DNA of 64,000 nt from Phycisphaerales bacterium (lineage in GTDB: Bacteria; Planctomycetota; Phycisphaerae; Phycisphaerales; SM1A02), in assembly GCA_029245245.1 (NCBI GenBank), contig JAQWPT010000011.1:62001-126000 (forward strand), in the 5' to 3' direction. Under the pieces are notes generated by a model. It did not search any database. It saw only the letters and a program-made list of their open reading frames with translations, and was not told where the DNA came from. A program made the translations under genes and the position numbers. Shown here piece by piece: positions 1 through 64,000 of this stretch. Position 1 is the first letter of the stretch; the number at the start of each line of letters is the position of its first letter.

Positions 1-276
1 TTCCTGCGTCGCTGTGGCTGGCCGGGTGTCCAGTTGCTTGATTCAGGCTGCTGTGGCATGGCCGGTTCATTCGGATACCACGCCCGGCACTACGACCTGT
101 CGATGCAGATCGCCGAGCAGTCACTCGGTTCGGCGCTGGGTGATTCCGGTGCCGGCCCAGTCGCCGCCAACGGCACCAGTTGCCGCCACCAGATTCACGA
201 TGCCTTTGCCCGTGGTTCCAGTCATCCCGTCGAGTTGGCCATGCAGCGGCTCGTTTCCGGTGGTGGCAGCACATGA
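1..276 (+). CDS. C-terminal end of an Fe-S / FAD-linked oxidoreductase (CCG domain), cut by window start
   Basis: The open frame runs in from the left edge and ends at TGA 274-276, leaving 91 residues. It contains the heterodisulfide-reductase-type cysteine signature DSGCCGMAGSFGY near its start and a second conserved segment, NGTSCRHQI, about 45 residues later. Both are typical of the last CCG domain of GlpC/GlcF-type iron-sulfur proteins and of large FAD plus Fe-S fusions of the YdiJ/D-lactate dehydrogenase type. Such proteins oxidise 2-hydroxy acids at the membrane. The order of the motifs and the very short tail favour the FAD/Fe-S fusion family, but the catalytic part lies outside the window. 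The stop overlaps the next start by ATGA, so the two are translationally coupled. Confidence 0.8.
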   Translation, partial: FLRRCGWPGVQLLDSGCCGMAGSFGYHARHYDLSMQIAEQSLGSALGDSGAGPVAANGTSCRHQIHDAFARGSSHPVELAMQRLVSGGGST

Positions 277-947
277 GCATGCGGCCCGAACTCGTGCTCT
301 TCGATATCGCGGGAACACTGATCCACGACTCTTCCCGGACCGTCGATGCCTACCGCGTGGTGCTGGATGCCGAAGGCATTCCCATGAATCCCGACTGGAT
401 CCGGGAGCGCATCGGCTGTTCCAAGGCGGCGGTCTTCACCGAACTGCTCGGCATGCATGGGCGTTCGCCGGACGCGGCGCAGGGCCTGGCCCGCCGCTTT
501 GCGCAGGCCCTCGAGGCGTCGATGGCCGTCGATCCGCCTGAGCCCTTTCCCGAGGTGGATGACCTCCTCGCCTTGCTCTGCCGGGCGGACATCCCCGTGG
601 CACTGATCACGGGATTCGATGCGGGGACGGCCGAGTTCATCCGCGGAATCTGCCAGTGGCCCGTGCATGCCGTGGTGGGTTCCGACGAGGTCGCTCACGG
701 CCGGCCGGCTCCCGACCTGGTACTGGAAGCCATGAGGCGTTGCGACATTGCAGCGGTTTCGCACGTCGCCGTGGTGGGGGATACCCCCCGGGACCTCCAG
801 CTTGGAGTGGCCGCTGGATGCGGTTGGAACATCGGTGTTGCAAGCGGGTCCTACAGCATGAAGGAACTTCGCCTGCATGCCCACACGCACGTGCTTGGGT
901 CCCTGGAGGAATTGCCCGAGGCGATCGGGCTTCGAGGTGTAGACTGA
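273..947 (+). CDS. HAD-superfamily, phosphonatase-like hydrolase
   Basis: This 224-residue protein has the HAD core. Motif I is LFDIAGTL around Asp11, where the second acidic position is Ala, as in phosphonoacetaldehyde hydrolases (DxAGT). Motif II lies in the segment ALITGFD (about 110-116), and the acidic motif is VVGDTPRD (Asp170, Asp174). A helical cap separates motifs I and II. By family it is a cytosolic phosphatase or C-P hydrolase; the exact substrate cannot be read from sequence. The start at 273 was chosen because it overlaps the upstream stop (ATGA) and begins directly before the Rossmann strand; a second ATG at 279 is possible. No lysine typical of true PhnX was identified with certainty, so 'phosphonatase-like' is as far as I go. 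Confidence 0.8.
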   Translation: MSMRPELVLFDIAGTLIHDSSRTVDAYRVVLDAEGIPMNPDWIRERIGCSKAAVFTELLGMHGRSPDAAQGLARRFAQALEASMAVDPPEPFPEVDDLLALLCRADIPVALITGFDAGTAEFIRGICQWPVHAVVGSDEVAHGRPAPDLVLEAMRRCDIAAVSHVAVVGDTPRDLQLGVAAGCGWNIGVASGSYSMKELRLHAHTHVLGSLEELPEAIGLRGVD

Positions 948-951
948 GCCC

Positions 952-1782
952 ATGATTCGACTGCTGCTGATACCGTTGTTGTCCCTCCCGCTGCTCCAAT
1001 GTGGTTGTCACCGTGTCGTCGGCACGGGGCGAGCGCAGGTCAACATGCTGTCCGAGTCGCAGGAAGCGGCACTGGGACGCGAGACGTTCGAGGCAGCGAC
1101 GGCCAATGCGACGATCGTTCGAACCGGTCCGGATGCGGAGATGGTCCGTCGCGTCGGGATGCGCATCGTCCGTGCTGCGAGCGAACTGTATCCCTCGAAC
1201 CCGGCCGATCGCTACGACTGGACATTCGTGCTTCTCAAGGATGACATCGTCAACGCCTGGGCGGCACCCGGAGGCAAGGTCGCGGTGTACAGCGGGCTGC
1301 TTTCCGTGACGAAGGATGAGGCGGGATTGGCCGTGGTCCTCGGCCACGAGGTCGCCCACGTGCTCGCACGACACAGTGGTGAACAGGTCAGCCAGGCCTT
1401 GATCATGAACGGGGCGCTGACGATCGGCTCCTCTGCGCTTGGTGACATGGACCCGGCATCACGTGAACTGGTGATGCAGGCCATGGGAGCTGGCAGTCAC
1501 TACGGGGTGGCATTGCCGTTCAGTCGGCTGCATGAGGCGGAGGCGGACGAGATCGGCCTCTTTCTCACGGCAGAAGCGTGCTACGACCCGCGTGCCGCCA
1601 TCGGGGTCTGGAAGCGGATGTCGGCATTGAGCTCGTCGCGGCCGCCGGAGTTCCTCTCGACCCACCCTGATCCGGACAACCGGATCGAAGAACTGTCGGA
1701 ACTCATGCCTGGAGCAATGGCGATCTACGAGCGTTGCGGTGCGTCGGATTCCCGCTCCGGTCGATCCGGTGGTCGCAACTGA
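952..1782 (+). CDS. M48-family zinc metalloprotease, probable lipoprotein
   Basis: This 276-residue protein begins with a short hydrophobic signal (about residues 1-18) followed by Cys17 and Cys19, so it may be a lipoprotein, although the lipobox (LLQC or QCGC) is weak. The catalytic site is GHEVAHVLARH, with the HExxH zinc ligands at 132-136 and the third ligand in EADE near 197-200. The spacing and the surrounding sequence (HPDPDNRIEEL near the C terminus) match BepA/LoiP/YcaL-type periplasmic M48 peptidases that act in envelope protein quality control. It starts five bases after the HAD gene, so the first three genes probably form one transcript. It is convergent with the next operon, and the two stop codons abut. 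Confidence 0.9.
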   Translation: MIRLLLIPLLSLPLLQCGCHRVVGTGRAQVNMLSESQEAALGRETFEAATANATIVRTGPDAEMVRRVGMRIVRAASELYPSNPADRYDWTFVLLKDDIVNAWAAPGGKVAVYSGLLSVTKDEAGLAVVLGHEVAHVLARHSGEQVSQALIMNGALTIGSSALGDMDPASRELVMQAMGAGSHYGVALPFSRLHEAEADEIGLFLTAEACYDPRAAIGVWKRMSALSSSRPPEFLSTHPDPDNRIEELSELMPGAMAIYERCGASDSRSGRSGGRN

Positions 1783-2580
1783 TCACGGGGTTCCGGGGCC
1801 CCGGCCCGGGACAGGGGGCGGAGGAGGACCAAATCCAGGTTGTGGGCGCCCTTCGCCCTCCGGGGGAGGTCCGTGTGGCTGCTTGCTTCCCTTGCCCTGG
1901 TCCATGTTGCCGCGCTGCGTTCTCATCCAATCGTGGAAGGCCCGGTTCTCCTCGCGGGAGAGCGTGCCATCGCCGTCGACGTCGAACTGCTGTCGCATTG
2001 TCTCGCGGCGCTCGCGGCGTTCAGTCTGCCGCTGCTCGTGCATGGCATCTGCTTCCTGCTGCTCCTTTGGATCCAGGTAGCCATCGCCATCATGGTCGAA
2101 CTCCTCGAGCATTCGTTTCATGTGCCCGGGTCGACGATTGGATCGGTGGTGTTCCAGTCGCTGGGCGAGGATGCGTCGCTGCTCGGGGTTGAGGTACTCG
2201 AGGAACTCTTCGAAATGAAGTGAGCCGGCGCGGCGTCGTTCGTCACGAAGTCTCGTTTCCTCCTGCATGAGCATGCTCAACGCGTTCAGATCAGGCGACT
2301 CGTTGCGAAGTTCCGTGGCCACCTTGTTCTGGACCGTGTGAATCTGGTCCTGGAGGAGTTCGGATTCCTCTTCGAACTCGATGCGAAGCAGTTCGAATGC
2401 TTCCTGCTGCCGTGCGTCGAGTCCCATTTCGGACACGATCTGCGCTACGGCAGCGGGATGGCCGTTCTGCCGGAGAGGACGAGCGTCGGTCCGACCCCAG
2501 CCCATCATCGCGCCGGCGATGAAGAATAGGTTGAAGAGGGCGGAGCAGATCAGGAGAAACAGGAGGGTGGGGCGGTTCAC
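1783..2580 (-). CDS. membrane-anchored Spy/CpxP-like protein with EF-hands
   Basis: This 265-residue protein has one N-terminal membrane segment (about 5-27). A charged helical region with LTxxQ-like elements follows (LDARQQEAFELL near 55, LNPEQRRILAQRLEH near 130), resembling periplasmic metal-sensor/Spy-type chaperones. It then has two EF-hand loops, DHDGDGYLDPKE and DVDGDGTLSREE, and a Pro/Gly-rich tail. It is the last gene of a three-gene minus-strand unit: its ATG overlaps the anti-sigma stop by four bases. This gives a likely role as an exported sensor or chaperone working with the sigma/anti-sigma pair, which is inference. Calcium binding by the loops is plausible from their Asp spacing. 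Confidence 0.75.
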   Translation of the reverse strand: MNRPTLLFLLICSALFNLFFIAGAMMGWGRTDARPLRQNGHPAAVAQIVSEMGLDARQQEAFELLRIEFEEESELLQDQIHTVQNKVATELRNESPDLNALSMLMQEETRLRDERRRAGSLHFEEFLEYLNPEQRRILAQRLEHHRSNRRPGHMKRMLEEFDHDGDGYLDPKEQQEADAMHEQRQTERRERRETMRQQFDVDGDGTLSREENRAFHDWMRTQRGNMDQGKGSKQPHGPPPEGEGRPQPGFGPPPPPVPGRGPGTP

Positions 2581-3113
2581 TGGTTCACCTCCTCAAGTTC
2601 GAGATCAAGGAAGTCGCCACCGAAGGTCCCTGCTGATTCATCGTCGGCAAAGACGTCGAACGTGGCGGTGGCCAGGAACCCGGATCCGGCCGTGGTGTAC
2701 TCAGTTGCCGAGAGGCGGCCCGCCCAGAAGCCGAGGAATGCGATGGCCAGGGCAGCCGCAGTGCCCGAAGCGATCCACCACGCCCGGTTGGCCGAGGCGG
2801 CTCGGGCGTGCCTTGCGAATGACAGTGCATCATCCTGCTGTTGAGTGATTGAACCGAGACGTTGCAGGAGGATCGGATCTACGGATTCAGGTGTGGGGCA
2901 GCCCTGCTGGCGGAGTTCGCTGACGAAGTGCCGCAGGCTTCCATCGGCCGCGAGAGCCGACTCGACGATGGCGGCTTCTTCATCGCCCAAGGTGCCTTCC
3001 ACCCAGGCGGCAACGAGGTTCGGATCGATCGTGGCGACGTCTTCGGCCCATCGTGCATTGAACGCACGGACCATTGCAGCATCGTCATCGGGAGTAGGCG
3101 GGTACGTGTTCAT
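2577..3113 (-). CDS. probable membrane-bound anti-sigma factor
   Basis: This 178-residue protein has an acidic, helical N-terminal domain with the phrase LVAAWVEGTLGDEEAAIVE (about 33-51). That arrangement is common in zinc-less anti-sigma domains, where a short helix bundle recognises ECF sigma factors. One transmembrane segment follows (about 108-130) and then a roughly 50-residue exported tail. It sits directly downstream of an ECF sigma gene and overlaps the Spy/EF-hand gene by four bases. I saw no HxxxCxxC zinc motif. The assignment rests on gene order plus topology, not on a diagnostic motif, so another regulatory membrane protein remains possible. Confidence 0.65.
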   Translation of the reverse strand: MNTYPPTPDDDAAMVRAFNARWAEDVATIDPNLVAAWVEGTLGDEEAAIVESALAADGSLRHFVSELRQQGCPTPESVDPILLQRLGSITQQQDDALSFARHARAASANRAWWIASGTAAALAIAFLGFWAGRLSATEYTTAGSGFLATATFDVFADDESAGTFGGDFLDLELEEVNQ

Positions 3114-3173
3114 GGATTTGCCCCTCTTGATCTACGGGTGGTGGTCTCCGGGTATCCCCGGCTCCCTTGAGAA

Positions 3174-3731
3174 TCAGCCTTCATCGTGGTGTTCTCCGGC
3201 CTGCATGGCCTTTCTGAGGTGTTCCAGGGCCTTGTGCTTGGTACTGCGGATGGTCTGTTCCTCGACCCCGAGGACGGCGGCAGCCTCTGAAACCGTCATC
3301 TCGTCCTCGAACAGGAGGGCAAGCACCAGCCGTTGTCGTTCCGTGAGCAGGTGCAGCGGGGCAACCTGCTCCAGATCCACCGGCTCACTGTGCACGGGGC
3401 TGCATGCCGGTGCATCTGATTCCTGGATGGCAACGGTGGGTTGTTTCCGTCGCCGCAGGGCATCGATGGTGGTACTCCTGGCCACAAGGGTCAGCCAGGT
3501 GACAAGAGACGACTTGGCGGGGTCGTAGGAGTTCAGAAGCCGGAAATCATGCTTGACCAGCCGAAGGTAGACGGCCTGGACGAGGTCCTCGATGTCGGGC
3601 AGTGCCGGGTCCTGAAGTTGGGTGCCTGCGGTACGACGAATCGCCGCCTGGATGACTCCAGCGGTTTCACTGCAGAACTGGTTCCACGCCGCAACGTCGC
3701 CTTGCATGCATGCGGTCAGTTCAGTGTCCAT
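3174..3731 (-). CDS. ECF-type RNA polymerase sigma factor
   Basis: This 185-residue protein has sigma region 2 (DIEDLVQAVYLRLVKHDFRLL through WLTLVARSTTIDALRR, about 47-95). It also has region 4 (LTERQRLVLALLFEDEMTV then a helix-turn-helix with EEQTIRSTKHKALEHLRKAM, about 128-178), and lacks regions 1 and 3, the ECF layout. It should direct RNA polymerase to envelope- or stress-related promoters and be held inactive by the membrane protein encoded 60 bases downstream. It is transcribed divergently from the large secreted EF-hand protein at 4016; the 284-base spacer between them is the natural place for autoregulated promoters, although I could not fix the boxes. Confidence 0.92.
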   Translation of the reverse strand: MDTELTACMQGDVAAWNQFCSETAGVIQAAIRRTAGTQLQDPALPDIEDLVQAVYLRLVKHDFRLLNSYDPAKSSLVTWLTLVARSTTIDALRRRKQPTVAIQESDAPACSPVHSEPVDLEQVAPLHLLTERQRLVLALLFEDEMTVSEAAAVLGVEEQTIRSTKHKALEHLRKAMQAGEHHDEG

Positions 3732-4015
3732 GCTGGTTCCATGGGGGCATCCATGTGGATGCCGAGGTGGGGTTCTACGAATGATTGCCTTGCGTCATCC
3801 CTGTGAAGAGTGGTTGTTCAGGTGGTTTCTCCGCCGCGGACCACCTTCCCAAGGGCACCAAGGGGCCTTGAACAGTTCCACCCGCGTCCAGCGGCAGCAT
3901 TCGAGGGATATTCCGGTTTCTGATCCCGTAGAATATGGCGAGGCCTTGATGGTGGCGAATAGGGCATTTGGAGCCCTGTCCAGCATGGTCGAGATCGGCT
4001 TACGAGGAGTGGCTG

Positions 4016-5920
4016 ATGCATTTTCGATTGAGAACTTATTTCGGTCTTACCTGCCTGGCGGGCAGCCTCATGATCCTTTCCGGCACTGCCAATGGCCAGC
4101 CTGCACCGGGTGCTGGTGCACCTGAGCGACCCCAGGGTGAGCGGCAGCGAGGCGAGCGGGGACCGGACGGTGCCCGTGGAGAACGCGGAGAACGCGGAGA
4201 ACGCGGTGCTCGCGAAGGCCGCGGAGGCCGAGGAGGCCGTGGCGGTCCTGGTAGCGGCTTCAGGGGCCGCGAAGTGGTCAACTTCATGACCCGCCCGGAT
4301 TACATGATGAGTGACCTCCAGATTCTTGCTGAGATTCTCCAGCTCAAGGAGGATCAGGAGCCCATCATCAGTCTCATCTTCGAGGATTACGACGCATCGT
4401 TTACCGAGGCGGTGGAAATCCTGAACATGTCTCTTGAGGACATCGATGCCAGCCGGCCCGAGCCTACCGAGGAAATGCAGGCCCAGCGCCAGGAAATGCG
4501 CCAGCAGATGCGGGAGCTTCACGGCGAATCACGACAACTTCGCAGGAGCCTGATCGAACGCCGCCGTGAGATCGAGGCTGAAGGCGGCAACTCTGAAACC
4601 GACGAGAACATGAAATCGATCCAGGCGGAGATCGATGATGCTCGCAGCGTCATGCGACAGGGCATGGAGGAATACCAGACCCAGAGGGCGGCCTTTGAAT
4701 CGACCGATGAAATGCTGGAACTCTCTGCACTGAACCTGTCCGTTCTGCGGACCTTCGCCGATGAGAAGTTGGCGCTTCGCATCGGTCTCGAGGAGGAACT
4801 GCAGACCATCCTGATCGAAGAGCAGCTCACTCGCTTGCCCGAACTCGATCGAACCCTGCGCCGCAACAAGCAGTTGCGGCAGGGGCGCATCGCGGGAGAA
4901 TCCGTGAATCTCTTCCACGTGCTGCGGGATACGGGTTCTGCACTCGACCCCGAGACGGAAGCATCCATCAAGGACATGCTTCACAGTTACGGCATCGACC
5001 TGAACCTGGCGCTCATATCGCGACAGCAGTACGACGAATCGGCCCAGCTTCGGCTCTACAAGTCGATGGAGTCCAGGGAATACGAGAAGTCGCTGGACAT
5101 GATGAAGCAGCGGTTCCGATTGCAGAAGGACGTTCGCAACATCAACGACCAGTACATCGAGGTCGTGACCAGCCTGCTTCCTGCGGAACAGGGTGGAGAC
5201 TTCCGTCTCGAAGCGCTTCGTACCGGATACCCCCGGGTCTTCCGCGTTTCCCGAGTCACGCGAACCATTGATCGAGCCCGCGACATCGAGGGCTTGTCTC
5301 CCGAGATGTCCGAGGCGCTTGATTCGATCGAGATGGCTTATGACAGCGAGTCGGCACCACTGCTTGAGCGAATGCTCATGGCGGTGCGTGAGCACGATCA
5401 GCCACGCGAGATGGAATTTCTCGAGCGCCGGGTGAACAACGACTGGGACTGGGGATCACGCAACAACGTAGAAGAGGACCCTGTCCGGGAGGTCGAGGAG
5501 AAACGCCGTGATCTCGATCGGACCTACATGGACCGGCTCAAGTCCCTGCTTGGCGAAGAAGAGTATGAGGCGATCGCCGGCCGAGGAGGCCGGGGTGAAG
5601 GTGGTGGCAACTTCGGCGATGCCAATCGCGAGGAAGTCATTGCCGAGTTCGATGCCAATGGGGACGGTGAACTCAATGAAGAGGAACGCATGGCGCTCGT
5701 GAGGGCGATGCGTTCCCGCTACGGCAATGATCGTCCCGAGAGGGGCCCAGCCTCTGGTGGTCGCCGAGGCGGAGAACGTGGTCCCGGCGGTCCTGGCGGC
5801 GGCGGTCCTGGCGGCGGCGGTCCTGGCGGCGGCGGTCCCGGCGGCGGTCCCGGCGGCGGTCCCGGCGGTCCTGGTGGCGGCGGTGGCGGCGGTGATCGCG
5901 GCGGCGGTGGTCGCCCCTGA
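4016..5920 (+). CDS. large secreted coiled-coil protein with collagen-like, EF-hand and Gly-rich segments
   Basis: This 634-residue protein has a Sec signal peptide (about 1-28, ending near TANGQPA). An Arg/Gly region with G-x-y triplets such as GERGERGERGAREG follows, then about 430 residues of strongly charged helix, probably coiled coil. A single EF-hand loop, FDANGDGELNEEE, lies near 560, and the tail is about 45 residues of Gly with Pro, Arg and Asp. The start was set at 4016 because GAGGAG lies seven bases upstream and the signal peptide begins there; an in-frame upstream ATG lacks both. I do not recognise the family. Together with the Spy/EF-hand protein across the divergent promoter, it suggests a calcium-linked extracellular or periplasmic structural system. 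Confidence 0.75.
   Translation: MHFRLRTYFGLTCLAGSLMILSGTANGQPAPGAGAPERPQGERQRGERGPDGARGERGERGERGAREGRGGRGGRGGPGSGFRGREVVNFMTRPDYMMSDLQILAEILQLKEDQEPIISLIFEDYDASFTEAVEILNMSLEDIDASRPEPTEEMQAQRQEMRQQMRELHGESRQLRRSLIERRREIEAEGGNSETDENMKSIQAEIDDARSVMRQGMEEYQTQRAAFESTDEMLELSALNLSVLRTFADEKLALRIGLEEELQTILIEEQLTRLPELDRTLRRNKQLRQGRIAGESVNLFHVLRDTGSALDPETEASIKDMLHSYGIDLNLALISRQQYDESAQLRLYKSMESREYEKSLDMMKQRFRLQKDVRNINDQYIEVVTSLLPAEQGGDFRLEALRTGYPRVFRVSRVTRTIDRARDIEGLSPEMSEALDSIEMAYDSESAPLLERMLMAVREHDQPREMEFLERRVNNDWDWGSRNNVEEDPVREVEEKRRDLDRTYMDRLKSLLGEEEYEAIAGRGGRGEGGGNFGDANREEVIAEFDANGDGELNEEERMALVRAMRSRYGNDRPERGPASGGRRGGERGPGGPGGGGPGGGGPGGGGPGGGPGGGPGGPGGGGGGGDRGGGGRP
5780..5914 (+). repeat. Gly-codon-rich tandem repeat inside the C-terminal tail
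   Basis: The 3' end of the secreted protein gene is built from imperfect repeats of GGCGGTCCTGGCGGC and shorter GGCGGTCCC units, encoding (GGGP)n-type sequence. Such an array can change length by slippage. The reading frame stays open to TGA at 5918-5920. Confidence 0.85.
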
Positions 5921-5943
5921 TGTGACATTCATGGAGCAACATC

Positions 5944-5972
5944 CAGCCGGGCACCCCAAGGGTGCCCGGCTG
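5944..5972 (+). terminator. hairpin after the secreted-protein gene
   Basis: A perfect 13-bp stem (CAGCCGGGCACCC / GGGTGCCCGGCTG) with a three-base loop lies 24 bases after the stop codon. There is no T tract, so it may be a Rho-assisted terminator or a 3'-end-protecting hairpin. Confidence 0.6.
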
Positions 5973-6036
5973 TGCATTGGCAGATCATGCATCAAGCGCG
6001 TATGCTCTTTCAAACGGAGTGTTGGAGCCATGCACC

Positions 6037-6576
6037 GTGACGATTGAGATGGATCACTGGGACGGAATCGGCTTGACCTCGAGTGAGGTCCTGCTGGCTG
6101 ACTGGTCTGCACAGTGGCCGGCACTTTTTGATGAAGAAGCGAGCCGCATCAGGGAAGCGTGCGGAGAATCACCTGTACTCATCGAGCACATCGGCAGCAC
6201 GAGCGTGCCCGGTGCCTGCAGCCGTCCCATGATCGACATCATGATCGGAATTGAACACCTCCGGGATTCCGGGTGTCTCATCGAGCCACTGAAGCAGATC
6301 GGGTACCGGTGCCATGGAGAAAATGGTGTGCCGGGTCGTCGGCATTTCACCCGGTCGATCGATCGACGCTGCCTCGTGAACCTGCAGTTGTTCCAGCTCG
6401 ATTCCGAGCACTGGTCCCGCTCCATGACTCTGCGGGATCGCCTTCGTTCCGACCAGGAACTGCTGGGCAGGTACATGGAACTCAAGAAGGAACTGCAGGC
6501 TCGATTCCCGGACAACCCGGACGAGTATCAGGTCGGCAAGGCCGCCTTCGAAGAAGCCATCCACGCCGATCGTTGA
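6037..6576 (+). CDS. GrpB-family protein (UPF0157, nucleotidyltransferase fold)
   Basis: This protein of about 179 residues carries the family signature LIEHIGSTSVPGACSRPMIDIMI (the HIGSTSVPG core near residue 50). Further conserved features are a basic YRCHGENGVPGRRHF segment and the terminal YxxxKxxFxxEI-like helix (YQVGKAAFEEAIHA). GrpB proteins have a nucleotidyltransferase fold; their biological reaction is poorly known. The start is uncertain: GTG 6037 has a GGAG 10 bases upstream, while ATG 6049 is the first ATG and would remove only four residues. The gene stands alone between the large secreted protein and a DoxX gene. Confidence 0.85.
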   Translation: MTIEMDHWDGIGLTSSEVLLADWSAQWPALFDEEASRIREACGESPVLIEHIGSTSVPGACSRPMIDIMIGIEHLRDSGCLIEPLKQIGYRCHGENGVPGRRHFTRSIDRRCLVNLQLFQLDSEHWSRSMTLRDRLRSDQELLGRYMELKKELQARFPDNPDEYQVGKAAFEEAIHADR

Positions 6577-6638
6577 TGTCTGCAGGTCCGACCAGCGACA
6601 TGCCGATAGGCGTCCCATCGAAACAGGAGATGTGACGC

Positions 6639-7031
6639 ATGCAGGCCTTGCTGCCACTTGTCGGACGGATTCTCATCGGGGCCATCTTTCTCTGGTCGGC
6701 GATCAAGGACATCCGCACATTCGAGTCCACTGCCGCCATGATGCAGTCCAAGGGGATCTTCGCTCCCCAGGTGCTGCTGATCGGCGCCATCGTGTTCCTG
6801 TTGCTGGGAAGCATCGCGGTGATCCTGGGGATCAAGGCCCGCTGGGGCGCCGTCCTGCTGATCCTCTTCCTGATTCCGACCACGATCCTGTTCCATCCGC
6901 CAACGGGTGGAGAAGCCGAGCAGATCCAGTTTCTCAAGAACCTGGCTCTCATCGGCGGGCTGCTGATGATCGTCAGTTTCGGGCCGGGCGTGGTGAGTTT
7001 CGACGGCCCGACTCCCTCCATGAAGAAATAG
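6639..7031 (+). CDS. DoxX-family small integral membrane protein
   Basis: This 130-residue protein has four hydrophobic segments (about 5-20, 43-62, 68-86, 102-120). The N-terminal signature LLPLVGRILIGAIFLWSAIKDI and the later ILFHPPTGGEAEQIQFLKNLALIGGLL are typical of DoxX/YphA-type quinol-oxidase-associated or terminal-oxidase-like membrane proteins. AGGAG lies 10 bases upstream of the ATG. Function in bacteria is unsettled (redox or thiol metabolism at the membrane). It ends seven bases before the stop of the convergent GH16 gene. Confidence 0.88.
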   Translation: MQALLPLVGRILIGAIFLWSAIKDIRTFESTAAMMQSKGIFAPQVLLIGAIVFLLLGSIAVILGIKARWGAVLLILFLIPTTILFHPPTGGEAEQIQFLKNLALIGGLLMIVSFGPGVVSFDGPTPSMKK

Positions 7032-7037
7032 ACGGAT

Positions 7038-9179
7038 CTATCCGTCCTGGCACAGGCCCCAGTGGGCGAGCACCAGCAGCAGGTCGCTGACACCGGCGAG
7101 CCCATCTCCATCGACGTCGGCCTCGGCCTGTCCCCAACCGGCTACGACGGCAAGCAGGTCCATGACCCCGACCAGTCCGTCTTCATCCAGATCGGCGGGG
7201 CAGGGTGGTTCCACGTGGAGTTCCACGGGGTACTCGTCGGGAGTCGCCCAGGCGAGGTTCGGAACGGTTTCGGTTTCCCATGTGTCGCGTGGTTCATCGA
7301 AGGGGGTGATGGAGACCGAAGCGATGAGCAGTTCCGTCGTGTTGAAGTCCGGAGTTCCGCCCCAGCCGGTTTCGCCAATGTATCCGGACGCGGGGAACCA
7401 CGCCCCGATCCAGAATCGTGCTGCGCGATACGGAACATTGCCCTGTCCGTATTCGACATCGAGCAGTTCGTCGATGAGTACGTCGTCGAAATACCATCGC
7501 ACGCAGCCTTGCTCATCACGGGTGTCCCCGTTGTCCCCGAGATCGCTTCCACTGTGCCACTCGATGGCATAGGTATGGTAGATCCCGGCCAGGCTGTCCT
7601 CGGCGACGTCCACGATCGTGCCGTCCGCAGCACGCAGGAGGTGCCGACCCTTGTGTTCCCCGCCTTCTCCACCGAACTGCCCGCCCCAACTGTTGGTCCG
7701 TGCATTGGTGAAGGCGATCTGGTCCGGATCGACGCCGGCGTCCTTCGCCTCGGTTTCATTTCCACGGAGGTCCGTCGGAAACTCCCAGTCGATTTCCGTA
7801 TTTCGCCTGGGGTTGGGTTCATGCCAATGCCCATCCTGAGCAGGGTGGTAATCGATGTAGTGGAATGGCCAGAATGCGGTCACTGCTCCCGGTTCCGGCG
7901 CGACCTTGGCCCGGACTTCATATCGACCCGAGGCGTAGTACTGGCGAGTGGCGATGGCGGCGCCAACGCGCGTGCTTCGGCCCTCGTGCTCGATGGGGCC
8001 GTCGTAGAGATCGCCGTTGGCCTGCATGCGCAGGGCGACGATGGGCGTGTCACCATCCATGTCGTGAACAAGCGAACAGTTCAGCGGGCTGACCCCGCCG
8101 TTGTCTCCACCCCAGGACTTGCGGGAAATCAGCCACCGGGCCGGATCGAGTCGCCCCGAGTCGAAGGTTTCGTAGAATCCCCCGGTCGGGAGCGGGACGA
8201 TGTCCGTGGTCGGTGACCACTCGGTTCCGATGGCGCGCAACTGGATGTCGGTGAACCATGCATCGCCGGGCTGGTTCTTCCAGTTCTCCAGTGTGAGCTT
8301 GAGATCGGAGACCCAGGATTCACCCGTTGTGAACTCCAGGACCACGTTCTGCCACTCGACGCTGTCGATGGGTGTCGTGGCGATGAAATCTCCGGAACCA
8401 ACCAGGTACATCGATGCAATGACACCAGGGTCGACACGGGCCATCGCCGTCAACTCGTAGTGGGAACCCGGCGCCAAGGAGAGGTCGATCGCCTGGCGGG
8501 CGCGCGATGTATCTTCGGTCGAGCGGAGTCGCATGGCAGGTCCCTGATCCGTGTCGACCAGTTCCGCCTCGATGCCCGGATCCCATGGTGCAATGGTTTC
8601 GTTCGTGAAGTCGCCGTTGCCGATCAGTTCGTCACCGGGATTCGGCTGCACCGTGATCGAGGGCGGGCCGGCAAACTCACCCTGCCATGGTTCCGGGTCG
8701 GGGGCGGGGTGTCGGCCCTGGAGGATGGTGATGCCGTCGAAATGGACCACGGCGTCCTCGGTGGTCTGCCATGCCTGCAGCACCAGGTTGACGCTTGTCG
8801 TATCGGCGGTGAAGAACTCGAATCGCTCCTCAACCCATTGCCCCTGCTCTTCGATGGCCGTGTACCCGGAGGCCTTCTCGATCTGGGCTCCGTTTCGGAT
8901 CGCCAGGATCGGTGGGCAGAGACGATTGTCACTTCGCACCTTGGCAATCACGGTGTAGCGGTTGCGTGGTTGCAGTCCACTGATGATCTGGCTGGCCTCC
9001 GCCGTGACACCCGGGGCGGGAGTCAGCCGCAGACCTGGCGTGGCATCGTGTCCGTTCGCATCGAGTTCTGCGTTGCCGGTGACCGTCCATCCGGACAGTC
9101 CTTCTTCGAAATCGCCGTTGTTCACGAGATTGGCGGGAAAGGCAAACAGGGCCATTGAAAGCAAGGAGGCACTCAGCAT
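7038..9179 (-). CDS. secreted GH16-family glycoside hydrolase with two CBM4/9-like modules and a dockerin-like tail
   Basis: This 713-residue secreted protein has a signal peptide (about 1-16). Two jelly-roll carbohydrate-binding modules follow, each opening with NG(D/N)F-type sequence (about 17-155 and 186-315). The GH16 domain (about 335-645) has the catalytic signature TEIDWEF, with nucleophile Glu462, Asp464 and acid/base Glu466, preceded by RYEVRAKVAP and AFWPFHY. The C terminus (about 656-713) has two DxDxDGxxGVxDLLxVxAxWG units, a dockerin-like calcium-binding module common in Phycisphaerae. The enzyme should cut a beta-linked polysaccharide such as an algal galactan or laminarin; the GH16 subfamily cannot be fixed by eye. 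AAGGA precedes the ATG. It is divergent from an LPMO gene, suggesting joint polysaccharide use. Confidence 0.9.
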   Translation of the reverse strand: MLSASLLSMALFAFPANLVNNGDFEEGLSGWTVTGNAELDANGHDATPGLRLTPAPGVTAEASQIISGLQPRNRYTVIAKVRSDNRLCPPILAIRNGAQIEKASGYTAIEEQGQWVEERFEFFTADTTSVNLVLQAWQTTEDAVVHFDGITILQGRHPAPDPEPWQGEFAGPPSITVQPNPGDELIGNGDFTNETIAPWDPGIEAELVDTDQGPAMRLRSTEDTSRARQAIDLSLAPGSHYELTAMARVDPGVIASMYLVGSGDFIATTPIDSVEWQNVVLEFTTGESWVSDLKLTLENWKNQPGDAWFTDIQLRAIGTEWSPTTDIVPLPTGGFYETFDSGRLDPARWLISRKSWGGDNGGVSPLNCSLVHDMDGDTPIVALRMQANGDLYDGPIEHEGRSTRVGAAIATRQYYASGRYEVRAKVAPEPGAVTAFWPFHYIDYHPAQDGHWHEPNPRRNTEIDWEFPTDLRGNETEAKDAGVDPDQIAFTNARTNSWGGQFGGEGGEHKGRHLLRAADGTIVDVAEDSLAGIYHTYAIEWHSGSDLGDNGDTRDEQGCVRWYFDDVLIDELLDVEYGQGNVPYRAARFWIGAWFPASGYIGETGWGGTPDFNTTELLIASVSITPFDEPRDTWETETVPNLAWATPDEYPVELHVEPPCPADLDEDGLVGVMDLLAVVAGWGQAEADVDGDGLAGVSDLLLVLAHWGLCQDG

Positions 9180-9469
9180 GTCGGGTCCTTTAGATGGAGA
9201 CGGTTTTGTTCATGAAAGCACGGGAAGTATGCGTTTGAAATCAAGGCTCCGAAGGTTCCATTCGGAAATACTGGGTGCCTCCGGCCGGGTGCGACTCACT
9301 TGCGCAATCCTCGTAATGAGCGCAGCGTGCACGGCATCCGCCTCATGATTCCACCTTTTTTGGAATAAGAAGAATGCGTCGATTACTGAAAGCAAAAGTG
9401 GCGCATGCTGCGTATTGCAACGTGATTGGCGGCAGGATGTCGCCTTGCCAACAACTGCAGGAGATGAAC

Positions 9470-10732
9470 ATGAGAAACACAACACCTTTGTTCGCCATCG
9501 TGATGATGGCTCCCGTCGGCGTGGCGCTTGGCCATGGTTCCATGAAGGACCCGGTCAGTCGCGTGTATTCAATCTACCTTGAGGGGCCCAAGAGCCCGGA
9601 TTCCGATGCGGCCCGTGCCGCGGTCGGCGAGTGTGGGACCCAGCCCTTCTACGACTGGAACGAACTGGTCAACTTCTTCCCGGGTGAGGCCGACTACCAG
9701 GCGAATATTCCCTACGACCAGTCGATACCGGATGGGCGACTGGCATCGGCCGACAACGACAAGTATGCCTGCCTGGACATGATCCGGGATGACTGGCCTG
9801 CAACACCGGTTCAGGCCGGCCCGCGTGAACTCGTCTGGTTCGCGACCACGCCCCACAACCCCAGCGTCTTTCGTGCGTGGTTGACAACCGATGACTGGAA
9901 TCCGACGGATCCGTTGAACTGGGCCCAGATGGAAGAACTGGAACTCGGCCCGGTTTCGTTCGTCGACCAGGACTACCGGTTTGAAACCGTGCTGCCGGAG
10001 CGATCGGGTCGGCACGTGCTCTACATCATCTGGCAGCGACAGGATCCAGTTGGTGAGGGGTTCTATGCAGCATGCGATGTCGTATTCGGCAATGACAACT
10101 CTGATCCGATCGGAGCCTGCTGCATCGACGAGGGGTGTCGCCTGATCTCAGAGGCAGCATGTACTGCCAACGAGGGTGACTTCAACGGCGAAGACTCCCT
10201 GTGCGCCGAAGCCGCCTGCGACGGAGGAATGCAGGGGCCGGATTCCGTCTCCATTGAACTCGTCAACGATTGGGGAAGTGGTTACGAGGCCAGCATGACC
10301 GTGACGAACTCCATGGGTGACATGCCGATGTTCGAGTGGAGCATGACCTACGAAGGCGGTCCGGACATCACTTCGATCTGGAATGCGATTCACGAGTCTT
10401 CCGATGGCAACGGGCTCATCCGAAACGAGTTCCACAACGGCTACCTCGAGCCCGGGGCGTCAGCCACCTTCGGCTTCATTGTGGATGGTGCGTGGCCACC
10501 GGAGTTCTCGCACGCTGAACTCAACGGCATGCACGTTCATGTCGAGGGACTCGACGGGCACGACCCCTGCCCGGGCGATCTCGATGGGAACATGGAGGTG
10601 AGTGTCGATGATCTGCTGCTGGTGCTGGCGGCCTGGGGCACCATGGATCACGACATCGACGTCAATGGCGACATGATGGTCGGGGTCGAGGAACTGCTCT
10701 TCGTGATCTCGTCCTGGGGCGAATGCAACTGA
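9470..10732 (+). CDS. secreted AA10-type lytic polysaccharide monooxygenase with CBM2-like and dockerin-like modules
   Basis: This 420-residue protein has a 21-residue signal peptide, after which the mature chain would begin HGSMKDPVSRVY. This gives the N-terminal His22 of the copper histidine brace; the second ligand is His129 in WFATTPHNPSVFRAWLT, and GFYAACDVVF (about 197-206) closes the domain. A cysteine motif (GACCIDEGC...C...C, about 216-247) follows. Next are a CBM2-like beta domain (about 255-360) and a dockerin-like pair of DLLxVLxxWG units to the end. AA10 enzymes oxidatively cleave chitin or cellulose. The start at 9470 puts GGAG about seven bases upstream and places His exactly after the signal peptide; the earlier in-frame ATG 9464 abuts the ribosome site. 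Confidence 0.9.
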   Translation: MRNTTPLFAIVMMAPVGVALGHGSMKDPVSRVYSIYLEGPKSPDSDAARAAVGECGTQPFYDWNELVNFFPGEADYQANIPYDQSIPDGRLASADNDKYACLDMIRDDWPATPVQAGPRELVWFATTPHNPSVFRAWLTTDDWNPTDPLNWAQMEELELGPVSFVDQDYRFETVLPERSGRHVLYIIWQRQDPVGEGFYAACDVVFGNDNSDPIGACCIDEGCRLISEAACTANEGDFNGEDSLCAEAACDGGMQGPDSVSIELVNDWGSGYEASMTVTNSMGDMPMFEWSMTYEGGPDITSIWNAIHESSDGNGLIRNEFHNGYLEPGASATFGFIVDGAWPPEFSHAELNGMHVHVEGLDGHDPCPGDLDGNMEVSVDDLLLVLAAWGTMDHDIDVNGDMMVGVEELLFVISSWGECN

Positions 10733-10757
10733 TGTGGAACTGATGTCCGATGAACAG

Positions 10758-10797
10758 TGCCGGGCGGCGGGCCATCCCGTCGCCCGGTGCACTTTTT
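10758..10797 (+). terminator. intrinsic terminator after the LPMO gene
   Basis: A GC-rich stem of about 15 bp (GTGC-CGGGCGGCGGG / CCCGTCGCCCGG-GCAC, one bulge) ends in ACTTTTTC on the + strand. It lies 26 bases after the LPMO stop and touches the stop of the convergent VTT gene. Confidence 0.8.
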
Positions 10798-11582
10798 CAG
10801 GCATCACCCGAGGTGTCTGGTGTGGAGGCGGTGCTGAGGCCGAGCGTCTTCAGTGCCCGGTCCGAGATCCATCCGACGATGCCCAGGGCGACCAGCAGCA
10901 GGACGAGGCCCAGCAGCAGGACGAGGCCGCCCTTGCCCTCGGTGATGAAGGTCTGGATGTCGACGGCCCCGGTCGATGCCGCTGCAGCGGCGGATCCCAC
11001 GAACAATGCCGTACGAGGGGTCATGCCGACCACTACACCGATGATGTAGGGAACGATCGCCACCTTGCAACTGGCCATCACCAGATTCGTCAGCGCGAAG
11101 GGTGAGTTCGGTGGGACTCGCAGCAGGGTCACGATGCCCGTGGTCGACCAGAAGCCACGGCCGATCAGGGCGTCACGGACGGCCGAGGCACGGGAATGTT
11201 TCTTGATCAGTTCCTCGACCCGGTCCTGCGCAACGGCTCGTGACAGCCCGTAGCCGATGAGTGATCCGCCGGTGAATCCGATCAGGGCGCCCAGCAGGCC
11301 CAGGGGCAGGCCGAAGACCCAGCCTCCGAGCACGGCCTGCGCAAAGGTCGGCAGGATGCCCAGCCCGGAGGTCACCATGAAGACGAATATGTAGACAAGG
11401 AATCCCCAGTGACCGAGGCCCTTGAGTGCGGTAGCCGCATCACCGATGAGGAACAGAAGCGTGATGCCGAGAATCGCGGGCATCGTTGCCCACGCGATGC
11501 CCAGCAGGCCGGTAGGACCGAGGGCGATGAAGATCGCCTTCCAGTTCATTCTGTCGTCGGGGAGCTGCTCATCCGTGACCAT
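10797..11582 (-). CDS. VTT/TVP38-TMEM64 (DedA-related) membrane protein
   Basis: This 261-residue integral membrane protein has five or six hydrophobic helices. Its VTT domain (about 85-200) has the re-entrant segment GLGILPTFAQAVLGGWVFGLPLGLLGA, the GGSLIGYGLSR element and the arginine-containing LLRVPPNSPFALTN motif. Family members include YdjX/YdjZ and eukaryotic TMEM64/TMEM41B, and DedA relatives act in lipid translocation or undecaprenyl-phosphate recycling. The C terminus has one more helix (about 215-240) and a short polar tail. Its ATG is followed upstream by a 15-bp perfect hairpin (11620-11658). The substrate is not deducible. Confidence 0.88.
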   Translation of the reverse strand: MVTDEQLPDDRMNWKAIFIALGPTGLLGIAWATMPAILGITLLFLIGDAATALKGLGHWGFLVYIFVFMVTSGLGILPTFAQAVLGGWVFGLPLGLLGALIGFTGGSLIGYGLSRAVAQDRVEELIKKHSRASAVRDALIGRGFWSTTGIVTLLRVPPNSPFALTNLVMASCKVAIVPYIIGVVVGMTPRTALFVGSAAAAASTGAVDIQTFITEGKGGLVLLLGLVLLLVALGIVGWISDRALKTLGLSTASTPDTSGDA

Positions 11583-11619
11583 GGGATGGCATCATAGTTC
11601 CAGTCGCGGCACCCCATGT

Positions 11620-11658
11620 CATGAACCTCCCGGCTCGTGCCGGGCCGGGAGGTTCATG
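11620..11658. repeat. perfect 15-bp inverted repeat (hairpin)
   Basis: CATGAACCTCCCGGC (11620-11634) and its exact complement (11644-11658) flank the 9-base loop TCGTGCCGG. It lies in the 210-base space between the SGNH gene and the VTT gene, both on the minus strand. There is no T run on either side, so a terminator is only one possibility; a regulatory hairpin or a short mobile repeat are others. Confidence 0.85.
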
Positions 11659-11792
11659 AAGCGAACAATGTCCGCCAGAGAGGATGCAGCGGAAGGGCCG
11701 TGTACTCTTCCACTGCACTGGAGATAGGCACGAGCCGTTCCGGCTGTGCGCGGCATCTCCTGGAAATTTCACAAATCAGCTCCCAGGGAGCC

Positions 11793-12710
11793 TCAGTCTT
11801 CACTGGGGGGAGTTGGAGCCTCGCTCTTGACCGGCATGCCGGCATCTCGAGCCTCCTCGATCTCCACGTGATCAAGGTGGGACCGGACGGCATTTGGATC
11901 CCGGTGGTAGTCAGTCGGCACGATGGACGGGGTGCGATCATCGAGTACTCGAAGGGCCAGTTGACTGAGGGCGATGGTGCCGTCGGTGGTGGGATGCAGT
12001 TGATCAGGGAGAATGATCGTTCGAAGGCTCCCCGCAGGCCATTGCAATTCCTGGATTGTGAAGCCTTCGTTGGTGCGGATCTCGTCGATGGTCGCGGCCA
12101 GCGGCAACAGGGTGACGTTGTCACGTTCTGCCGCCCAGTCGTGCAGGCGCGTGTTCAGGGCAGCCAATTCATCAGGCGTCGGGACCTGGGAACTGCTGAG
12201 CATGATGCCGATGGCGGGAGACATGTCAGGGAAGTCGAAGACGACCACGGGGCACGTGAAGCGGTCGAGTTCCTTCAGCCCCCGTTCCAGCATGGCCAGC
12301 CTTGAATCTGCGCCGGTGTGGAACTTCAGATCCGTGCCCCGGTTTCCGTAGCCGTACCAGAAGAGAAAGTCGAGGGCGAGTACCAGGGTCGGCTCAGCGG
12401 CCACCGCCTCATTGACCTGGCGTGATCCCGAACTCTGTGGTGTACGGAAGAAGGTCGCATCACCACCGGAGACCACGATGTCGTGATCGGTCACGAGTGT
12501 CGCCTCGATCACGTCGGCGAGGTCGATCGGTTCGTTGTGGGTGTAGGTTTCCAGCGGGATTTCCACGGAGTTCCCGAAGCCCCAGGTCACGCTGGCACCG
12601 ATCAAGGCGATCCGGGTGAATGGATGAGGCGGTTCCGCTGGTTTCGACGTGGGCGTGGGAGGAGTGGCCAGTCCGTGGACACACAGGAGGGTGGCAAGGA
12701 GCAGTTGCAT
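11793..12710 (-). CDS. exported SGNH/GDSL-hydrolase-like protein
   Basis: This 305-residue protein has a short signal peptide (about 1-15) and a Pro/Thr-rich linker. Its Rossmann-like hydrolase domain opens with FTRIALIGASVTWGFG (block I, Ser at about residue 41). The closing block is LPDQLHPTTDG (about 237-247), supplying the Asp-x-x-His pair. These two blocks frame the SGNH catalytic triad. Blocks II and III (Gly, Asn) are less clear; VSGGDATF and LALDFLFWYGYGNR are candidates. By family it would be an esterase or carbohydrate deacetylase acting outside the cytoplasm. Its ATG is only three bases from the stop of the upstream ion-channel gene, so the two are probably cotranscribed. Confidence 0.78.
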   Translation of the reverse strand: MQLLLATLLCVHGLATPPTPTSKPAEPPHPFTRIALIGASVTWGFGNSVEIPLETYTHNEPIDLADVIEATLVTDHDIVVSGGDATFFRTPQSSGSRQVNEAVAAEPTLVLALDFLFWYGYGNRGTDLKFHTGADSRLAMLERGLKELDRFTCPVVVFDFPDMSPAIGIMLSSSQVPTPDELAALNTRLHDWAAERDNVTLLPLAATIDEIRTNEGFTIQELQWPAGSLRTIILPDQLHPTTDGTIALSQLALRVLDDRTPSIVPTDYHRDPNAVRSHLDHVEIEEARDAGMPVKSEAPTPPSED

Positions 12711-12713
12711 GGG

Positions 12714-13817
12714 TCAGGGTCCGATGTACTGTCGCCAGAGGGTCTCCCACTTGGGGTTGGCGAGTTCCTTGAGAAGTGCGATATCGATGGGCTTGAGGCG
12801 TGGGCTGCTCAGGGGGACGGCCAGGGCATAGAACCCGGGATCGAACGTGTCCGTCAGCACCACGATCTTGTTCGAGTAGTTGGATCGGACGTGGAATCGA
12901 ATGACCAGGTCGTCGTTTACGAAGGCCTCGATTTCATGGTTGAGAAGGGCCTGGAGCCCTGCATCCGTGGATTCGTAGTTGGTGAACGGAATCAGGTGTT
13001 CTTGGAGCCAGTGGGACGCGGTGGAACTCTGGAGCGTGCCGACCTTGACGTAGGGTAGTTGTGACGCATTGGAGATCGCGGGCCGCATCTGCCCGATGGT
13101 CAGCGAGGAAGCGATGGCGCCGGTGAACCCGGAGATCACCATGACCGAAGCGAACATCCAGAGCAGAGCGATTGACCGCCCGGCCGCCGTGATGGGGGCT
13201 TTGTCCCCGTATCCGACCGTAGTCATGGTCACCGCCGACCACCAGAAGGCGGCGCCAATGCCCTTGTGTGACGGTCCACCAAACTGATCCGTGTTGTGAC
13301 GGCGCTCCACGAGCCAGAGAATGAAGCCGGTGATCAGCAGCAGGACGCCGAGGGAAAGCATCGCCTGCGCGAAATCCCAGGAGAAGATCCGAACGATGGC
13401 ATCCCACCAGCCCGGGCCGGTCATCGGCAACACCGCGATGCCGAGGTGCGCCGGGGCGAAGGTATGGGAGAAGTCCATGAACGTGTCACGCTCGGCGGTC
13501 ATCGTGATGGAGGAAGCAGCGACATCGATTTCCTTGTTCTCGACGGCCTTCAGGAGTTCATCGAGGGTGCTGTATTCGCGATACGTGGTGGTGTAGCCGA
13601 GTTGGAGAGCGATCTGCTTCCAGAGTTCAATGCAGAGGCCGGTCCACTTCCCGTTCTGGTCCTTGAAGGACAGCGGGGGGGAGAGTTTGGTGCCGACAAT
13701 GAGAGATGTGCCTGCTTCCTTGGTCACCTTCACGTCCGATTCCGGCTCAAAGGCATGAAGGTTGGAAGTGCCCACCAGCGTGGCCAGAAGCATCAGCAGC
13801 AAGTGAACGGGTCGCAT
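12714..13817 (-). CDS. GluR0-like ligand-gated potassium channel (SBP_bac_3 fused to a pore)
   Basis: This 367-residue protein has a signal peptide (about 1-22). The first half of an amino-acid-binding lobe follows (about 38-130), with the ligand-arginine segment ITMTAERDTFMDFSHTF (Arg110). A two-helix pore then carries the selectivity filter TMTTVGYGD (about 197-205), and the second half of the binding lobe runs about 250-360. This split-lobe/pore/split-lobe order with a K+-type filter is that of prokaryotic ionotropic glutamate receptors. The start at 13817 was preferred over an upstream ATG at 13880 because it gives a clean signal peptide, has GAGAG upstream, and avoids overlapping the divergent MscS start. 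The ligand is unknown. Confidence 0.88.
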   Translation of the reverse strand: MRPVHLLLMLLATLVGTSNLHAFEPESDVKVTKEAGTSLIVGTKLSPPLSFKDQNGKWTGLCIELWKQIALQLGYTTTYREYSTLDELLKAVENKEIDVAASSITMTAERDTFMDFSHTFAPAHLGIAVLPMTGPGWWDAIVRIFSWDFAQAMLSLGVLLLITGFILWLVERRHNTDQFGGPSHKGIGAAFWWSAVTMTTVGYGDKAPITAAGRSIALLWMFASVMVISGFTGAIASSLTIGQMRPAISNASQLPYVKVGTLQSSTASHWLQEHLIPFTNYESTDAGLQALLNHEIEAFVNDDLVIRFHVRSNYSNKIVVLTDTFDPGFYALAVPLSSPRLKPIDIALLKELANPKWETLWRQYIGP

Positions 13818-13878
13818 TCCAGGGCTCTCTCGGGGTGGCTTGGACGTGAAGGGGGTCCGTGTCGTATCCTGCTCAGCC

Positions 13879-15042
13879 ATGAATGATACAACGACCTTGG
13901 CTGCGACTGCCCCTTCCGCTGGATCCGAGTCGATGGACCAGACCTGGTGGGATCACGTGGTCACTTTCTGCGACGCTCGTGACGAAATGCTGATTTCGAT
14001 CGGAATCGTGCTTGTGGTGGCCCTGGTCATCAACATCGTTCAGGCGTGGTTGCTTTCGAGGTTCGCTCGACGCATGCATCACGGAGGATTTCGCTGGTCG
14101 GCGGTGATCGCCTCGGTACTCAGCCGCCCCCTCGGGCTCATCATCTGGCTGGTTGCCCTGTCGCTGGCCCTGCAGATGTTCATCGAGCCCGATCCCGCCA
14201 AGCGGCTGGACAGCATGTCCGCGATGCGAATCGCGCAGGTCCGGACCGGGCTTGTGCTTCTGCTGTGCGGCTGGTTCCTGTCCCGCATGGTTCGTTCATA
14301 CGAGAAGATGCTGACCGAGCCCAAGGAAGGCGGGGAGATGGTGGATGTCACGATCATCCGTGCCATCTCCAACTTCCTGATCGTGCTGGTCTGGTTGGGA
14401 ACACTGCTGATTGCATTGCAGACCTACGGGGTCAACATGACCGCGATCATCACCCTCGGCGGCGCCAGCAGCTTCGCCTTGACCTTCGCATTCCAGGACG
14501 TGTTCAAGAATCTCTTCGGCGGAGTCATGATCCTGTTCTCCCGACCATTCCGGATCGGTGATGACGTCGAGATGAGGAGCAAGAGCATCGCCGGGACGAT
14601 TGAGCGGATCGGTCTCTACCAGACCTGCATCCGCGGTTGGGACAAGATTCCCATCATCCTTCCCAACTCGATGTTCCTGACGGATCCCATCATGAATCTC
14701 TCGGAGGCGACGCATCGACGGATACGCCTCGTGGTCGGGCTTCGATACGAAGACTTCGGCCAGGTCAGGGCCGTGAGTGACGAGATCACCGAGATGCTCA
14801 AGGCGCACGACGAGGTGGACAACGGTGCGTTGCTGCGAGTGGTGTTCAACAATTACGGCGATTCAAGCCTCGATCTCCAGGTCACCTGCCATTCACTGGC
14901 TGGCTGCTCCATGGGGGAGGCGGCATTCCTCCAGCAGGACGTCATGTTCAGGATCGGGGAGATCGTTGCCAGCCACGGTGCGGACTTCGCCTTCCCCACC
15001 ACGACCATCGACATGCCGGCGAAGGCGCCCCAGGCAACGTGA
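13879..15042 (+). CDS. MscS-family mechanosensitive ion channel
   Basis: This 387-residue protein has four hydrophobic segments (about 36-60, 75-95, 118-135, 165-190). The MscS pore helix and beta domain follow: GVNMTAIITLGGASSFALTFAFQD, NLFGGVMILFSRPFRIGDDVE, and IILPNSMFLTDPIMNLSEATHRR. The C-terminal alpha/beta domain runs to about 375. The channel releases solutes on hypo-osmotic shock or conducts small ions. It is divergent from the GluR0-like channel with about 60 bases between starts, so the two ion-flux proteins may share a regulatory region. Confidence 0.93.
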   Translation: MNDTTTLAATAPSAGSESMDQTWWDHVVTFCDARDEMLISIGIVLVVALVINIVQAWLLSRFARRMHHGGFRWSAVIASVLSRPLGLIIWLVALSLALQMFIEPDPAKRLDSMSAMRIAQVRTGLVLLLCGWFLSRMVRSYEKMLTEPKEGGEMVDVTIIRAISNFLIVLVWLGTLLIALQTYGVNMTAIITLGGASSFALTFAFQDVFKNLFGGVMILFSRPFRIGDDVEMRSKSIAGTIERIGLYQTCIRGWDKIPIILPNSMFLTDPIMNLSEATHRRIRLVVGLRYEDFGQVRAVSDEITEMLKAHDEVDNGALLRVVFNNYGDSSLDLQVTCHSLAGCSMGEAAFLQQDVMFRIGEIVASHGADFAFPTTTIDMPAKAPQAT

Positions 15043-15050
15043 GCCCGTGC

Positions 15051-15530
15051 TCAGCTGGACTGGAGAGGCGTCATCGCCGCCTCGGCGACGAAGTCGTTCC
15101 AGGGCGTCGGCAACGAGAGAGCCAGTTCCAGCAGGACGGCCGAGATCTCGCCTCGTGGCTGTGATGACAGCAACAGCCCATGGTGTTCGAGACCGGCGGC
15201 AATGATGAACAGGTAGTGCAGCAGTCCACGCATCCGATCGTCGGCATCACCGGCCTTGGCGAACTCCGCCTTGGCCTGGTCCTTGAGTGCATCCAGCCGG
15301 GTTGCATCGGCTTCTCCCGTGATCAGAAGGGCCTGGGGATCACCCGCATCGGCCAGTGTCCCCTTGGCAAGGGCATCCTTGAACCACTCCGTTGCGTCCG
15401 CTTGCTGCAGGCGTTCGATGAGGTGGTCCACGGGACGACGAGCCGGGTCGAATGCGATGCGCAGCAGGCCGGAAACCATCGAGTTGTCGAAGGTCCCGGG
15501 ATCAGGCGGGTTTGTTCCGTCTGTCGTCAT
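15051..15530 (-). CDS. conserved-looking hypothetical protein, partner of an upstream sigma-like gene
   Basis: This 159-residue soluble protein is rich in Ala, Leu and Asp and predicted to be largely helical. It has no signal peptide, membrane segment or recognised motif. A central His pair lies in LLHYLFIIAAGLEHHGLLL (about 104-122). Its ATG overlaps the stop of the sigma-like gene at 15527 by four bases, so the two are translationally coupled. A regulator of that sigma factor is a reasonable guess from position only. Confidence 0.6.
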   Translation of the reverse strand: MTTDGTNPPDPGTFDNSMVSGLLRIAFDPARRPVDHLIERLQQADATEWFKDALAKGTLADAGDPQALLITGEADATRLDALKDQAKAEFAKAGDADDRMRGLLHYLFIIAAGLEHHGLLLSSQPRGEISAVLLELALSLPTPWNDFVAEAAMTPLQSS

Positions 15531-16216
15531 GATGTGATCTCCATCAGCCGCTGGATCTCGCTGTTGATCTCCGATTCCCGGACGCCGTCGATCAGGATCC
15601 GCTCCCGTACCGCCTTCTTGAACCGGGATGTCGCAGTCCGGACCATCACCGCGGCCTGGGAAGGTGTGACTTGGAACTCGTGCACGAACTCCTTGTAGGC
15701 AAGGCCGTCCACGTGGTGCCGGATGAAGAGTCGCCAGTGATCACCGAGCCCATCCTTCTCGCAGGATCTGGCGGCATCGACCCAGGCGTCACGGACCATG
15801 GCCTGGGCCCAGGCCCGGTCGAAGTCCGCATCCGGGTTTTCGAACATCGGTGTGATCGGGTCTTCGCCGAGAGACGACTTGCCATCGCGTTTCTGTCGCC
15901 GGATTTCTTCCTTGAGGAAGAAGAGGAAACCGTTCATCAGCCAGCGACGGAGACGCATGTCGCTTTCACGCCACTGGTCGAAGTAGCCATCGCGTTCGAG
16001 TCGACTGGCGAAGAAGCCCGCGACCATGTCGTCGGCTTCCCCGAGTGACCGGAGGCTTGATCCGAGGAAGTACACCTTCAGTGGATGCGCGTACACGGAC
16101 ATGACGTGCTCGTTGACGAGGTCACGGCCACCCCCCTGGAGTTGTTGGTGGATCCAGGTACTCATCGTGTTGGGAAACACGTCCCGTTTGGCGCCATCGC
16201 TGGACATGCAGGCCAT
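15527..16216 (-). CDS. divergent ECF-like sigma factor
   Basis: This 229-residue protein has a region-2-like N-terminal half (DLVNEHVMSVYAHPLKVYFLG, then EADDMVAGFFASRL and RLRRWLMNGFLFFLKEEIRR, about 33-110). The C-terminal part, FVHEFQVTPSQAAVMVRTATSRFKKAVRER (about 182-211), reads as a region-4 helix-turn-helix. The spacer between them is longer and the motifs weaker than in standard ECF sigmas. This resembles planctomycete-specific sigma-70-like proteins. The start could be 16216 or 16207 (two Met in frame); neither has a clear ribosome site. It is translationally coupled to the unknown protein downstream and divergent from arfB. Confidence 0.65.
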   Translation of the reverse strand: MACMSSDGAKRDVFPNTMSTWIHQQLQGGGRDLVNEHVMSVYAHPLKVYFLGSSLRSLGEADDMVAGFFASRLERDGYFDQWRESDMRLRRWLMNGFLFFLKEEIRRQKRDGKSSLGEDPITPMFENPDADFDRAWAQAMVRDAWVDAARSCEKDGLGDHWRLFIRHHVDGLAYKEFVHEFQVTPSQAAVMVRTATSRFKKAVRERILIDGVRESEINSEIQRLMEITS

Positions 16217-16239
16217 GGTACACTCGTGTTGGAGCCGGC

Positions 16240-16656
16240 ATGATCGAGATCACCCGATCCCTGCATATCCCCGAGAACGAGCTTCGCATGGAATGCACGC
16301 GGGGTACCGGTCCCGGCGGCCAGAACGTCAACAAGGTGGAAACCTGCGTCACCCTCCGCTTCGACGTGGGCGCATCGCCCTCCCTCAGCGAGGGGCAGCG
16401 AGCGAAGATTCAGGAGGCCTTGTCGACCCGCATCACCGTCGGCGGCATCCTTCGGGTCACCTCACGCCGGCATCGGACGCAACTGGCCAATCGACGTGCG
16501 GTGACCGAGCGGTTCATCGAACTCGTGCGTGCGGCGCTCACCCCCAGGAAGCATCGCAAGCCTACGCGGGCGACCCGGGCTTCCAAGGAACGCCGACTCA
16601 AGACGAAGCGTGAACGTGGTGGCATCAAGAAGGGCCGAAGCGGCAGCTGGGACTGA
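16240..16656 (+). CDS. arfB: alternative ribosome-rescue factor ArfB (class I peptide-chain-release-factor domain)
   Basis: This 138-residue protein has the GGQ release-factor motif in CTRGTGPGGQNVNKVET (Gly-Gly-Gln at 26-28). It lacks a stop-codon recognition domain and ends in a basic tail (KHRKPTRATRASKERRLKTKRER) of the kind that enters the empty mRNA channel. It hydrolyses peptidyl-tRNA on stalled ribosomes. Length and tail match ArfB/YaeJ. TTGGAGCC lies just upstream of the ATG. It is a stand-alone gene, divergent from the sigma-like pair and convergent with the cyclase-fold gene. Confidence 0.92.
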   Translation: MIEITRSLHIPENELRMECTRGTGPGGQNVNKVETCVTLRFDVGASPSLSEGQRAKIQEALSTRITVGGILRVTSRRHRTQLANRRAVTERFIELVRAALTPRKHRKPTRATRASKERRLKTKRERGGIKKGRSGSWD

Positions 16657-16662
16657 GCGAGA

Positions 16663-17847
16663 TCAGGGTGCGGCCTCGGTCTTCGGCTCGATCGGCCATT
16701 TCGGAATGCGGTTTTCTTCCGGCATGGTCAGCGAAAGAATCGCCATGGCAGTTCCGTAGGTCGCCGAGCGGGGAAAGACCCGGTCGTTCCATGTGCCGTC
16801 CTCGGCGCGAACGACCAGCAGTCGTTGCCGCAGCCGGTCGTGGTACTCCATCCGCACGGACTTCGGCAGCAGCTCGATGGCCTGGGCCGCGTAGAGGTGG
16901 GCGTAGAAGAAGTAGTAGGGAGCAACTCCGAACGGTCCCTCGTGGGTCCCGCTGCGGGCTCGGCGTTCTTCAAGACGTTCCCAGTGCGCAAAGAATGCAT
17001 CCAGTGCGCCGCGTACCGAGTCGAGTGAGCCACGCGACGCCATGTAGAGGGTGGATTCCGTTGCGAGCATTCGTCCCACGGCGCCGGCTACGAGGGTGTT
17101 CGCCCCGGCCTGTTCGTCCCCGCCGGTGTACTCGACAGCTCCGGTGACCGAACGGCTTCGTTCCAGTGCGTCCAATCCCCGTTCGATCACTGCGGGATCA
17201 ATCTGCTGCCCGCCTGCCGCCGCCGTGGCCAGGGCCTGGATGGCTGGCCCGGTCATGAAGGGAGCCTGGGGGCAGGGGCGGTCAACGCTGCGGCGTCTGG
17301 AGTAGTTCCAGCCACCCCAGGTCGGGATCTCGATGGCGACGAGGCCACGGGTGTAGAACTCGATGGCATCCTGGACCTGCTGCTGCCGGGGTTCCGGGAT
17401 CACGTCCCGATCCTGGAGTTCACGGAGGAACAGGATCGCGTAGATGTAGCCCCATCCCCTCACGTCGTATCCGCCGCCGTACTGCTTGTAGGACATCAGC
17501 GGGTCCGAGGTCGCTTCGCAGACGAATTCGATGGCCCGATCCAGGGCGGCGTTGCGTTGTGGATCGTCACGCATCGCGGGTGATCGCACCAGCGCCATGC
17601 CGGTGATCGATGTACCCCCGACTCGATACCCCATTGGAATCACGAGATTCTGGTTCGGCCCCCGGACCCGGTAGACACCCTCATAGGGCCACTCCCGGGA
17701 TCCTTCGCCCTCCTGGGTGGTCAGGATGAACGCCGTTCCCTGCTCGAGGAGTGGATCGACCTTCGAGTCGTCCGCATCTGCGGCCAGGCAGAGGGAGGCA
17801 AGTCCCAGCAAGCCGAGGCGCACGGTCACGGAGTTCAGTACCGACAT
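16663..17847 (-). CDS. exported protein with prenyltransferase/squalene-cyclase-like (alpha/alpha-barrel) fold
   Basis: This 394-residue protein has a signal peptide (about 1-23, ending LCLAADA). Repeated helix pairs follow, with aromatic/Gly turns such as YEGVYRVRGPNQNLVIPMGYRVGGTSITGMAL, GWGYIYAILFLREL, WGGWNYSRR, GPFGVAPYYFFYAHLYAAQAIELL and DGTWNDR. These are the QW-like repeats of the terpenoid cyclase/prenyltransferase fold seen in many planctomycete secreted proteins. No DxDD or zinc site was seen, so a catalytic role is doubtful. The start at 17847 fits the signal peptide; a longer frame upstream gives an implausible Arg-rich extension. It follows the small lipoprotein gene by four bases. 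Confidence 0.72.
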   Translation of the reverse strand: MSVLNSVTVRLGLLGLASLCLAADADDSKVDPLLEQGTAFILTTQEGEGSREWPYEGVYRVRGPNQNLVIPMGYRVGGTSITGMALVRSPAMRDDPQRNAALDRAIEFVCEATSDPLMSYKQYGGGYDVRGWGYIYAILFLRELQDRDVIPEPRQQQVQDAIEFYTRGLVAIEIPTWGGWNYSRRRSVDRPCPQAPFMTGPAIQALATAAAGGQQIDPAVIERGLDALERSRSVTGAVEYTGGDEQAGANTLVAGAVGRMLATESTLYMASRGSLDSVRGALDAFFAHWERLEERRARSGTHEGPFGVAPYYFFYAHLYAAQAIELLPKSVRMEYHDRLRQRLLVVRAEDGTWNDRVFPRSATYGTAMAILSLTMPEENRIPKWPIEPKTEAAP

Positions 17848-17851
17848 GGAA

Positions 17852-18076
17852 TCACTGGTCCTTGGGAGTGGTGGATTCCTGCCACTTCGCTTCCTGGTCC
17901 TTGACCAGATCCGACTTTTCGCCGGGTGCGTTATCGAAACTCGCGGGCGTATCCTCGGCGCCCTGCTTGAGATTTTGACCCTGTTCCTCCCAGCCTTCGA
18001 CGAAGCCCTGGTTCCCGTGGTTGGCCGAGCATCCGGCAAGGAGTGCGACGATCGAGCAGAGTGCGAGGCGTGTCAT
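17852..18076 (-). CDS. small putative lipoprotein
   Basis: This 74-residue protein has a lipoprotein signal (MTRLALCSIVALLAGCS, lipobox LAGC with Cys16) followed by about 58 polar, acidic residues. AAGGAAA lies eight bases upstream of the ATG, supporting this start over the long upstream reading frame. It sits between pyrophosphatase and the cyclase-fold gene on the same strand. I do not recognise the family. Confidence 0.65.
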   Translation of the reverse strand: MTRLALCSIVALLAGCSANHGNQGFVEGWEEQGQNLKQGAEDTPASFDNAPGEKSDLVKDQEAKWQESTTPKDQ

Positions 18077-18116
18077 GTGATTTTCCTTTTCATGAAGTGC
18101 AACGTGGTTCACAGGA

Positions 18117-18665
18117 TCAACTCGATAGCCGATCCTGGTAGGCCTGGATGCTCTCCTCGACGACGCGATGGGCATCGAGTCGATCCTCCCAGCCGTAGGT
18201 GTCGGCGTGCTTGCCTTCCAGGTCCTTGTAGATGTGGAAGAAGTAGTCGACTTCGCGAAGAACATGCTTGGCGAGGTGCTGCAGGCCCGTCATCTCGGTG
18301 CGGCGGGGATCGTTCGTGGGGACGGCGAGGATCTTGTGATCCGGCCCCTTCTCATCCCGCATTCCGAGTACGCCCAGTGGGCGGACTTCCAGGACCGCCC
18401 CGGTGAAGCAGTAGCCATCAAGCAGTACGAGGACGTCGAGCGGATCGCCATCCTCGGCGTAGGTGCCGGGAATGAAGCCGTATGCCCCCGGGTAGTGGAC
18501 AGGCGAATAGAGGGTCCGATCAAGCTTGAACACGTTCAACTGCTTGTCGTACTCGTACTTGTTGCTTGAACCGGACGGAATTTCGATGACCGCGTGCAGA
18601 ACCGACGGTGGTTCAGGTCCCGGTGGAATGTCGGTGAGGTAGTTGGGCACGATCGAGGTCTCCAT
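18117..18665 (-). CDS. ppa: inorganic pyrophosphatase (family I)
   Basis: This 182-residue protein has the family I signature EDGDPLDVLVL (about 77-87). The N-terminal substrate region IEIPSGSSNKYEYDK (about 28-42), YPGAYGFIPGTYAEDG and the C-terminal catalytic KDLEGK are also present. It hydrolyses pyrophosphate to phosphate in the cytoplasm with Mg ions, pulling biosynthetic reactions forward. The length is standard. It is in a run of minus-strand genes but 40 to 50 bases separate it from each neighbour. Confidence 0.95.
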   Translation of the reverse strand: METSIVPNYLTDIPPGPEPPSVLHAVIEIPSGSSNKYEYDKQLNVFKLDRTLYSPVHYPGAYGFIPGTYAEDGDPLDVLVLLDGYCFTGAVLEVRPLGVLGMRDEKGPDHKILAVPTNDPRRTEMTGLQHLAKHVLREVDYFFHIYKDLEGKHADTYGWEDRLDAHRVVEESIQAYQDRLSS

Positions 18666-18715
18666 GGCTTGCAGCCGGTGGGCATGGTAGCCGATGGGCC
18701 CTTGCCACCGGGTGT

Positions 18716-19744
18716 TCAGGACTCCGCAAGGTCGGTGAGCACCTCGATGGTTCGATCGATCCCCTCGTCATCCACCATCAGGCTCAGGACGGCTCGTACG
18801 GTGCGGGGGCCGACGCTGAACATGCGGATGCCGGCCGCTTCAAGCCTGGCGGTGAATTCGTCGGCGTTGCCCGGTACATCGAAGTAGAGGATGTTCGTCT
18901 CCACCGGGGAGGGGCCGAGTTCGAGACCGGGAATCCCGGCAATGGCATCCGCCAGTCGTCGAGCCCGTTGGTGATCGTCGGCGAGCCGGTTGCGGTTGTG
19001 TTCCAGTGCATGCATGCAGGCTCCCGCCAGCATGCCGCTCTGCCGCATCGTGCCACCAAGAAGTTTACGAATCCTGTGGACACGGTGAATCGTTTCGGCG
19101 TCGCCAGCGACGATGGATCCGACGGGACATCCCAGCCCCTTCGAGAAGCAGGCCGAGACGGTGTCGAAGCACCCGGCATACGTCGATGGTTCGATCCCCG
19201 ATGCGGCGCAGGCATTCCAGATGCGTGCTCCATCGAGGTGGCATCGCAGCCCGTGTTGTCGTGCTGCATCGGTGACGGACTGGAGACGGTCCATCGACCA
19301 GACCGTTCCGCCGCCGCGGTTGTGCGTGTTCTCCACCACCAGCAGGCTGGAGTTGGGATAGTGGGCGTCCTCGTGCTGGATCGCGGCAAGCACGCTCTGG
19401 GCATCGAACTGCCCACCATCGCCATCAAGCAGTCGGATCGAGCAGCCCGAGATTGCGGCCCAGGCGCCCGACTCGTAGAGATAGATGTGGTTGTCGCGGT
19501 GGGTGATGATCTCGTCACCGGGTTGGGTCTGGGCCCGGATCGCAGCCTGGTTGGCCATTGTGCCCGAGGGAACGAAGCAGGCTGCTTCCTTGCCGAAGAG
19601 AGTGGCCACGGTGTCCTGCAGTTTCAGGACCGTCGGCTCGTCCCCGAGGACATCGTCCCCGAGTTCCGCCTCGATCATGGCCTGCTTCATCGCATCGGAT
19701 GGCAGAGTGATGGTGTCGCTTCGCAGGTCGGCGTGAATCGTCAT
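18716..19744 (-). CDS. ltaE: low-specificity L-threonine aldolase
   Basis: This 342-residue PLP enzyme of the beta-eliminating lyase family opens with DLRSDTITLPSDAMKQAM. It has the FVPSGTMANQ phosphate-binding segment (about 58-66), HLDGARIWNA (about 169-178) and the PLP lysine in ACFSKGLGCPVGS (Lys202). It cleaves L-threonine (and allo-threonine) to glycine and acetaldehyde. ATG 19744 was chosen over a more distal Met because the family starts just there. The permease gene upstream ends 19 bases earlier on the same strand, so amino-acid uptake and cleavage may be coexpressed. Confidence 0.92.
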   Translation of the reverse strand: MTIHADLRSDTITLPSDAMKQAMIEAELGDDVLGDEPTVLKLQDTVATLFGKEAACFVPSGTMANQAAIRAQTQPGDEIITHRDNHIYLYESGAWAAISGCSIRLLDGDGGQFDAQSVLAAIQHEDAHYPNSSLLVVENTHNRGGGTVWSMDRLQSVTDAARQHGLRCHLDGARIWNACAASGIEPSTYAGCFDTVSACFSKGLGCPVGSIVAGDAETIHRVHRIRKLLGGTMRQSGMLAGACMHALEHNRNRLADDHQRARRLADAIAGIPGLELGPSPVETNILYFDVPGNADEFTARLEAAGIRMFSVGPRTVRAVLSLMVDDEGIDRTIEVLTDLAES

Positions 19745-19763
19745 GCGGATCAGTCTAGCGGGT

Positions 19764-21368
19764 TCACTCGGTATCAAGAACCGCGTCGTAGTCGGCCTGG
19801 TCCGCCTCGAAGGCGGCGTTCACGTGCATCCGGGTCTCCTCCGGCGGGATCGCCGTGAACCAGGCGATGCCATAGACGACCAGGCACCATGCGGCGACGA
19901 GTCCGATGTTGATCCAGGGAGAGATGTAGCCGAGCCCACCGTGCGTGCCCAGCAGAGTCAGGGTGGCGATACCGAGCAGCAGGAGCGGGATCCAGCATGC
20001 TTCTCGCAGGTCCAGCGGTTTGCGCCCGACCTGGAGCAGCACGAAGATCAAGCCGGTTCCGAGCACGGTGGCGGTCAGTTTCCAGACGATCGTCCACCCC
20101 GCCCAGTGCATCAGCAATCCGCAGATGATGAATGCAATGGGACAGATGACCCCTGCCATCGGGAGATGGAAGGGGCGTTGTTGATCCGGCAACTGGCGTC
20201 GCAGGGCCATGACCCCGATGGGCCCGACGGCGTAGGCGAGGACCACCACCGTGGCGAGGAAGGCCACGAGCTCCTGCCAACCGGGGAACGGCAGAAACAG
20301 AAAGAGCCCGATGGGGAAGGTGATCGCGATGGCCCAGGGTGGCGTGTGGAATCGGCCGATGCGCCCGAGACGACGTGGTACGAACCCGTCGTGGCTCATG
20401 CCCCGGGTCAGTCGTTGGCATGAGCCGAGATTGATCATTCCGCACCCCAGTGGAGAAGCGATCGCACCGACGAAGATCACGATGAAGAGCCACCCGGCGC
20501 CGAGTTTCATGGCCAGTCCAGCCAGTGGGCCGACGTCGTCCTTGAACTGGAGTGTCTTCCAGCCGTGGGACAGTGAGTCACCGCCAAGGGCGCCGAGAAA
20601 GGCCAGCTGGATCAACAGGTAGAAGACCAGGCAGATCACGATCGACCCGATCGCAGCGAGGGGGATATCCCGCTGGGGATTGCGGGAGTCACCGGCGGCT
20701 ACCGAGGAATGCTGGAATCCCGTGAATGCGTAGATCACCCCGCCATAGGCCAGGGCCTGGAAGATCCCGGTCATGCCCATGGGGGCGAAGCCGCCCTCCT
20801 TGATGTCATCGAGGTTCTTGAAGTCAAAGGCGAGGCTGTACAGGGCGATCGACACCACGATGATGAGCACGATCTTCAGCCAGGTCAGCCAGTTGTTGAT
20901 GACGGAGAAGAGCCGTATGCCGATCCAGTTGATCAGGGCGAAGATGATCCACAGGCCGGCGGCGCAGGCATAGCCGATCGTCGTCAGCGGGTGACTGTGG
21001 TCCGGAGTGCGTTCGGTCAGAAAGGGGAGGTAGATGGTGGAGTACTGCATCACCGCCTGCACCTCGGTTGCGGTGATCACGATGAAGGTCAGCCATGCGC
21101 ACAGCGAAATCAGAAACCCCGAGGTGCGTCCATAGCTGAAGAGCGCATGGCGTGCGATGCCCCCGTTGATCGGGAGCATGGCGCCGAGTTCAGCGAAGGT
21201 GAGGGCAATGAGGATCATGGCGAAGCCGCCGATGGTCCACGCCACCAGTGATGCGGGCCCGGCCAGCTGTGCGGCGTAGAGCGGACCGAACAGCCAGCCG
21301 CTGCCGAGGATGCCGCCGATGGATGCAAAGAGCATCCCAAGGGTTCCGATCGTCCGTTTCTCAGCCAT
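19764..21368 (-). CDS. APC-superfamily amino-acid permease (aspartate/amino-acid:proton symporter type)
   Basis: This 534-residue membrane protein has about 12-14 helices. It starts with TIGTLGMLFASIGGILGSGWLFG, the APC unwound first helix with its GxG substrate motif, and has the consensus segments GGFAMILIALTFAELGAMLP and GIFQALAYGGVIYAFTGFQ. The C-terminal 25 residues are acidic and cytosolic. Similar proteins (YveA-like) import aspartate or other amino acids with protons; substrate choice is not deducible. The ATG at 21368 has GGAGGAG close upstream. The 5' leader runs into the hairpin-rich region at 21369-21892. Confidence 0.9.
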   Translation of the reverse strand: MAEKRTIGTLGMLFASIGGILGSGWLFGPLYAAQLAGPASLVAWTIGGFAMILIALTFAELGAMLPINGGIARHALFSYGRTSGFLISLCAWLTFIVITATEVQAVMQYSTIYLPFLTERTPDHSHPLTTIGYACAAGLWIIFALINWIGIRLFSVINNWLTWLKIVLIIVVSIALYSLAFDFKNLDDIKEGGFAPMGMTGIFQALAYGGVIYAFTGFQHSSVAAGDSRNPQRDIPLAAIGSIVICLVFYLLIQLAFLGALGGDSLSHGWKTLQFKDDVGPLAGLAMKLGAGWLFIVIFVGAIASPLGCGMINLGSCQRLTRGMSHDGFVPRRLGRIGRFHTPPWAIAITFPIGLFLFLPFPGWQELVAFLATVVVLAYAVGPIGVMALRRQLPDQQRPFHLPMAGVICPIAFIICGLLMHWAGWTIVWKLTATVLGTGLIFVLLQVGRKPLDLREACWIPLLLLGIATLTLLGTHGGLGYISPWINIGLVAAWCLVVYGIAWFTAIPPEETRMHVNAAFEADQADYDAVLDTE

Positions 21369-21892
21369 GGGAGGAGTACGGTACTGGATGTGCCTGGATA
21401 CGCCGGCCAAAAATGGAGCAACCTCCCGGAACCGTTCCAGGAGGCGCCCACGCGCAAGGGATGAGAGATTGGCTCGGGACGTGTGTCCCGGGAGAGTCGT
21501 GTGTTCCGCTCCGGTGGGAGCGTGAAGGGAGAGGAGTCATCACCCTTCACCTGGTACTGCGTCCGCCAAGGGGTCCATCTCACAGTTGGGAGAGCAAATC
21601 CGGCAAATGAACTCATTGCCCCCTCTCATGCACCGGTAAAGCGGGATCACTCGAAAAAGCGGGCTTCCATTCGTACGCAATGGAACCAGTTGATGCCTGG
21701 CCACGAACATGCTTTCGGCGGGCACACCCCACCAGCGAACCAGCGAACTCATTGGACGGCAGCACTCTATGGTGGGACTGCCGTCCAACGCGGCCGGGAC
21801 ATTGTCCCGGCCGCCGTCGTTTTGGCCACCGCCCATGCCTCGGATTGGCCGATATCCTGTGATCCCGAACCGGGAGCATGGAGCACCGCCAT
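21369..21892. other. non-coding, hairpin-rich divergent intergenic region (possible structured leader RNAs)
   Basis: I see no credible gene in these 524 bases between the divergent permease and MFS genes. They hold a chain of inverted repeats. 21422-21444 has CCTCC and GGAAC arms. 21475-21490 is CGGGAC/GTCCCG. 21522-21529 pairs with 21543-21550 (GTGAAGGG/CCCTTCAC). 21665-21685 is TTCCATT/AATGGAA. 21752-21762 pairs with 21778-21788, 11 bp perfect. 21791-21813 is described separately. The density is more than expected for spacer DNA and suggests cis-acting RNA on one or both strands. I compared it by eye with common riboswitches and found no match. Confidence 0.55.
21791..21823 (+). terminator. 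terminator-like hairpin in the MFS transporter leader
   Basis: A perfect 11-bp arm pair (CGGCCGGGACA / TGTCCCGGCCG, one-base centre) is followed six bases later by TTTT. It stands 70 bases upstream of the MFS start and immediately after another perfect 11-bp hairpin, an arrangement typical of transcription attenuation. Confidence 0.55.
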
Positions 21893-23257
21893 ATGAATTC
21901 GACCGCCGCACCGCGCATGGGCCTGGGACTGGGCAGCCGCCTGTCCTTCATGATGTTCCTTCAGTACGCGATCTGGGGGGCGTGGCTTCCGTTCCTCTAC
22001 GTCTTCCTGAGTACGGATCGACAGTTCCAAGGCTATGAAATCGGCTGGATGTTCACCGCCGGTGGTGTCGGAGCAATCCTCGGCCCCTTCATCGCCGGGC
22101 AGATTGCTGACCGGTGGTTCAACACCGAGCGGTACCTTGGCCTCAGCCACATTGCCGGAGCCGTGATTGTCTGGATCATGTCGATGGTTCAGAACGATCC
22201 TGTAGAAGGTGGAGTTGGCAGCGGCTTCTGGTTGTTCCTCTCGCTTTCGATCGCGTATTCATTGATCTACGCGCCGACAATCGCATTGACCAACTCCCTT
22301 GCCTTTCACCACATGCCTGATCGCGACCGTGACTTCGGTCGTGTCCGGCTCTGGGGGACCCTTGGCTGGATTGCTGTGGGCATCGGCGTCGGGCAGCTGC
22401 TGCTGCACTACTTCACGCCGGCAGAGGCCACGGAGGGCGAACAGCTCAAGGAACAGGCCGCCGGAATGGTGTACGCATTCCGTATCAGCGCAGTCATCGG
22501 TCTGATCATGGGGCTCTACTGCTTCACGCTTCCCAGGACGCCCCCACAGAAGGGGCAGGAGGAGTTCGCCTTTGCTGAGACGCTGCGGGAAGTACGCAAG
22601 TCGCCGCTGGTGACGCTCTTCCTCGTCGCGGTGCCCGTGAGCATGATTCACCAGTTCTACTTCATCTACACCAGTCCGTTCCTTTCCGGCTTCCAGAACA
22701 AGGACGAAGGGTTCACCGGCGTGGTGAACAGCATCTTCGGAGTCGGTGGTGGCGGCATGATGGTGCTGGGCCAGGTGACGGAAATCGTGGTGCTCTTCCT
22801 CATCCCGTTCATCGCGGCGAAGTGGTCGCGCAAGACGCTGCTCTGCGTCGGCCTCCTGGCGTATGCCGCCCGGATGTTCCTCTTCTCGCAGGTCGACTGG
22901 CTGCAGGGATCGCTTGGAATCCCGAGCATGGTCACGCTCCTGGCAGGGGTCTCGCTTCACGGACTCTGCTTCGGGTGCTTCATCTTCGTTGCATTCATGA
23001 TCGTGGACGAAGAATGCACGGACGATGTCAAGGCCACGGCGCAGAACCTGTTCAACCTCGTCATCGTGGGCATCGGTACCGTCGTGGGCAGCCTGTTCAC
23101 GACGATGCTTGTGGGAGAATGGGCGACCCCTGCCGGTGAAGTCGCCCCGGACTACGGCAAGCTCTTCCTTGTTCCGATGTACATGGCCATCGGCTGCCTG
23201 CTGCTGCTGCTGGCGTTCTATCCGAGTCGCAAGGAACTGTCGGAACGGAGTTGCTGA
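21893..23257 (+). CDS. MFS transporter of the nucleoside:H+ symporter (NupG/XapB-like) type
   Basis: This 454-residue protein has 12 transmembrane helices and an N-terminal LGSRLSFMMFLQYAIWGAWLPFLYVFL. The family loop GQIADRWFNTERYLGLSHI stands in place of the usual MFS DRxGRR, and the mid-protein segment is FGRVRLWGTLGWIAVGIGVG. These match NHS-family nucleoside permeases common in planctomycetes and Bacteroidota. It should import nucleosides or related sugars with protons. ATG 21893 has GGAG ten bases upstream; an alternative ATG at 21878 adds five residues. The long structured leader suggests regulation by attenuation. Confidence 0.88.
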   Translation: MNSTAAPRMGLGLGSRLSFMMFLQYAIWGAWLPFLYVFLSTDRQFQGYEIGWMFTAGGVGAILGPFIAGQIADRWFNTERYLGLSHIAGAVIVWIMSMVQNDPVEGGVGSGFWLFLSLSIAYSLIYAPTIALTNSLAFHHMPDRDRDFGRVRLWGTLGWIAVGIGVGQLLLHYFTPAEATEGEQLKEQAAGMVYAFRISAVIGLIMGLYCFTLPRTPPQKGQEEFAFAETLREVRKSPLVTLFLVAVPVSMIHQFYFIYTSPFLSGFQNKDEGFTGVVNSIFGVGGGGMMVLGQVTEIVVLFLIPFIAAKWSRKTLLCVGLLAYAARMFLFSQVDWLQGSLGIPSMVTLLAGVSLHGLCFGCFIFVAFMIVDEECTDDVKATAQNLFNLVIVGIGTVVGSLFTTMLVGEWATPAGEVAPDYGKLFLVPMYMAIGCLLLLLAFYPSRKELSERSC

Positions 23258-23261
23258 CGGC

Positions 23262-24191
23262 TCATGCCGGATCGACGGTGCGATAGGCCTCGATGAGGGC
23301 GACCTCGCCCTCCTTGCCGCCCATGCTCTTGCCGTGCTCCATGCCGACGATGCCGTCGTAGCCTCGGCTGTGCATGTGCTTGAACACGTTGGCGTAGTTG
23401 ATTTCGCCCGTGCCCGGTTCCCGACGGCCGGGATTGTCTCCGACCTGGAAGTAGGGGATGTAGTCCCAGCCCGCGTTCATGTGGTCGATGAGGTTTCCCT
23501 CGGTGGCTTGCTGGTGGTAGAGATCCTGGAGGATCCGGCACGAGGGTGAGTCGACGGCTTCCATGATCTCGATGGACTGCGGGGTGTAGCGAAGGAACTG
23601 CCCGTGGTGGTCGCGCCAGTTCAGCGGTTCGCACACCATCACGATGCCATGTGGTTCCAGCACGACCGAAGCATGCTTGAGAGCCTCGATGACGTTGGCG
23701 GTCTGCTTGTCCATGGGAACGCCGTCGGCGACCTCGCCGCAGACCACGGTCATCCAGGTGGCGTTGGTGCGTTTGGCGACCTCGACCGATTCGCGGGCGT
23801 TCTCGACGAAGCGGGCCCGCTCGTCGGCGCTGCCGGTGGTGAGGCTGGGCTTCCAGGCCCCGTCCATGTTCATCACGAAGACGCCCATGCGCATGTCGTT
23901 TCGCTGCAGCGCGTCGGCGATGCGCTGCTGGTCCTCGATGGACCGGCCGCGCATGCCGTTGTCCTCGAGCGACCGGAAACCGGCTTCGGCCATGAAGTCG
24001 ATCTGGTCGACTGCGTCGTCGCCGGCGTGGTGGCGGAACATGCCCAGGTGCGGCGCGTAGTCGAGGGTGAAGGTGTTGCTCCTGGCGCCATTGGCCGCGG
24101 CAGGCTGTCCGTCCTGGCCCAGGGCGCTGCGCCCGAGCCCGGCCGCGATCGACGCGGCGGCGGTGGTGGCGATGAATTCACGACGCTGCAT
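23262..24191 (-). CDS. Tat-exported hydroxypyruvate-isomerase-like TIM-barrel protein
   Basis: This 309-residue protein has a twin-arginine signal (MQRREFIATTAAASIAAGLG). An AP-endonuclease-2/xylose-isomerase TIM barrel follows. Conserved segments are MFRHHAGDDAVDQIDFMAEAGF, the metal-ligand strands with VMVCEPLNWRDH (about 188-199) and CRILQDLYHQQATEGNL (about 223-239), plus the C-terminal GYDGIVGMEHGKSMGG. The pattern is closest to hydroxypyruvate isomerase (Hyi), but export via Tat implies an extracytoplasmic sugar acid or uronate isomerisation. It is the last gene of a four-gene unit (27772 to 23262). Confidence 0.82.
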   Translation of the reverse strand: MQRREFIATTAAASIAAGLGRSALGQDGQPAAANGARSNTFTLDYAPHLGMFRHHAGDDAVDQIDFMAEAGFRSLEDNGMRGRSIEDQQRIADALQRNDMRMGVFVMNMDGAWKPSLTTGSADERARFVENARESVEVAKRTNATWMTVVCGEVADGVPMDKQTANVIEALKHASVVLEPHGIVMVCEPLNWRDHHGQFLRYTPQSIEIMEAVDSPSCRILQDLYHQQATEGNLIDHMNAGWDYIPYFQVGDNPGRREPGTGEINYANVFKHMHSRGYDGIVGMEHGKSMGGKEGEVALIEAYRTVDPA

Positions 24192-24211
24192 GGGGGTGCT
24201 CCGCGGGGTGT

Positions 24212-25507
24212 TCAGATCAACTGGTCCTTACCGGGCCGTGGGACCGGTGGAGTTTCGATGTCGCCGAAGGCGTACGAAGGCGGGGTGAGGTCGAGTTGCG
24301 AGTTCATGGCCTGTTCCCAGGTGACGTCCTGGCCGGTGTAGGCGGACATGCGGCTCATGATGGCAGTCAAGGTGGACTCGGCCACGCGGCGACCTTCGTT
24401 GAGGCGGGGGCCATCGCCGCGGATGCTCGCGATGAGATCCCGGTGCTCCACCACGTACGGATTCGGTGTGGGGCCGTCGAAGGTCCACTCGGTTTCACCG
24501 ACGATGACCGATCGTCCCGGGTGCAGGTGCATCGTGCCCCGGGTGCCGTGGATGTGTTCCTCGACCCGCCCGGCGCAGCCGTCGGTCTGGCGGCACATGC
24601 TGATGGCGTGCCGGTCGCCGGGATACTCCAGGTCGATGGCGAAGTGGTCGAAGATGTGTCCGTACCGTTCCTCGGTGCGCATCTGGCGTCCGCCCATGCC
24701 CACGGCCTTGACGGGGGGGCCGCCCATGGCCCAGTTCACCACGTCGAGGTTGTGGATGTGCTGTTCGCAGATGTGATCACCGCTGAGCCACGTGAAGTAC
24801 AGCCAGTTCCGCAGTTGCCATTCCATGGGGGACCAGTCGTCGCGAGGTTCGTGGCTCCACAGCCCCCCCATGTTCCAGTAGCAGCGTCCCATCACGACAT
24901 CGCCGATGGCCCCGTCCTGGATCTGCTCCATGGCCGCGATGTAGTTGGGCTGGTGTCGCCGTTGCGTTCCGGCGACCACGGACAGCCCCTGCGCATCGGC
25001 GGATTCGGCCGCGGCGATCACGCGGCGCACGCCGACGGGGTCGACTGCGACGGGTTTTTCCATGAAGACGTGGTGGCCCTGCTTGATCGCTTCCTCGAAG
25101 TGGTAGGGGCGAAAGTGCGGAGGCGTGGCGAGAATGACCATGTCGATGTCGTCGCGGGCCATCAACTGCCGGTAGGCATCGATGCCGGTGTAGGTGTCCT
25201 CTTCGGTCACGACGACCTGCGATGCATGACCCTCCTGGTCGCGAAGGTGGCCGAGGCTCGACTGGAGCCTGTCGGGAAAGAGGTCGGCCATCGCCACGAT
25301 GTGCGTCGAGGGGTTGGCTTCCATCGCGTTGACCGCAGCGCCGGTGCCTCGGCCGCCGCATCCGACGACGCCGCACCGCACCACGTCCTTGCCCTGGGCA
25401 TGAACGCTGCGGGCGAGGGCCAGTGGGGTCGCAGCCATCGCCGCTCCGGCCGCGGTGGTGGCGACGAAGTCGCGGCGGGTCAACTCGGTGTCGGTTCGCT
25501 TGGTCAT
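24212..25507 (-). CDS. Tat-exported Gfo/Idh/MocA-family oxidoreductase
   Basis: This 431-residue protein has a Tat signal (LTRRDFVATTAAGAAMAATP), then a Rossmann domain opening VVRCGVVGCGGRGTGAAVNAM. The family lysine motif is HVFMEKPVAVD (about 148-158), and the C-terminal sheet domain has SGDHICEQHIHNLDVVNWAMGG. Such enzymes use NAD(P) to oxidise or reduce sugars or inositols; some cleave glycosides by an NAD-dependent mechanism. The exported cofactor-carrying form is folded before transport. It is a paralogue of the gene at 26462, sharing even the C-terminal F-x-D-x-E-x-P-x-V-P-x-P ending. Confidence 0.9.
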   Translation of the reverse strand: MTKRTDTELTRRDFVATTAAGAAMAATPLALARSVHAQGKDVVRCGVVGCGGRGTGAAVNAMEANPSTHIVAMADLFPDRLQSSLGHLRDQEGHASQVVVTEEDTYTGIDAYRQLMARDDIDMVILATPPHFRPYHFEEAIKQGHHVFMEKPVAVDPVGVRRVIAAAESADAQGLSVVAGTQRRHQPNYIAAMEQIQDGAIGDVVMGRCYWNMGGLWSHEPRDDWSPMEWQLRNWLYFTWLSGDHICEQHIHNLDVVNWAMGGPPVKAVGMGGRQMRTEERYGHIFDHFAIDLEYPGDRHAISMCRQTDGCAGRVEEHIHGTRGTMHLHPGRSVIVGETEWTFDGPTPNPYVVEHRDLIASIRGDGPRLNEGRRVAESTLTAIMSRMSAYTGQDVTWEQAMNSQLDLTPPSYAFGDIETPPVPRPGKDQLI

Positions 25508-25523
25508 GTGGCTCTCCGTCCCC

Positions 25524-26465
25524 TCAGGATTGCAGTGCTCGTTCCATCCGGTCCGCGATCACGGTCAGACGCTGGGTGTCTCCACCGCCGACCTCGGCAC
25601 TGGCCCACCCGGTCCATTCCTGTCGATCAAGTGCGGCACCGACAGCGGGCCAGTCGCAGTCGCCGTCGCCGATCTCCACGCCGAAGCCCTTCCACACTCC
25701 TTCTTCCCGCATGCGGGTGAGGCTGTATTCCTTTACGTCCAGTTTCATGATGCGAGGCCCGAGCACGTCGATGCATTCGGCAGGGCGGGCGTAGCGGACC
25801 ATGTTGCCTACGTCGAAGTAGAAGCCCACCCGCGGCGACCCGATCTCGTCGATGTACCGGGCCTGCTCGTGGGGCCCCATGAGGAAGCCGTTCCAGACGT
25901 TCTCGATGGCGATGTTCATGTCCAGTTCCTCGCACAGCGGGAGTACCTTTCGGATCTCCTCCTGCGAGCGGGTCCAGACTTCGCCGTAGGTCACCTTGCC
26001 GTTGACGACACCGGGGACAAGCAGCACCGTCGTGGCGCCATAGGCCTTCGCATCACGAATGGCCGTCTCCAGGGCAGCGACGCCACGGGCGCGAACTTCT
26101 GGATCCGGATCGGACAGCGTGTCCTGCCAATGCACGGAATCGACCACGCCGGGAATCACCATGCCGGTGGCATCACGAGCCGCGATCACCTCCTGGATGT
26201 CGAGGTTGCTGGGGCTGTCCATCTCGATGCCTTCGAAGCCCGCGGCCTTGGCCGATTGGAACTTCTCGAGCACGGTGTCGCCGTCGGCGATCATTCCGTA
26301 CTTCAGGGCCTTCTTGATGTCCCGTCTGCGTTTTCCGTCGGTCATGGGATCTCCCTGCTCCTGGGCACGTCGTTCCGTGCTGCGGACCGAGCCAGCCAGA
26401 GCGGCCGACGAGGCGAGCATCGCGGTCGAGGACAGCAGGAATTGTCGGCGGTCGGGATTGCTCAT
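25524..26465 (-). CDS. Tat-exported sugar phosphate isomerase/epimerase-like TIM-barrel protein
   Basis: This 313-residue protein has a Tat motif at its extreme N terminus (DRRQFLLSSTAMLASSAALAG). After a hydrophilic linker comes an AP-endonuclease-2-type barrel with FQSAKAAGFEGIEMDSPS, VLLVPGVVNGKVTYGEVW, MNIAIENVWNGFLMGP and VGFYFDVGNMV, the last two carrying the metal-binding Glu and Asp. Its ATG overlaps the stop of the upstream dehydrogenase by four bases, so the two are coupled. Alternation of isomerase-like and dehydrogenase-like exported proteins implies steps of one extracytoplasmic carbohydrate pathway; the substrate is unknown. Confidence 0.85.
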   Translation of the reverse strand: MSNPDRRQFLLSSTAMLASSAALAGSVRSTERRAQEQGDPMTDGKRRRDIKKALKYGMIADGDTVLEKFQSAKAAGFEGIEMDSPSNLDIQEVIAARDATGMVIPGVVDSVHWQDTLSDPDPEVRARGVAALETAIRDAKAYGATTVLLVPGVVNGKVTYGEVWTRSQEEIRKVLPLCEELDMNIAIENVWNGFLMGPHEQARYIDEIGSPRVGFYFDVGNMVRYARPAECIDVLGPRIMKLDVKEYSLTRMREEGVWKGFGVEIGDGDCDWPAVGAALDRQEWTGWASAEVGGGDTQRLTVIADRMERALQS

Positions 26466-27772
26466 GCCCGTGCATCCTTGTCAGTGGGCTTGGGAACCTC
26501 TGGCATCTCCAGGTCGGCGAAGTCGTAGGTGTCCGGCCCGAGTCGATTCCTGGAGTTCAACGCCTCGTCGTAGGTGACCATGCCGCCGCCGTAGGCTGCT
26601 TCACGACCCATGATGGACATGAGCGTGCTCTGGGCCATGAAGTCGCCATCGTTGATCGTCTCGCCATTTCGTATCGCCTGGAAGAGTTCATCGTGCTCGA
26701 CCTGGTACATGTTGGGGTTGGCGCCGTCTCGAGGGAACCGCCAGGTTTCCTCGTTGGCGGCATTGCGGATGATCTGGGTCGGTCCCCAGCTGTTGACGGA
26801 ACAGTTGCCTTTGGAGCCGATGATGTACTCCGTGTTGTCGCCCCAGCACTTGGGAATCTGGCGGCACATGTGGAAGGCCCGTGCGCCATTGTCGTACTCG
26901 TACAGGACACCGAAGTGATCGTAGATGTCGCCGGATTCGAGTCCCTCGCGACAGAGTCGGCCTCCCACCGCGTAGCAGCGTGCGGGAGGGCGGTTGTTCA
27001 TGGCCCAGTTGATCTTGTCGACGGCGTGGCAGGCCTGCTCGACGATGTGGTCGCCGCCGAGCCAGTTGAAGTGCTGCCAGTTGCGCATCTGCCATTCCAT
27101 GTCCGACCAGCCGTCCTGGCGAGGCCTCTTGCCCAGTGGCCCGGTGAGGTAGGTGGAGTGCACCGTGTGGATGTCGCCGATGGCGCCGTCATGCAGTCGT
27201 GCATAGCACTCGCGATTGGGCTTGTTGTATCGCCAGCAGAATCCCGACATGAGATTGAGATTCCGGTCGCGGGCCATCTTGGCGGTTTCGATCACGCTGC
27301 GTACGCCGGGGCCATCGACGGCCATCGGCTTCTCGGTGAAGACGTGCTTGCCACCTTCGATCGCGGCCCGCATGTGGGCCGGGCGGAAGTGGGGAGGTGT
27401 CGTGAGAATCACCACGTCGACTCCGCTGTCAATGACGTTCTGGTAGGCGTCGAAGCCGCTGAATCGGCGTTCCTCGGCAACACGGACCCGGTCGCCGGCA
27501 TGGTCCACGAGATTCCGGTGGCTGTTCTGAAGCCGGTCATCGAACGCGTCACCCATCGCCCAGAGCACCACGCCTGGATCGGCGTTGAGAGCCTGGCCCG
27601 CGGCGCCGGTGCCGCGTCCTCCGCAGCCGATGAGTCCGACCTTGATGGTGTCATCCCCCTGGATCCAGCCCAGTGATGGTGAGACCAGTGTGGCGGCACC
27701 GAGTGCGGCGGTGGACGTGTGGACGAACTGCCTTCGCGAGAAGTCAGTCGTTGGTTTCAATGGGATGGTCAT
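26462..27772 (-). CDS. Tat-exported Gfo/Idh/MocA-family oxidoreductase
   Basis: This 436-residue protein has a Tat signal (DFSRRQFVHTSTAALGAATL), the NAD-binding turn VGLIGCGGRGTGAAGQAL and the catalytic-lysine motif HVFTEKPMAVD. Its C-terminal domain contains GGDHIVEQACHAVDKINWAM. The start at 27772 has CAGGAG eight bases upstream and begins at the Tat signal; the much longer open frame further upstream runs antisense-like through the FGE gene and is rejected. It is first in the four-gene isomerase/dehydrogenase unit and follows the FGE-domain lipoprotein by 16 bases. It is about 40 percent similar by eye to the dehydrogenase at 24212, so a local duplication is likely. Confidence 0.9.
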   Translation of the reverse strand: MTIPLKPTTDFSRRQFVHTSTAALGAATLVSPSLGWIQGDDTIKVGLIGCGGRGTGAAGQALNADPGVVLWAMGDAFDDRLQNSHRNLVDHAGDRVRVAEERRFSGFDAYQNVIDSGVDVVILTTPPHFRPAHMRAAIEGGKHVFTEKPMAVDGPGVRSVIETAKMARDRNLNLMSGFCWRYNKPNRECYARLHDGAIGDIHTVHSTYLTGPLGKRPRQDGWSDMEWQMRNWQHFNWLGGDHIVEQACHAVDKINWAMNNRPPARCYAVGGRLCREGLESGDIYDHFGVLYEYDNGARAFHMCRQIPKCWGDNTEYIIGSKGNCSVNSWGPTQIIRNAANEETWRFPRDGANPNMYQVEHDELFQAIRNGETINDGDFMAQSTLMSIMGREAAYGGGMVTYDEALNSRNRLGPDTYDFADLEMPEVPKPTDKDARA

Positions 27773-27788
27773 GGTTCGGCTCCTGGGG

Positions 27789-28562
27789 TCAACTTGGTGC
27801 ATCGCAGACGATGCGGAATCCAATGAATGGACCATCCGCAAGCCACCAGATGCTCCTGGGGATCTGCGGGTCGCTCTCGTTCCAGTCCTTGGTGTCTGGT
27901 TGGCTGCTGGTGCAGGTGATCTCGTCGATCGTCGAAATGAAGGAGCCTCCCATGACGACGCCACGGCCGTCCTCCTCCACCGCCCATTCGGCGATGTTTC
28001 CGTGCAGGTCGTGGAAACCAAGGGCATCAGCCTCTCTGGTCGCCACCGGGTGGGTGGTCCATTCGGCGTTGGCTTCGTACCAGGCGAACGACTCCATCTG
28101 GTGTTGCGGTACGGCACCAAGCTCACAGGCTCGACGCCACTCACGGGTGGTCGGCAGCCGCCAGGTGCGTTGGGTGAGTTCACTCAGCCATGTGCAGAAG
28201 GCTTCGGCGCCTCGTCTGGACATGGAGAGCGCCGGGTAGCCCGCATGCCCGAAGCCTCGATCCACGAGCATGTAGGGTCGGGTGGGTCGGGTTTCCGCTT
28301 CCACGGTCCCCTTGACGGGCAGTTCGTCGACATCGAAGACGAAGGCGTCGAAGGTATCCCAGTCGACCTCGGTACGAGCCATCCAGAAGGTATCCATCCC
28401 ATCCCCGGCGGGGACGGGAAGCATCTGGATCTTCAGCCCCGTGGTCCCGATGGCCTGGGTGAAGGGGATTGGCTCAGGTGCAGTCGAGCATCCCGTCAGC
28501 AGGGCGGCCAGGATCCCCGTCGTTGTGATCAATCCGAGATGCTTGGGTATGGTTGGCGACAT
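27789..28562 (-). CDS. FGE-sulfatase-domain (SUMF1-like) lipoprotein
   Basis: This 257-residue protein has a lipoprotein signal (ILAALLTGCSTAP, Cys25). A formylglycine-generating-enzyme/SUMF1 fold follows: ARTEVDWDTFDAFV, LVDRGFGHAGYPALSMSRRGAEAFCTWLSE, WRLPTTREWRRAC, DLHGNIAEWAVEEDG, VVMGGSFIST and GFRIVCD. FGE domains either modify sulfatase cysteines or act as binding modules; no sulfatase is encoded nearby. Its start codon overlaps that of the divergent apbE gene by two bases (28560-28563). GGAGAAGG lies about 12 bases upstream. It precedes the isomerase/dehydrogenase genes by 16 bases, so it probably heads that transcript. Confidence 0.85.
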   Translation of the reverse strand: MSPTIPKHLGLITTTGILAALLTGCSTAPEPIPFTQAIGTTGLKIQMLPVPAGDGMDTFWMARTEVDWDTFDAFVFDVDELPVKGTVEAETRPTRPYMLVDRGFGHAGYPALSMSRRGAEAFCTWLSELTQRTWRLPTTREWRRACELGAVPQHQMESFAWYEANAEWTTHPVATREADALGFHDLHGNIAEWAVEEDGRGVVMGGSFISTIDEITCTSSQPDTKDWNESDPQIPRSIWWLADGPFIGFRIVCDAPS

Positions 28563-29604
28563 GGACAGGACAGGCCTTCTCCTTCGACTCCTCATCATAC
28601 TGCTGATTCCGGCCATTTCACCGGGTTGTCGGGGTCCAATGCCCGGGAAGTCGCATGACGCAGCAGCCCGGTCCCACGTGCACGGATCACTGGAGGGTGA
28701 TGGAGGGCACCTTGGGGCCGCAATCAACGAACCCTTCAAGTATGCGCGGGTTCGATTGGGAACCACGGTACGAATCCAGATCCACGGGGTTGACCGGAAA
28801 CGTGCCGAGTTTGCGGCCCTGGCGGCCTTTGCGCGGATCGAAGCCCTGGACCGGGTTCTCAGTGACTACCACCCCGACAGCGAGGCCGGGCAATTGAAGG
28901 ATCTGCCGGCGGGGCAACCCGTCGTGGTCAGCGCCGATCTCCTGGAGATGCTGATTCGATCCCGGGAGATCTCCTCCCGTACCGGGGGTGCCTTCGACAT
29001 CACGTCCGGGTCCCTCACGGTTCTGTGGCGAGGGGCCTTCGCCTCTGGGACCCTTCCGGAGGAACAGGACGTCGCCGCCGCCGCTTCCCGTGTCGGTTGG
29101 TCCTTCATGCACATCGATGCGGCACGGTCCACCGTGGCGCTCGACCTTCCCGGCATGCAACTGGATTTCGGGGCCATCGGCAAGGGATGGATCGCCGACG
29201 AGGCGCTGTCGGTGCTTGCGGCCAACGGATGTCCCAGTTCGCTGGTCGAGATCGGGGGCGACCTGGCGATCGGGGATCCACCGCCGGGTCGCAGCGGCTG
29301 GTCGGTCGGGGTGGCTCTTGGAGCCCGGGCCCCGGAGCACTCGGTGCTGCTTTCGAATTGCGGCGTGGCGACCTCTGGCGATGCCGAGCAGTTCCTCGAG
29401 GTCGGGTCCACCCGGTACTCCCACCTCCTGGATCCCAGGACAGGGTGGCCGCTGACCATGCATCGGGCGGTCTCCATCGTGGCCGAGGATGCGGCATCCG
29501 CCGACGCACTGGCTACGGCGGTCTGTGTGCTGGGGCCGGTGGCGGGCCCCGACCTCCTGGTGCGATGGCCGCGGGCCCGCATCCTCGCAGCGAATCTGCA
29601 ATGA
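28561..29604 (+). CDS. apbE: FAD:protein FMN transferase, lipoprotein
   Basis: This 347-residue protein has an N-terminal hydrophobic signal ending AISPGCRG (candidate lipidated Cys23). The ApbE domain follows: ALDRVLSDYHPDSEAGQL, DFGAIGKGWIADEAL, LVEIGGDLAI, the metal-binding region YSHLLDPRTGWPL and ASADALATAVCVLGP. ApbE attaches FMN to threonine in Rnf/Nqr subunits and other extracytoplasmic flavoproteins. No obvious ribosome site precedes ATG 28561, and the start is back-to-back with the divergent FGE gene; a leaderless start or a slightly different start is possible. No flavinylated target is visible nearby. Confidence 0.9.
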   Translation: MDRTGLLLRLLIILLIPAISPGCRGPMPGKSHDAAARSHVHGSLEGDGGHLGAAINEPFKYARVRLGTTVRIQIHGVDRKRAEFAALAAFARIEALDRVLSDYHPDSEAGQLKDLPAGQPVVVSADLLEMLIRSREISSRTGGAFDITSGSLTVLWRGAFASGTLPEEQDVAAAASRVGWSFMHIDAARSTVALDLPGMQLDFGAIGKGWIADEALSVLAANGCPSSLVEIGGDLAIGDPPPGRSGWSVGVALGARAPEHSVLLSNCGVATSGDAEQFLEVGSTRYSHLLDPRTGWPLTMHRAVSIVAEDAASADALATAVCVLGPVAGPDLLVRWPRARILAANLQ

Positions 29605-29698
29605 GGACTGTCACTTCGGCAGCGGATTGACGGTCGTGTCAGTCCGGCACCCTGGATGAGCCGGCCGGTTCCGTCGCATTCATGTCGTTCGGGGGATA

Positions 29699-29720
29699 CG
29701 AACATCCGTTCGCATGTTCG
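29699..29720. promoter_or_regulatory. palindromic site upstream of the Hsp20 cluster (GAAC-N4-GTTC and wider CGAACAT/ATGTTCG)
   Basis: CGAACATCCGTTCG (29699-29712) is a perfect palindrome of the GAAC-N4-GTTC type known for LexA of Gram-positive bacteria. It overlaps a second pair, CGAACAT / ATGTTCG (29699-29705 and 29714-29720). It lies about 70-90 bases before the sigma-54-type promoter at 29789, a distance suited to an activator. The regulator is unknown. Confidence 0.4.
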
Positions 29721-29788
29721 GCCTTGGCGGGTCCGCCAGGGCGGTCGTCACGTGTTTCTGCCGAACTTGAGCGGGGTCAGTTGGAAAG

Positions 29789-29805
29789 TTGGCACGCCGA
29801 TTGTG
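29789..29805 (+). promoter_or_regulatory. sigma-54-type promoter in front of the first Hsp20 gene
   Basis: TTGGCACG-CCGA-TTGTG matches the -24/-12 consensus TTGGCACG-N4-TTGCA except that the -12 GC reads GT. The spacing is exact. It is 87 bases upstream of the first Hsp20 start, so it would give an mRNA leader of about 75 bases. Confidence 0.65.
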
Positions 29806-29891
29806 ATGTCTTCTTCCGCAGCGACAACGCCGCATGACTCCGAGTGGTTCGGGGTCCGGCCCGTCGCAAGGCGAATCAAAGGAGATCTGCC

Positions 29892-30335
29892 ATGACTCTT
29901 CACACACAAATGGCACCGACCGCCACGATCGCCCGCGTCCAGAACCAGTTCGACCGCATCCTCGAAACGTCGATGAACACCGCCATGATGCCCGTCGCCA
30001 TGCCACAGCATGGTCCGATCATGCCGATGCTCAACATCTACGAGACTCAGGATCGCATCTTTGTCGAGGCCGAACTGCCGGGTGTCCCCCTGGATGACGT
30101 GGACGTCACCGTCGTCGGCAACCAGCTGACCATCACCGGACGTCGCACACTGCTGATTCCCGAGGAAGCCGCCATCGTCACAAAGGAACGTGGCTCCCTC
30201 AAGTTTCAGCGCACCGTGCTGCTTCCGGACATGGTCCGCGAAGAAGGTATCCGTGCTTCGATGCGAAAGGGCATCCTGACCGTCAGTCTGCCTCGCATGA
30301 ACACGATCGTCGATCGAGGATTCCCAATGGCCTGA
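29892..30335 (+). CDS. small heat-shock protein (Hsp20/alpha-crystallin family)
   Basis: This 147-residue protein has a variable N-terminal arm (about 1-45) followed by an alpha-crystallin domain. The domain runs from PMLNIYETQDRIFVEAELPGV through LDDVDVTVVGNQLTITGRR and FQRTVLLPDMV to the conserved GILTVSLPR (about 125-137). It is an ATP-independent holdase for unfolding proteins. AAAGGAG lies eight bases upstream of ATG 29892, and a sigma-54-type promoter is further upstream. It is the first of four Hsp20 genes; the next starts 51 bases after it without a terminator, so they are cotranscribed. Confidence 0.93.
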   Translation: MTLHTQMAPTATIARVQNQFDRILETSMNTAMMPVAMPQHGPIMPMLNIYETQDRIFVEAELPGVPLDDVDVTVVGNQLTITGRRTLLIPEEAAIVTKERGSLKFQRTVLLPDMVREEGIRASMRKGILTVSLPRMNTIVDRGFPMA

Positions 30336-30385
30336 GGCCCGAGGATCCGGATCAAGAGAAACTCTTCTACATAAGGAGCCATGTG

Positions 30386-31603
30386 ATGGCTATCAAAGTT
30401 CAAGTAAAAGGCGACCAGAAGTTCGACAACTCGTTTGCTGACAGCACATGCTGCAACGGCACTTACATCAACGACGCATACGGCGTGAACCCCTACACGA
30501 CCCCGACGCTTGACGGCACCTTCGGCGCACCCTTCATGGGCAGCCAGGTCCCAGCCAGCCTCGTGAGCCTGTACGGTAACAACGGGTTTCAGCCGGCCTT
30601 CACGGGCTTCAAGCCCTTCGTCGGCAACTACGCCACTCAGGCATCGTCCACCCCGTCCGTGACTCCATTCGCGGGCCAGGCACTCACGGGCCTCAATGGC
30701 TACGGCGTCAACCCCTTCACCTACGGCGTGAATCCCTTCACGGCCACATCCGTGAACCCCTTCACGGCTACCACGGTGAACGCATTCGGCCAGATCGTTC
30801 CTGCGATCAAGCCCGGATTCAACACCGCTGTCGCCGGGACCATGCCCTTCCAGGGTTGGACCACTCCCGCCACGCCGGAACTTCTTTCCGCCAACACTTC
30901 GTCGCTCAACGGCTTCGCAGTCCAGAACCCGGCCCTCGCATCCTTCTATGGGATGACCCCGGCCTGGTCCTCGATCAAGCCCGCCACCTTCGGTGGCTCG
31001 AGCGTCTCACCGTTCGCCTTCCAGGCTCAGCAGTACGCTGCCGCTTCCAACCTTCCTTGGATGAAGGCCCAGCAGGAAGCTGCCTGGGGCATCAACCCCA
31101 TGACCGGCGCCTGGACCGGCTCGATCGCTCCCACCGGCGTGATCGATCCGTCCACCACGCTCACCGCAGCGAGCACCACATCCACTCCCTGGACCAGCGG
31201 TCTCGCAATGAACCCCATGATGAGCCCCGTCGCTCAGCAGTCCACGATGACCACCTTCGTTCCCGTCGACATCTACGAGAACGAGGATGAGTACATCCTC
31301 CTGGCCGACATGCCAGGTGCTTCCATCGAGGATGTGGACATCCTGGTCGAAGGCCAGAGCCTCCTCATCAAGGGTCTCATCAAGCCGATGAACATGGACA
31401 AGGTCGGCATGGGCCTCAACACCGTGACCCTGCTTCAGGAGAAGCCCGCCATCAAGAACATCGAGCGGATCTTCCCACTGGGCAGCAACGTCCTGACCGA
31501 GAAACTCACCGCCAAGCTGATCGACGGCATTCTCACGATCAAGCTTCCCAAGGTGAAGGTCGGCTACGGCTCGACGCATCGCGTCGCGGTCGCAACCGCC
31601 TGA
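30386..31603 (+). CDS. long Hsp20 with a repeat-bearing N-terminal extension
   Basis: This 405-residue protein is far above the usual 130-170 for the family. Residues 1-290 are a low-complexity region rich in Asn, Pro, Phe, Thr, Ala and Gly. It includes a Cys-Cys motif (DSTCCNGTY, about 18-26) and five YGVNP(Y/F)T-type repeats. The last 115 residues are an alpha-crystallin domain: TFVPVDIYENEDEYILLADMPGA, EDVDILVEGQSLLIKG and DGILTIKLPKVKV. AAGGAGCC sits six bases before ATG 30386. Sequence bias suggests an intrinsically disordered, self-associating arm. Either a novel condensate or scaffold-forming Hsp20 or a fusion is possible. A strong terminator follows. Confidence 0.88.
   Translation: MAIKVQVKGDQKFDNSFADSTCCNGTYINDAYGVNPYTTPTLDGTFGAPFMGSQVPASLVSLYGNNGFQPAFTGFKPFVGNYATQASSTPSVTPFAGQALTGLNGYGVNPFTYGVNPFTATSVNPFTATTVNAFGQIVPAIKPGFNTAVAGTMPFQGWTTPATPELLSANTSSLNGFAVQNPALASFYGMTPAWSSIKPATFGGSSVSPFAFQAQQYAAASNLPWMKAQQEAAWGINPMTGAWTGSIAPTGVIDPSTTLTAASTTSTPWTSGLAMNPMMSPVAQQSTMTTFVPVDIYENEDEYILLADMPGASIEDVDILVEGQSLLIKGLIKPMNMDKVGMGLNTVTLLQEKPAIKNIERIFPLGSNVLTEKLTAKLIDGILTIKLPKVKVGYGSTHRVAVATA
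30701..30791 (+). repeat. in-frame repeat encoding GVNPFT units
   Basis: Four consecutive units (YGVNPFT, YGVNPFT, TSVNPFT, TTVNAFG) are encoded by near-identical 21-24-base segments built on GTGAACCCCTTCACG. A related YGVNPYT copy lies near 30477. The pattern indicates recent tandem duplication within the extension. Confidence 0.8.
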
Positions 31604-31635
31604 TACGCATCTGAGAACCATCTTCGTCGGATGAA

Positions 31636-31675
31636 GAGCCCCCCGGGTCCTGCAGACCCGGGGGGCTCGCTTTTT
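31636..31675 (+). terminator. strong intrinsic terminator between Hsp20 genes 2 and 3
   Basis: A perfect 14-bp stem (GAGCCCCCCGGGTC / GACCCGGGGGGCTC) with loop CTGCA is followed by GCTTTTTG. It ends the first two-gene Hsp20 transcript, which makes the second promoter at 31778 necessary. Confidence 0.92.
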
Positions 31676-31777
31676 GAATGACGTGCGCCCGACTGCCGAC
31701 CTGGCGATCGTCCTGCCAAGCTGGCAGCACGTGCCCCTCGCATGTCGCGTTCAATCGCAATGCCGGGGCGCATTGGA

Positions 31778-31794
31778 TTGGCACGGGCCTTGCA
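31778..31794 (+). promoter_or_regulatory. consensus sigma-54 promoter in front of the third Hsp20 gene
   Basis: TTGGCACG-GGCC-TTGCA is a perfect match to the -24/-12 consensus with correct spacing. It lies 83 bases upstream of ATG 31877 and about 100 bases after the terminator, and shares its -24 box and local context (TTGGA just upstream) with the site at 29789. Confidence 0.82.
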
Positions 31795-31876
31795 TCATGT
31801 CATGCAGCTCGGACATGCCGGGCGAATACAACACCAGAGCCGGGAACAGTCCGGCCAATCACAACGGAGGTTTGTC

Positions 31877-32326
31877 ATGAACACGCAAGCACTTCTCACA
31901 CCGAACAACGCAATGAACCGTGTCCGCTACGGCGTTGACCGACTCTTCGAGAGCATGGTTCCGTCCTTCGTCCGCAACATCGGGTTGTCTGATTCGACCC
32001 TGAGTGGACCGGCACTGAACGTCATCGAAGACGACAATCGCCTGTACGTCGAAGCCGAACTCCCCGGCGTGGCGCTCAGCGATATCGAGATCACCGTGGC
32101 CGACAACACCCTGACGATCAGCGGATCTCGCACCCTGTCCAGCCTGGAAGATGCGAACGCCCTTCGCCAGGAACGAGGCGACTTCGTCTTCGAGCGATCA
32201 GTGACCCTCTCGACGCAGGTCGAGGTCGATGCTGTCGAAGCACGGATGACCAACGGCGTCCTGCGGGTCACCCTTCCCAAGGTGATCGAAAGCCGCACGC
32301 GTCGCATCGCCGTGACTCAGGACTGA
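31877..32326 (+). CDS. small heat-shock protein (Hsp20 family)
   Basis: This 149-residue protein has a short arm with RVRYGVDRLFESMVPSF. The alpha-crystallin domain follows (PALNVIEDDNRLYVEAELPGV, LSDIEITVADNTLTISGSR, GDFVFERSVTLSTQV, NGVLRVTLPKV; about 45-140), and the tail is basic. Length and layout are standard for a bacterial class A/B Hsp20. GGAGG lies seven bases upstream of the ATG. It is most like the first gene of the cluster and is the first gene of the second sigma-54-promoted unit; the next Hsp20 starts 51 bases downstream. Confidence 0.94.
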   Translation: MNTQALLTPNNAMNRVRYGVDRLFESMVPSFVRNIGLSDSTLSGPALNVIEDDNRLYVEAELPGVALSDIEITVADNTLTISGSRTLSSLEDANALRQERGDFVFERSVTLSTQVEVDAVEARMTNGVLRVTLPKVIESRTRRIAVTQD

Positions 32327-32377
32327 GCGGGCACCTTCCAGGTGAAGGCCCCCCGCATTGAATCAAGGAGCAAGACA

Positions 32378-32800
32378 ATGACTACATTCACCACCAACAA
32401 CGAACTGCATACGGACAACTCCACGGCCTGCTGCCAGGCTCGGGGAAACCAGTACCTCGCCAAGAATCCGCATACGTACCGGGCACCAGTTGACGTCTAC
32501 GAGGCCAAAGATCGATTCATCGTGCTCGCAGACATGCCTGGAACAACGCCGGACGGCATTGAGATCACCGTCGATGGCAACATGCTTGAGATGACTGGCA
32601 CGGTTCTGGATCGATATGAGCAGCTCGGCAACACCTCACGACAGGAATACGGACTCGGAGACTTCCACCGACACTTCAGAGTCGGATCCGGAATCGCCAC
32701 CGAAGACATCACCGCGACGTATCGCGACGGAATCCTGACTGTGAGCCTGCCCAAGCAGCCAACGATCCAGCCACGCAAGGTACAGGTCATGGAGAACTGA
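32378..32800 (+). CDS. small heat-shock protein (Hsp20 family) with N-terminal Cys-Cys motif
   Basis: This 140-residue protein has the arm segment DNSTACCQARGNQY (about 12-25), which resembles DSTCCNGTY of the long Hsp20. Its alpha-crystallin domain follows: APVDVYEAKDRFIVLADMPGT, DGIEITVDGNMLEMTGTV, FHRHFRVGSGIATED and DGILTVSLPKQ. AAGGAGCAAG precedes ATG 32378. There is no promoter-like site in the 51-base gap, so it is cotranscribed with the third gene. The shared Cys-Cys motif links genes 2 and 4, suggesting each transcript makes one standard and one Cys-Cys form. Confidence 0.93.
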   Translation: MTTFTTNNELHTDNSTACCQARGNQYLAKNPHTYRAPVDVYEAKDRFIVLADMPGTTPDGIEITVDGNMLEMTGTVLDRYEQLGNTSRQEYGLGDFHRHFRVGSGIATEDITATYRDGILTVSLPKQPTIQPRKVQVMEN

Positions 32801-32878
32801 TCCATACGATCTGTTCCCGATCAGGCCGCCATGAATGGTGGGACGGTCTGATCTCCCGGCCTGCTGACCACCCTCCGG

Positions 32879-32906
32879 CACGGAACCCGCACCCGCGGGT
32901 TCCGTG
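32879..32906 (+). terminator. hairpin closing the Hsp20 cluster
   Basis: A perfect 12-bp stem (CACGGAACCCGC / GCGGGTTCCGTG) with a four-base loop stands 78 bases after the last Hsp20 stop. The following sequence TCGTTGTAATT is only weakly T-rich. Confidence 0.65.
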
Positions 32907-33004
32907 TCGTTGTAATTCGGATCCGCTGGAACCATGACAGGCAGGATCGATGGTCGTATCCTGTCGCCTGGCCATCTCGCCCACAACCACAGGAGCGCAA
33001 TCGA

Positions 33005-33589
33005 ATGAGCACAACAGATGCCTCGATCCCGGACCTTCGCCAGATCATGCGTGAGCACCGCGGCCTGTTCCTGGCGGAGGGAATCATCTTCCTGATCCTC
33101 GGGTGCGCCGCCGTGGTGTTTGCGATTTTCGCGACGTACATCCTGGCCAACTTCATCGGCTGGATGTCGCTGGTCGTGGGCGTCCTGCTGTTCATCCGCG
33201 GTGTCGGTCTCTCAAGCACCGACGATCGCGGTTCGATCATCCTGACCGGAATCATGTTCGCAATACTCGGTGTGGTGGTCATCTCGTGGCCATGGGCGGC
33301 CATGGAGGGGCTGACGCTGTTCATGGCCGCGTTCTGCATCCTGCGTGGAGTCATGGACGTGGTGGGCCTGCCGCATCGATCCTCGTCGACCGCGGGTCTG
33401 CAGGTCTTCAGCGGGCTCTGCGGAATCGCATTGGGAATCCTGCTGCTGCTCTGGTTTCCATACGATGCCGCGTGGGCACCGGGGCTGCTCTTCGGAATTC
33501 AGTTGTTCTTCCTCGGAATGGGAACGCTCGCCATCTGGAATGCGCTGGACCACCCCGAGGTGTCTGGTATTCCCGAAGACCGGGCCTGA
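33005..33589 (+). CDS. HdeD-family (DUF308) membrane protein
   Basis: This 194-residue protein has six transmembrane helices in three hairpins. It has the family start REHRGLFLAEGIIFLILGCAAVVF and repeated Gly-rich helices (GWMSLVVGVLLFIRGV, GLTLFMAAFCILRGVMDVVGL, GLCGIALGILLLLWFP). HdeD is a membrane protein of acid-stress resistance in enterobacteria and is widespread elsewhere without assigned function. CACAGGAG lies eight bases upstream of ATG 33005. Its position after the Hsp20 genes fits a stress-related neighbourhood, but a hairpin separates it from them. Confidence 0.88.
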   Translation: MSTTDASIPDLRQIMREHRGLFLAEGIIFLILGCAAVVFAIFATYILANFIGWMSLVVGVLLFIRGVGLSSTDDRGSIILTGIMFAILGVVVISWPWAAMEGLTLFMAAFCILRGVMDVVGLPHRSSSTAGLQVFSGLCGIALGILLLLWFPYDAAWAPGLLFGIQLFFLGMGTLAIWNALDHPEVSGIPEDRA

Positions 33590-33598
33590 CACCGTTTG

Positions 33599-34450
33599 TC
33601 AGCTGGCCTGGCGGACCAGGTCGGGAAGCCGGCAGGTCTTGAAGCCTCGCTGCAGTTTTCCAATGGCCTGGTGCTCGATCTGCCGCACTCGTTCCCGCGT
33701 GATCCCGAGTTGCTGGCCGATCTCCTTGAGCGTCTTCGGTGTACTGCCATCGAGGCCGAACCGCATTCGCAGGATGTCGGTGGTGGTGGGGTCGAAATGC
33801 CGGAGCAGTTGGCGGACCTTCTGAATGTCATCAAGGTGTTCAGCCGAACTGGCATCGGCCTTGGTGTCCGGGCAGTTGTCCAGGGGGTGTGATCGGCCAT
33901 GCTCCTCGGAAGCGCTGGTGGTGACGGAGCGTTCAACCGCCGCCATTGTTCGCTGAATGAGATCGAGCTTGCTGCGTGGGACCTCCATGGCCTTGGCCAG
34001 TTCAGCCCGGGTCGGACAGCGTCCCAACTGGTCCTCCAGTTCACTGTGAATCCGCTTCCAGTTGGACATGCGCTGCAGCATGTAGGCCGGGATATGCATT
34101 GGCTGCCGGCCATTCATGATCTTTCGTTTGATCGTCTTCTTGACCCACCACGTGGCGTAGGTCGAGAACCTGTTCCCGTAGGCGGGGTCGAATCGTTCCA
34201 CGGCGCGGATCAAGCCGAGGTTTCCCTCGTTGATCAGTTCCAGCAACGGGATGCCGCTGCGGGCGAACTGCTTGCTGATGCTCACGACCAGGCGGAGATT
34301 CGCCCTGATCATGTGGTTCTTGGATTCCTCGCATTGCTCGTTGATGATGTCCCAGGCGAGCGTCTTTTCCTCTTCCGGTGTCAGGAGCGATACGGCACTG
34401 ATCTGCTCAAGATAGAGTTCCAGGTCGTTGCGGAAGCGTGTCTGCGTCAT
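33599..34450 (-). CDS. group-2-like sigma-70 factor (RpoD/RpoS-related)
   Basis: This 283-residue protein has region 1.2 (LYLEQISAVSLLTPEEE). Region 2 is complete (RANLRLVVSISKQFARSGIPLLELI through RFSTYATWWVKKTIKR, about 47-112). Region 3 (QLGRCPTRAELAKAM) and a region 4 helix-turn-helix (TLKEIGQQLGITRERVRQIEHQAIGKL, about 240-266) complete it. It lacks the long region 1.1 of the primary sigma factor, so it is likely an alternative general-stress or stationary-phase sigma. ATG 34450 is where the conserved sequence begins. It is convergent with hdeD. Confidence 0.92.
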   Translation of the reverse strand: MTQTRFRNDLELYLEQISAVSLLTPEEEKTLAWDIINEQCEESKNHMIRANLRLVVSISKQFARSGIPLLELINEGNLGLIRAVERFDPAYGNRFSTYATWWVKKTIKRKIMNGRQPMHIPAYMLQRMSNWKRIHSELEDQLGRCPTRAELAKAMEVPRSKLDLIQRTMAAVERSVTTSASEEHGRSHPLDNCPDTKADASSAEHLDDIQKVRQLLRHFDPTTTDILRMRFGLDGSTPKTLKEIGQQLGITRERVRQIEHQAIGKLQRGFKTCRLPDLVRQAS

Positions 34451-34766
34451 GAGAGTGTCCCGGATCAGCGCGCAACAGCCCGGCAGTGCACTGCGGCATG
34501 CAAAGCACACCGTGCTGTTGGCGATCAGGAGTGGATGGAATCTGTCGGGCCGCGCACACGGCCCGTGGCAAGAGAGATGAAAGCCGTCTCGGTCAGCCGT
34601 GGTTCCCCCCGGAGTACGACTGATCGATGAACTTCACCACTGCTACGGTGGGGGCGGGTTCCGGTTCGGCATGAAATGCCGGATTCCTGTTTCACCTCCC
34701 TGATGGGCGGTTCTACCGGCATTCAGGAAGGCTGGATTCAACCCGGATTGAAGCGTTGGGCCGCGG
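34451..34766. other. 316-base intergenic region
   Basis: No gene is seen between the ClC gene and the sigma gene (both minus strand). It contains one 7-bp inverted repeat (CGGGCCG 34546-34552 / CGGCCCG 34559-34565), possibly a terminator after ClC. The sigma promoter should lie here. Confidence 0.6.
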
Positions 34767-36194
34767 TCAGGTGGGCTTTTCACCGCGGGCTTCGATATTG
34801 CCGAGGAAGATGTCCGCGAGGGCCTCGTAGATGGAGGTCCTGCAGATCAGGTGCGAGCACTCGTACCCGACGATGGCCACGCCGATGAGGGGAATGGTCA
34901 TGTACCGAGCCCCGGTCATTTCCACCATGATGACTGCGCAGGTCAGGGGACTTTGCACGACACCCGTGAAATACGCCACCATGAACATCATGATGATGGC
35001 CTTGTGATTGATGCCGGGGAAGAGGGTGTCGACGCACGGGATCATGTTCTGTCCCAGTCCGGCTCCCACCGAGAGGCTCGGATCGAAGAGCCCGCCGGGG
35101 ATCCCGCTGATGAGACTGAAGAAGCTGGCGCCAGCCTTCAGCAGGGGATAGTGCCACGGGTACTCGACGCCTTCCATCAGGATCGCATCGGCCTGGGGAT
35201 ACCCGCTGCCGTAGGTCTCGCCGCTGGAGACCCAGCCAAGAAGAGCGAGGCTGCCTCCGATGACCAGGGGAGTGACCCAGCAGTTGATCTTCATGAAGAA
35301 ACCCACGAGGCCGGTGCCCTTGACCACGCACTGGGCGAAGAACCCGCCCAGGAATCCGCCCACGACCCCGATGAAGAGAATGGAGCACCATTGCAGGATG
35401 TTCCATGAGCCCGCGTCCGCATTGACCTGGCCGTAGAAGAGGTAATCCGGATCGTCCATGCCCTGCAGCATCAGCAGCAGGATGACCACGATGCAGGCAA
35501 GGAGCACGGTTCGGATGATCGTGCCCGCGTTGTTCTTCTCGAAGGAGCGGCCGATCTCTTCAAAGGCGAAGATCGTTCCCGCGACCGGGGCATTGAATGC
35601 CGCAGCGATCCCTGCACCACCACCACCGAGAATCAGGCCCCGGCGAACCAGGTGGGCGGGGAAGTGGGTCATCTTCGTGATCAGGTACATGAAGCAGGCG
35701 CCCACGTGCACCGACGGGCCTTCACGGCCGATGGTCATGCCGGAGAAGAGTCCCATCGTCAGCAGGAGGATCTTGCCGATGGCGATTCGCCACGACAGCA
35801 TCAGTGATCGGATCGGCCCTTCGGGCGTTTTCAACGCCGCGATGGCCTGGGGGATACCGGTGCCCTCGGTGCCACGGAAGAAGCGATCCCGCAGTTGCAT
35901 GATCACGAGCATCCCGAGCGTGATCACGACCATCGGCAGCACGATCCCGGCCGCTTCAGGCATGCGCCACGTGCTGTCCTCGGTCCACCCCTTCTTGCCC
36001 TGGAGGAACGCGAACCAGTGGACTCCCCAGTCTTCGGCCGTTCGGAAATACCAGGCGACGCCGCCGGTGCAGCACGCGGCCAGGAAGAAGAGCGTGTACC
36101 GGGTCCAGGCGTGAGGATTGAAGACGTGGGACTTCCAGAGCCGCGCCGTCTCAACCTGCTCGGTATGAAGCTGTTGGTTGAAGGGTTCTTTCAT
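34767..36194 (-). CDS. ClC-family chloride channel / H+-Cl- antiporter
   Basis: This 475-residue membrane protein carries the three ClC anion-site motifs: GTGIPQAI (in place of GSGIP, about 111-118), MTIGREGPSVHVGA (the GREGP with the gating glutamate, about 153-166) and the later GIPGGLFDPSLSVGAGLG (about 358-375). There are no C-terminal CBS domains. The conserved proton-pathway glutamate could not be confirmed by eye, so channel versus antiporter is open. The first 30 residues are cytosolic and polar. It is transcribed alone toward the sigma gene. Confidence 0.93.
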   Translation of the reverse strand: MKEPFNQQLHTEQVETARLWKSHVFNPHAWTRYTLFFLAACCTGGVAWYFRTAEDWGVHWFAFLQGKKGWTEDSTWRMPEAAGIVLPMVVITLGMLVIMQLRDRFFRGTEGTGIPQAIAALKTPEGPIRSLMLSWRIAIGKILLLTMGLFSGMTIGREGPSVHVGACFMYLITKMTHFPAHLVRRGLILGGGGAGIAAAFNAPVAGTIFAFEEIGRSFEKNNAGTIIRTVLLACIVVILLLMLQGMDDPDYLFYGQVNADAGSWNILQWCSILFIGVVGGFLGGFFAQCVVKGTGLVGFFMKINCWVTPLVIGGSLALLGWVSSGETYGSGYPQADAILMEGVEYPWHYPLLKAGASFFSLISGIPGGLFDPSLSVGAGLGQNMIPCVDTLFPGINHKAIIMMFMVAYFTGVVQSPLTCAVIMVEMTGARYMTIPLIGVAIVGYECSHLICRTSIYEALADIFLGNIEARGEKPT

Positions 36195-36505
36195 TCCGAG
36201 TGATTCCGAAACGTCGGTGGAGACCTGATTTCACGCGGCTCTTTATACAGTGACGCGGGGCAAAATGGGTCTTTTTGTCGTGTAGAGGCAGCCTGGAGCC
36301 CTGATTTCATTCCTATCGGGAAAAAATGCACACGGGCTGAAAGGGATGCTGGCGTCCGGGGTTGTCCCTGCAGAAGGTCGGACATGGGAAACACGAGCCC
36401 AGCCGACTGAAACGAAACTTTCCAAGGCCAATGGCTTTGAATACACGTCTCTCTCTTCTCTCCTCCCGGAACACCGCGACTGCCAGCGCGGTGTCCCTTT
36501 TTTTA
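36195..36505 (+). ncRNA. candidate small RNA or orphan leader ending in an intrinsic terminator
   Basis: No protein gene is credible on the + strand here, yet a good + strand terminator ends at 36504 (separate entry). A transcript must therefore arise somewhere in 36195-36470. A TATACA at 36244-36249 could be a -10 element; no good -35 was seen. Pyrimidine-rich CTCTCTCTTCTCTCCTCC precedes the terminator. The 5' end and function are unknown. Confidence 0.35.
36471..36504 (+). terminator. intrinsic terminator with an overlapping alternative hairpin
   Basis: ACACCGCG (36471-36478) pairs with CGCGGTGT (36487-36494), followed by CCC and seven T. GGTGTCCC (36490-36497) can instead pair with GGGACACC (36508-36515), which would break the terminator stem; such mutually exclusive arms are typical of attenuators. 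Confidence 0.75.
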
Positions 36506-36516
36506 CCGGGACACCG

Positions 36517-36542
36517 TTTTCAGCAATCATTTTCAGCAATCA
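36517..36542. repeat. perfect 13-base tandem duplication
   Basis: TTTTCAGCAATCA occurs twice in immediate succession (36517-36529, 36530-36542), just after the terminator and 21 bases before the stop of the next minus-strand gene. Confidence 0.95.
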
Positions 36543-36562
36543 AGGGTGTGGTCAACAGTGGA

Positions 36563-36952
36563 TCAGCAGATCCAGTGGAGCAGCCAGGCCATGGGGGCCC
36601 AGAACAGTGTGCTCAACGCCACGATGGTCATGCCCTTGGAAGGGGCTGATCCAATCGTCGGAGCGTGCGTGGGGGAGCGGTCGGCGGTGTGGTCTGCCTG
36701 CATGACCTGTTCTGCACCAGTGGTCGGTTCCTCGGCCGGTGCGGCCTGGTCAGGCTTGTGTTCCCTGTTCGTATCGTCATCGCGTGGTTCCTGGAGTTCG
36801 TGGTCATCCAGTGGGGGGAGTTGGTTGGACCGCTCGCCACGAGGCGATTCGCCATCGGGGCCATTTTCACGCGCCTCGATGCACCAGGCTTCCAGCACCG
36901 GTGACTGCTTCTTGTCGAGACGGGAGACACGCATTGTTCCTGGAGTACCCAT
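36563..36952 (-). CDS. hypothetical tail-anchored membrane protein
   Basis: This 129-residue protein has about 100 highly polar, acidic residues rich in Pro, Asp, Glu and Gln. One hydrophobic C-terminal segment follows (GMTIVALSTLFWAPMAWLLHWIC, about 107-129), so the protein would be tail-anchored. An internal ATG at 36934 with AGGA close upstream is an equally good start. No family is recognised. The C-terminal helix lacks a PEP/VPxxP sorting motif and a basic end, so it does not look like an exosortase substrate. Confidence 0.5.
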   Translation of the reverse strand: MGTPGTMRVSRLDKKQSPVLEAWCIEARENGPDGESPRGERSNQLPPLDDHELQEPRDDDTNREHKPDQAAPAEEPTTGAEQVMQADHTADRSPTHAPTIGSAPSKGMTIVALSTLFWAPMAWLLHWIC

Positions 36953-37125
36953 GCCCCCCACGTCGGCACAAGCTCATTGGAGTTGGAGTTCAAACCGGCT
37001 GAAGACGTCCCTGGATGCCCCGACGGGGTCCTCCAGACCGCAGAACCCCTACAGATGGAACCAGTGGCCAAATCAACCCGTGTCCGGGTTTGCCTGGCCT
37101 GCTTCTGAATTGGAAAGTCGCTTCG

Positions 37126-37452
37126 ATGCTGCATGATCGATCATTTTCACGCATGCTTGGCCCAGTCGTTCGTTCGGGCGAACGACGTGGCGCCAGGCGG
37201 GAAGTCACAACCGACGAACTGGTGATCGATTGGCACACGATGCCGGGACGACCCGGGCGATACACCATCGTCAACGAAAGCTGCAACGGGTGCCTGATCC
37301 AGAGCACGCTGCCATTGCTTGAAGGCATGACCGGGCGCATTCGGACTCGATTGCCTCGTGGCAAAGGTGGCAAGGTCTCCGTGGTCGTTGCCTGGTCCAG
37401 GCGGGTCGACGGGAACTACCACATCGGGCTGCGATTCTTCGCGCCGTGTTGA
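37126..37452 (+). CDS. PilZ-domain protein (c-di-GMP binding)
   Basis: This 108-residue protein is a single PilZ domain: an arginine-rich opening RSGERRGARREVT (RxxxR), then IVNESCNGCLIQS (the N-x-S-x-x-G part) and the closing beta strands VSVVVAWSRRVDGNYHIGLRFF. Free-standing PilZ proteins bind cyclic di-GMP and regulate motility or exopolysaccharide production. It is 1.3 kb from the EPS operon on the same strand, which makes a regulatory link possible but unproven. GGAAAG lies upstream of ATG 37126. Confidence 0.75.
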   Translation: MLHDRSFSRMLGPVVRSGERRGARREVTTDELVIDWHTMPGRPGRYTIVNESCNGCLIQSTLPLLEGMTGRIRTRLPRGKGGKVSVVVAWSRRVDGNYHIGLRFFAPC

Positions 37453-37456
37453 ACCG

Positions 37457-38416
37457 TCAATCGGATCGCCCGCGGGCGTGCCCGAGAATGGCGTCCATGG
37501 CTTCGGCGGTCTCCCGCCCGGCCGGGCTCAGTCGTTGGGCCTGTTCCTCGGCGTGGTAGGAGCTGCGGACCAGCGGCCCGGATTCGACGACCTTGAACCC
37601 CATCTCCAGTCCGGTCTGTCGCCAGGCATCGAACTGTTCGGGAGTCACCCAGCGATCGACGGGGAGGTGGTTTCTCGTTGGCTGGAGGTACTGACCGATC
37701 GTCAGGATGTCCGTGCAGGCATGGTCTCGAATGTCCTGCATCAGCTCGATCACCTCGTCGTCACGTTCGCCGATGCCCACCATGATGCTCGTCTTCGACA
37801 CGAGTCCCTGGTCATGAATGTGTTTCAGCACCTTCAATGACCGTTCGTAGCGGGCCTGGGGACGGACTGCCGGGTGCATGCGGCGAACGGTTTCCATGTT
37901 GTGGGACAGGATTTCAGGTCGGGCGTCGATGACCAGCTGCAGGTCGTCGAGGTCGCCCTTGAAATCACCCACGAGGGTTTCGACCGACATGTCGGGGCAG
38001 GATCCATGAACAAGTTGAATGGTCTTGGCCCAAATGGAGGCGCCGCCATCCTCAAGGTCGTCCCGATCCACCGAAGTGATGACAACATGGCGTAAGCCTG
38101 TTGCTGACAACGCCTTGGCGACACGGCGAGGCTCGTCGAGATCGGTTTCAGCTGGGCGGCCGGTCTTGACGTTGCAGAATCCGCAGGACCGGGTGCAGGT
38201 GTCGCCAAGAATCATGATCGTGGCGGTGCCGCGGCTCCAGCATTCACCGATATTCGGGCAGGATCCCTCCTGGCAGACGGTATGAAGTCCATTGGCGTCG
38301 ATCAGGGCCTTGGTGTGCAGGTATTCGGGGCCACCTGGTGCCTTTGCCCTGATCCAGGCGGGTTTTCGCCCCATGGACAGTTGCTGCACGGCTGCCCCCC
38401 GGTTGTTGAGCACCAT
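37457..38416 (-). CDS. lipA: lipoyl synthase (radical SAM)
   Basis: This protein has about 319 residues from ATG 38416. It has the LipA-specific cysteine triad CQEGSCPNIGEC (auxiliary 4Fe-4S cluster), the radical-SAM triad CTRSCGFC, the segment VVITSVDRDDLEDGG, and the typical YLQPTRNHLPVDRWV and GPLVRSSYHAEEQ. It inserts two sulfur atoms into protein-bound octanoate to make lipoate for dehydrogenase complexes. The open frame extends to 38608, giving up to 64 more N-terminal residues; none of the candidate starts has a good ribosome site, and 38416 matches family length best. lipB is not in the window. Confidence 0.93.
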   Translation of the reverse strand: MVLNNRGAAVQQLSMGRKPAWIRAKAPGGPEYLHTKALIDANGLHTVCQEGSCPNIGECWSRGTATIMILGDTCTRSCGFCNVKTGRPAETDLDEPRRVAKALSATGLRHVVITSVDRDDLEDGGASIWAKTIQLVHGSCPDMSVETLVGDFKGDLDDLQLVIDARPEILSHNMETVRRMHPAVRPQARYERSLKVLKHIHDQGLVSKTSIMVGIGERDDEVIELMQDIRDHACTDILTIGQYLQPTRNHLPVDRWVTPEQFDAWRQTGLEMGFKVVESGPLVRSSYHAEEQAQRLSPAGRETAEAMDAILGHARGRSD

Positions 38417-38817
38417 TGATTCGAGGCTGACTCGTCCTGTTCCATGGTGCTGGCGAGCGGTGTCTCCGCCCAAGGGGCGAGGGTGCCTGGTCAGGACCTT
38501 GGAAGTGGGGTCTTGAATCGACTTGTTGCCATTGGAGGGCATCACGGGATTGTACCGCTGGGATCGAGTGGGCACTTCGACTTGGTTTCGGCCATTTCTG
38601 CCGATCATGGTCTCATAACTCTTTGAATATCCCCCCTGGAGTGCATGGGACTCAATATCCCCGCTCCATCGGGTCGATGTCAGCAGACCGGCGTAGTGGA
38701 GGCTCCAGCAACCCGTAAACGGGTTGCTGGCTAGAATCCTTCAATTCATGCCTTCGAGGGCTGGAATCCTGTGAACAGGCGTCCATTCTGAGTCGTACAG
38801 ATTGCTTGGAGAACAGC
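38417..38817. other. intergenic region between lipA and the EPS operon
   Basis: These 401 bases may include the 5' end of lipA. The part next to the EPS operon holds a perfect 11-bp hairpin (separate entry). No promoter matches strongly enough to call, and I see no sigma-54-type site. Confidence 0.5.
38705..38730 (+). promoter_or_regulatory. leader hairpin upstream of the EPS operon
   Basis: CCAGCAACCCG (38705-38715) and CGGGTTGCTGG (38720-38730) form a perfect 11-bp stem with loop TAAA, 88 bases before the GTG start of the export gene. There is no T run, so a leader structure or protein site is more likely than a terminator. Confidence 0.5.
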
Positions 38818-40365
38818 GTGCAGGAGGAGCACCCCACACAGTTCGGAACGATTCAGCAGGCAAGGCCTCGATTGGGGTCCTGGCTGTTGGTCTTGATTGG
38901 CATGGCCTGGTTCATTCCGATGCTGGGCTGCGAGAACATCAGTTATTTCGATCCGTCACGCACGGGCCGTTTCATGGAAACGCCCACCACGATGCCGATC
39001 CTCGAGCGAATCGATGTGATCGAACCCGGCAGTGACCTCTGGGGACAGACGACCTCCGTCACCCCGGAAGATCTCGTGCCCAGCAATCTCAGTTACCGAC
39101 TGCATCCCGGTGATGCAATCCGGATCGAAATCTACGAGCTCTACCAGCCAGGGCAGTGGTATCCCGTTTCGCGTGATGTCGACGCCGGTGGCTACATCCG
39201 CGTTCCTGAAATCGGTGACATGCTTGCTGCGGGCAAGACTGCCCAGGAGTTGCAGGATGAGATCGAGCAGGTCCTTGCTCGTGACATAATGAATCATCCG
39301 ACGGTCCATGTGACGATCGATTCCGGTACGGCATACACCTATACGATCCACGGCCACATCGGATCGCCCGGTCGCTTCACGCTTCGTGATCCGAATCTCA
39401 GGGTGCTCGAAGCACTGGCCATGGCCGGCGGTGCGCCACTGACTACGGAAAAACTCTACGTGGTCCGGAATGTCTCGCTGTCTGACGATCTGCTTCCCCA
39501 TTACGACAGGGATCAGCCCGGCACATCCAGCAGCACTCCTTCGGGCGACGCATCCCCGATCGACATCGAGGACATAATCAAGCAGTTGGACAATGCCGAT
39601 ATCAAGCCGTCGCCCTCAGCGTATGGAGCGGAGGACGAGCCGATGATCGACATCGATGATCTGCAGGCTCCCAAGCTCCGTTCGCCGCAGGCGGTTGACG
39701 TCGATGATCTCCAGCAGACCGAGCAGGCTCCCACGGCCAATGACAGCGCATTCATCTACGTGCCCGAACGCAAGGAGTGGGTACGGGTCAAGGCGAGTGA
39801 TGTTTCCAGTGCGGTGGCGAATACCTTGAAGAATGAAAAGGCGAATCCCAACGCGGCTCCTGATCTTGTTCTGGAGCGGGTCATCGAGATTCCCTACCAG
39901 CGTCTTCTCCACGGGGACAACAGTTACAACGCCATTCTCCGACCGGAGGATCAGATCTTCGTCGACGGGCCTCCGGTAGGCATCGTGTACATCGACGGTG
40001 AAGTGACCCGTCCCGGCGTGTATACGCTCCCGCAGACCGACCGATTGACCTTGAGCCGCCTCATCGCCGCCGCCGGTGGCCTCGGGGCTCTGGCGGTGCC
40101 CGATCGTGTCGACATGACTCGGATCGTGGGCGACAGCAGGGAAGCGACAATTCGTCTGAACCTTGCAGCCATCCGTCGACGTACGGAACCGGATGTCTAC
40201 ATGAAGGCCAATGACCATGTGATCGTGGGAACCAACTGGATGGCATACCCGCTGGCGGTATTCCGAAACGGGCTTCGAATGACCTACGGGTTTGGTTTCC
40301 TGCTGGACCGGAACTTCGGCAATGACGTCTTCGGGCCGCCGCCGACAAACATTGGAAACCGATGA
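38818..40365 (+). CDS. polysaccharide export outer-membrane lipoprotein (Wza/BexD-like)
   Basis: This 515-residue protein has a signal peptide with candidate lipidated Cys38 (IPMLGC). The polysaccharide export domain opens SNLSYRLHPGDAIRIEIYELYQPG and ADAGGYIRVPEIGDMLAAGKT-like sequence (about 88-150). A SLBB-type domain follows (YTIHGHIGSPGRFTLRDPNLRVLEALAMAGGA). An acidic insert of about 120 residues (IDIDD, VDVDDLQ) precedes a second SLBB (VYIDGEVTRPGVYTLPQTDRLTLSRLIAAAGG). It forms the outer-membrane channel for EPS. GTG 38818 is preferred because GGAG lies six bases upstream. First gene of the operon. Confidence 0.9.
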   Translation: MQEEHPTQFGTIQQARPRLGSWLLVLIGMAWFIPMLGCENISYFDPSRTGRFMETPTTMPILERIDVIEPGSDLWGQTTSVTPEDLVPSNLSYRLHPGDAIRIEIYELYQPGQWYPVSRDVDAGGYIRVPEIGDMLAAGKTAQELQDEIEQVLARDIMNHPTVHVTIDSGTAYTYTIHGHIGSPGRFTLRDPNLRVLEALAMAGGAPLTTEKLYVVRNVSLSDDLLPHYDRDQPGTSSSTPSGDASPIDIEDIIKQLDNADIKPSPSAYGAEDEPMIDIDDLQAPKLRSPQAVDVDDLQQTEQAPTANDSAFIYVPERKEWVRVKASDVSSAVANTLKNEKANPNAAPDLVLERVIEIPYQRLLHGDNSYNAILRPEDQIFVDGPPVGIVYIDGEVTRPGVYTLPQTDRLTLSRLIAAAGGLGALAVPDRVDMTRIVGDSREATIRLNLAAIRRRTEPDVYMKANDHVIVGTNWMAYPLAVFRNGLRMTYGFGFLLDRNFGNDVFGPPPTNIGNR

Positions 40366-40471
40366 TCCAGGCCGCCGGACGCGACGATCCAGGTGGGCTG
40401 GGATCGAGCATGACACCAAGAGCCATGACAACGCGACGTGTACTGCCTGATTCGGGTGTCGGGAGTCACGC

Positions 40472-42253
40472 ATGAGCTCCATCGCCAATCCACAGGGATC
40501 CAACTCGGTTCGCATCGTCCCCCAGGACCGAGTGTGGCTGGGCGCCGGAATACTCCTCGTCTGCGTGGTCTGGCTGTTCTGGGATTTCTTCGTCCAGCAG
40601 GGGCGTTTCGCGATCAATCAGCAGGCGGACTGGGGCCATACCCTGGTCATCCCCTTCATCGCCGGGTACTTCGTCTGGTTGAATCGCGAGCAGATCCTCG
40701 CGGCGCCATTCAAGCCGGCGTGGACGGGTCTCGTCGTACTCATGCTTGGAGTTGCCTGGTACAGCTTCATTGCGCTGGGTCCAGCTGCGTTCAAGCACCA
40801 CAACCTCATGGGCATTGGCGTCGCCTTGACCATCATCGGCATCGCACTGCTCTTCTTCGGCTGGCGTCCGATGCGTTGGCTGTGGTTTCCCATCGCATAC
40901 CTGATCGTCTTTGGCCAGACGCTGTCCGATTCGGCGCTGCTTCAGTTCACACAATACCTTCAGGACATCGCCGCCCACGGCTCCTACTGGGGCCTGACTC
41001 TGCTCGGGTACGACATGTCCAAGGAAGGAAATACCCTCCGCATTCACCAGGACGGGAAGATCATTCCCGTCAACATTGCGGAAGCATGCTCGGGAATGCG
41101 GATGGTGGTTGCGTTCCTGGCGCTCGGAGTGGCGATGTCCTACCGCGGACTCGACCTGTGGTGGCAGCGGGTGATTCTGGTTCTCTCGGCGCTTCCAACG
41201 GCGCTGTTCGTCAACATTCTTCGTGTCATGACACTGGGTGTATTGGCTACATACGACTCCGGCCTCGCTGATGGAGACTTTCACTCCATGGTGGGCCTGC
41301 TCTGGCTCATCCCGGCATTCTTCATCTACCTCGGGATCATGTGGCTGCTGAGAAACATCGTGGTTGGTGATGAATCGGATGCGGAATCAACGACATCCGC
41401 GTCGGAGCCGCTCTCGATTCGATTCAGCCCCAGGGTGCGAATGACCTTCGTCGCGGCCTGCCTCGTCCTGGTCGGCGGAGGCATCAGCCTTCAGTTCGCC
41501 ATGCAGGCTCTGAACATCTACCTTCGCAAGTCGCCGGTTGAACTTCGAAGCTCGCTGGCGAACCTGCCCACGAAGGTCGAGGGCTGGACGATGCTGCAGG
41601 ACTACCGCATGGCGGAAACAGGCGTCGAGGAGCTCGGCACGGAAGTCTATCTGTCCAGAACCTATCGCTCCGAGGAACTTCCCGGGGAACCGGTGATTCA
41701 TTTCCATCTCGCCTACTACACCGGCACCATCGACATGGTTCCGCACGTCGCTGATCGCTGCATGGTGGCCGGTGGGTTGGAGAAGCGTGCCATGCCCTCC
41801 AATCGGCCCATGGACATTGGCCAGGAGCGGTGGGTGGAAGATCCCGTCAATACGATCGACGGCGATCCCTACCTGGTGCAGTCCACGCAGAACTGGCTTA
41901 CTGGTGACGAAATGGTCATCCGGATGCCTCATGGTGAATTTGAACTCCGCACCACTGAATTTCATGATCCAAAGATCCCGAACTCGCGTATCTATGCCGG
42001 GTACTTCTTCATTGCCAACGGCCGTTTGACGCCGGAGGCGGGAGGGGTGCGTATTCTCGCGTATCAACCCAAGGATAAATATGCGTATTATTGCAAGGTC
42101 CAGTTCACGCTCAGCGGCGGGGCTGATTTCGATGCGGATCAGTTCGTCGAAATCGCCTCGGGCTTTCTTGAGCCGATTCTGACGGACCTGATGAGGTGCC
42201 TTCCCGACTGGGCGGAGGTCCAGGGCGCCACGCCGCCGATCGACAACGTCTGA
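40472..42253 (+). CDS. exosortase fused to an EpsI-like domain
   Basis: This 593-residue protein begins with eight or so transmembrane helices (about 20-295) carrying the exosortase catalytic residues: Cys206 in NIAEACSGMRM, Arg251 in LPTALFVNILRVM and His271 in DGDFHSMVG. After a short linker comes an EpsI/DUF3485 domain (about 318-593), starting with one more membrane helix and containing GWTMLQDYRMA and VPHVADRCMVAGG. Exosortases cleave C-terminal sorting signals (PEP-CTERM and variants) and couple proteins to EPS-linked surface attachment. No clear substrate is encoded in the window. It lies between the exporter and TPR genes. Confidence 0.92.
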   Translation: MSSIANPQGSNSVRIVPQDRVWLGAGILLVCVVWLFWDFFVQQGRFAINQQADWGHTLVIPFIAGYFVWLNREQILAAPFKPAWTGLVVLMLGVAWYSFIALGPAAFKHHNLMGIGVALTIIGIALLFFGWRPMRWLWFPIAYLIVFGQTLSDSALLQFTQYLQDIAAHGSYWGLTLLGYDMSKEGNTLRIHQDGKIIPVNIAEACSGMRMVVAFLALGVAMSYRGLDLWWQRVILVLSALPTALFVNILRVMTLGVLATYDSGLADGDFHSMVGLLWLIPAFFIYLGIMWLLRNIVVGDESDAESTTSASEPLSIRFSPRVRMTFVAACLVLVGGGISLQFAMQALNIYLRKSPVELRSSLANLPTKVEGWTMLQDYRMAETGVEELGTEVYLSRTYRSEELPGEPVIHFHLAYYTGTIDMVPHVADRCMVAGGLEKRAMPSNRPMDIGQERWVEDPVNTIDGDPYLVQSTQNWLTGDEMVIRMPHGEFELRTTEFHDPKIPNSRIYAGYFFIANGRLTPEAGGVRILAYQPKDKYAYYCKVQFTLSGGADFDADQFVEIASGFLEPILTDLMRCLPDWAEVQGATPPIDNV

Positions 42254-42282
42254 CTACACCAGCACTACCAGGAGCCATTGTG

Positions 42283-45200
42283 ATGGCAAAGAACAAGAAG
42301 AAGAAAAAGAAGAAGCAGAAGCTCAATGTCCGCATGATTGCGATCATCTCTGCTTCGGCACTGGTCCTGGTGCTTGTTGTAGGTGGCCTGCTCGCGTACC
42401 AGTACCTTTCCAGGAATGACAGGAACATCCGCGCTGGGGACCAGTACTACGCGGAGGGGAACTACAACCAGGCGCGCAAGTTCTATGGACGGGTCATCTA
42501 CCGTGAGCCCGACAACGCGGAGGTCCTGGACAAGCTCATCTCCACCTATAACATGATGGTTCCGTTGACCATCGAGGAAGCCCTTGAGTTCTATGGAGAG
42601 AAGCAGGGCGCCTTGATGCAGCGGGCCAAGAACACCGGGGTTCGCGAAGAGAACTACCTTGAGATGGCTGCCGATGCGTACGTGTCAGCCAGATTGACGA
42701 ATCTCGCCCCGCTCTGGTCGAGGCTGGAGGCCATTGCCGACGAGATGATCTTGCCGGGCCGTTTCCCCAAGGATTCGGAGGCCTACGCCATGGGCAAGCT
42801 GTACGTGGGGCTTTGCCAGTTGCGCCTGCGTGATGGTGAGATGACGGAGAACATCGACATTGACGGGAAGATCCATTTTCCAGGTGAAGATGAACTTCTT
42901 GAACACCTGGCTCTGCGTCCCGACAGCGACGAAGGGCTTGCAAACCTCGCCTTCGGTCGGTTGGCCGTCGCCCGCAAGCTCGGGCTGGAGGGCCGCTACG
43001 GACAGGAACAGAAGAATCTCGTGATTGCTGAAGAGGCGTTTGAGGATGCCATCACGCGTTCGCCGGAAGGGGTCTCCGTGGCGTTGATGGTCATGCGGGA
43101 TCTCTATATCCGCAAGCTTGTTCAGGACTCTGCGATCCAGAATGATTCTGCCAGTGTCAGTGAGGAGGAGATCCTCGACATCGAAACACGGCTCCAGGAG
43201 TCGCTGGATCACGCCGAAGCGGTCATTGCCCGTGATCTGGCCAGTATCCGCGGCAAGTCCGAGGAGCAGCACGTGTTGGTGACCGGTGATGCGGCCAAGA
43301 CCCAGACAAAACTCTTCGAGCTGCTGTCGTTCATGCCACGCATCGATCGCGAGGCCGGGCACGAGCGTGCCATCGTGCTGCTGGAAACATACCTTGCTGC
43401 GTATCCCCACGACGATCGCATGCGAATGTCGATGGCCCAGTCATGTCGTGCGATCGGTGAGTACGCAGCGGCTCGACGTCACGCGCAGCATGTCATCGAT
43501 GGTGAGCAGAAGACAATCAGCCTTGCTGCGACGGAACAGTTCGGCATGCGGGCCACTGCGGCGAACCTGCTCTTCGACATCGCCTATGAACAGTGGCTCA
43601 TTGAAGATATCGATGAAAAGGATGAGGCCTTCCAGCGTGTTGCCGAGACCCGCGCAGCATTGGACCACTTCCTCGGTGGCAACAAGGACAGCGCTCTGGC
43701 GCTCAATGCCGATGCGAGAATCGCAATGGGACAGGAGCGATTTCGCGAGGCCGCAAAGCTGTTCGAGCGGCAGATCTTCATCGACAGCAAACCGACATCC
43801 GACACGCTGCGTGCTGCGGCGTACTCTCTTGAGCGGAGCAATCAGACCGGACTGGCGTTGGAGCGGCTCGACCAGGCCATCCTGGTGGATCCAATGGGAT
43901 TGCGTCACTACATCGCCAAGGCGCAGCTGCTTGGAAGAATGGGACGCCCCGGACAGGCGATCCGGGTCCTCGAGTCACTTCCACGTGGTTTGCAGAGTGA
44001 AAGCCAGGACATAATGAAACTGAAGGACTCTCTTCGCATGTTGAGTCGCGAGGAGGCCGGGGATGAGAGCATGATCTCCGACCCCGTGTTGCGATTGGTT
44101 CGTGAAGCGGACGAGTGTATTCGCAGGGGCCAGCCCGAGGAGGCGCAGGCGGTCCTTTTTGCTGCCACCTCCGAGGACGGCGATACCGACTATCGAATTC
44201 TGGGCGCGCTCGCACAGACGTATTCCATTCTCGGTGAATACGACATGGCGGTCGAGACAATCGAGCGTGCGCTGGCCATCGAGCCGGGCAATGAGTTGCT
44301 TCTTTCCATAGAGCGTATCTGCAGGAATACGAGCCCGATCGACCGGGTGCGGATGGAAGTCGATTTACTGGAGCTTCCATCCGATGAAGCGACTGTGAAC
44401 CTCTACATCTCCTTCCATGCTCTTGCGAAGATCCAGGAAGCCCAGGCCAGCATGTTCGACCGAGCCCGCTTGTCTGACCAGGCGGATGAAGCACGGGCAG
44501 TCGCGGAATCTGCACGAGCGGAAGCCGCGGCACTTGAGGAGCAGATCAAGGCGATGCCCGTGGAGGAGTCGCCGGCACTGTTTGAGCATGAGTTCAGCCT
44601 GTCGATTGAGGAGCAGGATTGGGATCGAGTCGAGGAACTGATCATCCTGAGCAGGCAGGGGAATCTCGACGAGTCGAATGGGAACCTGTCGGAAGCTCGC
44701 TACCACCGTGGACGTGCTGCAGTGATGCAGAAGAATGGTGATGTTGATGGTTCCAGGAGCCAGTTGATCGATGCGGCCAGCGCGGCTCGTCGTGCAACAG
44801 AGGTTGCCAGCTGGTCCGACATGAACTGGTTGACGCTTGGACTCCTCCTGGATGATCTCGGGAACACCGAAGAAGCCATGGAAGCGTACGAGGAGGCATA
44901 TCGTCGCAATCCCGGGCGGCAGACAACGATTTTCAACTACACCAAGATGCTCATGGATCCAGTCAGCGGTGAGCCGCTCCGCGCACTGGGAATCCTGCGT
45001 GAAGCAAAGGAACTGCATCCAAACAGCCCGGTCATCCGGGAGGCGTGGCTGCAGGTGGAGGCCGAAATCGGCGACAAGGGCATTGCGTTGGCGCAACGCG
45101 AAAGGATCTTCGATCGCCAGCCGGAAAGCCGGATCAATGCGATGCGCCTCGCTGAACTGGTTGCCGGCCTGACGCCGGATCGTCAGTACATCATCGACAA

Positions 45201-47469
45201 GATCTCCTTCATGCCGATTACAGCCCGGCAGTGGAACAGCATGTCGATGGAGGCGAGGACGCAAGCACTGTTGAATCTCAAGCGGGAATGGACGGAACGG
45301 CTGGCCAGCCTGTTGGCAGTCATCGAGTCGTACCCTGATCAGGATCTGTCCGAGGCGATGACGCATGCAAGCATCTACCGTGAGATCAAGGATCCCGATT
45401 CGGCGGTCCGGGTCATCCGGAACTACCTCGAGTCGGCCGTCGACAGCCCGAACTACATCCAGGAAGTACTTGTCGCAGCCCAGTTCTTCGCTGCCTCCGA
45501 CCGGCTCATGGAGGCGGCGGACCTTCTCATGGCATCGCGGGCAAGACAGTCGAAGGATGGCAGGGAAGTGGACTATGCACTGGGAATGATGCATTTCCAG
45601 TCCGGAACAGCGCGACAGGCTATTCCCTACTTTCGCGCCGTGCTCCAGGTTCGAGACTCCAGCGCCGTTCGCAACCGGCTCGTCCAGGCACTGATCATGA
45701 GCCAGAGGTTTCAGGAGGCAGGCAAGGAGTTGGAGGTCATGCAGTCCGATGGGATCATGACCTACGACCTGTACATGCTCAACGCTCTGCTCGAAAATGC
45801 CCGTGCTGAAGCTGCCATTGCAATCGGCGATCGCGCGGCGCAGGCCGCGGCACGTGCGAAGTACCTCGCGTGTCTGGAACAAGCCAACGTCCTGGACCCG
45901 GAACAGCTCAGCCCCTATGTCTCACTGGTAAACAGTCTGATTTCCGACTACGCGATCGAGCGTGACCCGGTCATGCTCGATCAAGCTCTCGCCGTGGTGT
46001 CCAGGGGGATTGAGCGACTGCCCAATTCCGAAGTTCTTGTCGCCAAGCGTGCTGATGTTCTGGAGGCTCGAGGAGAACTCAATGCTGCGACCATGGATCT
46101 GGAGCAGATGAGCCGGAAGTATCCCGACTCGATTCCGATCCGTGAACGCCTGATCATCGCCTACCTGAAGGCGGACAGTCTCGAGAAGGCCCAGGAGGCC
46201 ATCACTGACGGCATTGCACTGATGCCTGCCGAAGGAACCTGGTACGAAGCGCTTGGTGATTACTACAGTTCGATCGCCGAACCCAATCTCAGTCTTGCGA
46301 CCGAGGCCTATCTCAACGCATACCAGCGTGAGCCGTCTCGAGCGATTCTGTACAAGATCAACACGGTGACACGAACGACCGCGGAATGGGACTACGACGC
46401 AATGATCTCCCTGTTCCAGCAGGAGCAGTTCGGTCTTGCCAGGGATCCGGTGACGATCGGTCTGTATGCACGGTCACTGGCCGGCAAGGGGGCCTACGAA
46501 CGGGCCTCGACCCAGATGCGGACTGCCTACGAGATGCTGCAGAAGCAGATTCAGGACAAAGTAGCCCCTGCGGCGATTCTGCCTCGCTGGTACGAGGACC
46601 TGTTCGTGGTCTTCGGCAGGCGTGACGGGCAACTGGGCGAGCAGTTGGCGATGGAACTCTCTGGTCCAGAACCTTCCTACTGGGACCGGGCTGGGCTGGC
46701 GCAGTACTGGTCTCTTCGTGGTGATGAGACGGGATATGACCGAGCCATCGAACTGCAGTCGGAACTCGTTGAGTTTGCTCGCCGGGAGCGTCCCGAGGAC
46801 TTGCCCATGACACTCAGTCGGCTGGGGAACTACCAGATCAGTCGAGGACAAACCGAGGAGTCGCTGGCGTCCTTCCAGGAAATCGTCGAACTCAAGCCGG
46901 ACAATGCCCAGGCCCTGAACAACTACGCCTATGTGCTCGCCACCACCATGAACAGGCCCGAAGAGGCGCTTCCCATGGCCAAGAGGGCCGTGGAAGCGGA
47001 TCCCAGATCACTGGAGATCCTCGACACCATGGCAGCTATCTACGACATGCTTGGACGTCACGAGGAAGCCTTGTCCAGTCGCTTGCGGCTTCACCAGTTG
47101 TATCCCACGGATCTCAACACCCTGCTGTCGATCATCGCGACCTACGATGAGCATCTTGATGATCCTTCCAAGTCGATGGAGTTCGCGGAGTTGGCGATGC
47201 GGATCAAGCCGGGCGACCCCGGCGTGCTGGATGCCATGGGGTGGGCTTCTTATCGAACCGGGCAGGTAATGAAGGGCGAAGACCTGATTCGGCAGTCGAT
47301 CCGGTTGTCGCCTTCAGTATCAGCGCATCTGCATATGGCGCAGATGTTTATCGACAGGGAGGAGCCTGGGAAGGCTCGGGATCAACTGCAACTGGCGTAT
47401 GATTTGGGCCCGGATGATGAAACGAAGGCGGAGATCAAGCGGCTCAAGGACGATATAGCAGGAAGTTAA
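42283..47469 (+). CDS. giant TPR-repeat membrane protein of the EPS/exosortase locus
   Basis: This 1728-residue protein has a very basic start (NKKKKKKKQK), one transmembrane helix (about 20-42), then TPR-like helical repeats over most of the chain. Examples are YYAEGNYNQARKFYGRVIYREPDN near 60, LGEYDMAVETIERALAIEPGN near 665 and SLASFQEIVELKPDNAQALNNYAYVLAT near 1530. Orientation predicts a periplasmic repeat domain. Its place is that of PEP-CTERM-system TPR protein PrsT, but it is about twice the usual length and not a lipoprotein. AGGAGCC lies upstream of the ATG. It probably scaffolds the polysaccharide synthesis/export complex (inference). Confidence 0.85.
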   Translation: MAKNKKKKKKKQKLNVRMIAIISASALVLVLVVGGLLAYQYLSRNDRNIRAGDQYYAEGNYNQARKFYGRVIYREPDNAEVLDKLISTYNMMVPLTIEEALEFYGEKQGALMQRAKNTGVREENYLEMAADAYVSARLTNLAPLWSRLEAIADEMILPGRFPKDSEAYAMGKLYVGLCQLRLRDGEMTENIDIDGKIHFPGEDELLEHLALRPDSDEGLANLAFGRLAVARKLGLEGRYGQEQKNLVIAEEAFEDAITRSPEGVSVALMVMRDLYIRKLVQDSAIQNDSASVSEEEILDIETRLQESLDHAEAVIARDLASIRGKSEEQHVLVTGDAAKTQTKLFELLSFMPRIDREAGHERAIVLLETYLAAYPHDDRMRMSMAQSCRAIGEYAAARRHAQHVIDGEQKTISLAATEQFGMRATAANLLFDIAYEQWLIEDIDEKDEAFQRVAETRAALDHFLGGNKDSALALNADARIAMGQERFREAAKLFERQIFIDSKPTSDTLRAAAYSLERSNQTGLALERLDQAILVDPMGLRHYIAKAQLLGRMGRPGQAIRVLESLPRGLQSESQDIMKLKDSLRMLSREEAGDESMISDPVLRLVREADECIRRGQPEEAQAVLFAATSEDGDTDYRILGALAQTYSILGEYDMAVETIERALAIEPGNELLLSIERICRNTSPIDRVRMEVDLLELPSDEATVNLYISFHALAKIQEAQASMFDRARLSDQADEARAVAESARAEAAALEEQIKAMPVEESPALFEHEFSLSIEEQDWDRVEELIILSRQGNLDESNGNLSEARYHRGRAAVMQKNGDVDGSRSQLIDAASAARRATEVASWSDMNWLTLGLLLDDLGNTEEAMEAYEEAYRRNPGRQTTIFNYTKMLMDPVSGEPLRALGILREAKELHPNSPVIREAWLQVEAEIGDKGIALAQRERIFDRQPESRINAMRLAELVAGLTPDRQYIIDKISFMPITARQWNSMSMEARTQALLNLKREWTERLASLLAVIESYPDQDLSEAMTHASIYREIKDPDSAVRVIRNYLESAVDSPNYIQEVLVAAQFFAASDRLMEAADLLMASRARQSKDGREVDYALGMMHFQSGTARQAIPYFRAVLQVRDSSAVRNRLVQALIMSQRFQEAGKELEVMQSDGIMTYDLYMLNALLENARAEAAIAIGDRAAQAAARAKYLACLEQANVLDPEQLSPYVSLVNSLISDYAIERDPVMLDQALAVVSRGIERLPNSEVLVAKRADVLEARGELNAATMDLEQMSRKYPDSIPIRERLIIAYLKADSLEKAQEAITDGIALMPAEGTWYEALGDYYSSIAEPNLSLATEAYLNAYQREPSRAILYKINTVTRTTAEWDYDAMISLFQQEQFGLARDPVTIGLYARSLAGKGAYERASTQMRTAYEMLQKQIQDKVAPAAILPRWYEDLFVVFGRRDGQLGEQLAMELSGPEPSYWDRAGLAQYWSLRGDETGYDRAIELQSELVEFARRERPEDLPMTLSRLGNYQISRGQTEESLASFQEIVELKPDNAQALNNYAYVLATTMNRPEEALPMAKRAVEADPRSLEILDTMAAIYDMLGRHEEALSSRLRLHQLYPTDLNTLLSIIATYDEHLDDPSKSMEFAELAMRIKPGDPGVLDAMGWASYRTGQVMKGEDLIRQSIRLSPSVSAHLHMAQMFIDREEPGKARDQLQLAYDLGPDDETKAEIKRLKDDIAGS

Positions 47470-47534
47470 GTGATCTTGCTGGGAGCGTGGCATTCCAGTG
47501 CCATGTTCCCAAGAAGGATTTGAACGGGATACAC

Positions 47535-49754
47535 ATGTCCAACGCACCAGTCAGATCAGCGATTCCAAAGGGTGATCCACGCTCCAAAGGGCCGCGGGGG
47601 GCCAGCAAGGCCGGCCCGGCCATCGACCCTGTCCGGGTGCTTCGCCAGCACGTACTCGGCGTCATCGTGTCGGGTGTCGTGGGAATCATCCTGGGCATCA
47701 TTGTCTACTTCGTCCTCAGGTACACGTATCCGCTCTACAAGGGCGAGGTCATCTTCGAGATCCGACCCGGCCTGCTTGATTCCACGGACATCGGCACCAA
47801 GGAGTCGATGAGCGATAAGGACGTGCTGCGGATCGCCAACACGCAGACACTCCTGCTCAAGCAGCGCGACGTGCTGACCGAGGCCGTCAACAACCCTTCC
47901 GTTCGAAACACCACCTGGCTGCAGAAATGGTTCATCGATCCCCAAACGGGCGTGCTGCTCGAAGCACAGGCGGTTGATGATCTTCAGGAATACGTGAGTG
48001 CTGGAGACATTCGGAATACCAACCTGTTCAACGCCCGCTGGTCCTGGCATACGGCACAGGATGTTCCCATCGTGCTCAATGCGATCGCCAGTGCATACCT
48101 CCGCAAGATCGAAGCACTCGACAACCAGCAGTTCAGCGAGAACGAGGAGCTGTTTCGAGGTCAGTTGCGCCGCACCCGCTTGACACTGCAGGATCTCAAT
48201 GACGAGATCCAGGGCTTCATCGTTTCCAAGGGAATCACCACGCTTGATGACCCGAGGTATTCGCAGGCGGCATTCGAGACCCAGAAACTCACAGAGGCGC
48301 TGACCGCGAGTTCGTCCGCGCTGACCTCCGTGCAGACCCAGTACATGCAGACGGCGGCGAAACTCGAAGGGACCATCGAGCCGACCCACGATGACATCAT
48401 CGAGGCAGAGTACGACGTCACCATGCAGCGGCAACTGCAGGCACTTGAACAGTTGCGGGCCTCGGAGCGATCGATCCTCGAGCAGTTCCAGCCGGATACA
48501 CCTCAGGTGCGGAACATCGAGCGCACCGTCCGGTCCACCGAGCAGCAGCTCGAAGCGAAGCGCAACGAGATCCTGCGCCGAAATCTCAACGCAAGGGTCA
48601 AGACGCTCGGAGACGAGCGGGCGCAGCTTGCCGACGTGATCGAGGGCCTGGAGGCCGAACTTGAACGGAACGACGTCATGTTGCGTGATCTCGCAGCGGA
48701 CTCCTCCTACTACGACACCCTCGTTACCCAGCGGGCCCACATGGAAGCCCAGCGGGAGCATCATCTGGAACTGCTCAACAGCATCATGCTGATGAAGATG
48801 CGTGCGGATGCTGGACGTGTTCGACTTGCGAACCTCGCATTGACGCCACGTGAACTTTCGTTTCCTCTTCCGGAAATCATCATTCCCGCCGGAGTCGTCC
48901 TGTGCGTCGGCCTGTTCGTCGGATTCATCTTCCTCAAGGAGATGACCAACCAGCGTATCCGGAGCGCCGGGGATCTCGCGATCATTTCCGGTGCGAAGAT
49001 TCTCGGCAGCATTCCCGATGTCGCCGACGATCCGACGGACATCGAGGATGCGGAATGTGCGGCCAAGAACGGTCCCGAGAGTGTCATTGCCGAGTCCTAC
49101 CGACAGGCCTGGTCCACCATCAGCCGAATGATGCAGCGCAAGGGGCATGCCAGTCTGCTGGTCGCCAGCGGCCTCCCCGGCTCCGGCAGCACGACCGCGG
49201 TTTCGAACCTTGCGATTGACGCAGCTTCTTCGGGCCTGTCCGTTGCGGTGATCGACGGCAACTTCCGTCGCCCGCGTCTTGCATCGATCCTGGGTCTCAA
49301 GGACGACGCTCCGGGACTCGGAGACGTGCTCTGCGGCAAAGCAGCCATCGATGATGTCACCATGACATCGCCGGTGAGTGGATGCACCGTGATCTCAGCG
49401 GGAACACCGGAACATCGCATCTACAGCCGCTTCAACGACGAAGCATTCGACCGATTCCTTGCGAGCCTTCGAAGCACGCATTCCCTGGTCCTGATTGATA
49501 CCGCGCCCGCCGTAGCAGCCGGTGATGCATTCACCCTCGCCAACCGTGTGGACGCCATTGTGATGGTCGTCCAGGCGAACAACGAGGAGCGAGGACTTGT
49601 CGCGAGGCTCATCAACCAGTTCTCCGACATGCGCGGCGAACTCATGGGCATTCTTTTGAACCGTCCGCGGATGACTGCCGGTGGCTACTTCAAGAAGAAC
49701 TACGAGTTGATGGCGAGCTACTCTTACGATGACGAGGACGAGAGCGAGGCCTGA
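47535..49754 (+). CDS. Wzc/GumC-like chain-length protein with a degenerate BY-kinase domain
   Basis: This 739-residue protein has a Wzz domain between two membrane helices (about 40-62 and 445-465), with about 300 residues of coiled coil between. A cytosolic P-loop domain (about 540-710) has Walker A' AVIDGNFRRPR and Walker B HSLVLIDTAPA. The Walker A loop reads GLPGSGSTT: residue 552, normally Lys, is Ser. The C-terminal tail has a tyrosine cluster (YFKKNYELMASYSYDDED) as in autophosphorylating tyrosine kinases. It should set EPS chain length; whether it is an active kinase is doubtful. A tyrosine phosphatase gene is two genes downstream. Confidence 0.9.
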   Translation: MSNAPVRSAIPKGDPRSKGPRGASKAGPAIDPVRVLRQHVLGVIVSGVVGIILGIIVYFVLRYTYPLYKGEVIFEIRPGLLDSTDIGTKESMSDKDVLRIANTQTLLLKQRDVLTEAVNNPSVRNTTWLQKWFIDPQTGVLLEAQAVDDLQEYVSAGDIRNTNLFNARWSWHTAQDVPIVLNAIASAYLRKIEALDNQQFSENEELFRGQLRRTRLTLQDLNDEIQGFIVSKGITTLDDPRYSQAAFETQKLTEALTASSSALTSVQTQYMQTAAKLEGTIEPTHDDIIEAEYDVTMQRQLQALEQLRASERSILEQFQPDTPQVRNIERTVRSTEQQLEAKRNEILRRNLNARVKTLGDERAQLADVIEGLEAELERNDVMLRDLAADSSYYDTLVTQRAHMEAQREHHLELLNSIMLMKMRADAGRVRLANLALTPRELSFPLPEIIIPAGVVLCVGLFVGFIFLKEMTNQRIRSAGDLAIISGAKILGSIPDVADDPTDIEDAECAAKNGPESVIAESYRQAWSTISRMMQRKGHASLLVASGLPGSGSTTAVSNLAIDAASSGLSVAVIDGNFRRPRLASILGLKDDAPGLGDVLCGKAAIDDVTMTSPVSGCTVISAGTPEHRIYSRFNDEAFDRFLASLRSTHSLVLIDTAPAVAAGDAFTLANRVDAIVMVVQANNEERGLVARLINQFSDMRGELMGILLNRPRMTAGGYFKKNYELMASYSYDDEDESEA

Positions 49755-49813
49755 TCGGCCGGCACGCTGTTTGTTGCCAAGGGTGACCTGCACGCTCGAG
49801 TCGGGGAGATGAG

Positions 49814-51106
49814 TTGAACGGGAACACCCTGAGTATCAGCGACGACGCCTTTCTCAGGGAGATCGCCAAGAGTGTCCAGCACGCTGATGCCTGGGAGGTT
49901 CTGGCATCCCAGTTGCCCGTTCTGGTCATCGCCTTTCTCGTGACACTCGTGGTCACACCGATCTTCCGCCACATCGCCATCAAGGCGGATGTGGTCGATC
50001 ATCCGACCGAGGCCAGGAAGATTCACATCCGCTCCACGCCGTACCTTGGTGGATTGGCCGTCTTTACTGGTCTCTTCGTCGCGTTGCTGGTGAGCTACCC
50101 GCTTGCGGAGCAACTGCCCATCGGATATCGAGCGATGCCTCCCTGGATCATCATCGGCCTGCTGTTCATCACGGCAACCGGCCTGCTTGATGACGTGACC
50201 GAGTGTGATTCGTGGATCAAGGTGGCGGGGCAATTGGTTGCGGCGGCGGGATTGGCCTTCAGCAATGTGGGAACCAAGGTTGCCGCCGGTCTCCTGAACT
50301 GGCTTGGGATCGGCCAGTTGCCGCCAATCGTCATCCCCGGCATCGAGCAGGAAATCGACGTGACGAACCTGATCGGCGGGCTGATCATCGGGATCTTCGT
50401 GCTTGGTGGATGCAACGCGACGAATCTCATCGACGGGCTCGATGGTCTGCTCTCGGGCGTGGTGGCGATCATGGCCATCGGCCTGCTGGTGCTTTCACTG
50501 TTCATGATCGAGCACATCGGTCCGCACCAGATCAACATTCTCGAGGAATCGCTGCAGTCACCGGAGGAGGCCTTTACGGGTGGCATTACGCTGGCAGGAG
50601 CCCGCGTGGTCCTGAGCCTGGCCCTGCTGGGAGCGGTTCTTGGATTCCTTCCGCACAACTTCAACCCGGCTACGATTTTCCTCGGCGACTGCGGGAGCCT
50701 GCTCCTGGGGTATTCATCAGTGGTGATCATCCTCATGCTCGGCGAAGCGGGGCAGACGCACCTTGTGCTGGCCGGACTCATCATCTTCGCGATTCCGATC
50801 ATCGATACGATTCTTGCCATTGTCCGTCGCCGTATCCAGGGGCAGCCGATGTGGGATCCTGATGCCCACCACATGCATCACGTCTTCAAGCGTCGAATCG
50901 GGTCGGTGAAGGGGGCGGTGCTGGCCATCTACGGCATGGGCACCTGCTTTGCACTGCTTGGCGCCTTCCTGGGCTACTTCGTGCTCGCAGGCGAGATCGA
51001 CCGCAAGAGCATCTATTTCATCTTCCTGGGCATGATCTTCATCGTGGTGCTCATTGGGGCACGCATGGGAATCAGGCAGCGGATCCAGCGGGAGACCAGC
51101 TCGTGA
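49814..51106 (+). CDS. WecA/MraY-family polyprenyl-phosphate sugar-1-phosphate transferase
   Basis: This 430-residue protein has about 11 transmembrane helices. Family motifs are present: VDHPTEARKIHIRSTPYLGG, GLLDD (Mg-binding Asp pair, about 117-121), GGCNATNLIDGLDGL (about 199-213), ATIFLGDCGSLLLG and DAHHMHHVFKRR (the cytosolic His motif). It attaches the first sugar phosphate to undecaprenyl phosphate, starting EPS repeat synthesis. The start is TTG 49814, with CGGGGAG about six bases upstream; the nearby ATG 49809 stops after two codons. Its stop overlaps the next start (GTGA). Confidence 0.92.
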   Translation: MNGNTLSISDDAFLREIAKSVQHADAWEVLASQLPVLVIAFLVTLVVTPIFRHIAIKADVVDHPTEARKIHIRSTPYLGGLAVFTGLFVALLVSYPLAEQLPIGYRAMPPWIIIGLLFITATGLLDDVTECDSWIKVAGQLVAAAGLAFSNVGTKVAAGLLNWLGIGQLPPIVIPGIEQEIDVTNLIGGLIIGIFVLGGCNATNLIDGLDGLLSGVVAIMAIGLLVLSLFMIEHIGPHQINILEESLQSPEEAFTGGITLAGARVVLSLALLGAVLGFLPHNFNPATIFLGDCGSLLLGYSSVVIILMLGEAGQTHLVLAGLIIFAIPIIDTILAIVRRRIQGQPMWDPDAHHMHHVFKRRIGSVKGAVLAIYGMGTCFALLGAFLGYFVLAGEIDRKSIYFIFLGMIFIVVLIGARMGIRQRIQRETSS

Positions 51107-51582
51107 GTCTGTCCGCCGCACGCTCGATCCTGTTCGTCTGCATGGGAAATATCTGTCGATCACCCATGGCGGAAGCGATGTTCCGGCACCAGGCGACACT
51201 GCGCGGGGTGCTTGACGAGTTCACGATCGACTCCGCGGGCACTGGTGGGTGGCACGCGGGCAGTCCTCCGGACGATCGCATGCAGCGCACGGCCCAGCGA
51301 CACGGTATTCCCATGAAATGCAGGGCCCGCAAGGTCCGCAATCCGGATTTCACGACATTCGACCTGATTCTCTGCATGGACGAGGAAAACCACGCGAACC
51401 TCCTGAAGATGGGTGCGCCGCCGGATCGACTTCGACTGATGCTCGACTTCCATCCACATGAACAGTGCACCGAGGTGCCTGACCCCTATTACGGCGAGCA
51501 CGATGGATTCCAGGAGGTCTTCGACCTTCTCGAGACCAGTTGTGATCGCCTGCTCGATGAACTGCTGCCAGAGTCCCCGTGA
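51103..51582 (+). CDS. low-molecular-weight protein tyrosine phosphatase
   Basis: This 159-residue protein has the phosphate-binding loop FVCMGNICRSP (nucleophile Cys13, Arg19; C-x5-R-S) near the N terminus and the general acid in EVPDPYYGEHDGF (about 126-138). It is the expected partner (Wzb-like) that dephosphorylates the C-terminal tyrosines of the BY-kinase in the same operon. The start is GTG 51103, overlapping the previous stop, with CGGGAG eight bases upstream. The stop overlaps the following GTG in the same way. Confidence 0.94.
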   Translation: MSLSAARSILFVCMGNICRSPMAEAMFRHQATLRGVLDEFTIDSAGTGGWHAGSPPDDRMQRTAQRHGIPMKCRARKVRNPDFTTFDLILCMDEENHANLLKMGAPPDRLRLMLDFHPHEQCTEVPDPYYGEHDGFQEVFDLLETSCDRLLDELLPESP

Positions 51583-52451
51583 ACGGCGGACATGAAATCG
51601 ACCGCATCGTGCAGCGACTGCTTGGCGCATCGATCAATCGCTCGCAGCCGCTTGCCGGTGGATGCATGCATGAAGTGCACCGGCTGGAACTTTCCAACGG
51701 CTCGGCCTGCGTCATCAAGGTCGCAGCCGGAGATGACGGTCCATTGCTGCAGTCGGAGCTGGCGGGCCTGAAGGCCCTGGCCGAAACCGGCGGGGTGCGT
51801 ACTCCGGATGTCCTGGGACTTGAGCGGGAGGGCATGTGCACCGTCCTGGTCCTCGAAGCACTGGAACCAGCGGGGAACTCGCCGGTGAATTGGCACGGGT
51901 TCGGTGAGTCCCTCGCGGCCCTGCACGCCTGTGAGGGTTCCGGACGTTACGGATTCGAGTCCGACAACCACATCGGCCGGACTCCGCAGTGCAACACGTG
52001 GTGTTCGGATTGGGTCGAGTTCAACGTGGCTTCACGACTTGGTCCGCAGGTGCACAGGGCTCGAGATAACGGACTGCTGGGCGACACCGAGTGCTCCTGG
52101 ATCGAATCGCTCATCAATCAATTGGACCGATACATTCCTCGGCATCCCCGGTCCTCGCTGCTGCACGGGGATCTCTGGTCGGGCAATGCGTTGCCGATGC
52201 GCAGTGGCGACGTGGCGGTCATCGATCCAGCGTGCTCATGGGGCGATGCATGGTCGGATGTCGGAATGATGGAACTGTTCGGCGGCTTCCCACGGGCCTG
52301 CCTGGATGCCTGGGAAGCGGAGCAGTCGGACCGGGATCAGTCCGAGGAACGAAAGGCGATCGCGCAGGTCTATCACCTGCTCAATCACCTGAACCTGTTC
52401 GGTGCGTCCTACCTGGGGCAGTTGATGTCGGTGGTGGAGCGGCTTCGCTGA
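51579..52451 (+). CDS. fructosamine-kinase-family (FN3K-like) protein
   Basis: This 290-residue protein has an aminoglycoside-phosphotransferase-like kinase fold: a Gly loop PLAGGCMHEVHRLEL, catalytic-loop SLLHGDLWSGNALPM (Asp196 area), metal-binding VIDPACSWGDAWSD and the family ending YHLLNHLNLFGASYLGQ. FN3K enzymes phosphorylate sugar adducts on proteins to undo glycation. GTG 51579 overlaps the phosphatase stop. Its presence at the end of an EPS operon by translational coupling is unusual and may reflect repair of proteins exposed to sugar intermediates, or a different sugar substrate. Confidence 0.88.
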   Translation: MNGGHEIDRIVQRLLGASINRSQPLAGGCMHEVHRLELSNGSACVIKVAAGDDGPLLQSELAGLKALAETGGVRTPDVLGLEREGMCTVLVLEALEPAGNSPVNWHGFGESLAALHACEGSGRYGFESDNHIGRTPQCNTWCSDWVEFNVASRLGPQVHRARDNGLLGDTECSWIESLINQLDRYIPRHPRSSLLHGDLWSGNALPMRSGDVAVIDPACSWGDAWSDVGMMELFGGFPRACLDAWEAEQSDRDQSEERKAIAQVYHLLNHLNLFGASYLGQLMSVVERLR

Positions 52452-52454
52452 ACA

Positions 52455-53549
52455 TCAGCCGTGGTCGGCGGCGAACGTTCGCATCAGGTCGGCCAGTCGC
52501 CGGCATCCTTCCATGGGGAAGGCGTTGTACGTGGAAGCTCGGAGGCCGCCGATGCTGCGGTGTCCCTTGAGGCTCATCATGCCGTGGGCGACTGCTTCCG
52601 AGAGGAAGGCTGCATCCAGTTCCGGGTTGGGGCAGGTGAAGGTGATGTTCATCGTGGACCGGCAGTCTGCTTCGGCGTGGCCGGTGTAGAAGTCGGTTTC
52701 ATCGATGGCCTCGTAGATGAGGCCGGCCTTCCCAAGGTTGTGAGCCTGCATGGCATCCAGCCCGCCTTGTTCCATGACCCACTTGATGACAAGGCCCATG
52801 ACGTGGATGCCGAAGGTGGGGGGCGTGTTCAGGCAGGAGCCCTTCTCGGCATGGAGATCGAATCGGAACATGGCGGGAAGATCGCGGCGAGCCTGTTCCA
52901 GCAGTTCCCGCCTGATGATCACCAGCGTGACGCCTGCGGGACCGAGGTTCTTCTGGGCGCCTGCGTAGACCAGGTCATGCCGTGACCAGTCGATGGGCCG
53001 GCTGAACATTTCGCTGCTCATGTCACAGATCAGTCGGCCGTTGCTCGAGGGAGGGCTGGGCCACATGGTGCCGTAGATCGTGTTGTTGGAGCAGTAGTAG
53101 GTGTAGCGTGGGTCGTCGGATGGATTGAGTTCATCATTGCCGGGGAGGCGTTTGAAGTCGCACGTGGTCCCGTCCCAGGCCAGGTGCACGTTGCCGATGA
53201 TCCGAGCGTCCTCGATGGCCTTCTTCGTCCATGCCCCGGTGTGGATGTAGTCGGCCTGCTGTTCCCGATCCATCAGGTTCATCGGGATCAGGGCGAACAT
53301 GCTCGTGGCACCGCCCTGGAGAAAGAGAATTTCGAAGTCATCGGGAATGTTGCCAAGTGATCGGCAGTTGTCGCGAGTTTCGTCGATCACCTTGGTGAAC
53401 GCGGCTCCGCGGTGACTGTGTTCCATGATGCCGATGCCGGTGCCGTCGAGGTCCAGTATGTCGGCACGGGCCTGCTCGAGAACCTGGCGTGGCAGGATCG
53501 CGGGACCGGCGGAGAAGTTCAGAATGGATTCGGCAGTTGCGCTGGACAT
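52455..53549 (-). CDS. serC: phosphoserine aminotransferase
   Basis: This 364-residue PLP enzyme of class V opens ILNFSAGPAILPRQVLEQA. It has FLQGGATSMFALIPMNLM (about 74-91), the PLP lysine segment VYAGAQKNLGPAGVTLVIIR (about 191-210) and the ending SIGGLRASTYNAFPMEG. It converts 3-phosphohydroxypyruvate and glutamate to phosphoserine in serine synthesis. It starts six bases after the stop of serA, so serA-serC form an operon. It is convergent with the EPS operon, with three bases between stops. Confidence 0.96.
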   Translation of the reverse strand: MSSATAESILNFSAGPAILPRQVLEQARADILDLDGTGIGIMEHSHRGAAFTKVIDETRDNCRSLGNIPDDFEILFLQGGATSMFALIPMNLMDREQQADYIHTGAWTKKAIEDARIIGNVHLAWDGTTCDFKRLPGNDELNPSDDPRYTYYCSNNTIYGTMWPSPPSSNGRLICDMSSEMFSRPIDWSRHDLVYAGAQKNLGPAGVTLVIIRRELLEQARRDLPAMFRFDLHAEKGSCLNTPPTFGIHVMGLVIKWVMEQGGLDAMQAHNLGKAGLIYEAIDETDFYTGHAEADCRSTMNITFTCPNPELDAAFLSEAVAHGMMSLKGHRSIGGLRASTYNAFPMEGCRRLADLMRTFAADHG

Positions 53550-53554
53550 GGTGC

Positions 53555-54823
53555 TCAGTCCGTGGTCAGGGGTGTGAGGCTTGCGCTGATGACGTTCGCA
53601 TTGCTGCGGATCGCCTCCAGCGGATCGTCTTCGAGTGCGCCTCCGAGCTGGATGCGTGCACACGCGGCATGTCCGCCATCGAAGATGATGTTCTCCATCT
53701 CCTCGACGTTGATTCCGGCCTGTCCAACAAGTTCGAAGATGCTGGCCAGCACGCCGGGGCGGTTCAGATGCCGCACGGTGAGCTTGAAGGAGGCGGGCGT
53801 GTTGGAAGCGAGATTGACGCAGTGCAGAACATCGCCGGAGTCGATGTAGTGCTGGATCACCCGGACCGCCTCGGCGGCAATCGCGGCCTGGGCCTGGTCG
53901 GTGGAGGCTCCGACATGGTGGGTTCCGTAGACTCCCGGCCGTTCCAGCAGTTCATTGGAGAAGGAGGAGTCGCCGGCGGCGGGTTCGCTCGCGTAGACAT
54001 CGAGGCCGACTCGCAGGCCCTTGGAATCGACGGCATCGAGCAGGGCCGCTTCATCGATGAGGCTGCCACGGGTGGTATTGATGAGGGTGGCTCCGTCACG
54101 CATCGCGGCGAGAAAATCCGCATCGATCATGCCTGCGGTCTGCGTGTTGGCGGCTACGTGCAGGCTCACCACGTCCGCGTCCCGGGCGACGGCCAACGCG
54201 TCGTCGCATGGCGTGATGCCCATGCGTTCGGCATCCTCAGGGGTGAGGCTCCGCGACCAGCCGATGACCTTCATGCCGAAGGAACGTCCTCGCTCGGCAA
54301 CTGCCTGGCCGATGCGACCGAGGCCGATGATGCCGAGGGTTCGCCCGTGCAGTCCGCGTGCCTTCCCGTAGCCCTTCTTGTCCCAGGTACCGGATCGCAG
54401 ATCACGGGTCTGGTCGGGAATCCGTCGATCACATGCGAGGATCAGGGACCACGCCAGTTCGGCAACGGCAATGGCGTTCATGCCCGGGCAGTTGGCGACA
54501 GAGATGCCGCGGGCCGAGGCGGCCTTGAGATCGATCGTGTCGTAGCCGGCACCGGCCCGGAGAATCAGGGAGAGGTTGGTGCTGGATTCGATCGAGGTCC
54601 GGTCGACCTTGGTGGATCGAACCAGCAGGATGTCCGGTTCGCACTCGGCCAGTCGGGCAGGAAGGTCGGCGGTGCCCAGGTCGGGTTCGACATGCACGGT
54701 GCATCCCAGGGATCGCAGTGCATCGACACCCTCTCCCTGGAACGTGTCGGCGATGAGGATGCTGGCGCCGGTCGACTCGTTGCGAGGCGCTGAAATTGAC
54801 GAGGCTGTGGTGGATGTGCTCAT
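53555..54823 (-). CDS. serA: D-3-phosphoglycerate dehydrogenase with C-terminal ACT domain
   Basis: This 422-residue protein has a D-2-hydroxyacid dehydrogenase core with NAD motif LGIIGLGRIGQAVAERG (about 162-178). The family segments DADVVSLHVAANTQT and NTTRGSLIDEAALLDAV and the catalytic His in GTHHVGASTDQAQ follow. A C-terminal ACT domain (about 342-415, LTVRHLNRPGVLASIFELVGQ) could sense serine. It oxidises 3-phosphoglycerate as the first step of serine synthesis. It is flanked upstream by the DUF1015 gene on the same strand. Confidence 0.95.
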   Translation of the reverse strand: MSTSTTASSISAPRNESTGASILIADTFQGEGVDALRSLGCTVHVEPDLGTADLPARLAECEPDILLVRSTKVDRTSIESSTNLSLILRAGAGYDTIDLKAASARGISVANCPGMNAIAVAELAWSLILACDRRIPDQTRDLRSGTWDKKGYGKARGLHGRTLGIIGLGRIGQAVAERGRSFGMKVIGWSRSLTPEDAERMGITPCDDALAVARDADVVSLHVAANTQTAGMIDADFLAAMRDGATLINTTRGSLIDEAALLDAVDSKGLRVGLDVYASEPAAGDSSFSNELLERPGVYGTHHVGASTDQAQAAIAAEAVRVIQHYIDSGDVLHCVNLASNTPASFKLTVRHLNRPGVLASIFELVGQAGINVEEMENIIFDGGHAACARIQLGGALEDDPLEAIRSNANVISASLTPLTTD

Positions 54824-54868
54824 GGGGCCTCCATGGTATCCATCGCGCGGAGAACGGGTCGCCGGGGG

Positions 54869-56146
54869 TCAGGTCCACGCAACCCAGTTCCAGGTCACCC
54901 AGTCGTTGTTCTCGCTGTACTGGGCCGAATCCATGGCATGGAGGAACAGGCCGCTGCGAAGCTTGGGTTCGAACCAGGTTGATTTGGGAGGCATGGAGAG
55001 AGCGGCGTCGGACACGTCCATCATGTCATCGATGGAGGTCGGGTACATGGAAATGCCCAGACTGGCCTCGCCGGCCTCCACGCGACGCATCAGCTCTTCC
55101 GGCCCCTTGATGCCGCCGACGAACTGCAGGCGGGAATCGGTGCGGGGATCCTCGATGCCCAGGATCGGGCTGAATACGCGATCCTGAAGCAGGGCCGCGT
55201 CGAGTCGAGCCACGGGATCGGCATCGGGGTCGGCGTCGAGTTCAAGTCGGTGCCATCCCGAGGGAAGTGCCAGGCAGAAGGCCCCTTTTCGATCGGGAGT
55301 GGAGTCGGTGCAGGGTTCGATGCGACCGATGGCCGACAGTCGCTCGAGAAGCGACGCCTCGGACAGGCCGCCGAGATCCGTGACCAACCGGTTGTAGGCC
55401 AGTACGTTCAACTGGCTGGCGGGAAAGAGCACACCGAGAAACCAGTTGAACTCCGCATCACCATCGGCATCGGGGCATTCGGTGCGTCGAGTGGCCGCCG
55501 CCCGCGCGGCGCTGGCGGCACGGTGGTGTCCGTCGGCGATGTAGGCCTCGGGCATCGAGGCAAAGGCTTCGATCCACTGTTGGGGCTCGGCCACCGTCCA
55601 GAGCGTGTGGGTTACGCCATCGGTGGACTTGAAGTGCACGTCGGGGCGTCCGGTCGTATCCAGTGCCAGCAGGCTGGTGATGTCCTCGCGGTCGCGGAAC
55701 GTGAGCATCAACGGTCCGGTGTGGGCATCCAGGGCCAGCAGGTGCCGGGTCCGGTCGTCCTCCTTGTCCGGCCGCGTTTCCTCGTGCTTCTTGATGATTC
55801 CCTGGAGGTAGTCGTCGACGTGGCAGGTGCAGACGATGCCGTACTGGCTGCGTCCTTCCCAGGAGAGCCGGTAGATGGCGATGGTCGGCGTCTCATCGCG
55901 CTGCAGGACGCCGGTTTCGATGAACTGCTGGAGGTTCTCAGTGGCCTTGTCGTAGACCGCGGCATCATTCCAGGCCGTTCCCTCGGGCAGGTCGATCTCG
56001 GGCCGGATCACGTGCAGGAAGCTCTCGAGGCGGTTTTCGGCCAGTGCCCGGGCTTCCGCCGTGGTGACCACGTCGTAGGGGGGCGAAGAGACGGCCGAGG
56101 CTCGGCTGGGCAGGGGATGAATACGGTGGAACGGCTGGATTCGCAC
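54869..56146 (-). CDS. DUF1015-family protein
   Basis: This 425-residue cytosolic protein has the DUF1015 start IQPFHRIHPLP...SSPPYDVV and the central AYIADGHHRAASAARA motif. It also has FNWFLGVLFPASQLNVLAYNR and a C-terminal segment with KSTWFEPKLRSGLFLH. The biochemical function is not established. Genes of this family often sit next to serA/serC in other bacteria, and the same order is seen here (DUF1015, serA, serC), so a link to serine or phosphoserine metabolism is likely. The 45-base spacing suggests cotranscription. Confidence 0.88.
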   Translation of the reverse strand: MRIQPFHRIHPLPSRASAVSSPPYDVVTTAEARALAENRLESFLHVIRPEIDLPEGTAWNDAAVYDKATENLQQFIETGVLQRDETPTIAIYRLSWEGRSQYGIVCTCHVDDYLQGIIKKHEETRPDKEDDRTRHLLALDAHTGPLMLTFRDREDITSLLALDTTGRPDVHFKSTDGVTHTLWTVAEPQQWIEAFASMPEAYIADGHHRAASAARAAATRRTECPDADGDAEFNWFLGVLFPASQLNVLAYNRLVTDLGGLSEASLLERLSAIGRIEPCTDSTPDRKGAFCLALPSGWHRLELDADPDADPVARLDAALLQDRVFSPILGIEDPRTDSRLQFVGGIKGPEELMRRVEAGEASLGISMYPTSIDDMMDVSDAALSMPPKSTWFEPKLRSGLFLHAMDSAQYSENNDWVTWNWVAWT

Positions 56147-56391
56147 GTGGAATCTCCATCTGCAGGGCGTGGAGGGACATTCTACCGCTGTGTACGCGGG
56201 AGGTCATGGTCAAGATGGGGGACCTGTACGGATTCTGACGCCGAAGCGGGGACGACTTCACCTCCGCCCGGTGAGCAGGGTGGTGGAGTTGGGGTGCTTC
56301 GTCGATGGGAGGGGTGGATATCCGGAGTCGTTGAGCCCGCCGCTCGGTGGATCGGCAGACGACTCTACCCGTCTTGATGGAGCAATACGCT

Positions 56392-56826
56392 ATGAGAAAT
56401 CGAAGGAATACCAACGTCCGAAACGCCTTTACCCTGATCGAGATCCTGATCGTGGTGGTCATCCTCGGCATTCTTGCCGCCATTGTCGTACCGCAGTTTA
56501 CGAACGCGGCCGATGATGCAAACGATGCCTCGGTTCGCAGTCAACTGCAGACCCTGCGCAGCCAGGTCGAACTGTATCGGGCCCAGAATCCCACCAACAA
56601 TGCGGTGGGCGCCGATGGCAGCCCTGTCTGGACGAACCTGATCGACGGTGACTACCTGACCGCGGCACCCATCAATCCATTGACGGGCAACGCGACCATC
56701 GGTACCGCAGCAGCAGCTAACGGCTCCGTGGGTTGGGTCTGGCGCGTCAAGACCGGAGGGAGTTTGAGTTACAGCCTCTATGCGGCGGATCCGTCCGAGG
56801 CGAGCCCATTCGAGTTCGTCGAGTAA
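56392..56826 (+). CDS. type IV pilin / major pseudopilin-like protein
   Basis: This 144-residue protein has a class III signal RRNTNVRNA|FTLIEILIVVVILGILAAIVVPQF. The cleavage site is Ala-Phe where most pilins have Gly-Phe; Glu5 of the mature chain is present. The C-terminal part is short and resembles GspG-like pseudopilins, with a Pro/Asn-rich beta region. GGAG lies nine bases upstream of ATG 56392. A strong terminator follows, so this pilin is its own transcript, consistent with a need for high expression relative to the assembly genes. Confidence 0.88.
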   Translation: MRNRRNTNVRNAFTLIEILIVVVILGILAAIVVPQFTNAADDANDASVRSQLQTLRSQVELYRAQNPTNNAVGADGSPVWTNLIDGDYLTAAPINPLTGNATIGTAAAANGSVGWVWRVKTGGSLSYSLYAADPSEASPFEFVE

Positions 56827-56896
56827 GAACCCAACGCGTAGGTGACGCCTGGAGCTCCCACGGTGCGGAGCGGGCCGGGCACACCGGGACGTACAC

Positions 56897-56936
56897 AGGG
56901 GGCGGCAACCAGTTGGTTGCCGCCCTCTGCTCGTTT
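56897..56936 (+). terminator. intrinsic terminator after the pilin gene
   Basis: GGGCGGCAACCA (56900-56911) pairs perfectly with TGGTTGCCGCCC (56914-56925) around a two-base loop; the stem extends outward by three more pairs including one G-U and is followed by GCTCGTTTTC. Confidence 0.85.
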
Positions 56937-57078
56937 TCATCGCCTGGGGCACGATGTTCTCGGACCTTCCATCTGCATCACCACCCGGGGGCCCATGTGC
57001 GACAAGGATTTCGATCCGGCTTGAGGGCCCCTGGAATCAGGCCGATGGAGCCATGTGGACCAGCACAGGAGAACGCTC

Positions 57079-57438
57079 GTGCGCAAGGACAACTATCTGA
57101 ACACCGTACTCACCCTGATCGCCCTGCTCCTGGCAGGGCTGCTCTGGACGCAGATTGCGGAGGAGTCGTTCGTCGACACCGCCAAGGCCCAGATCCGCAG
57201 CGGATCGGCCCGGACCGCAGCACCAGCCAATGAGCCGGCGGTTGACGAAGGGGTCTCGAGCATCGGGCAGCGTGCCTGGAACCAGCGACAGGAGTTGATC
57301 GTTGAACTGGCCGTCATGGGTCGGATGATCGGTGAACTCAGCGAGTACATCCGCAGCGGCAAGATGGAAGTCCGCGTCGGCGAAGCCGAGGGCCGCGACA
57401 CGGATCGACGAACGCACCGCAAGGCGGGGGAGCACTGA
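57079..57438 (+). CDS. hypothetical single-pass membrane protein
   Basis: This 119-residue protein has one N-terminal transmembrane helix (NTVLTLIALLLAGLLWTQI, about 7-25). A polar region and a helical stretch rich in Glu, Arg and Ile follow (about 70-100), possibly coiled coil. The GTG start at 57079 has AGGAG eight bases upstream; an earlier GTG lacks this. It lies four bases upstream of a pseudopilin gene, so it likely belongs to the pilus/secretion operon. No family recognised. Confidence 0.6.
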   Translation: MRKDNYLNTVLTLIALLLAGLLWTQIAEESFVDTAKAQIRSGSARTAAPANEPAVDEGVSSIGQRAWNQRQELIVELAVMGRMIGELSEYIRSGKMEVRVGEAEGRDTDRRTHRKAGEH

Positions 57439-57442
57439 TCTG

Positions 57443-57997
57443 ATGCCGCGCCGTGCTGGATACACGTTGTTGGAACTGATCCTCGTGATCGGACTGCTTG
57501 GGCTGGCTGCAGCCCTGCTGGTGCCGCACGTCGTGGGCCTGTCCCGCATGGAAACGCAGTCGGCTGTTCGCCGGCTGATCTCCGACATCAGCTACGCCCA
57601 GTCCGATGCCCTGGCGAACCAGGCGTATCGACGGGTGCAGTTCCTCGATGAAGGCAGGGGATATGCCCTGTTGAGCGTGGATGAAGTGACATTCGCTCTG
57701 CCATTCGATCCCGAAACCGCCACCTACCTGGAGGACCCCTCGGGGACCTACCAGTCCTTCGGCCGCTACGTGGTGGATTACGTGGACGACGATCGGTACG
57801 CGGGTGTGAGCCTCGGCTCCATCGAGACTGCGGGAGCCGGCAACTGGATCACCTTCGATCCCCTCGGTGGCACCGTGTCCTCCGTGGGGACCGCAGCGGG
57901 ATCTTCCCGCATCGTCGTGGAGGGAACCGACCAGTCCTTCGAGGTCCTCGTGACCCCCATGACCGGCAAATTGACGGTGCAGAAGATCGACGGCTGA
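57443..57997 (+). CDS. minor pseudopilin (GspH/FimT-like)
   Basis: This 184-residue protein has a class III signal MPRRAG|YTLLELILVIGLLGLAAALLVP with Gly before the cleavage site and Glu5 in the mature protein. A GspH/FimT-like beta domain follows: SAVRRLISDISYAQSDALANQAYRRVQF and a Gly/Ser-rich strand region ending VTPMTGKLTVQ. It would start or tip a (pseudo)pilus. GGGGGAG is about ten bases upstream of the ATG. It is followed within about 20 bases by pilM, so it is in the assembly operon. Confidence 0.87.
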   Translation: MPRRAGYTLLELILVIGLLGLAAALLVPHVVGLSRMETQSAVRRLISDISYAQSDALANQAYRRVQFLDEGRGYALLSVDEVTFALPFDPETATYLEDPSGTYQSFGRYVVDYVDDDRYAGVSLGSIETAGAGNWITFDPLGGTVSSVGTAAGSSRIVVEGTDQSFEVLVTPMTGKLTVQKIDG

Positions 57998-58018
57998 TCA
58001 ATGAACAGGAGTATGCAG

Positions 58019-59191
58019 ATGGGTTCAACATTTCCATGGTTTCGGTCTTCGGTCGGCGACGTCGGTGTCGCCTTCGGGCGGGATGAAGCCCGCCTGCTGC
58101 AGGTCCGTGAATCGGCAGGTCGCCTGCGGGTGACCGGCGCGGCATGGTGCCCGCTTCCTTCGCTCGACGGGGGAGCTCGTCCAGATGTGCAGTGGGGGCG
58201 TGCCCTGCGTGCGGCAGTGGGATCGGGCGGATTCGCGGGTCGTCGTTGCACGATCTGCCTGCCACGGGAAGACCTGTTCATGCAGTCGATGAAACTTCCT
58301 TCCATGCCGGACGAAGAACTGGCGGAAGCCGTGGCCTGGGAAGCGGCCAAGCAGATGAACGTCTCTCGAGACCAGATCCGAGCCGATTGGATTCGCACCG
58401 GCGTCTCCACGTCAGGCAGCGACGAGTCGTCGGTGGATCGTGATGAACTCGTCGTCGTGGCCGCGCACCGCGACGCGCTCGATGCCCGCCTCGAGGCGGC
58501 CTGGGCGGCCGGGCTTCGGCCCGCCGCGGTTGAAACCCACTGCACGGCCGTAGCCAGGATGCTCAGTCGCCACCACCGACGGGCCGCGGACGCCGGCAGT
58601 TGCAGGGCCGTGATCGAGGTCGGAACCGAGGGCTCATCAGTACTCATTCTTCACGGGGACCAGACGACTTTCTGCAAGGCCCTGGACATCGGGGGCCGGC
58701 ATTTCAACGAACAGGTGGCTGACAAGCTCAGCCTGGACGTCGAGGCTGCCCGGGAACTTCGGCATGCCCGTCTGCGTGGCGTAGCGGACACCACCTTCAT
58801 CGATCCATCGACGGACCGTGCGGTCTTCGAGGCCGTTCGACCGCTGCTCAGTGAATGCGCCAACAACGTGCTCATGTGCCTGCGATATGCGGCCGTGACC
58901 TTCCGTGGCCTGTCCCCCCGGCAGATCGTTCTGACAGGATCCAACGGCAGCGAGCCTGGACTGGCCGAACAGATCGCAACCAGTTGCCAACTGCCGGTGC
59001 AACTGGATGACGAGCAGGGCAGCCTGGCCCAGCTCGAGCAAGACCTTCGCGCGATGCTGCCCCATGACCAGGGAACCCCGGGTGCATGGGTGGCTGCCGC
59101 CGGGATGAGCCTGCGAGGTTTCGAGTGCCGATCGAAGCGTTCCTCCAAGCGGGAATCAACACCCTCGACCGAGCGGAGTGTCGCGGCATGA
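58019..59191 (+). CDS. pilM: PilM-like actin-fold assembly protein
   Basis: This protein has about 390 residues. It has an actin/FtsA-like ATP-binding fold: VGDVGVAFGRDEARLLQV at the start, CTICLPREDLFMQSMKLPSMPDEELAEAVAWEA, RAVIEVGTEGSSVLILHGDQ (phosphate 1) and QIVLTGSNGSEPGLAEQIAT (adenosine motif). Cytosolic PilM binds the N terminus of PilN and connects to the pilus motor. Three in-frame ATG codons occur in 58001-58021; 58019 best fits the AGGAG at 58006-58010. Its stop overlaps the next start (ATGA). Confidence 0.85.
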   Translation: MGSTFPWFRSSVGDVGVAFGRDEARLLQVRESAGRLRVTGAAWCPLPSLDGGARPDVQWGRALRAAVGSGGFAGRRCTICLPREDLFMQSMKLPSMPDEELAEAVAWEAAKQMNVSRDQIRADWIRTGVSTSGSDESSVDRDELVVVAAHRDALDARLEAAWAAGLRPAAVETHCTAVARMLSRHHRRAADAGSCRAVIEVGTEGSSVLILHGDQTTFCKALDIGGRHFNEQVADKLSLDVEAARELRHARLRGVADTTFIDPSTDRAVFEAVRPLLSECANNVLMCLRYAAVTFRGLSPRQIVLTGSNGSEPGLAEQIATSCQLPVQLDDEQGSLAQLEQDLRAMLPHDQGTPGAWVAAAGMSLRGFECRSKRSSKRESTPSTERSVAA

Positions 59192-59853
59192 AGCAACACC
59201 AGATCAATCTCATTACTCCAAGGATGCTCGACCGCGCCCGGGCCGGTCGCCGAACCCGGAAAATCCTGGGTACGTGCGTAGTGCTCGTGGCCGGAATGCT
59301 TCTGACGGCGACGCATGCCCGCCTCCAACTGGAGCAGGCTCGAACCCGCCACGAGACGACGACCATCCTCGCCGATCAGGCCCTGGCTCTGGAACGAAGC
59401 CTGGCTGACGTCGACGCCCGGATGCATGACGTTCACTCGTTCATGACGGAGTACCGGGAGGTGGCCATCCCGCTGGATGCGACGCGACTGATCGCCACCC
59501 TGACCCGCTCCCTTCCACCCAGTATCACGTTGGTGGAACTGGAACTGAACTATGACGACGGAACGAACTCTCGTCGTCACGTCGAGGGCGACGAACGCGG
59601 ACCCCGCCGGATGGTGGGTGAGATCGCAGGGATCGCCTCCAGCGACGCGGACATCGCCACCCTGGTGCAGCTCATCGGCAGCCGGGATCCGTTTACCGAG
59701 GTCAACATCGACTACAGCCGCTCCCGCACCGTCCGCGAGCGAGTGGCTCGTGATTTCCGGTTGTCGTTCATCGTCGACATGGACCACGCATTCGAAGTGC
59801 AACCGGCCACGGTGACCGCCGACGTCGGATCGACAGGGGGGCAGCAGCCATGA
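59188..59853 (+). CDS. pilN: PilN-like inner-membrane assembly protein
   Basis: This 221-residue protein has a short cytosolic N terminus starting INLITPRML (the PilM-binding INLLP-like motif) and a membrane helix (about 26-43). A coiled coil (about 45-80) and a ferredoxin-like periplasmic domain with LTRSLPPSITLVELELNY follow. It pairs with PilO to align the inner-membrane complex under the secretin. Start and stop codons overlap the neighbouring genes by four bases. Confidence 0.85.
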   Translation: MKQHQINLITPRMLDRARAGRRTRKILGTCVVLVAGMLLTATHARLQLEQARTRHETTTILADQALALERSLADVDARMHDVHSFMTEYREVAIPLDATRLIATLTRSLPPSITLVELELNYDDGTNSRRHVEGDERGPRRMVGEIAGIASSDADIATLVQLIGSRDPFTEVNIDYSRSRTVRERVARDFRLSFIVDMDHAFEVQPATVTADVGSTGGQQP

Positions 59854-60416
59854 ACAGACGACGAATGGAAACCTTCGCCCTGGCCGCCGTTGTGGCGATC
59901 GTGCTCGGGATCACCTGCTTCTTCACCTGGCCGAACTACGCCGAAGCGGCGGACCTGTCCTCATCCTCGAGCACGCTCGAGCAGAAGATCGGTCACCTTG
60001 AAGATGTCGAGGCCGACCTGAAACGTCGTTCGAAGTCACTGGCCGCCCTTCATCGTGAGCAGGAGCGTGCGTGTCGCCAGGTGCCGGATCGGCCCGATGT
60101 GGCGAACCTGATGCAGCACCTGTCGATGGGTGTCGACGGCCGGACCGTGCTCGACCAGACCTTCACCGTACGTGGGAGAAGTGGGGATTCTGAGGATGCT
60201 CGTTTCGAGATCCTTCCCCTGGTCGTGGAGTTGGAGACGACCTTCGACAACATCTTCGATGTCATCCAGCGTGTCGAGCAGCTCAAGCGGCTCGTGCGGG
60301 TGACCTCGATCATCATGACCTGTCGTGATGTCGAGTTCGAGCAGGCGCAGCCGACGCTGCGGGCCTCGATCGGCATGGACGTGGTCTATGAACACCTCGA
60401 TTCGGAAGGAGACTGA
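59850..60416 (+). CDS. pilO: PilO-like inner-membrane assembly protein
   Basis: This 188-residue protein has one membrane helix (about 8-27), a short coiled coil (LSSSSSTLEQKIGHLEDVEADL, about 36-57) and a periplasmic ferredoxin-like domain (FEILPLVVELETTFDNIFDVIQRVEQLKRLVRV, about 120-152). That last segment is typical of PilO. Its ATG overlaps the pilN stop. It forms a heterodimer with PilN. The overall size is slightly below the usual 200-210 residues. Confidence 0.83.
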   Translation: MNRRRMETFALAAVVAIVLGITCFFTWPNYAEAADLSSSSSTLEQKIGHLEDVEADLKRRSKSLAALHREQERACRQVPDRPDVANLMQHLSMGVDGRTVLDQTFTVRGRSGDSEDARFEILPLVVELETTFDNIFDVIQRVEQLKRLVRVTSIIMTCRDVEFEQAQPTLRASIGMDVVYEHLDSEGD

Positions 60417-60417
60417 A

Positions 60418-60996
60418 ATGGAACGCATGAACATGCTGCTGAGGCGATTCGCCATTTCCCTGACATCGGACCGCCGGAAGTTCGGGCTCTTCTGTGCCCT
60501 GATGGCCCTCGGCCTGCTCTTCTGGGCCCGGATCATCGTCATCAAGAATCTGCCCAGGACGGTCATGGCCGATCAGGAGCAGTCCGCGGTGGCCGAAGCC
60601 GGGAATACGGCCGTGGGGGACGGGACCGATAACAACGGCCTCCAGGTGCGTTCCATCATGCTGGACATCGTTCCAGAGCGTGATCCCTTCCGGATCAACG
60701 ATGCCTATTTCCCGGCGGAGCAAAAACCTGACCTTGAGTCTGGAGATGGACGAAAGTCGGCCCTCTCGACGTCCGAAGATCCAGAACAGGCGATCAGTCG
60801 TCTCCATCTGGAAGCGGTCATGCAGGGGAATCCCATGGCCGTGATCAGTGGTCGGACGTACCGGCCGGGCGACTGGATCGACACGGATGGGCCGATTCCC
60901 ATCCGATTCGCACTGGTCGAAGTCAGACGACGGTCAGTGCTGTTGGAACACGAAGGTCGGCAGTACGAACTCCGGCTCGATGGTTCCAGGGGCTGA
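60418..60996 (+). CDS. PilP/GspC-like inner-membrane protein
   Basis: This 192-residue protein has one transmembrane helix (about 22-43), a low-complexity linker (about 50-75) and a C-terminal beta domain. The latter has ISRLHLEAVMQGNPMAVISGRTYRPGDWID and VRRRSVLLEHEGRQYELRL, the HR-domain pattern of GspC and PilP, which contacts the secretin N domains. AAGGAG stands six bases upstream of the ATG. Unlike PilP it is not a lipoprotein; the membrane-helix topology is more like GspC, so the locus mixes T4P and T2SS features. Confidence 0.72.
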   Translation: MERMNMLLRRFAISLTSDRRKFGLFCALMALGLLFWARIIVIKNLPRTVMADQEQSAVAEAGNTAVGDGTDNNGLQVRSIMLDIVPERDPFRINDAYFPAEQKPDLESGDGRKSALSTSEDPEQAISRLHLEAVMQGNPMAVISGRTYRPGDWIDTDGPIPIRFALVEVRRRSVLLEHEGRQYELRLDGSRG

Positions 60997-61026
60997 ACGG
61001 ATTACGGGGGAGGCGGAGACCAAGCC

Positions 61027-62895
61027 ATGCATACGCCTCTACGCGGAACAACACTTCAATTTCTCACAGCACTTCTGCTGGCAGTTCTGGCCGGTGGTGT
61101 ATCCGTGTACGCGCAGGATGCCGAGCCGGCTTCCGGGGAATCGGACATCGAGATGACCAGTTACGGCACCGTCGACATGGCGGTGCAGGATGCAGATCTT
61201 GCCCAGGTGCTTGAGATGCTCTCGATGCAGAGCCAGCGAAACATCATTGCCGGCCGCGATGTGTCCGCGACCGTGACCGCCAATCTCTACGACGTCACCT
61301 TCGAAGAAGCACTCGATTCGATCCTCCGGGTCAACGGGTATGGCTACATCGAGGAGGGGGCGTTCATCTACGTCTATCCAGAGGATCGCATCGCGGAAAT
61401 CGAGAAGGCTCGTCGCCAGGTGGAGACCCGGATCTACGAGTTGTTCTACCTCAACGCCTCGGATGCCGCTCAGGTCATCCAGCCGCTGCTCAGTGACGTC
61501 GGCCAGGCCGTGCCGATGGGTACGGTGGAGGACGGGTTCAATCCGGACGAGAGCGACAACGGCGCCGATGCATACGCCTACACCGCGAAGGTGGTCGTCA
61601 CCGACTACCCGTCGCAGCTGGAAGAAATTGCCACGCTCCTGGTGGAACTGGACGTGTCACCCGAGCAGGTGATGGTCGAGGCCACGATTCTCCAGACAAA
61701 GGTCAGCGAGAACAACGCCTTCGGCATCGACTTCTCCCTCGTGAGCCATCTGAACTTCGAGAACATCGTGTCGCCGCTCGCAGCGGCAAGCGACCTGATT
61801 TCCGGTGCGTACAACACGGACAACGCCGTAGCGGGCAGCTCCACGGTCGGTGGAACCCAGACCGGTGCCGGTGGATTCAAGTTCGGCATCGTCAAGGACG
61901 ATTTTGCCATCTTCCTGCGGGCACTGGACAACGTCACCGACGTCACCGTCGTTGCCCGCCCCAAGGTCATGTGCCTGAATCGCCAGCGTGCGGAGATCCT
62001 CGTCGGCCGTCGTCTCGGGTACCTCAACACGACCCAGACGGAGACGTCGACGACTCAGACCGTCGAGTTTCTCGATACCGGCATTCACCTGATGTTCCGC
62101 CCCTTCATCACTCCCAACGAGATGATCCGGATGGAGTTGTATCCCCGGCTCTCCAGTGGTGATGTCGTGCTTGAGGCGAACTACACGGTGCCCAACGAGG
62201 ATACCCACGAGATCTTCACCAACGTCCGAGTCAAGAGCGGCGAGACGATCGTGCTCGGCGGCCTGTTCGAGGAACAGACCACGATGAGTCGCGAGCAGGT
62301 TCCTCTGCTCGGGGACATCCCGATCGTCGGTGGTGCGTTCCGCGGCCAGGACGATGAAACCCAGCGGAAGGAAATCATCTTTCTCCTGACACCGTCGATC
62401 ATCGCCGACGAGCGTCTCTGGGAAATGGGGGAGGATGGACTCGAGATTCTCGACGCCGTCCGCCTCGGTGCCCGGGCCGGTCTCCTGCCCTTCAGCCGCG
62501 ACCAGATCACCGCCGACTACAACCGCGACGCGATCGAGGCCTACCGCAACGGCGAGCTCGACCTGGCACTCTACTACGCGAACAACTCGCTGCGGACCGC
62601 ATCGGTGCAGCCCGAGATGGCCCGAATGCGTGACACCTTGTCTTCCACGCACCAGGATGGATGGAGCCGCAACATGCAGCGGCGCATTCTCGATCGCGAG
62701 ATCGACCTGGTGCCCGCCAACGACCTTGCCCCGATGCCGGTCGCACCCGATTTCAATCAAGAGCATCCCGAGGAGCCGGCAGGCGAGCCTGCATCGACCT
62801 CCGATGCATCCGACCTGCCACGACTCGATACCGATTCGAGCGATGAGGGATTCGGTACGACGACGGATTCCGTCACCCGTGCCGAGACCGACTGA
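61027..62895 (+). CDS. secretin (PilQ/GspD family)
   Basis: This 622-residue protein has a Sec signal (about 1-30). An STN/N0-like domain follows (VDMAVQDADLAQVLEMLSMQSQRNIIAGRDV, about 49-80). The N1/N3 domain has FYLNASDAAQVIQPLLSDV and DYPSQLEEIATLLVELDVSPEQVMVEATI. The secretin beta-barrel (about 225-470) has the conserved GETIVLGGLFEE and VPLLGDIPIVGGAFR. After about residue 480 comes a TPR-like segment (AYRNGELDLALYYANNSLR) and an acidic tail, an unusual addition. It forms the outer-membrane gate for pilus or secreted protein passage. Confidence 0.92.
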   Translation: MHTPLRGTTLQFLTALLLAVLAGGVSVYAQDAEPASGESDIEMTSYGTVDMAVQDADLAQVLEMLSMQSQRNIIAGRDVSATVTANLYDVTFEEALDSILRVNGYGYIEEGAFIYVYPEDRIAEIEKARRQVETRIYELFYLNASDAAQVIQPLLSDVGQAVPMGTVEDGFNPDESDNGADAYAYTAKVVVTDYPSQLEEIATLLVELDVSPEQVMVEATILQTKVSENNAFGIDFSLVSHLNFENIVSPLAAASDLISGAYNTDNAVAGSSTVGGTQTGAGGFKFGIVKDDFAIFLRALDNVTDVTVVARPKVMCLNRQRAEILVGRRLGYLNTTQTETSTTQTVEFLDTGIHLMFRPFITPNEMIRMELYPRLSSGDVVLEANYTVPNEDTHEIFTNVRVKSGETIVLGGLFEEQTTMSREQVPLLGDIPIVGGAFRGQDDETQRKEIIFLLTPSIIADERLWEMGEDGLEILDAVRLGARAGLLPFSRDQITADYNRDAIEAYRNGELDLALYYANNSLRTASVQPEMARMRDTLSSTHQDGWSRNMQRRILDREIDLVPANDLAPMPVAPDFNQEHPEEPAGEPASTSDASDLPRLDTDSSDEGFGTTTDSVTRAETD

Positions 62896-62908
62896 ACGGA
62901 GCCCGACC

Positions 62909-64000
62909 ATGCATTCGAACATCCTTTTCGTTCGCAGCCTGCTGCTCACGGTGGTCATCTTCGGCACCGCCGGATGCCATGGCCCCTCCAAGGCCGGGCT
63001 CGAGGCTCGTGAGAACGCCTACAACCGCATCGACAAGGTCAACACGCAGATCGCCTTCGGCCAGGCCCAGCAGGCCTTCGAGGTCGGCAATCTTCGCGAG
63101 GGGCTGGAGATCATCACCGAAGCGGTGGTTCGCTATCCCGAAGCAGCCGAGTACCACCTGCTCAAGGGTCGAATCCTCATGGAGATGGGGCGCCTCGACG
63201 AGGCTCGCATCGCGCTGGAAGGCGCGACCGAGCAGGACGACCAGTTGAGCGAGCCCTGGTACTTCCTGGGCATCGTCTACCAGCGATGGTCCGAGGATCA
63301 ACAGTCCCATGAACACTACATGCGTGCCGCCGATCTCGAACCCAACCGCCCCCAGTTTCTTCTTGCGTCCGCCGAGATGCTTGTCGCGATGAAGCGGTAC
63401 GAGCAGGCCGAGGGTCTGCTCATCAGCCGCATCCGCAAGTTCGAGCACCATCCGGCGATGCGACACCTGCTGGGACAGATCGCCGCGCTGCGTGGTGACA
63501 TGGACAAGGCCGTCCAGTACTACGAGGAAGCGAGCCTGCTCCAGTCCGAGGACATGCACCTGCTCTCGGAACTGGCCCACATGCAGTTCATGGCCGGCAA
63601 TGTTCCCGAGTGTCTGACCGTCATCGATCGCATCGAATTCAGCGGTCATGTCCTTGATCGCAATCTCCAGCGCACCAAGGCGCGCTGCCTCATGCATGCC
63701 AGGCGTGAACTCGAAGCTCGCCCGATCTACAAGAAGTTGCTTGCCAGTCGCGAGCACGACGTGATGCTCTGGGAAGAAGCAGGCATGCTGGCCTGGTCCA
63801 TCGAGGACTGGCGAGGATTGAACAACTGTGGACAACGTGTCTCCGCTCTCGCGCCGGATCACGCCAGCGGGTGGACCATGCTGGCCGTGGCCCATCGCAG
63901 CGAGGGGCGTTACGACCAGGCCGAGGCGAGCCTTCTGAAGGCCGTCGCCTGCGAGGACGCGAGTGCCCTCTGCTGGGTGCTGCTGGCGAATCTGCGGGAA
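62909..64000 (+). CDS. TPR lipoprotein, cut by window end
   Basis: The frame is open from ATG 62909 to the last base (364 codons). It has a lipoprotein signal (LLTVVIFGTAGCHG, Cys22). At least six TPR-type helix pairs follow, for example AYNRIDKVNTQIAFGQAQQAFEVGN near 40, AAEYHLLKGRILMEMGRLDEARIALEGA near 80 and DKAVQYYEEASLLQSED near 200. It starts 13 bases after the secretin stop and is probably its pilotin-like or assembly partner (compare PilF/PilW, which are TPR lipoproteins, but this one is longer). The C terminus is not visible. Confidence 0.85.
   Translation, partial: MHSNILFVRSLLLTVVIFGTAGCHGPSKAGLEARENAYNRIDKVNTQIAFGQAQQAFEVGNLREGLEIITEAVVRYPEAAEYHLLKGRILMEMGRLDEARIALEGATEQDDQLSEPWYFLGIVYQRWSEDQQSHEHYMRAADLEPNRPQFLLASAEMLVAMKRYEQAEGLLISRIRKFEHHPAMRHLLGQIAALRGDMDKAVQYYEEASLLQSEDMHLLSELAHMQFMAGNVPECLTVIDRIEFSGHVLDRNLQRTKARCLMHARRELEARPIYKKLLASREHDVMLWEEAGMLAWSIEDWRGLNNCGQRVSALAPDHASGWTMLAVAHRSEGRYDQAEASLLKAVACEDASALCWVLLANLRE

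Follow-up and report, generated by a model that had tools for sequence, protein, structure and literature searches.

Putative sigma-54 promoters and a shared upstream palindrome at the hsp20 operons and other chaperone genes of Phycisphaerales

The hsp20 locus

The stretch of DNA analysed here (64,000 nucleotides from an uncultured planctomycete of the Phycisphaerales; "the window") holds four tandem plus-strand genes in two operons. All four match the Hsp20 family (alpha-crystallin domain, PF00011) above its cut-off, as an earlier note made from the sequence alone had proposed, and a search of the whole 2.69-Mb genome finds no other Hsp20 gene. The first operon consists of hspA (29892-30335; 147 aa; PF00011 2.1e-15) and hspB (30386-31603; 405 aa; 3.6e-9), the second of hspC (31877-32326; 149 aa; 7.8e-19; 77-78% identical in congeners) and hspD (32378-32800; 140 aa; 6e-17). 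The description of each pair as a standard Hsp20 followed by a variant one holds for hspB, whose alpha-crystallin domain (residues 295-393) lies behind an N-terminal extension of ~290 aa, but not for hspD, which is of ordinary length for an Hsp20; an N-terminal DNS-A-CC motif is common to hspD and hspB. Between the operons lies the intrinsic terminator that had been read there (31636-31668, plus strand): a 14-bp stem with a 5-nt loop, followed by GCTTTTTG, in a 66-nt stretch that folds at -39.1 kcal/mol (z -5.5). No Rfam family, ROSE and RNA thermosensors included, matches between 28.5 and 35.0 kb of the window. A gene for a group-2-like sigma factor (33599-34510, minus strand; score 144 against an RpoH cut-off of 323) lies 0.8 kb downstream of the operons.

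Sigma-54 boxes

A -24/-12 box of the sigma-54 type precedes each operon on the plus strand, where the earlier note had placed it. Judged by GG at -24 and GC at -12 in TGGCACG-N4-TTGC, the operon 2 box (31778-31794; TTGGCACGGGCCTTGCA, that is, TTGGCACG-GGCC-TTGCA; 82 nt from the hspC ATG) is a perfect match, and the operon 1 box (29789-29805; TTGGCACGCCGATTGTG, that is, TTGGCACG-CCGA-TTGTG; 86 nt from the hspA ATG) departs from it by GC to GT at -12. A lone box proves nothing, because single matches are not enriched genome-wide: TGGCACGN4TTGC with at most one mismatch occurs 60 times, against 71 for the reversed control. For two boxes in the right place and on the right strand before the sole two hsp20 operons, the chance estimated from the genome-wide rate is ~(1.5e-3)^2, and both congeners (G001 and G002) keep both boxes, down to the GT variant of operon 1. 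This conservation and the controls lead us to reject chance matching, the missing genome-wide enrichment notwithstanding.

Fortuitous boxes are the premise of one competing account, in which the operons use a sigma-70-type promoter, perhaps through the sigma factor encoded at 33599-34510 (minus strand). The adjacency of that gene and the failure of the box pattern to exceed its reversed control speak for such an arrangement, but no sigma-70-like site was found upstream of either operon, and conservation, along with the shuffles, phasing and cross-phylum scan described below, makes it extremely unlikely. The boxes support sigma-54 control of both hsp20 operons. The grounds on which the earlier note considered its proposal refutable failed where they could be tested, since rpoN is present in the genome (PF00309 9e-15, 518-aa frame) and the boxes are kept in relatives both near and remote.

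A palindrome upstream of the boxes

A de novo motif search upstream of the boxes yielded the palindrome CTGCCA-N3-TGGCAG. (A technical note: palindrome-constrained EM at even width returned only weak GC-rich motifs; it is the unconstrained model that finds this odd-spaced dyad.) With at most two mismatches it occurs at 67 of 75 chaperone promoters, against 1 of 225 for permuted palindromes. Its distance upstream of the box varies from 28 to 195 bp while the helical phase is fixed (period 10.5 bp, R = 0.63; none of 5000 random sets matches this), and tandem copies ~20-28 bp apart occur. Such phasing leads one to expect an enhancer-binding activator; as far as sequence can tell, these promoters have the upstream enhancer on a fixed helix face that is looked for at sigma-54 promoters.

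Operon 2 has the only perfect copy in the window (31713-31727, plus strand; CTGCCAAGCTGGCAG), a putative enhancer (UAS) 51 bp from the box and conserved in G001 and G002; a second, weaker copy (31693-31707, plus strand; CTGCCGACCTGGCGA), kept in G001, lies 20 bp (about two turns) further upstream. The putative UAS of the hspA-hspB operon (29608-29622, plus strand; CTGTCACTTCGGCAG) has two mismatches and stands 167 bp from its box, in a block that is perfectly conserved in G002 and present in G001. A different palindromic element was also considered as the enhancer of this operon: CGAACAT-N8-ATGTTCG at 29699 (29699-29720, plus strand; CGAACATCCGTTCGCATGTTCG), which contains CGAAC-N4-GTTCG and so resembles a Gram-positive LexA box. 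It occurs once in the window and has no counterpart at the other promoters; it is a conserved element in its own right (in G002 its 29-nt block is unchanged; CGAACATCCGTTCG in G001; CGAACATNNGTTCG in G006).

Might CTGCCA-N3-TGGCAG instead be the operator of an unknown repressor, an analogue of CIRCE or HAIR, with a separate activator serving the boxes? A perfect dyad in front of a heat-shock gene is typically a repressor site, and HrcA is absent. Repressor operators normally overlap the promoter, however, whereas the variable distance of 28-195 bp at fixed helical phase is the habit of an enhancer and the tandem copies also weigh against an operator; we regard this alternative as unlikely.

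A chaperone regulon in Phycisphaerales

Sigma-54-type boxes are not confined to hsp20. Scanned with at most one mismatch to TGGYACGN4TTGCW, 12 of 30 genomes have a box at clpB (mean of 200 shuffles, 0.03) and 14 of 30 at dnaK (0.03), as does the best hsp20 of 10 of 26 genomes (0.05); groEL, allowed two mismatches, has one in 20 of 30 (2.2). None of the 200 shuffles reaches any of these counts. In several genomes dnaK or groEL lacks a good box; across the order, boxes also precede clpC and tandem hsp20 genes, again well in excess of shuffled controls. All 75 chaperone promoters have GG, which their selection demands, and all have G at -12, followed by C in 61. In the genome at hand, palindrome and box occur together at both hsp20 operons, clpB, clpC, dnaK and groEL1, and likewise at a receiver-groES-x-groEL2 operon. 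The hrcA gene that HrcA/CIRCE control would call for was found in none of 41 genomes, by a search whose control was positive in 7 of 14.

The candidate activator

The earlier note reasoned that RpoN control would call for an enhancer-binding activator; to the putative enhancer a candidate regulator can now be added. It is an orphan NtrC-type response regulator (G000:C10:27802-29178), with the receiver (PF00072 1.7e-22), AAA+ domain with GAFTGA (PF00158 4e-68) and Fis-type HTH (PF02954 2.2e-15; GERTLYRKLKEYGLK) of an NtrC-type enhancer-binding protein. All 41 genomes have a match: in 39 it is 55-95% identical, and in G015 and G021 it is partial or weaker. Asp61 and Lys112 of the receiver, the GAFTGA motif and the HTH residues are invariant in 29 sequences. 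No kinase gene linked to it was found.

The genome encodes one other sigma-54 activator, the flagellar NtrC-type regulator G000:C6:193377, which adjoins a histidine kinase and fliF. Since it is the sole competitor, and flgK also has a sigma-54-type box, one could suppose that it, or several activators in turn, serves genuine sigma-54 promoters at the chaperone genes. Against this, the palindrome is missing from flagellar sigma-54 promoters, and four relatives without the flagellar regulator (G003, G007, G018 and G019), whose sole sigma-54 activator is the orthologue of the candidate, retain boxes at clpB, dnaK, groEL or clpC; the supposition is very unlikely. (In two of these, G007 and G018, the clpB and dnaK palindromes are degenerate, with 3-4 mismatches, beside perfect or near-perfect boxes.) The orphan regulator is the likely activator of the chaperone promoters.

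The hsp20 operons, then, very probably belong to a sigma-54 heat-shock regulon run by a dedicated NtrC-type activator at the palindrome. Sigma-54 RNA polymerase would wait on the -24/-12 boxes; protein damage or heat stress would, by way of an unlinked kinase, activate the regulator, which would bind CTGCCA-N3-TGGCAG upstream; a DNA loop, the enhancer held on a fixed helix face, would then allow the hsp20, clpB, clpC, dnaK and groEL promoters to be opened together. The regulator would fill the role taken elsewhere by sigma-32 or HrcA/CIRCE. Because core heat-shock genes share this control, the signal is most likely proteotoxic or heat stress. In R. baltica the rpoN transcript is unchanged on heat shock (PMC2754498), a result that has no bearing on control through an activator, yet gives it no support either.

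Relation to known systems

The candidate shares its architecture (receiver, AAA+ with GAFTGA, Fis HTH) with AtoC, NtrC, PrsR (PEP-CTERM) and ZraR and falls well short of the NCBIfam cut-off for each (400 of 714, 393 of 559, 379 of 503 and 353 of 760 bits, respectively); its closest solved structure, 4l4u, is of the NtrC family, but it forms its own order-wide orthologue group. To our knowledge, the palindrome is unlike the NtrC site. Another parallel is Myxococcus xanthus HsfA/HsfB, in which an NtrC-like response regulator is linked to the heat-shock gene lonD, but that system has one protease gene and a kinase partner. A sigma-54 promoter at a small heat-shock gene, as at the hsp20 operons, has been described before, but for one gene with an adjoining sigma-32 promoter; here core heat-shock genes share a putative enhancer and HrcA is missing.

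Most of what is known of heat-shock control concerns sigma-32, HrcA, CtsR, HspR or RNA thermometers. HrcA/CIRCE, HspR/HAIR, CtsR and ROSE likewise use a conserved palindrome or element to coordinate chaperone genes, but they repress or act on RNA, and neither hrcA nor an Rfam match such as ROSE was found here. How, then, do planctomycetes lacking HrcA run a heat-shock response? A sigma-54 switch over dnaK, groEL, clpB and hsp20, driven by an ATPase activator and silent until activated, would, if true, be an answer, and would put the most conserved stress response of bacteria under a different logic; experimenters are offered a defined putative enhancer and a single candidate regulator.

Prediction of sigma-54 regulons in Planctomycetota and Bacteroidota by Carrera-Reyna et al. 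2025 (PMC12316311) has, according to the available excerpts, already pointed to enrichment of sigma-54 promoters at chaperone COGs (GroEL, IbpA, GroES, GrpE, DnaJ, DnaK) and likewise at proteases including COG0542, with a weaker signal in Phycisphaerae. The same excerpts contain no enhancer sequence, assigned activator, HrcA absence or helical phasing, and do not link Gemmatimonadota or Leptospiraceae. Where they call grpE/groES of B. thetaiotaomicron sigma-54-dependent, they cite a Blattabacterium genome paper, so no experiment is evident behind that statement in these excerpts. Our literature search found nothing relevant on the palindrome or on a sigma-54 heat-shock link in Gemmatimonadota. 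Sigma-54 enrichment at chaperone genes had been predicted earlier; the enhancer, the architecture and the activator appear to be new.

Distribution beyond Phycisphaerales

Exact matching of palindrome and box together across 84,980 species gave 46 loci, 29 of them upstream of dnaK, groESL, clpB, hsp20 or htpG, and 21 of these 29 outside Phycisphaerales; no activator gene was found beside the chaperone genes at the scan loci. It seems probable that the arrangement represents an ancient class of heat-shock control, in which the core chaperones would be driven by sigma-54 RNA polymerase with a single dedicated, phospho-regulated enhancer-binding protein at CTGCCA-N3-TGGCAG, in place of sigma-32 and HrcA, common to Planctomycetota, Gemmatimonadota, some Bacteroidota and Leptospiraceae. 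In these four groups 29 of 30 loci are chaperone-linked, against 0 of 16 elsewhere: all 14 in Gemmatimonadota, all 3 in Bacteroidota, the single one in Leptospiraceae, and all 3 in Planctomycetota other than Phycisphaerales.

Promoters of the hsp20 operons

The four Hsp20 genes of the window (C6:62001-126000 of a 2.69-Mb Phycisphaerales genome in 38 contigs) are the full set: none is found elsewhere in the genome. They form two operons, hspA-hspB and hspC-hspD, and the σ54-type boxes that an earlier note had placed before them (box A, 29789-29805, and 31778-31794) are indeed there; the terminator reported between the operons is real, and the congeners share the two boxes, down to the GC-to-GT deviation of box A. 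TGGCACG-N4-TTGC with at most one mismatch is matched 60 times genome-wide vs. 71 times for the reversed control, and, judged on pattern alone, the hsp20 boxes could be due to chance. They were therefore tested by position and conservation.

In the alignment of the operon 1 promoter, two palindromes (at 29608 and 29699), the box, and the leader, ribosome-binding site included, stand out as strong islands. The second palindromic element (CGAACATCCGTTCGCATGTTCG, 29699-29720, between the putative enhancer and the box) is kept in two congeners and another genus; it contains CGAAC-N4-GTTCG, resembling the Gram-positive LexA (SOS) box, and is possibly a second input (DNA damage?) to hspA-hspB.

Boxes at other chaperone genes

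The genome's second perfect box lies 53 nt 5' of clpB, a perfect TGGTACG-type box precedes clpC, and dnaK and groEL1 have TGGCATGATGATTGCA and TGGCGCGTGGTTTGAT, respectively. In a set of 41 Phycisphaerales genomes, boxes with at most one mismatch precede clpB in 12/30 genomes, dnaK in 14/30 and the best hsp20 of each genome in 10/26 (shuffle means 0.03 to 0.05); at two mismatches or fewer, groEL has them in 20/30 (shuffle mean 2.2). In other genera, tandem hsp20 pairs are again found behind a single such box. A second groEL belongs to an operon of a small receiver protein, groES, a short ORF and groEL (L020, G000:C5:100490-103321) that stands behind a σ54 box and the palindrome of the next section; L207 and L312 are further operons of this kind, and the arrangement extends to Planctomycetota outside the Phycisphaerales. 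The L020 receiver retains the acceptor-Asp region, its acidic pocket is seemingly absent, and it may act as a feedback partner to the activator described below.

A phased palindrome

For 70 boxes, 170 bp of upstream sequence was searched for motifs by EM; a model without dyad constraint returned CTGCCA-N3-TGGCAG. Of 75 promoters, 67 carry it with at most two mismatches, a match reached by permuted palindromes in 1 of 225 trials; flagellar σ54 promoters lack it. Its distances to the box, which played no part in choosing the sites, cluster at 28-30, 38-41, 49-52, 59-61, 69-72, 79-83, 89-94, 100-107, 113-117 and 124-125 bp, with a period that is strongest at 10.5 bp (47 distinct gene/distance values give R = 0.63), an R matched by 0/5000 random sets. 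Such phasing is the signature of a protein that has to contact the polymerase from a single side of the double helix.

Because relatives are not independent samples, this phasing and a cross-phylum scan weigh most. Exact CTGCCA-N3-TGGCAG, a 31-61 bp gap and GGCRCG-N4-TTGC were sought in 84,980 species (one genome each; matches placed taxonomically by record titles). At 29 of the 46 loci a chaperone gene follows directly: all 14 in Gemmatimonadota (dnaK, groESL or hsp20), all 3 in Bacteroidota (dnaK), one in Leptospiraceae (hsp20), three in non-Phycisphaerales Planctomycetota (htpG, clpB and a receiver-groES-groEL operon) and 8 in Phycisphaerales (clpB or hsp20). The motif had been discovered in the last of these groups; the other 21 chaperone loci come from elsewhere. 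One further Phycisphaerae match and the 16 in all other groups have no chaperone gene and show the scan's background. The hsp20 promoter of a Longimicrobiales genome (L324) has two perfect tandem copies of the palindrome.

The candidate activator

σ54 polymerase cannot start transcription without an activator. The genome encodes two true ones. The first, with its kinase, adjoins fliF and is flagellar; the second (G000:C10:27802-29178) is an orphan response regulator (receiver, AAA+/GAFTGA, Fis HTH) with orthologues at 55-95% identity in 39 of 41 genomes (40 relatives and its own), the best matches in G015 and G021 being weaker or partial. An alignment of 29 sequences shows no variation in its phospho-acceptor, GAFTGA or recognition helix. 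Four genomes (G003, G007, G018, G019) have its orthologue as their single σ54 activator, together with boxes at dnaK (all four), clpB (G007, G018, G019), groEL (G003, G018) and clpC (G018, G019); given the requirement for an activator, the lone protein would have to serve these promoters, if they are used. Its presumed target is the palindrome, with good or fair copies in G003 and G019 but degenerate ones 5' of clpB and dnaK in G007 and G018. The target genes suggest a heat or proteotoxic signal. HrcA is found in 0/41 genomes by a search positive in 7/14 reference genomes.

Relation to published work

σ54 promoters at heat-shock genes are already foreseen: a 2025 survey predicts that they are enriched at the chaperone genes of Planctomycetota and Bacteroidota, to a lesser degree in those of Phycisphaerae (PMC12316311), and E. 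coli ibpB has one (cited in PMC8155344). In R. baltica, heat induces ClpB, Hsp20, DnaK and GroEL, with the control cascade left unresolved (PMC2754498). In the open-access literature searched, neither the palindrome and its phasing nor a dedicated activator is described, and this predicted architecture appears to be new.

Surroundings of the cluster

HspB (30386-31603) has an N-terminal extension of ~290 aa with many NPF/Thr repeats; in G001, a congener, hspA has been deleted, leaving hspB as the first gene after the same promoter. A terminator-like hairpin (32876-32909) separates hspD from the gene immediately 3' of it, for a DUF308 membrane protein (33005-33589). Also adjoining the cluster, on the minus strand, is a group-2-like σ70 factor of 303 aa (33599-34510), scoring under the cut-offs of the RpoS, RpoD and RpoH models.
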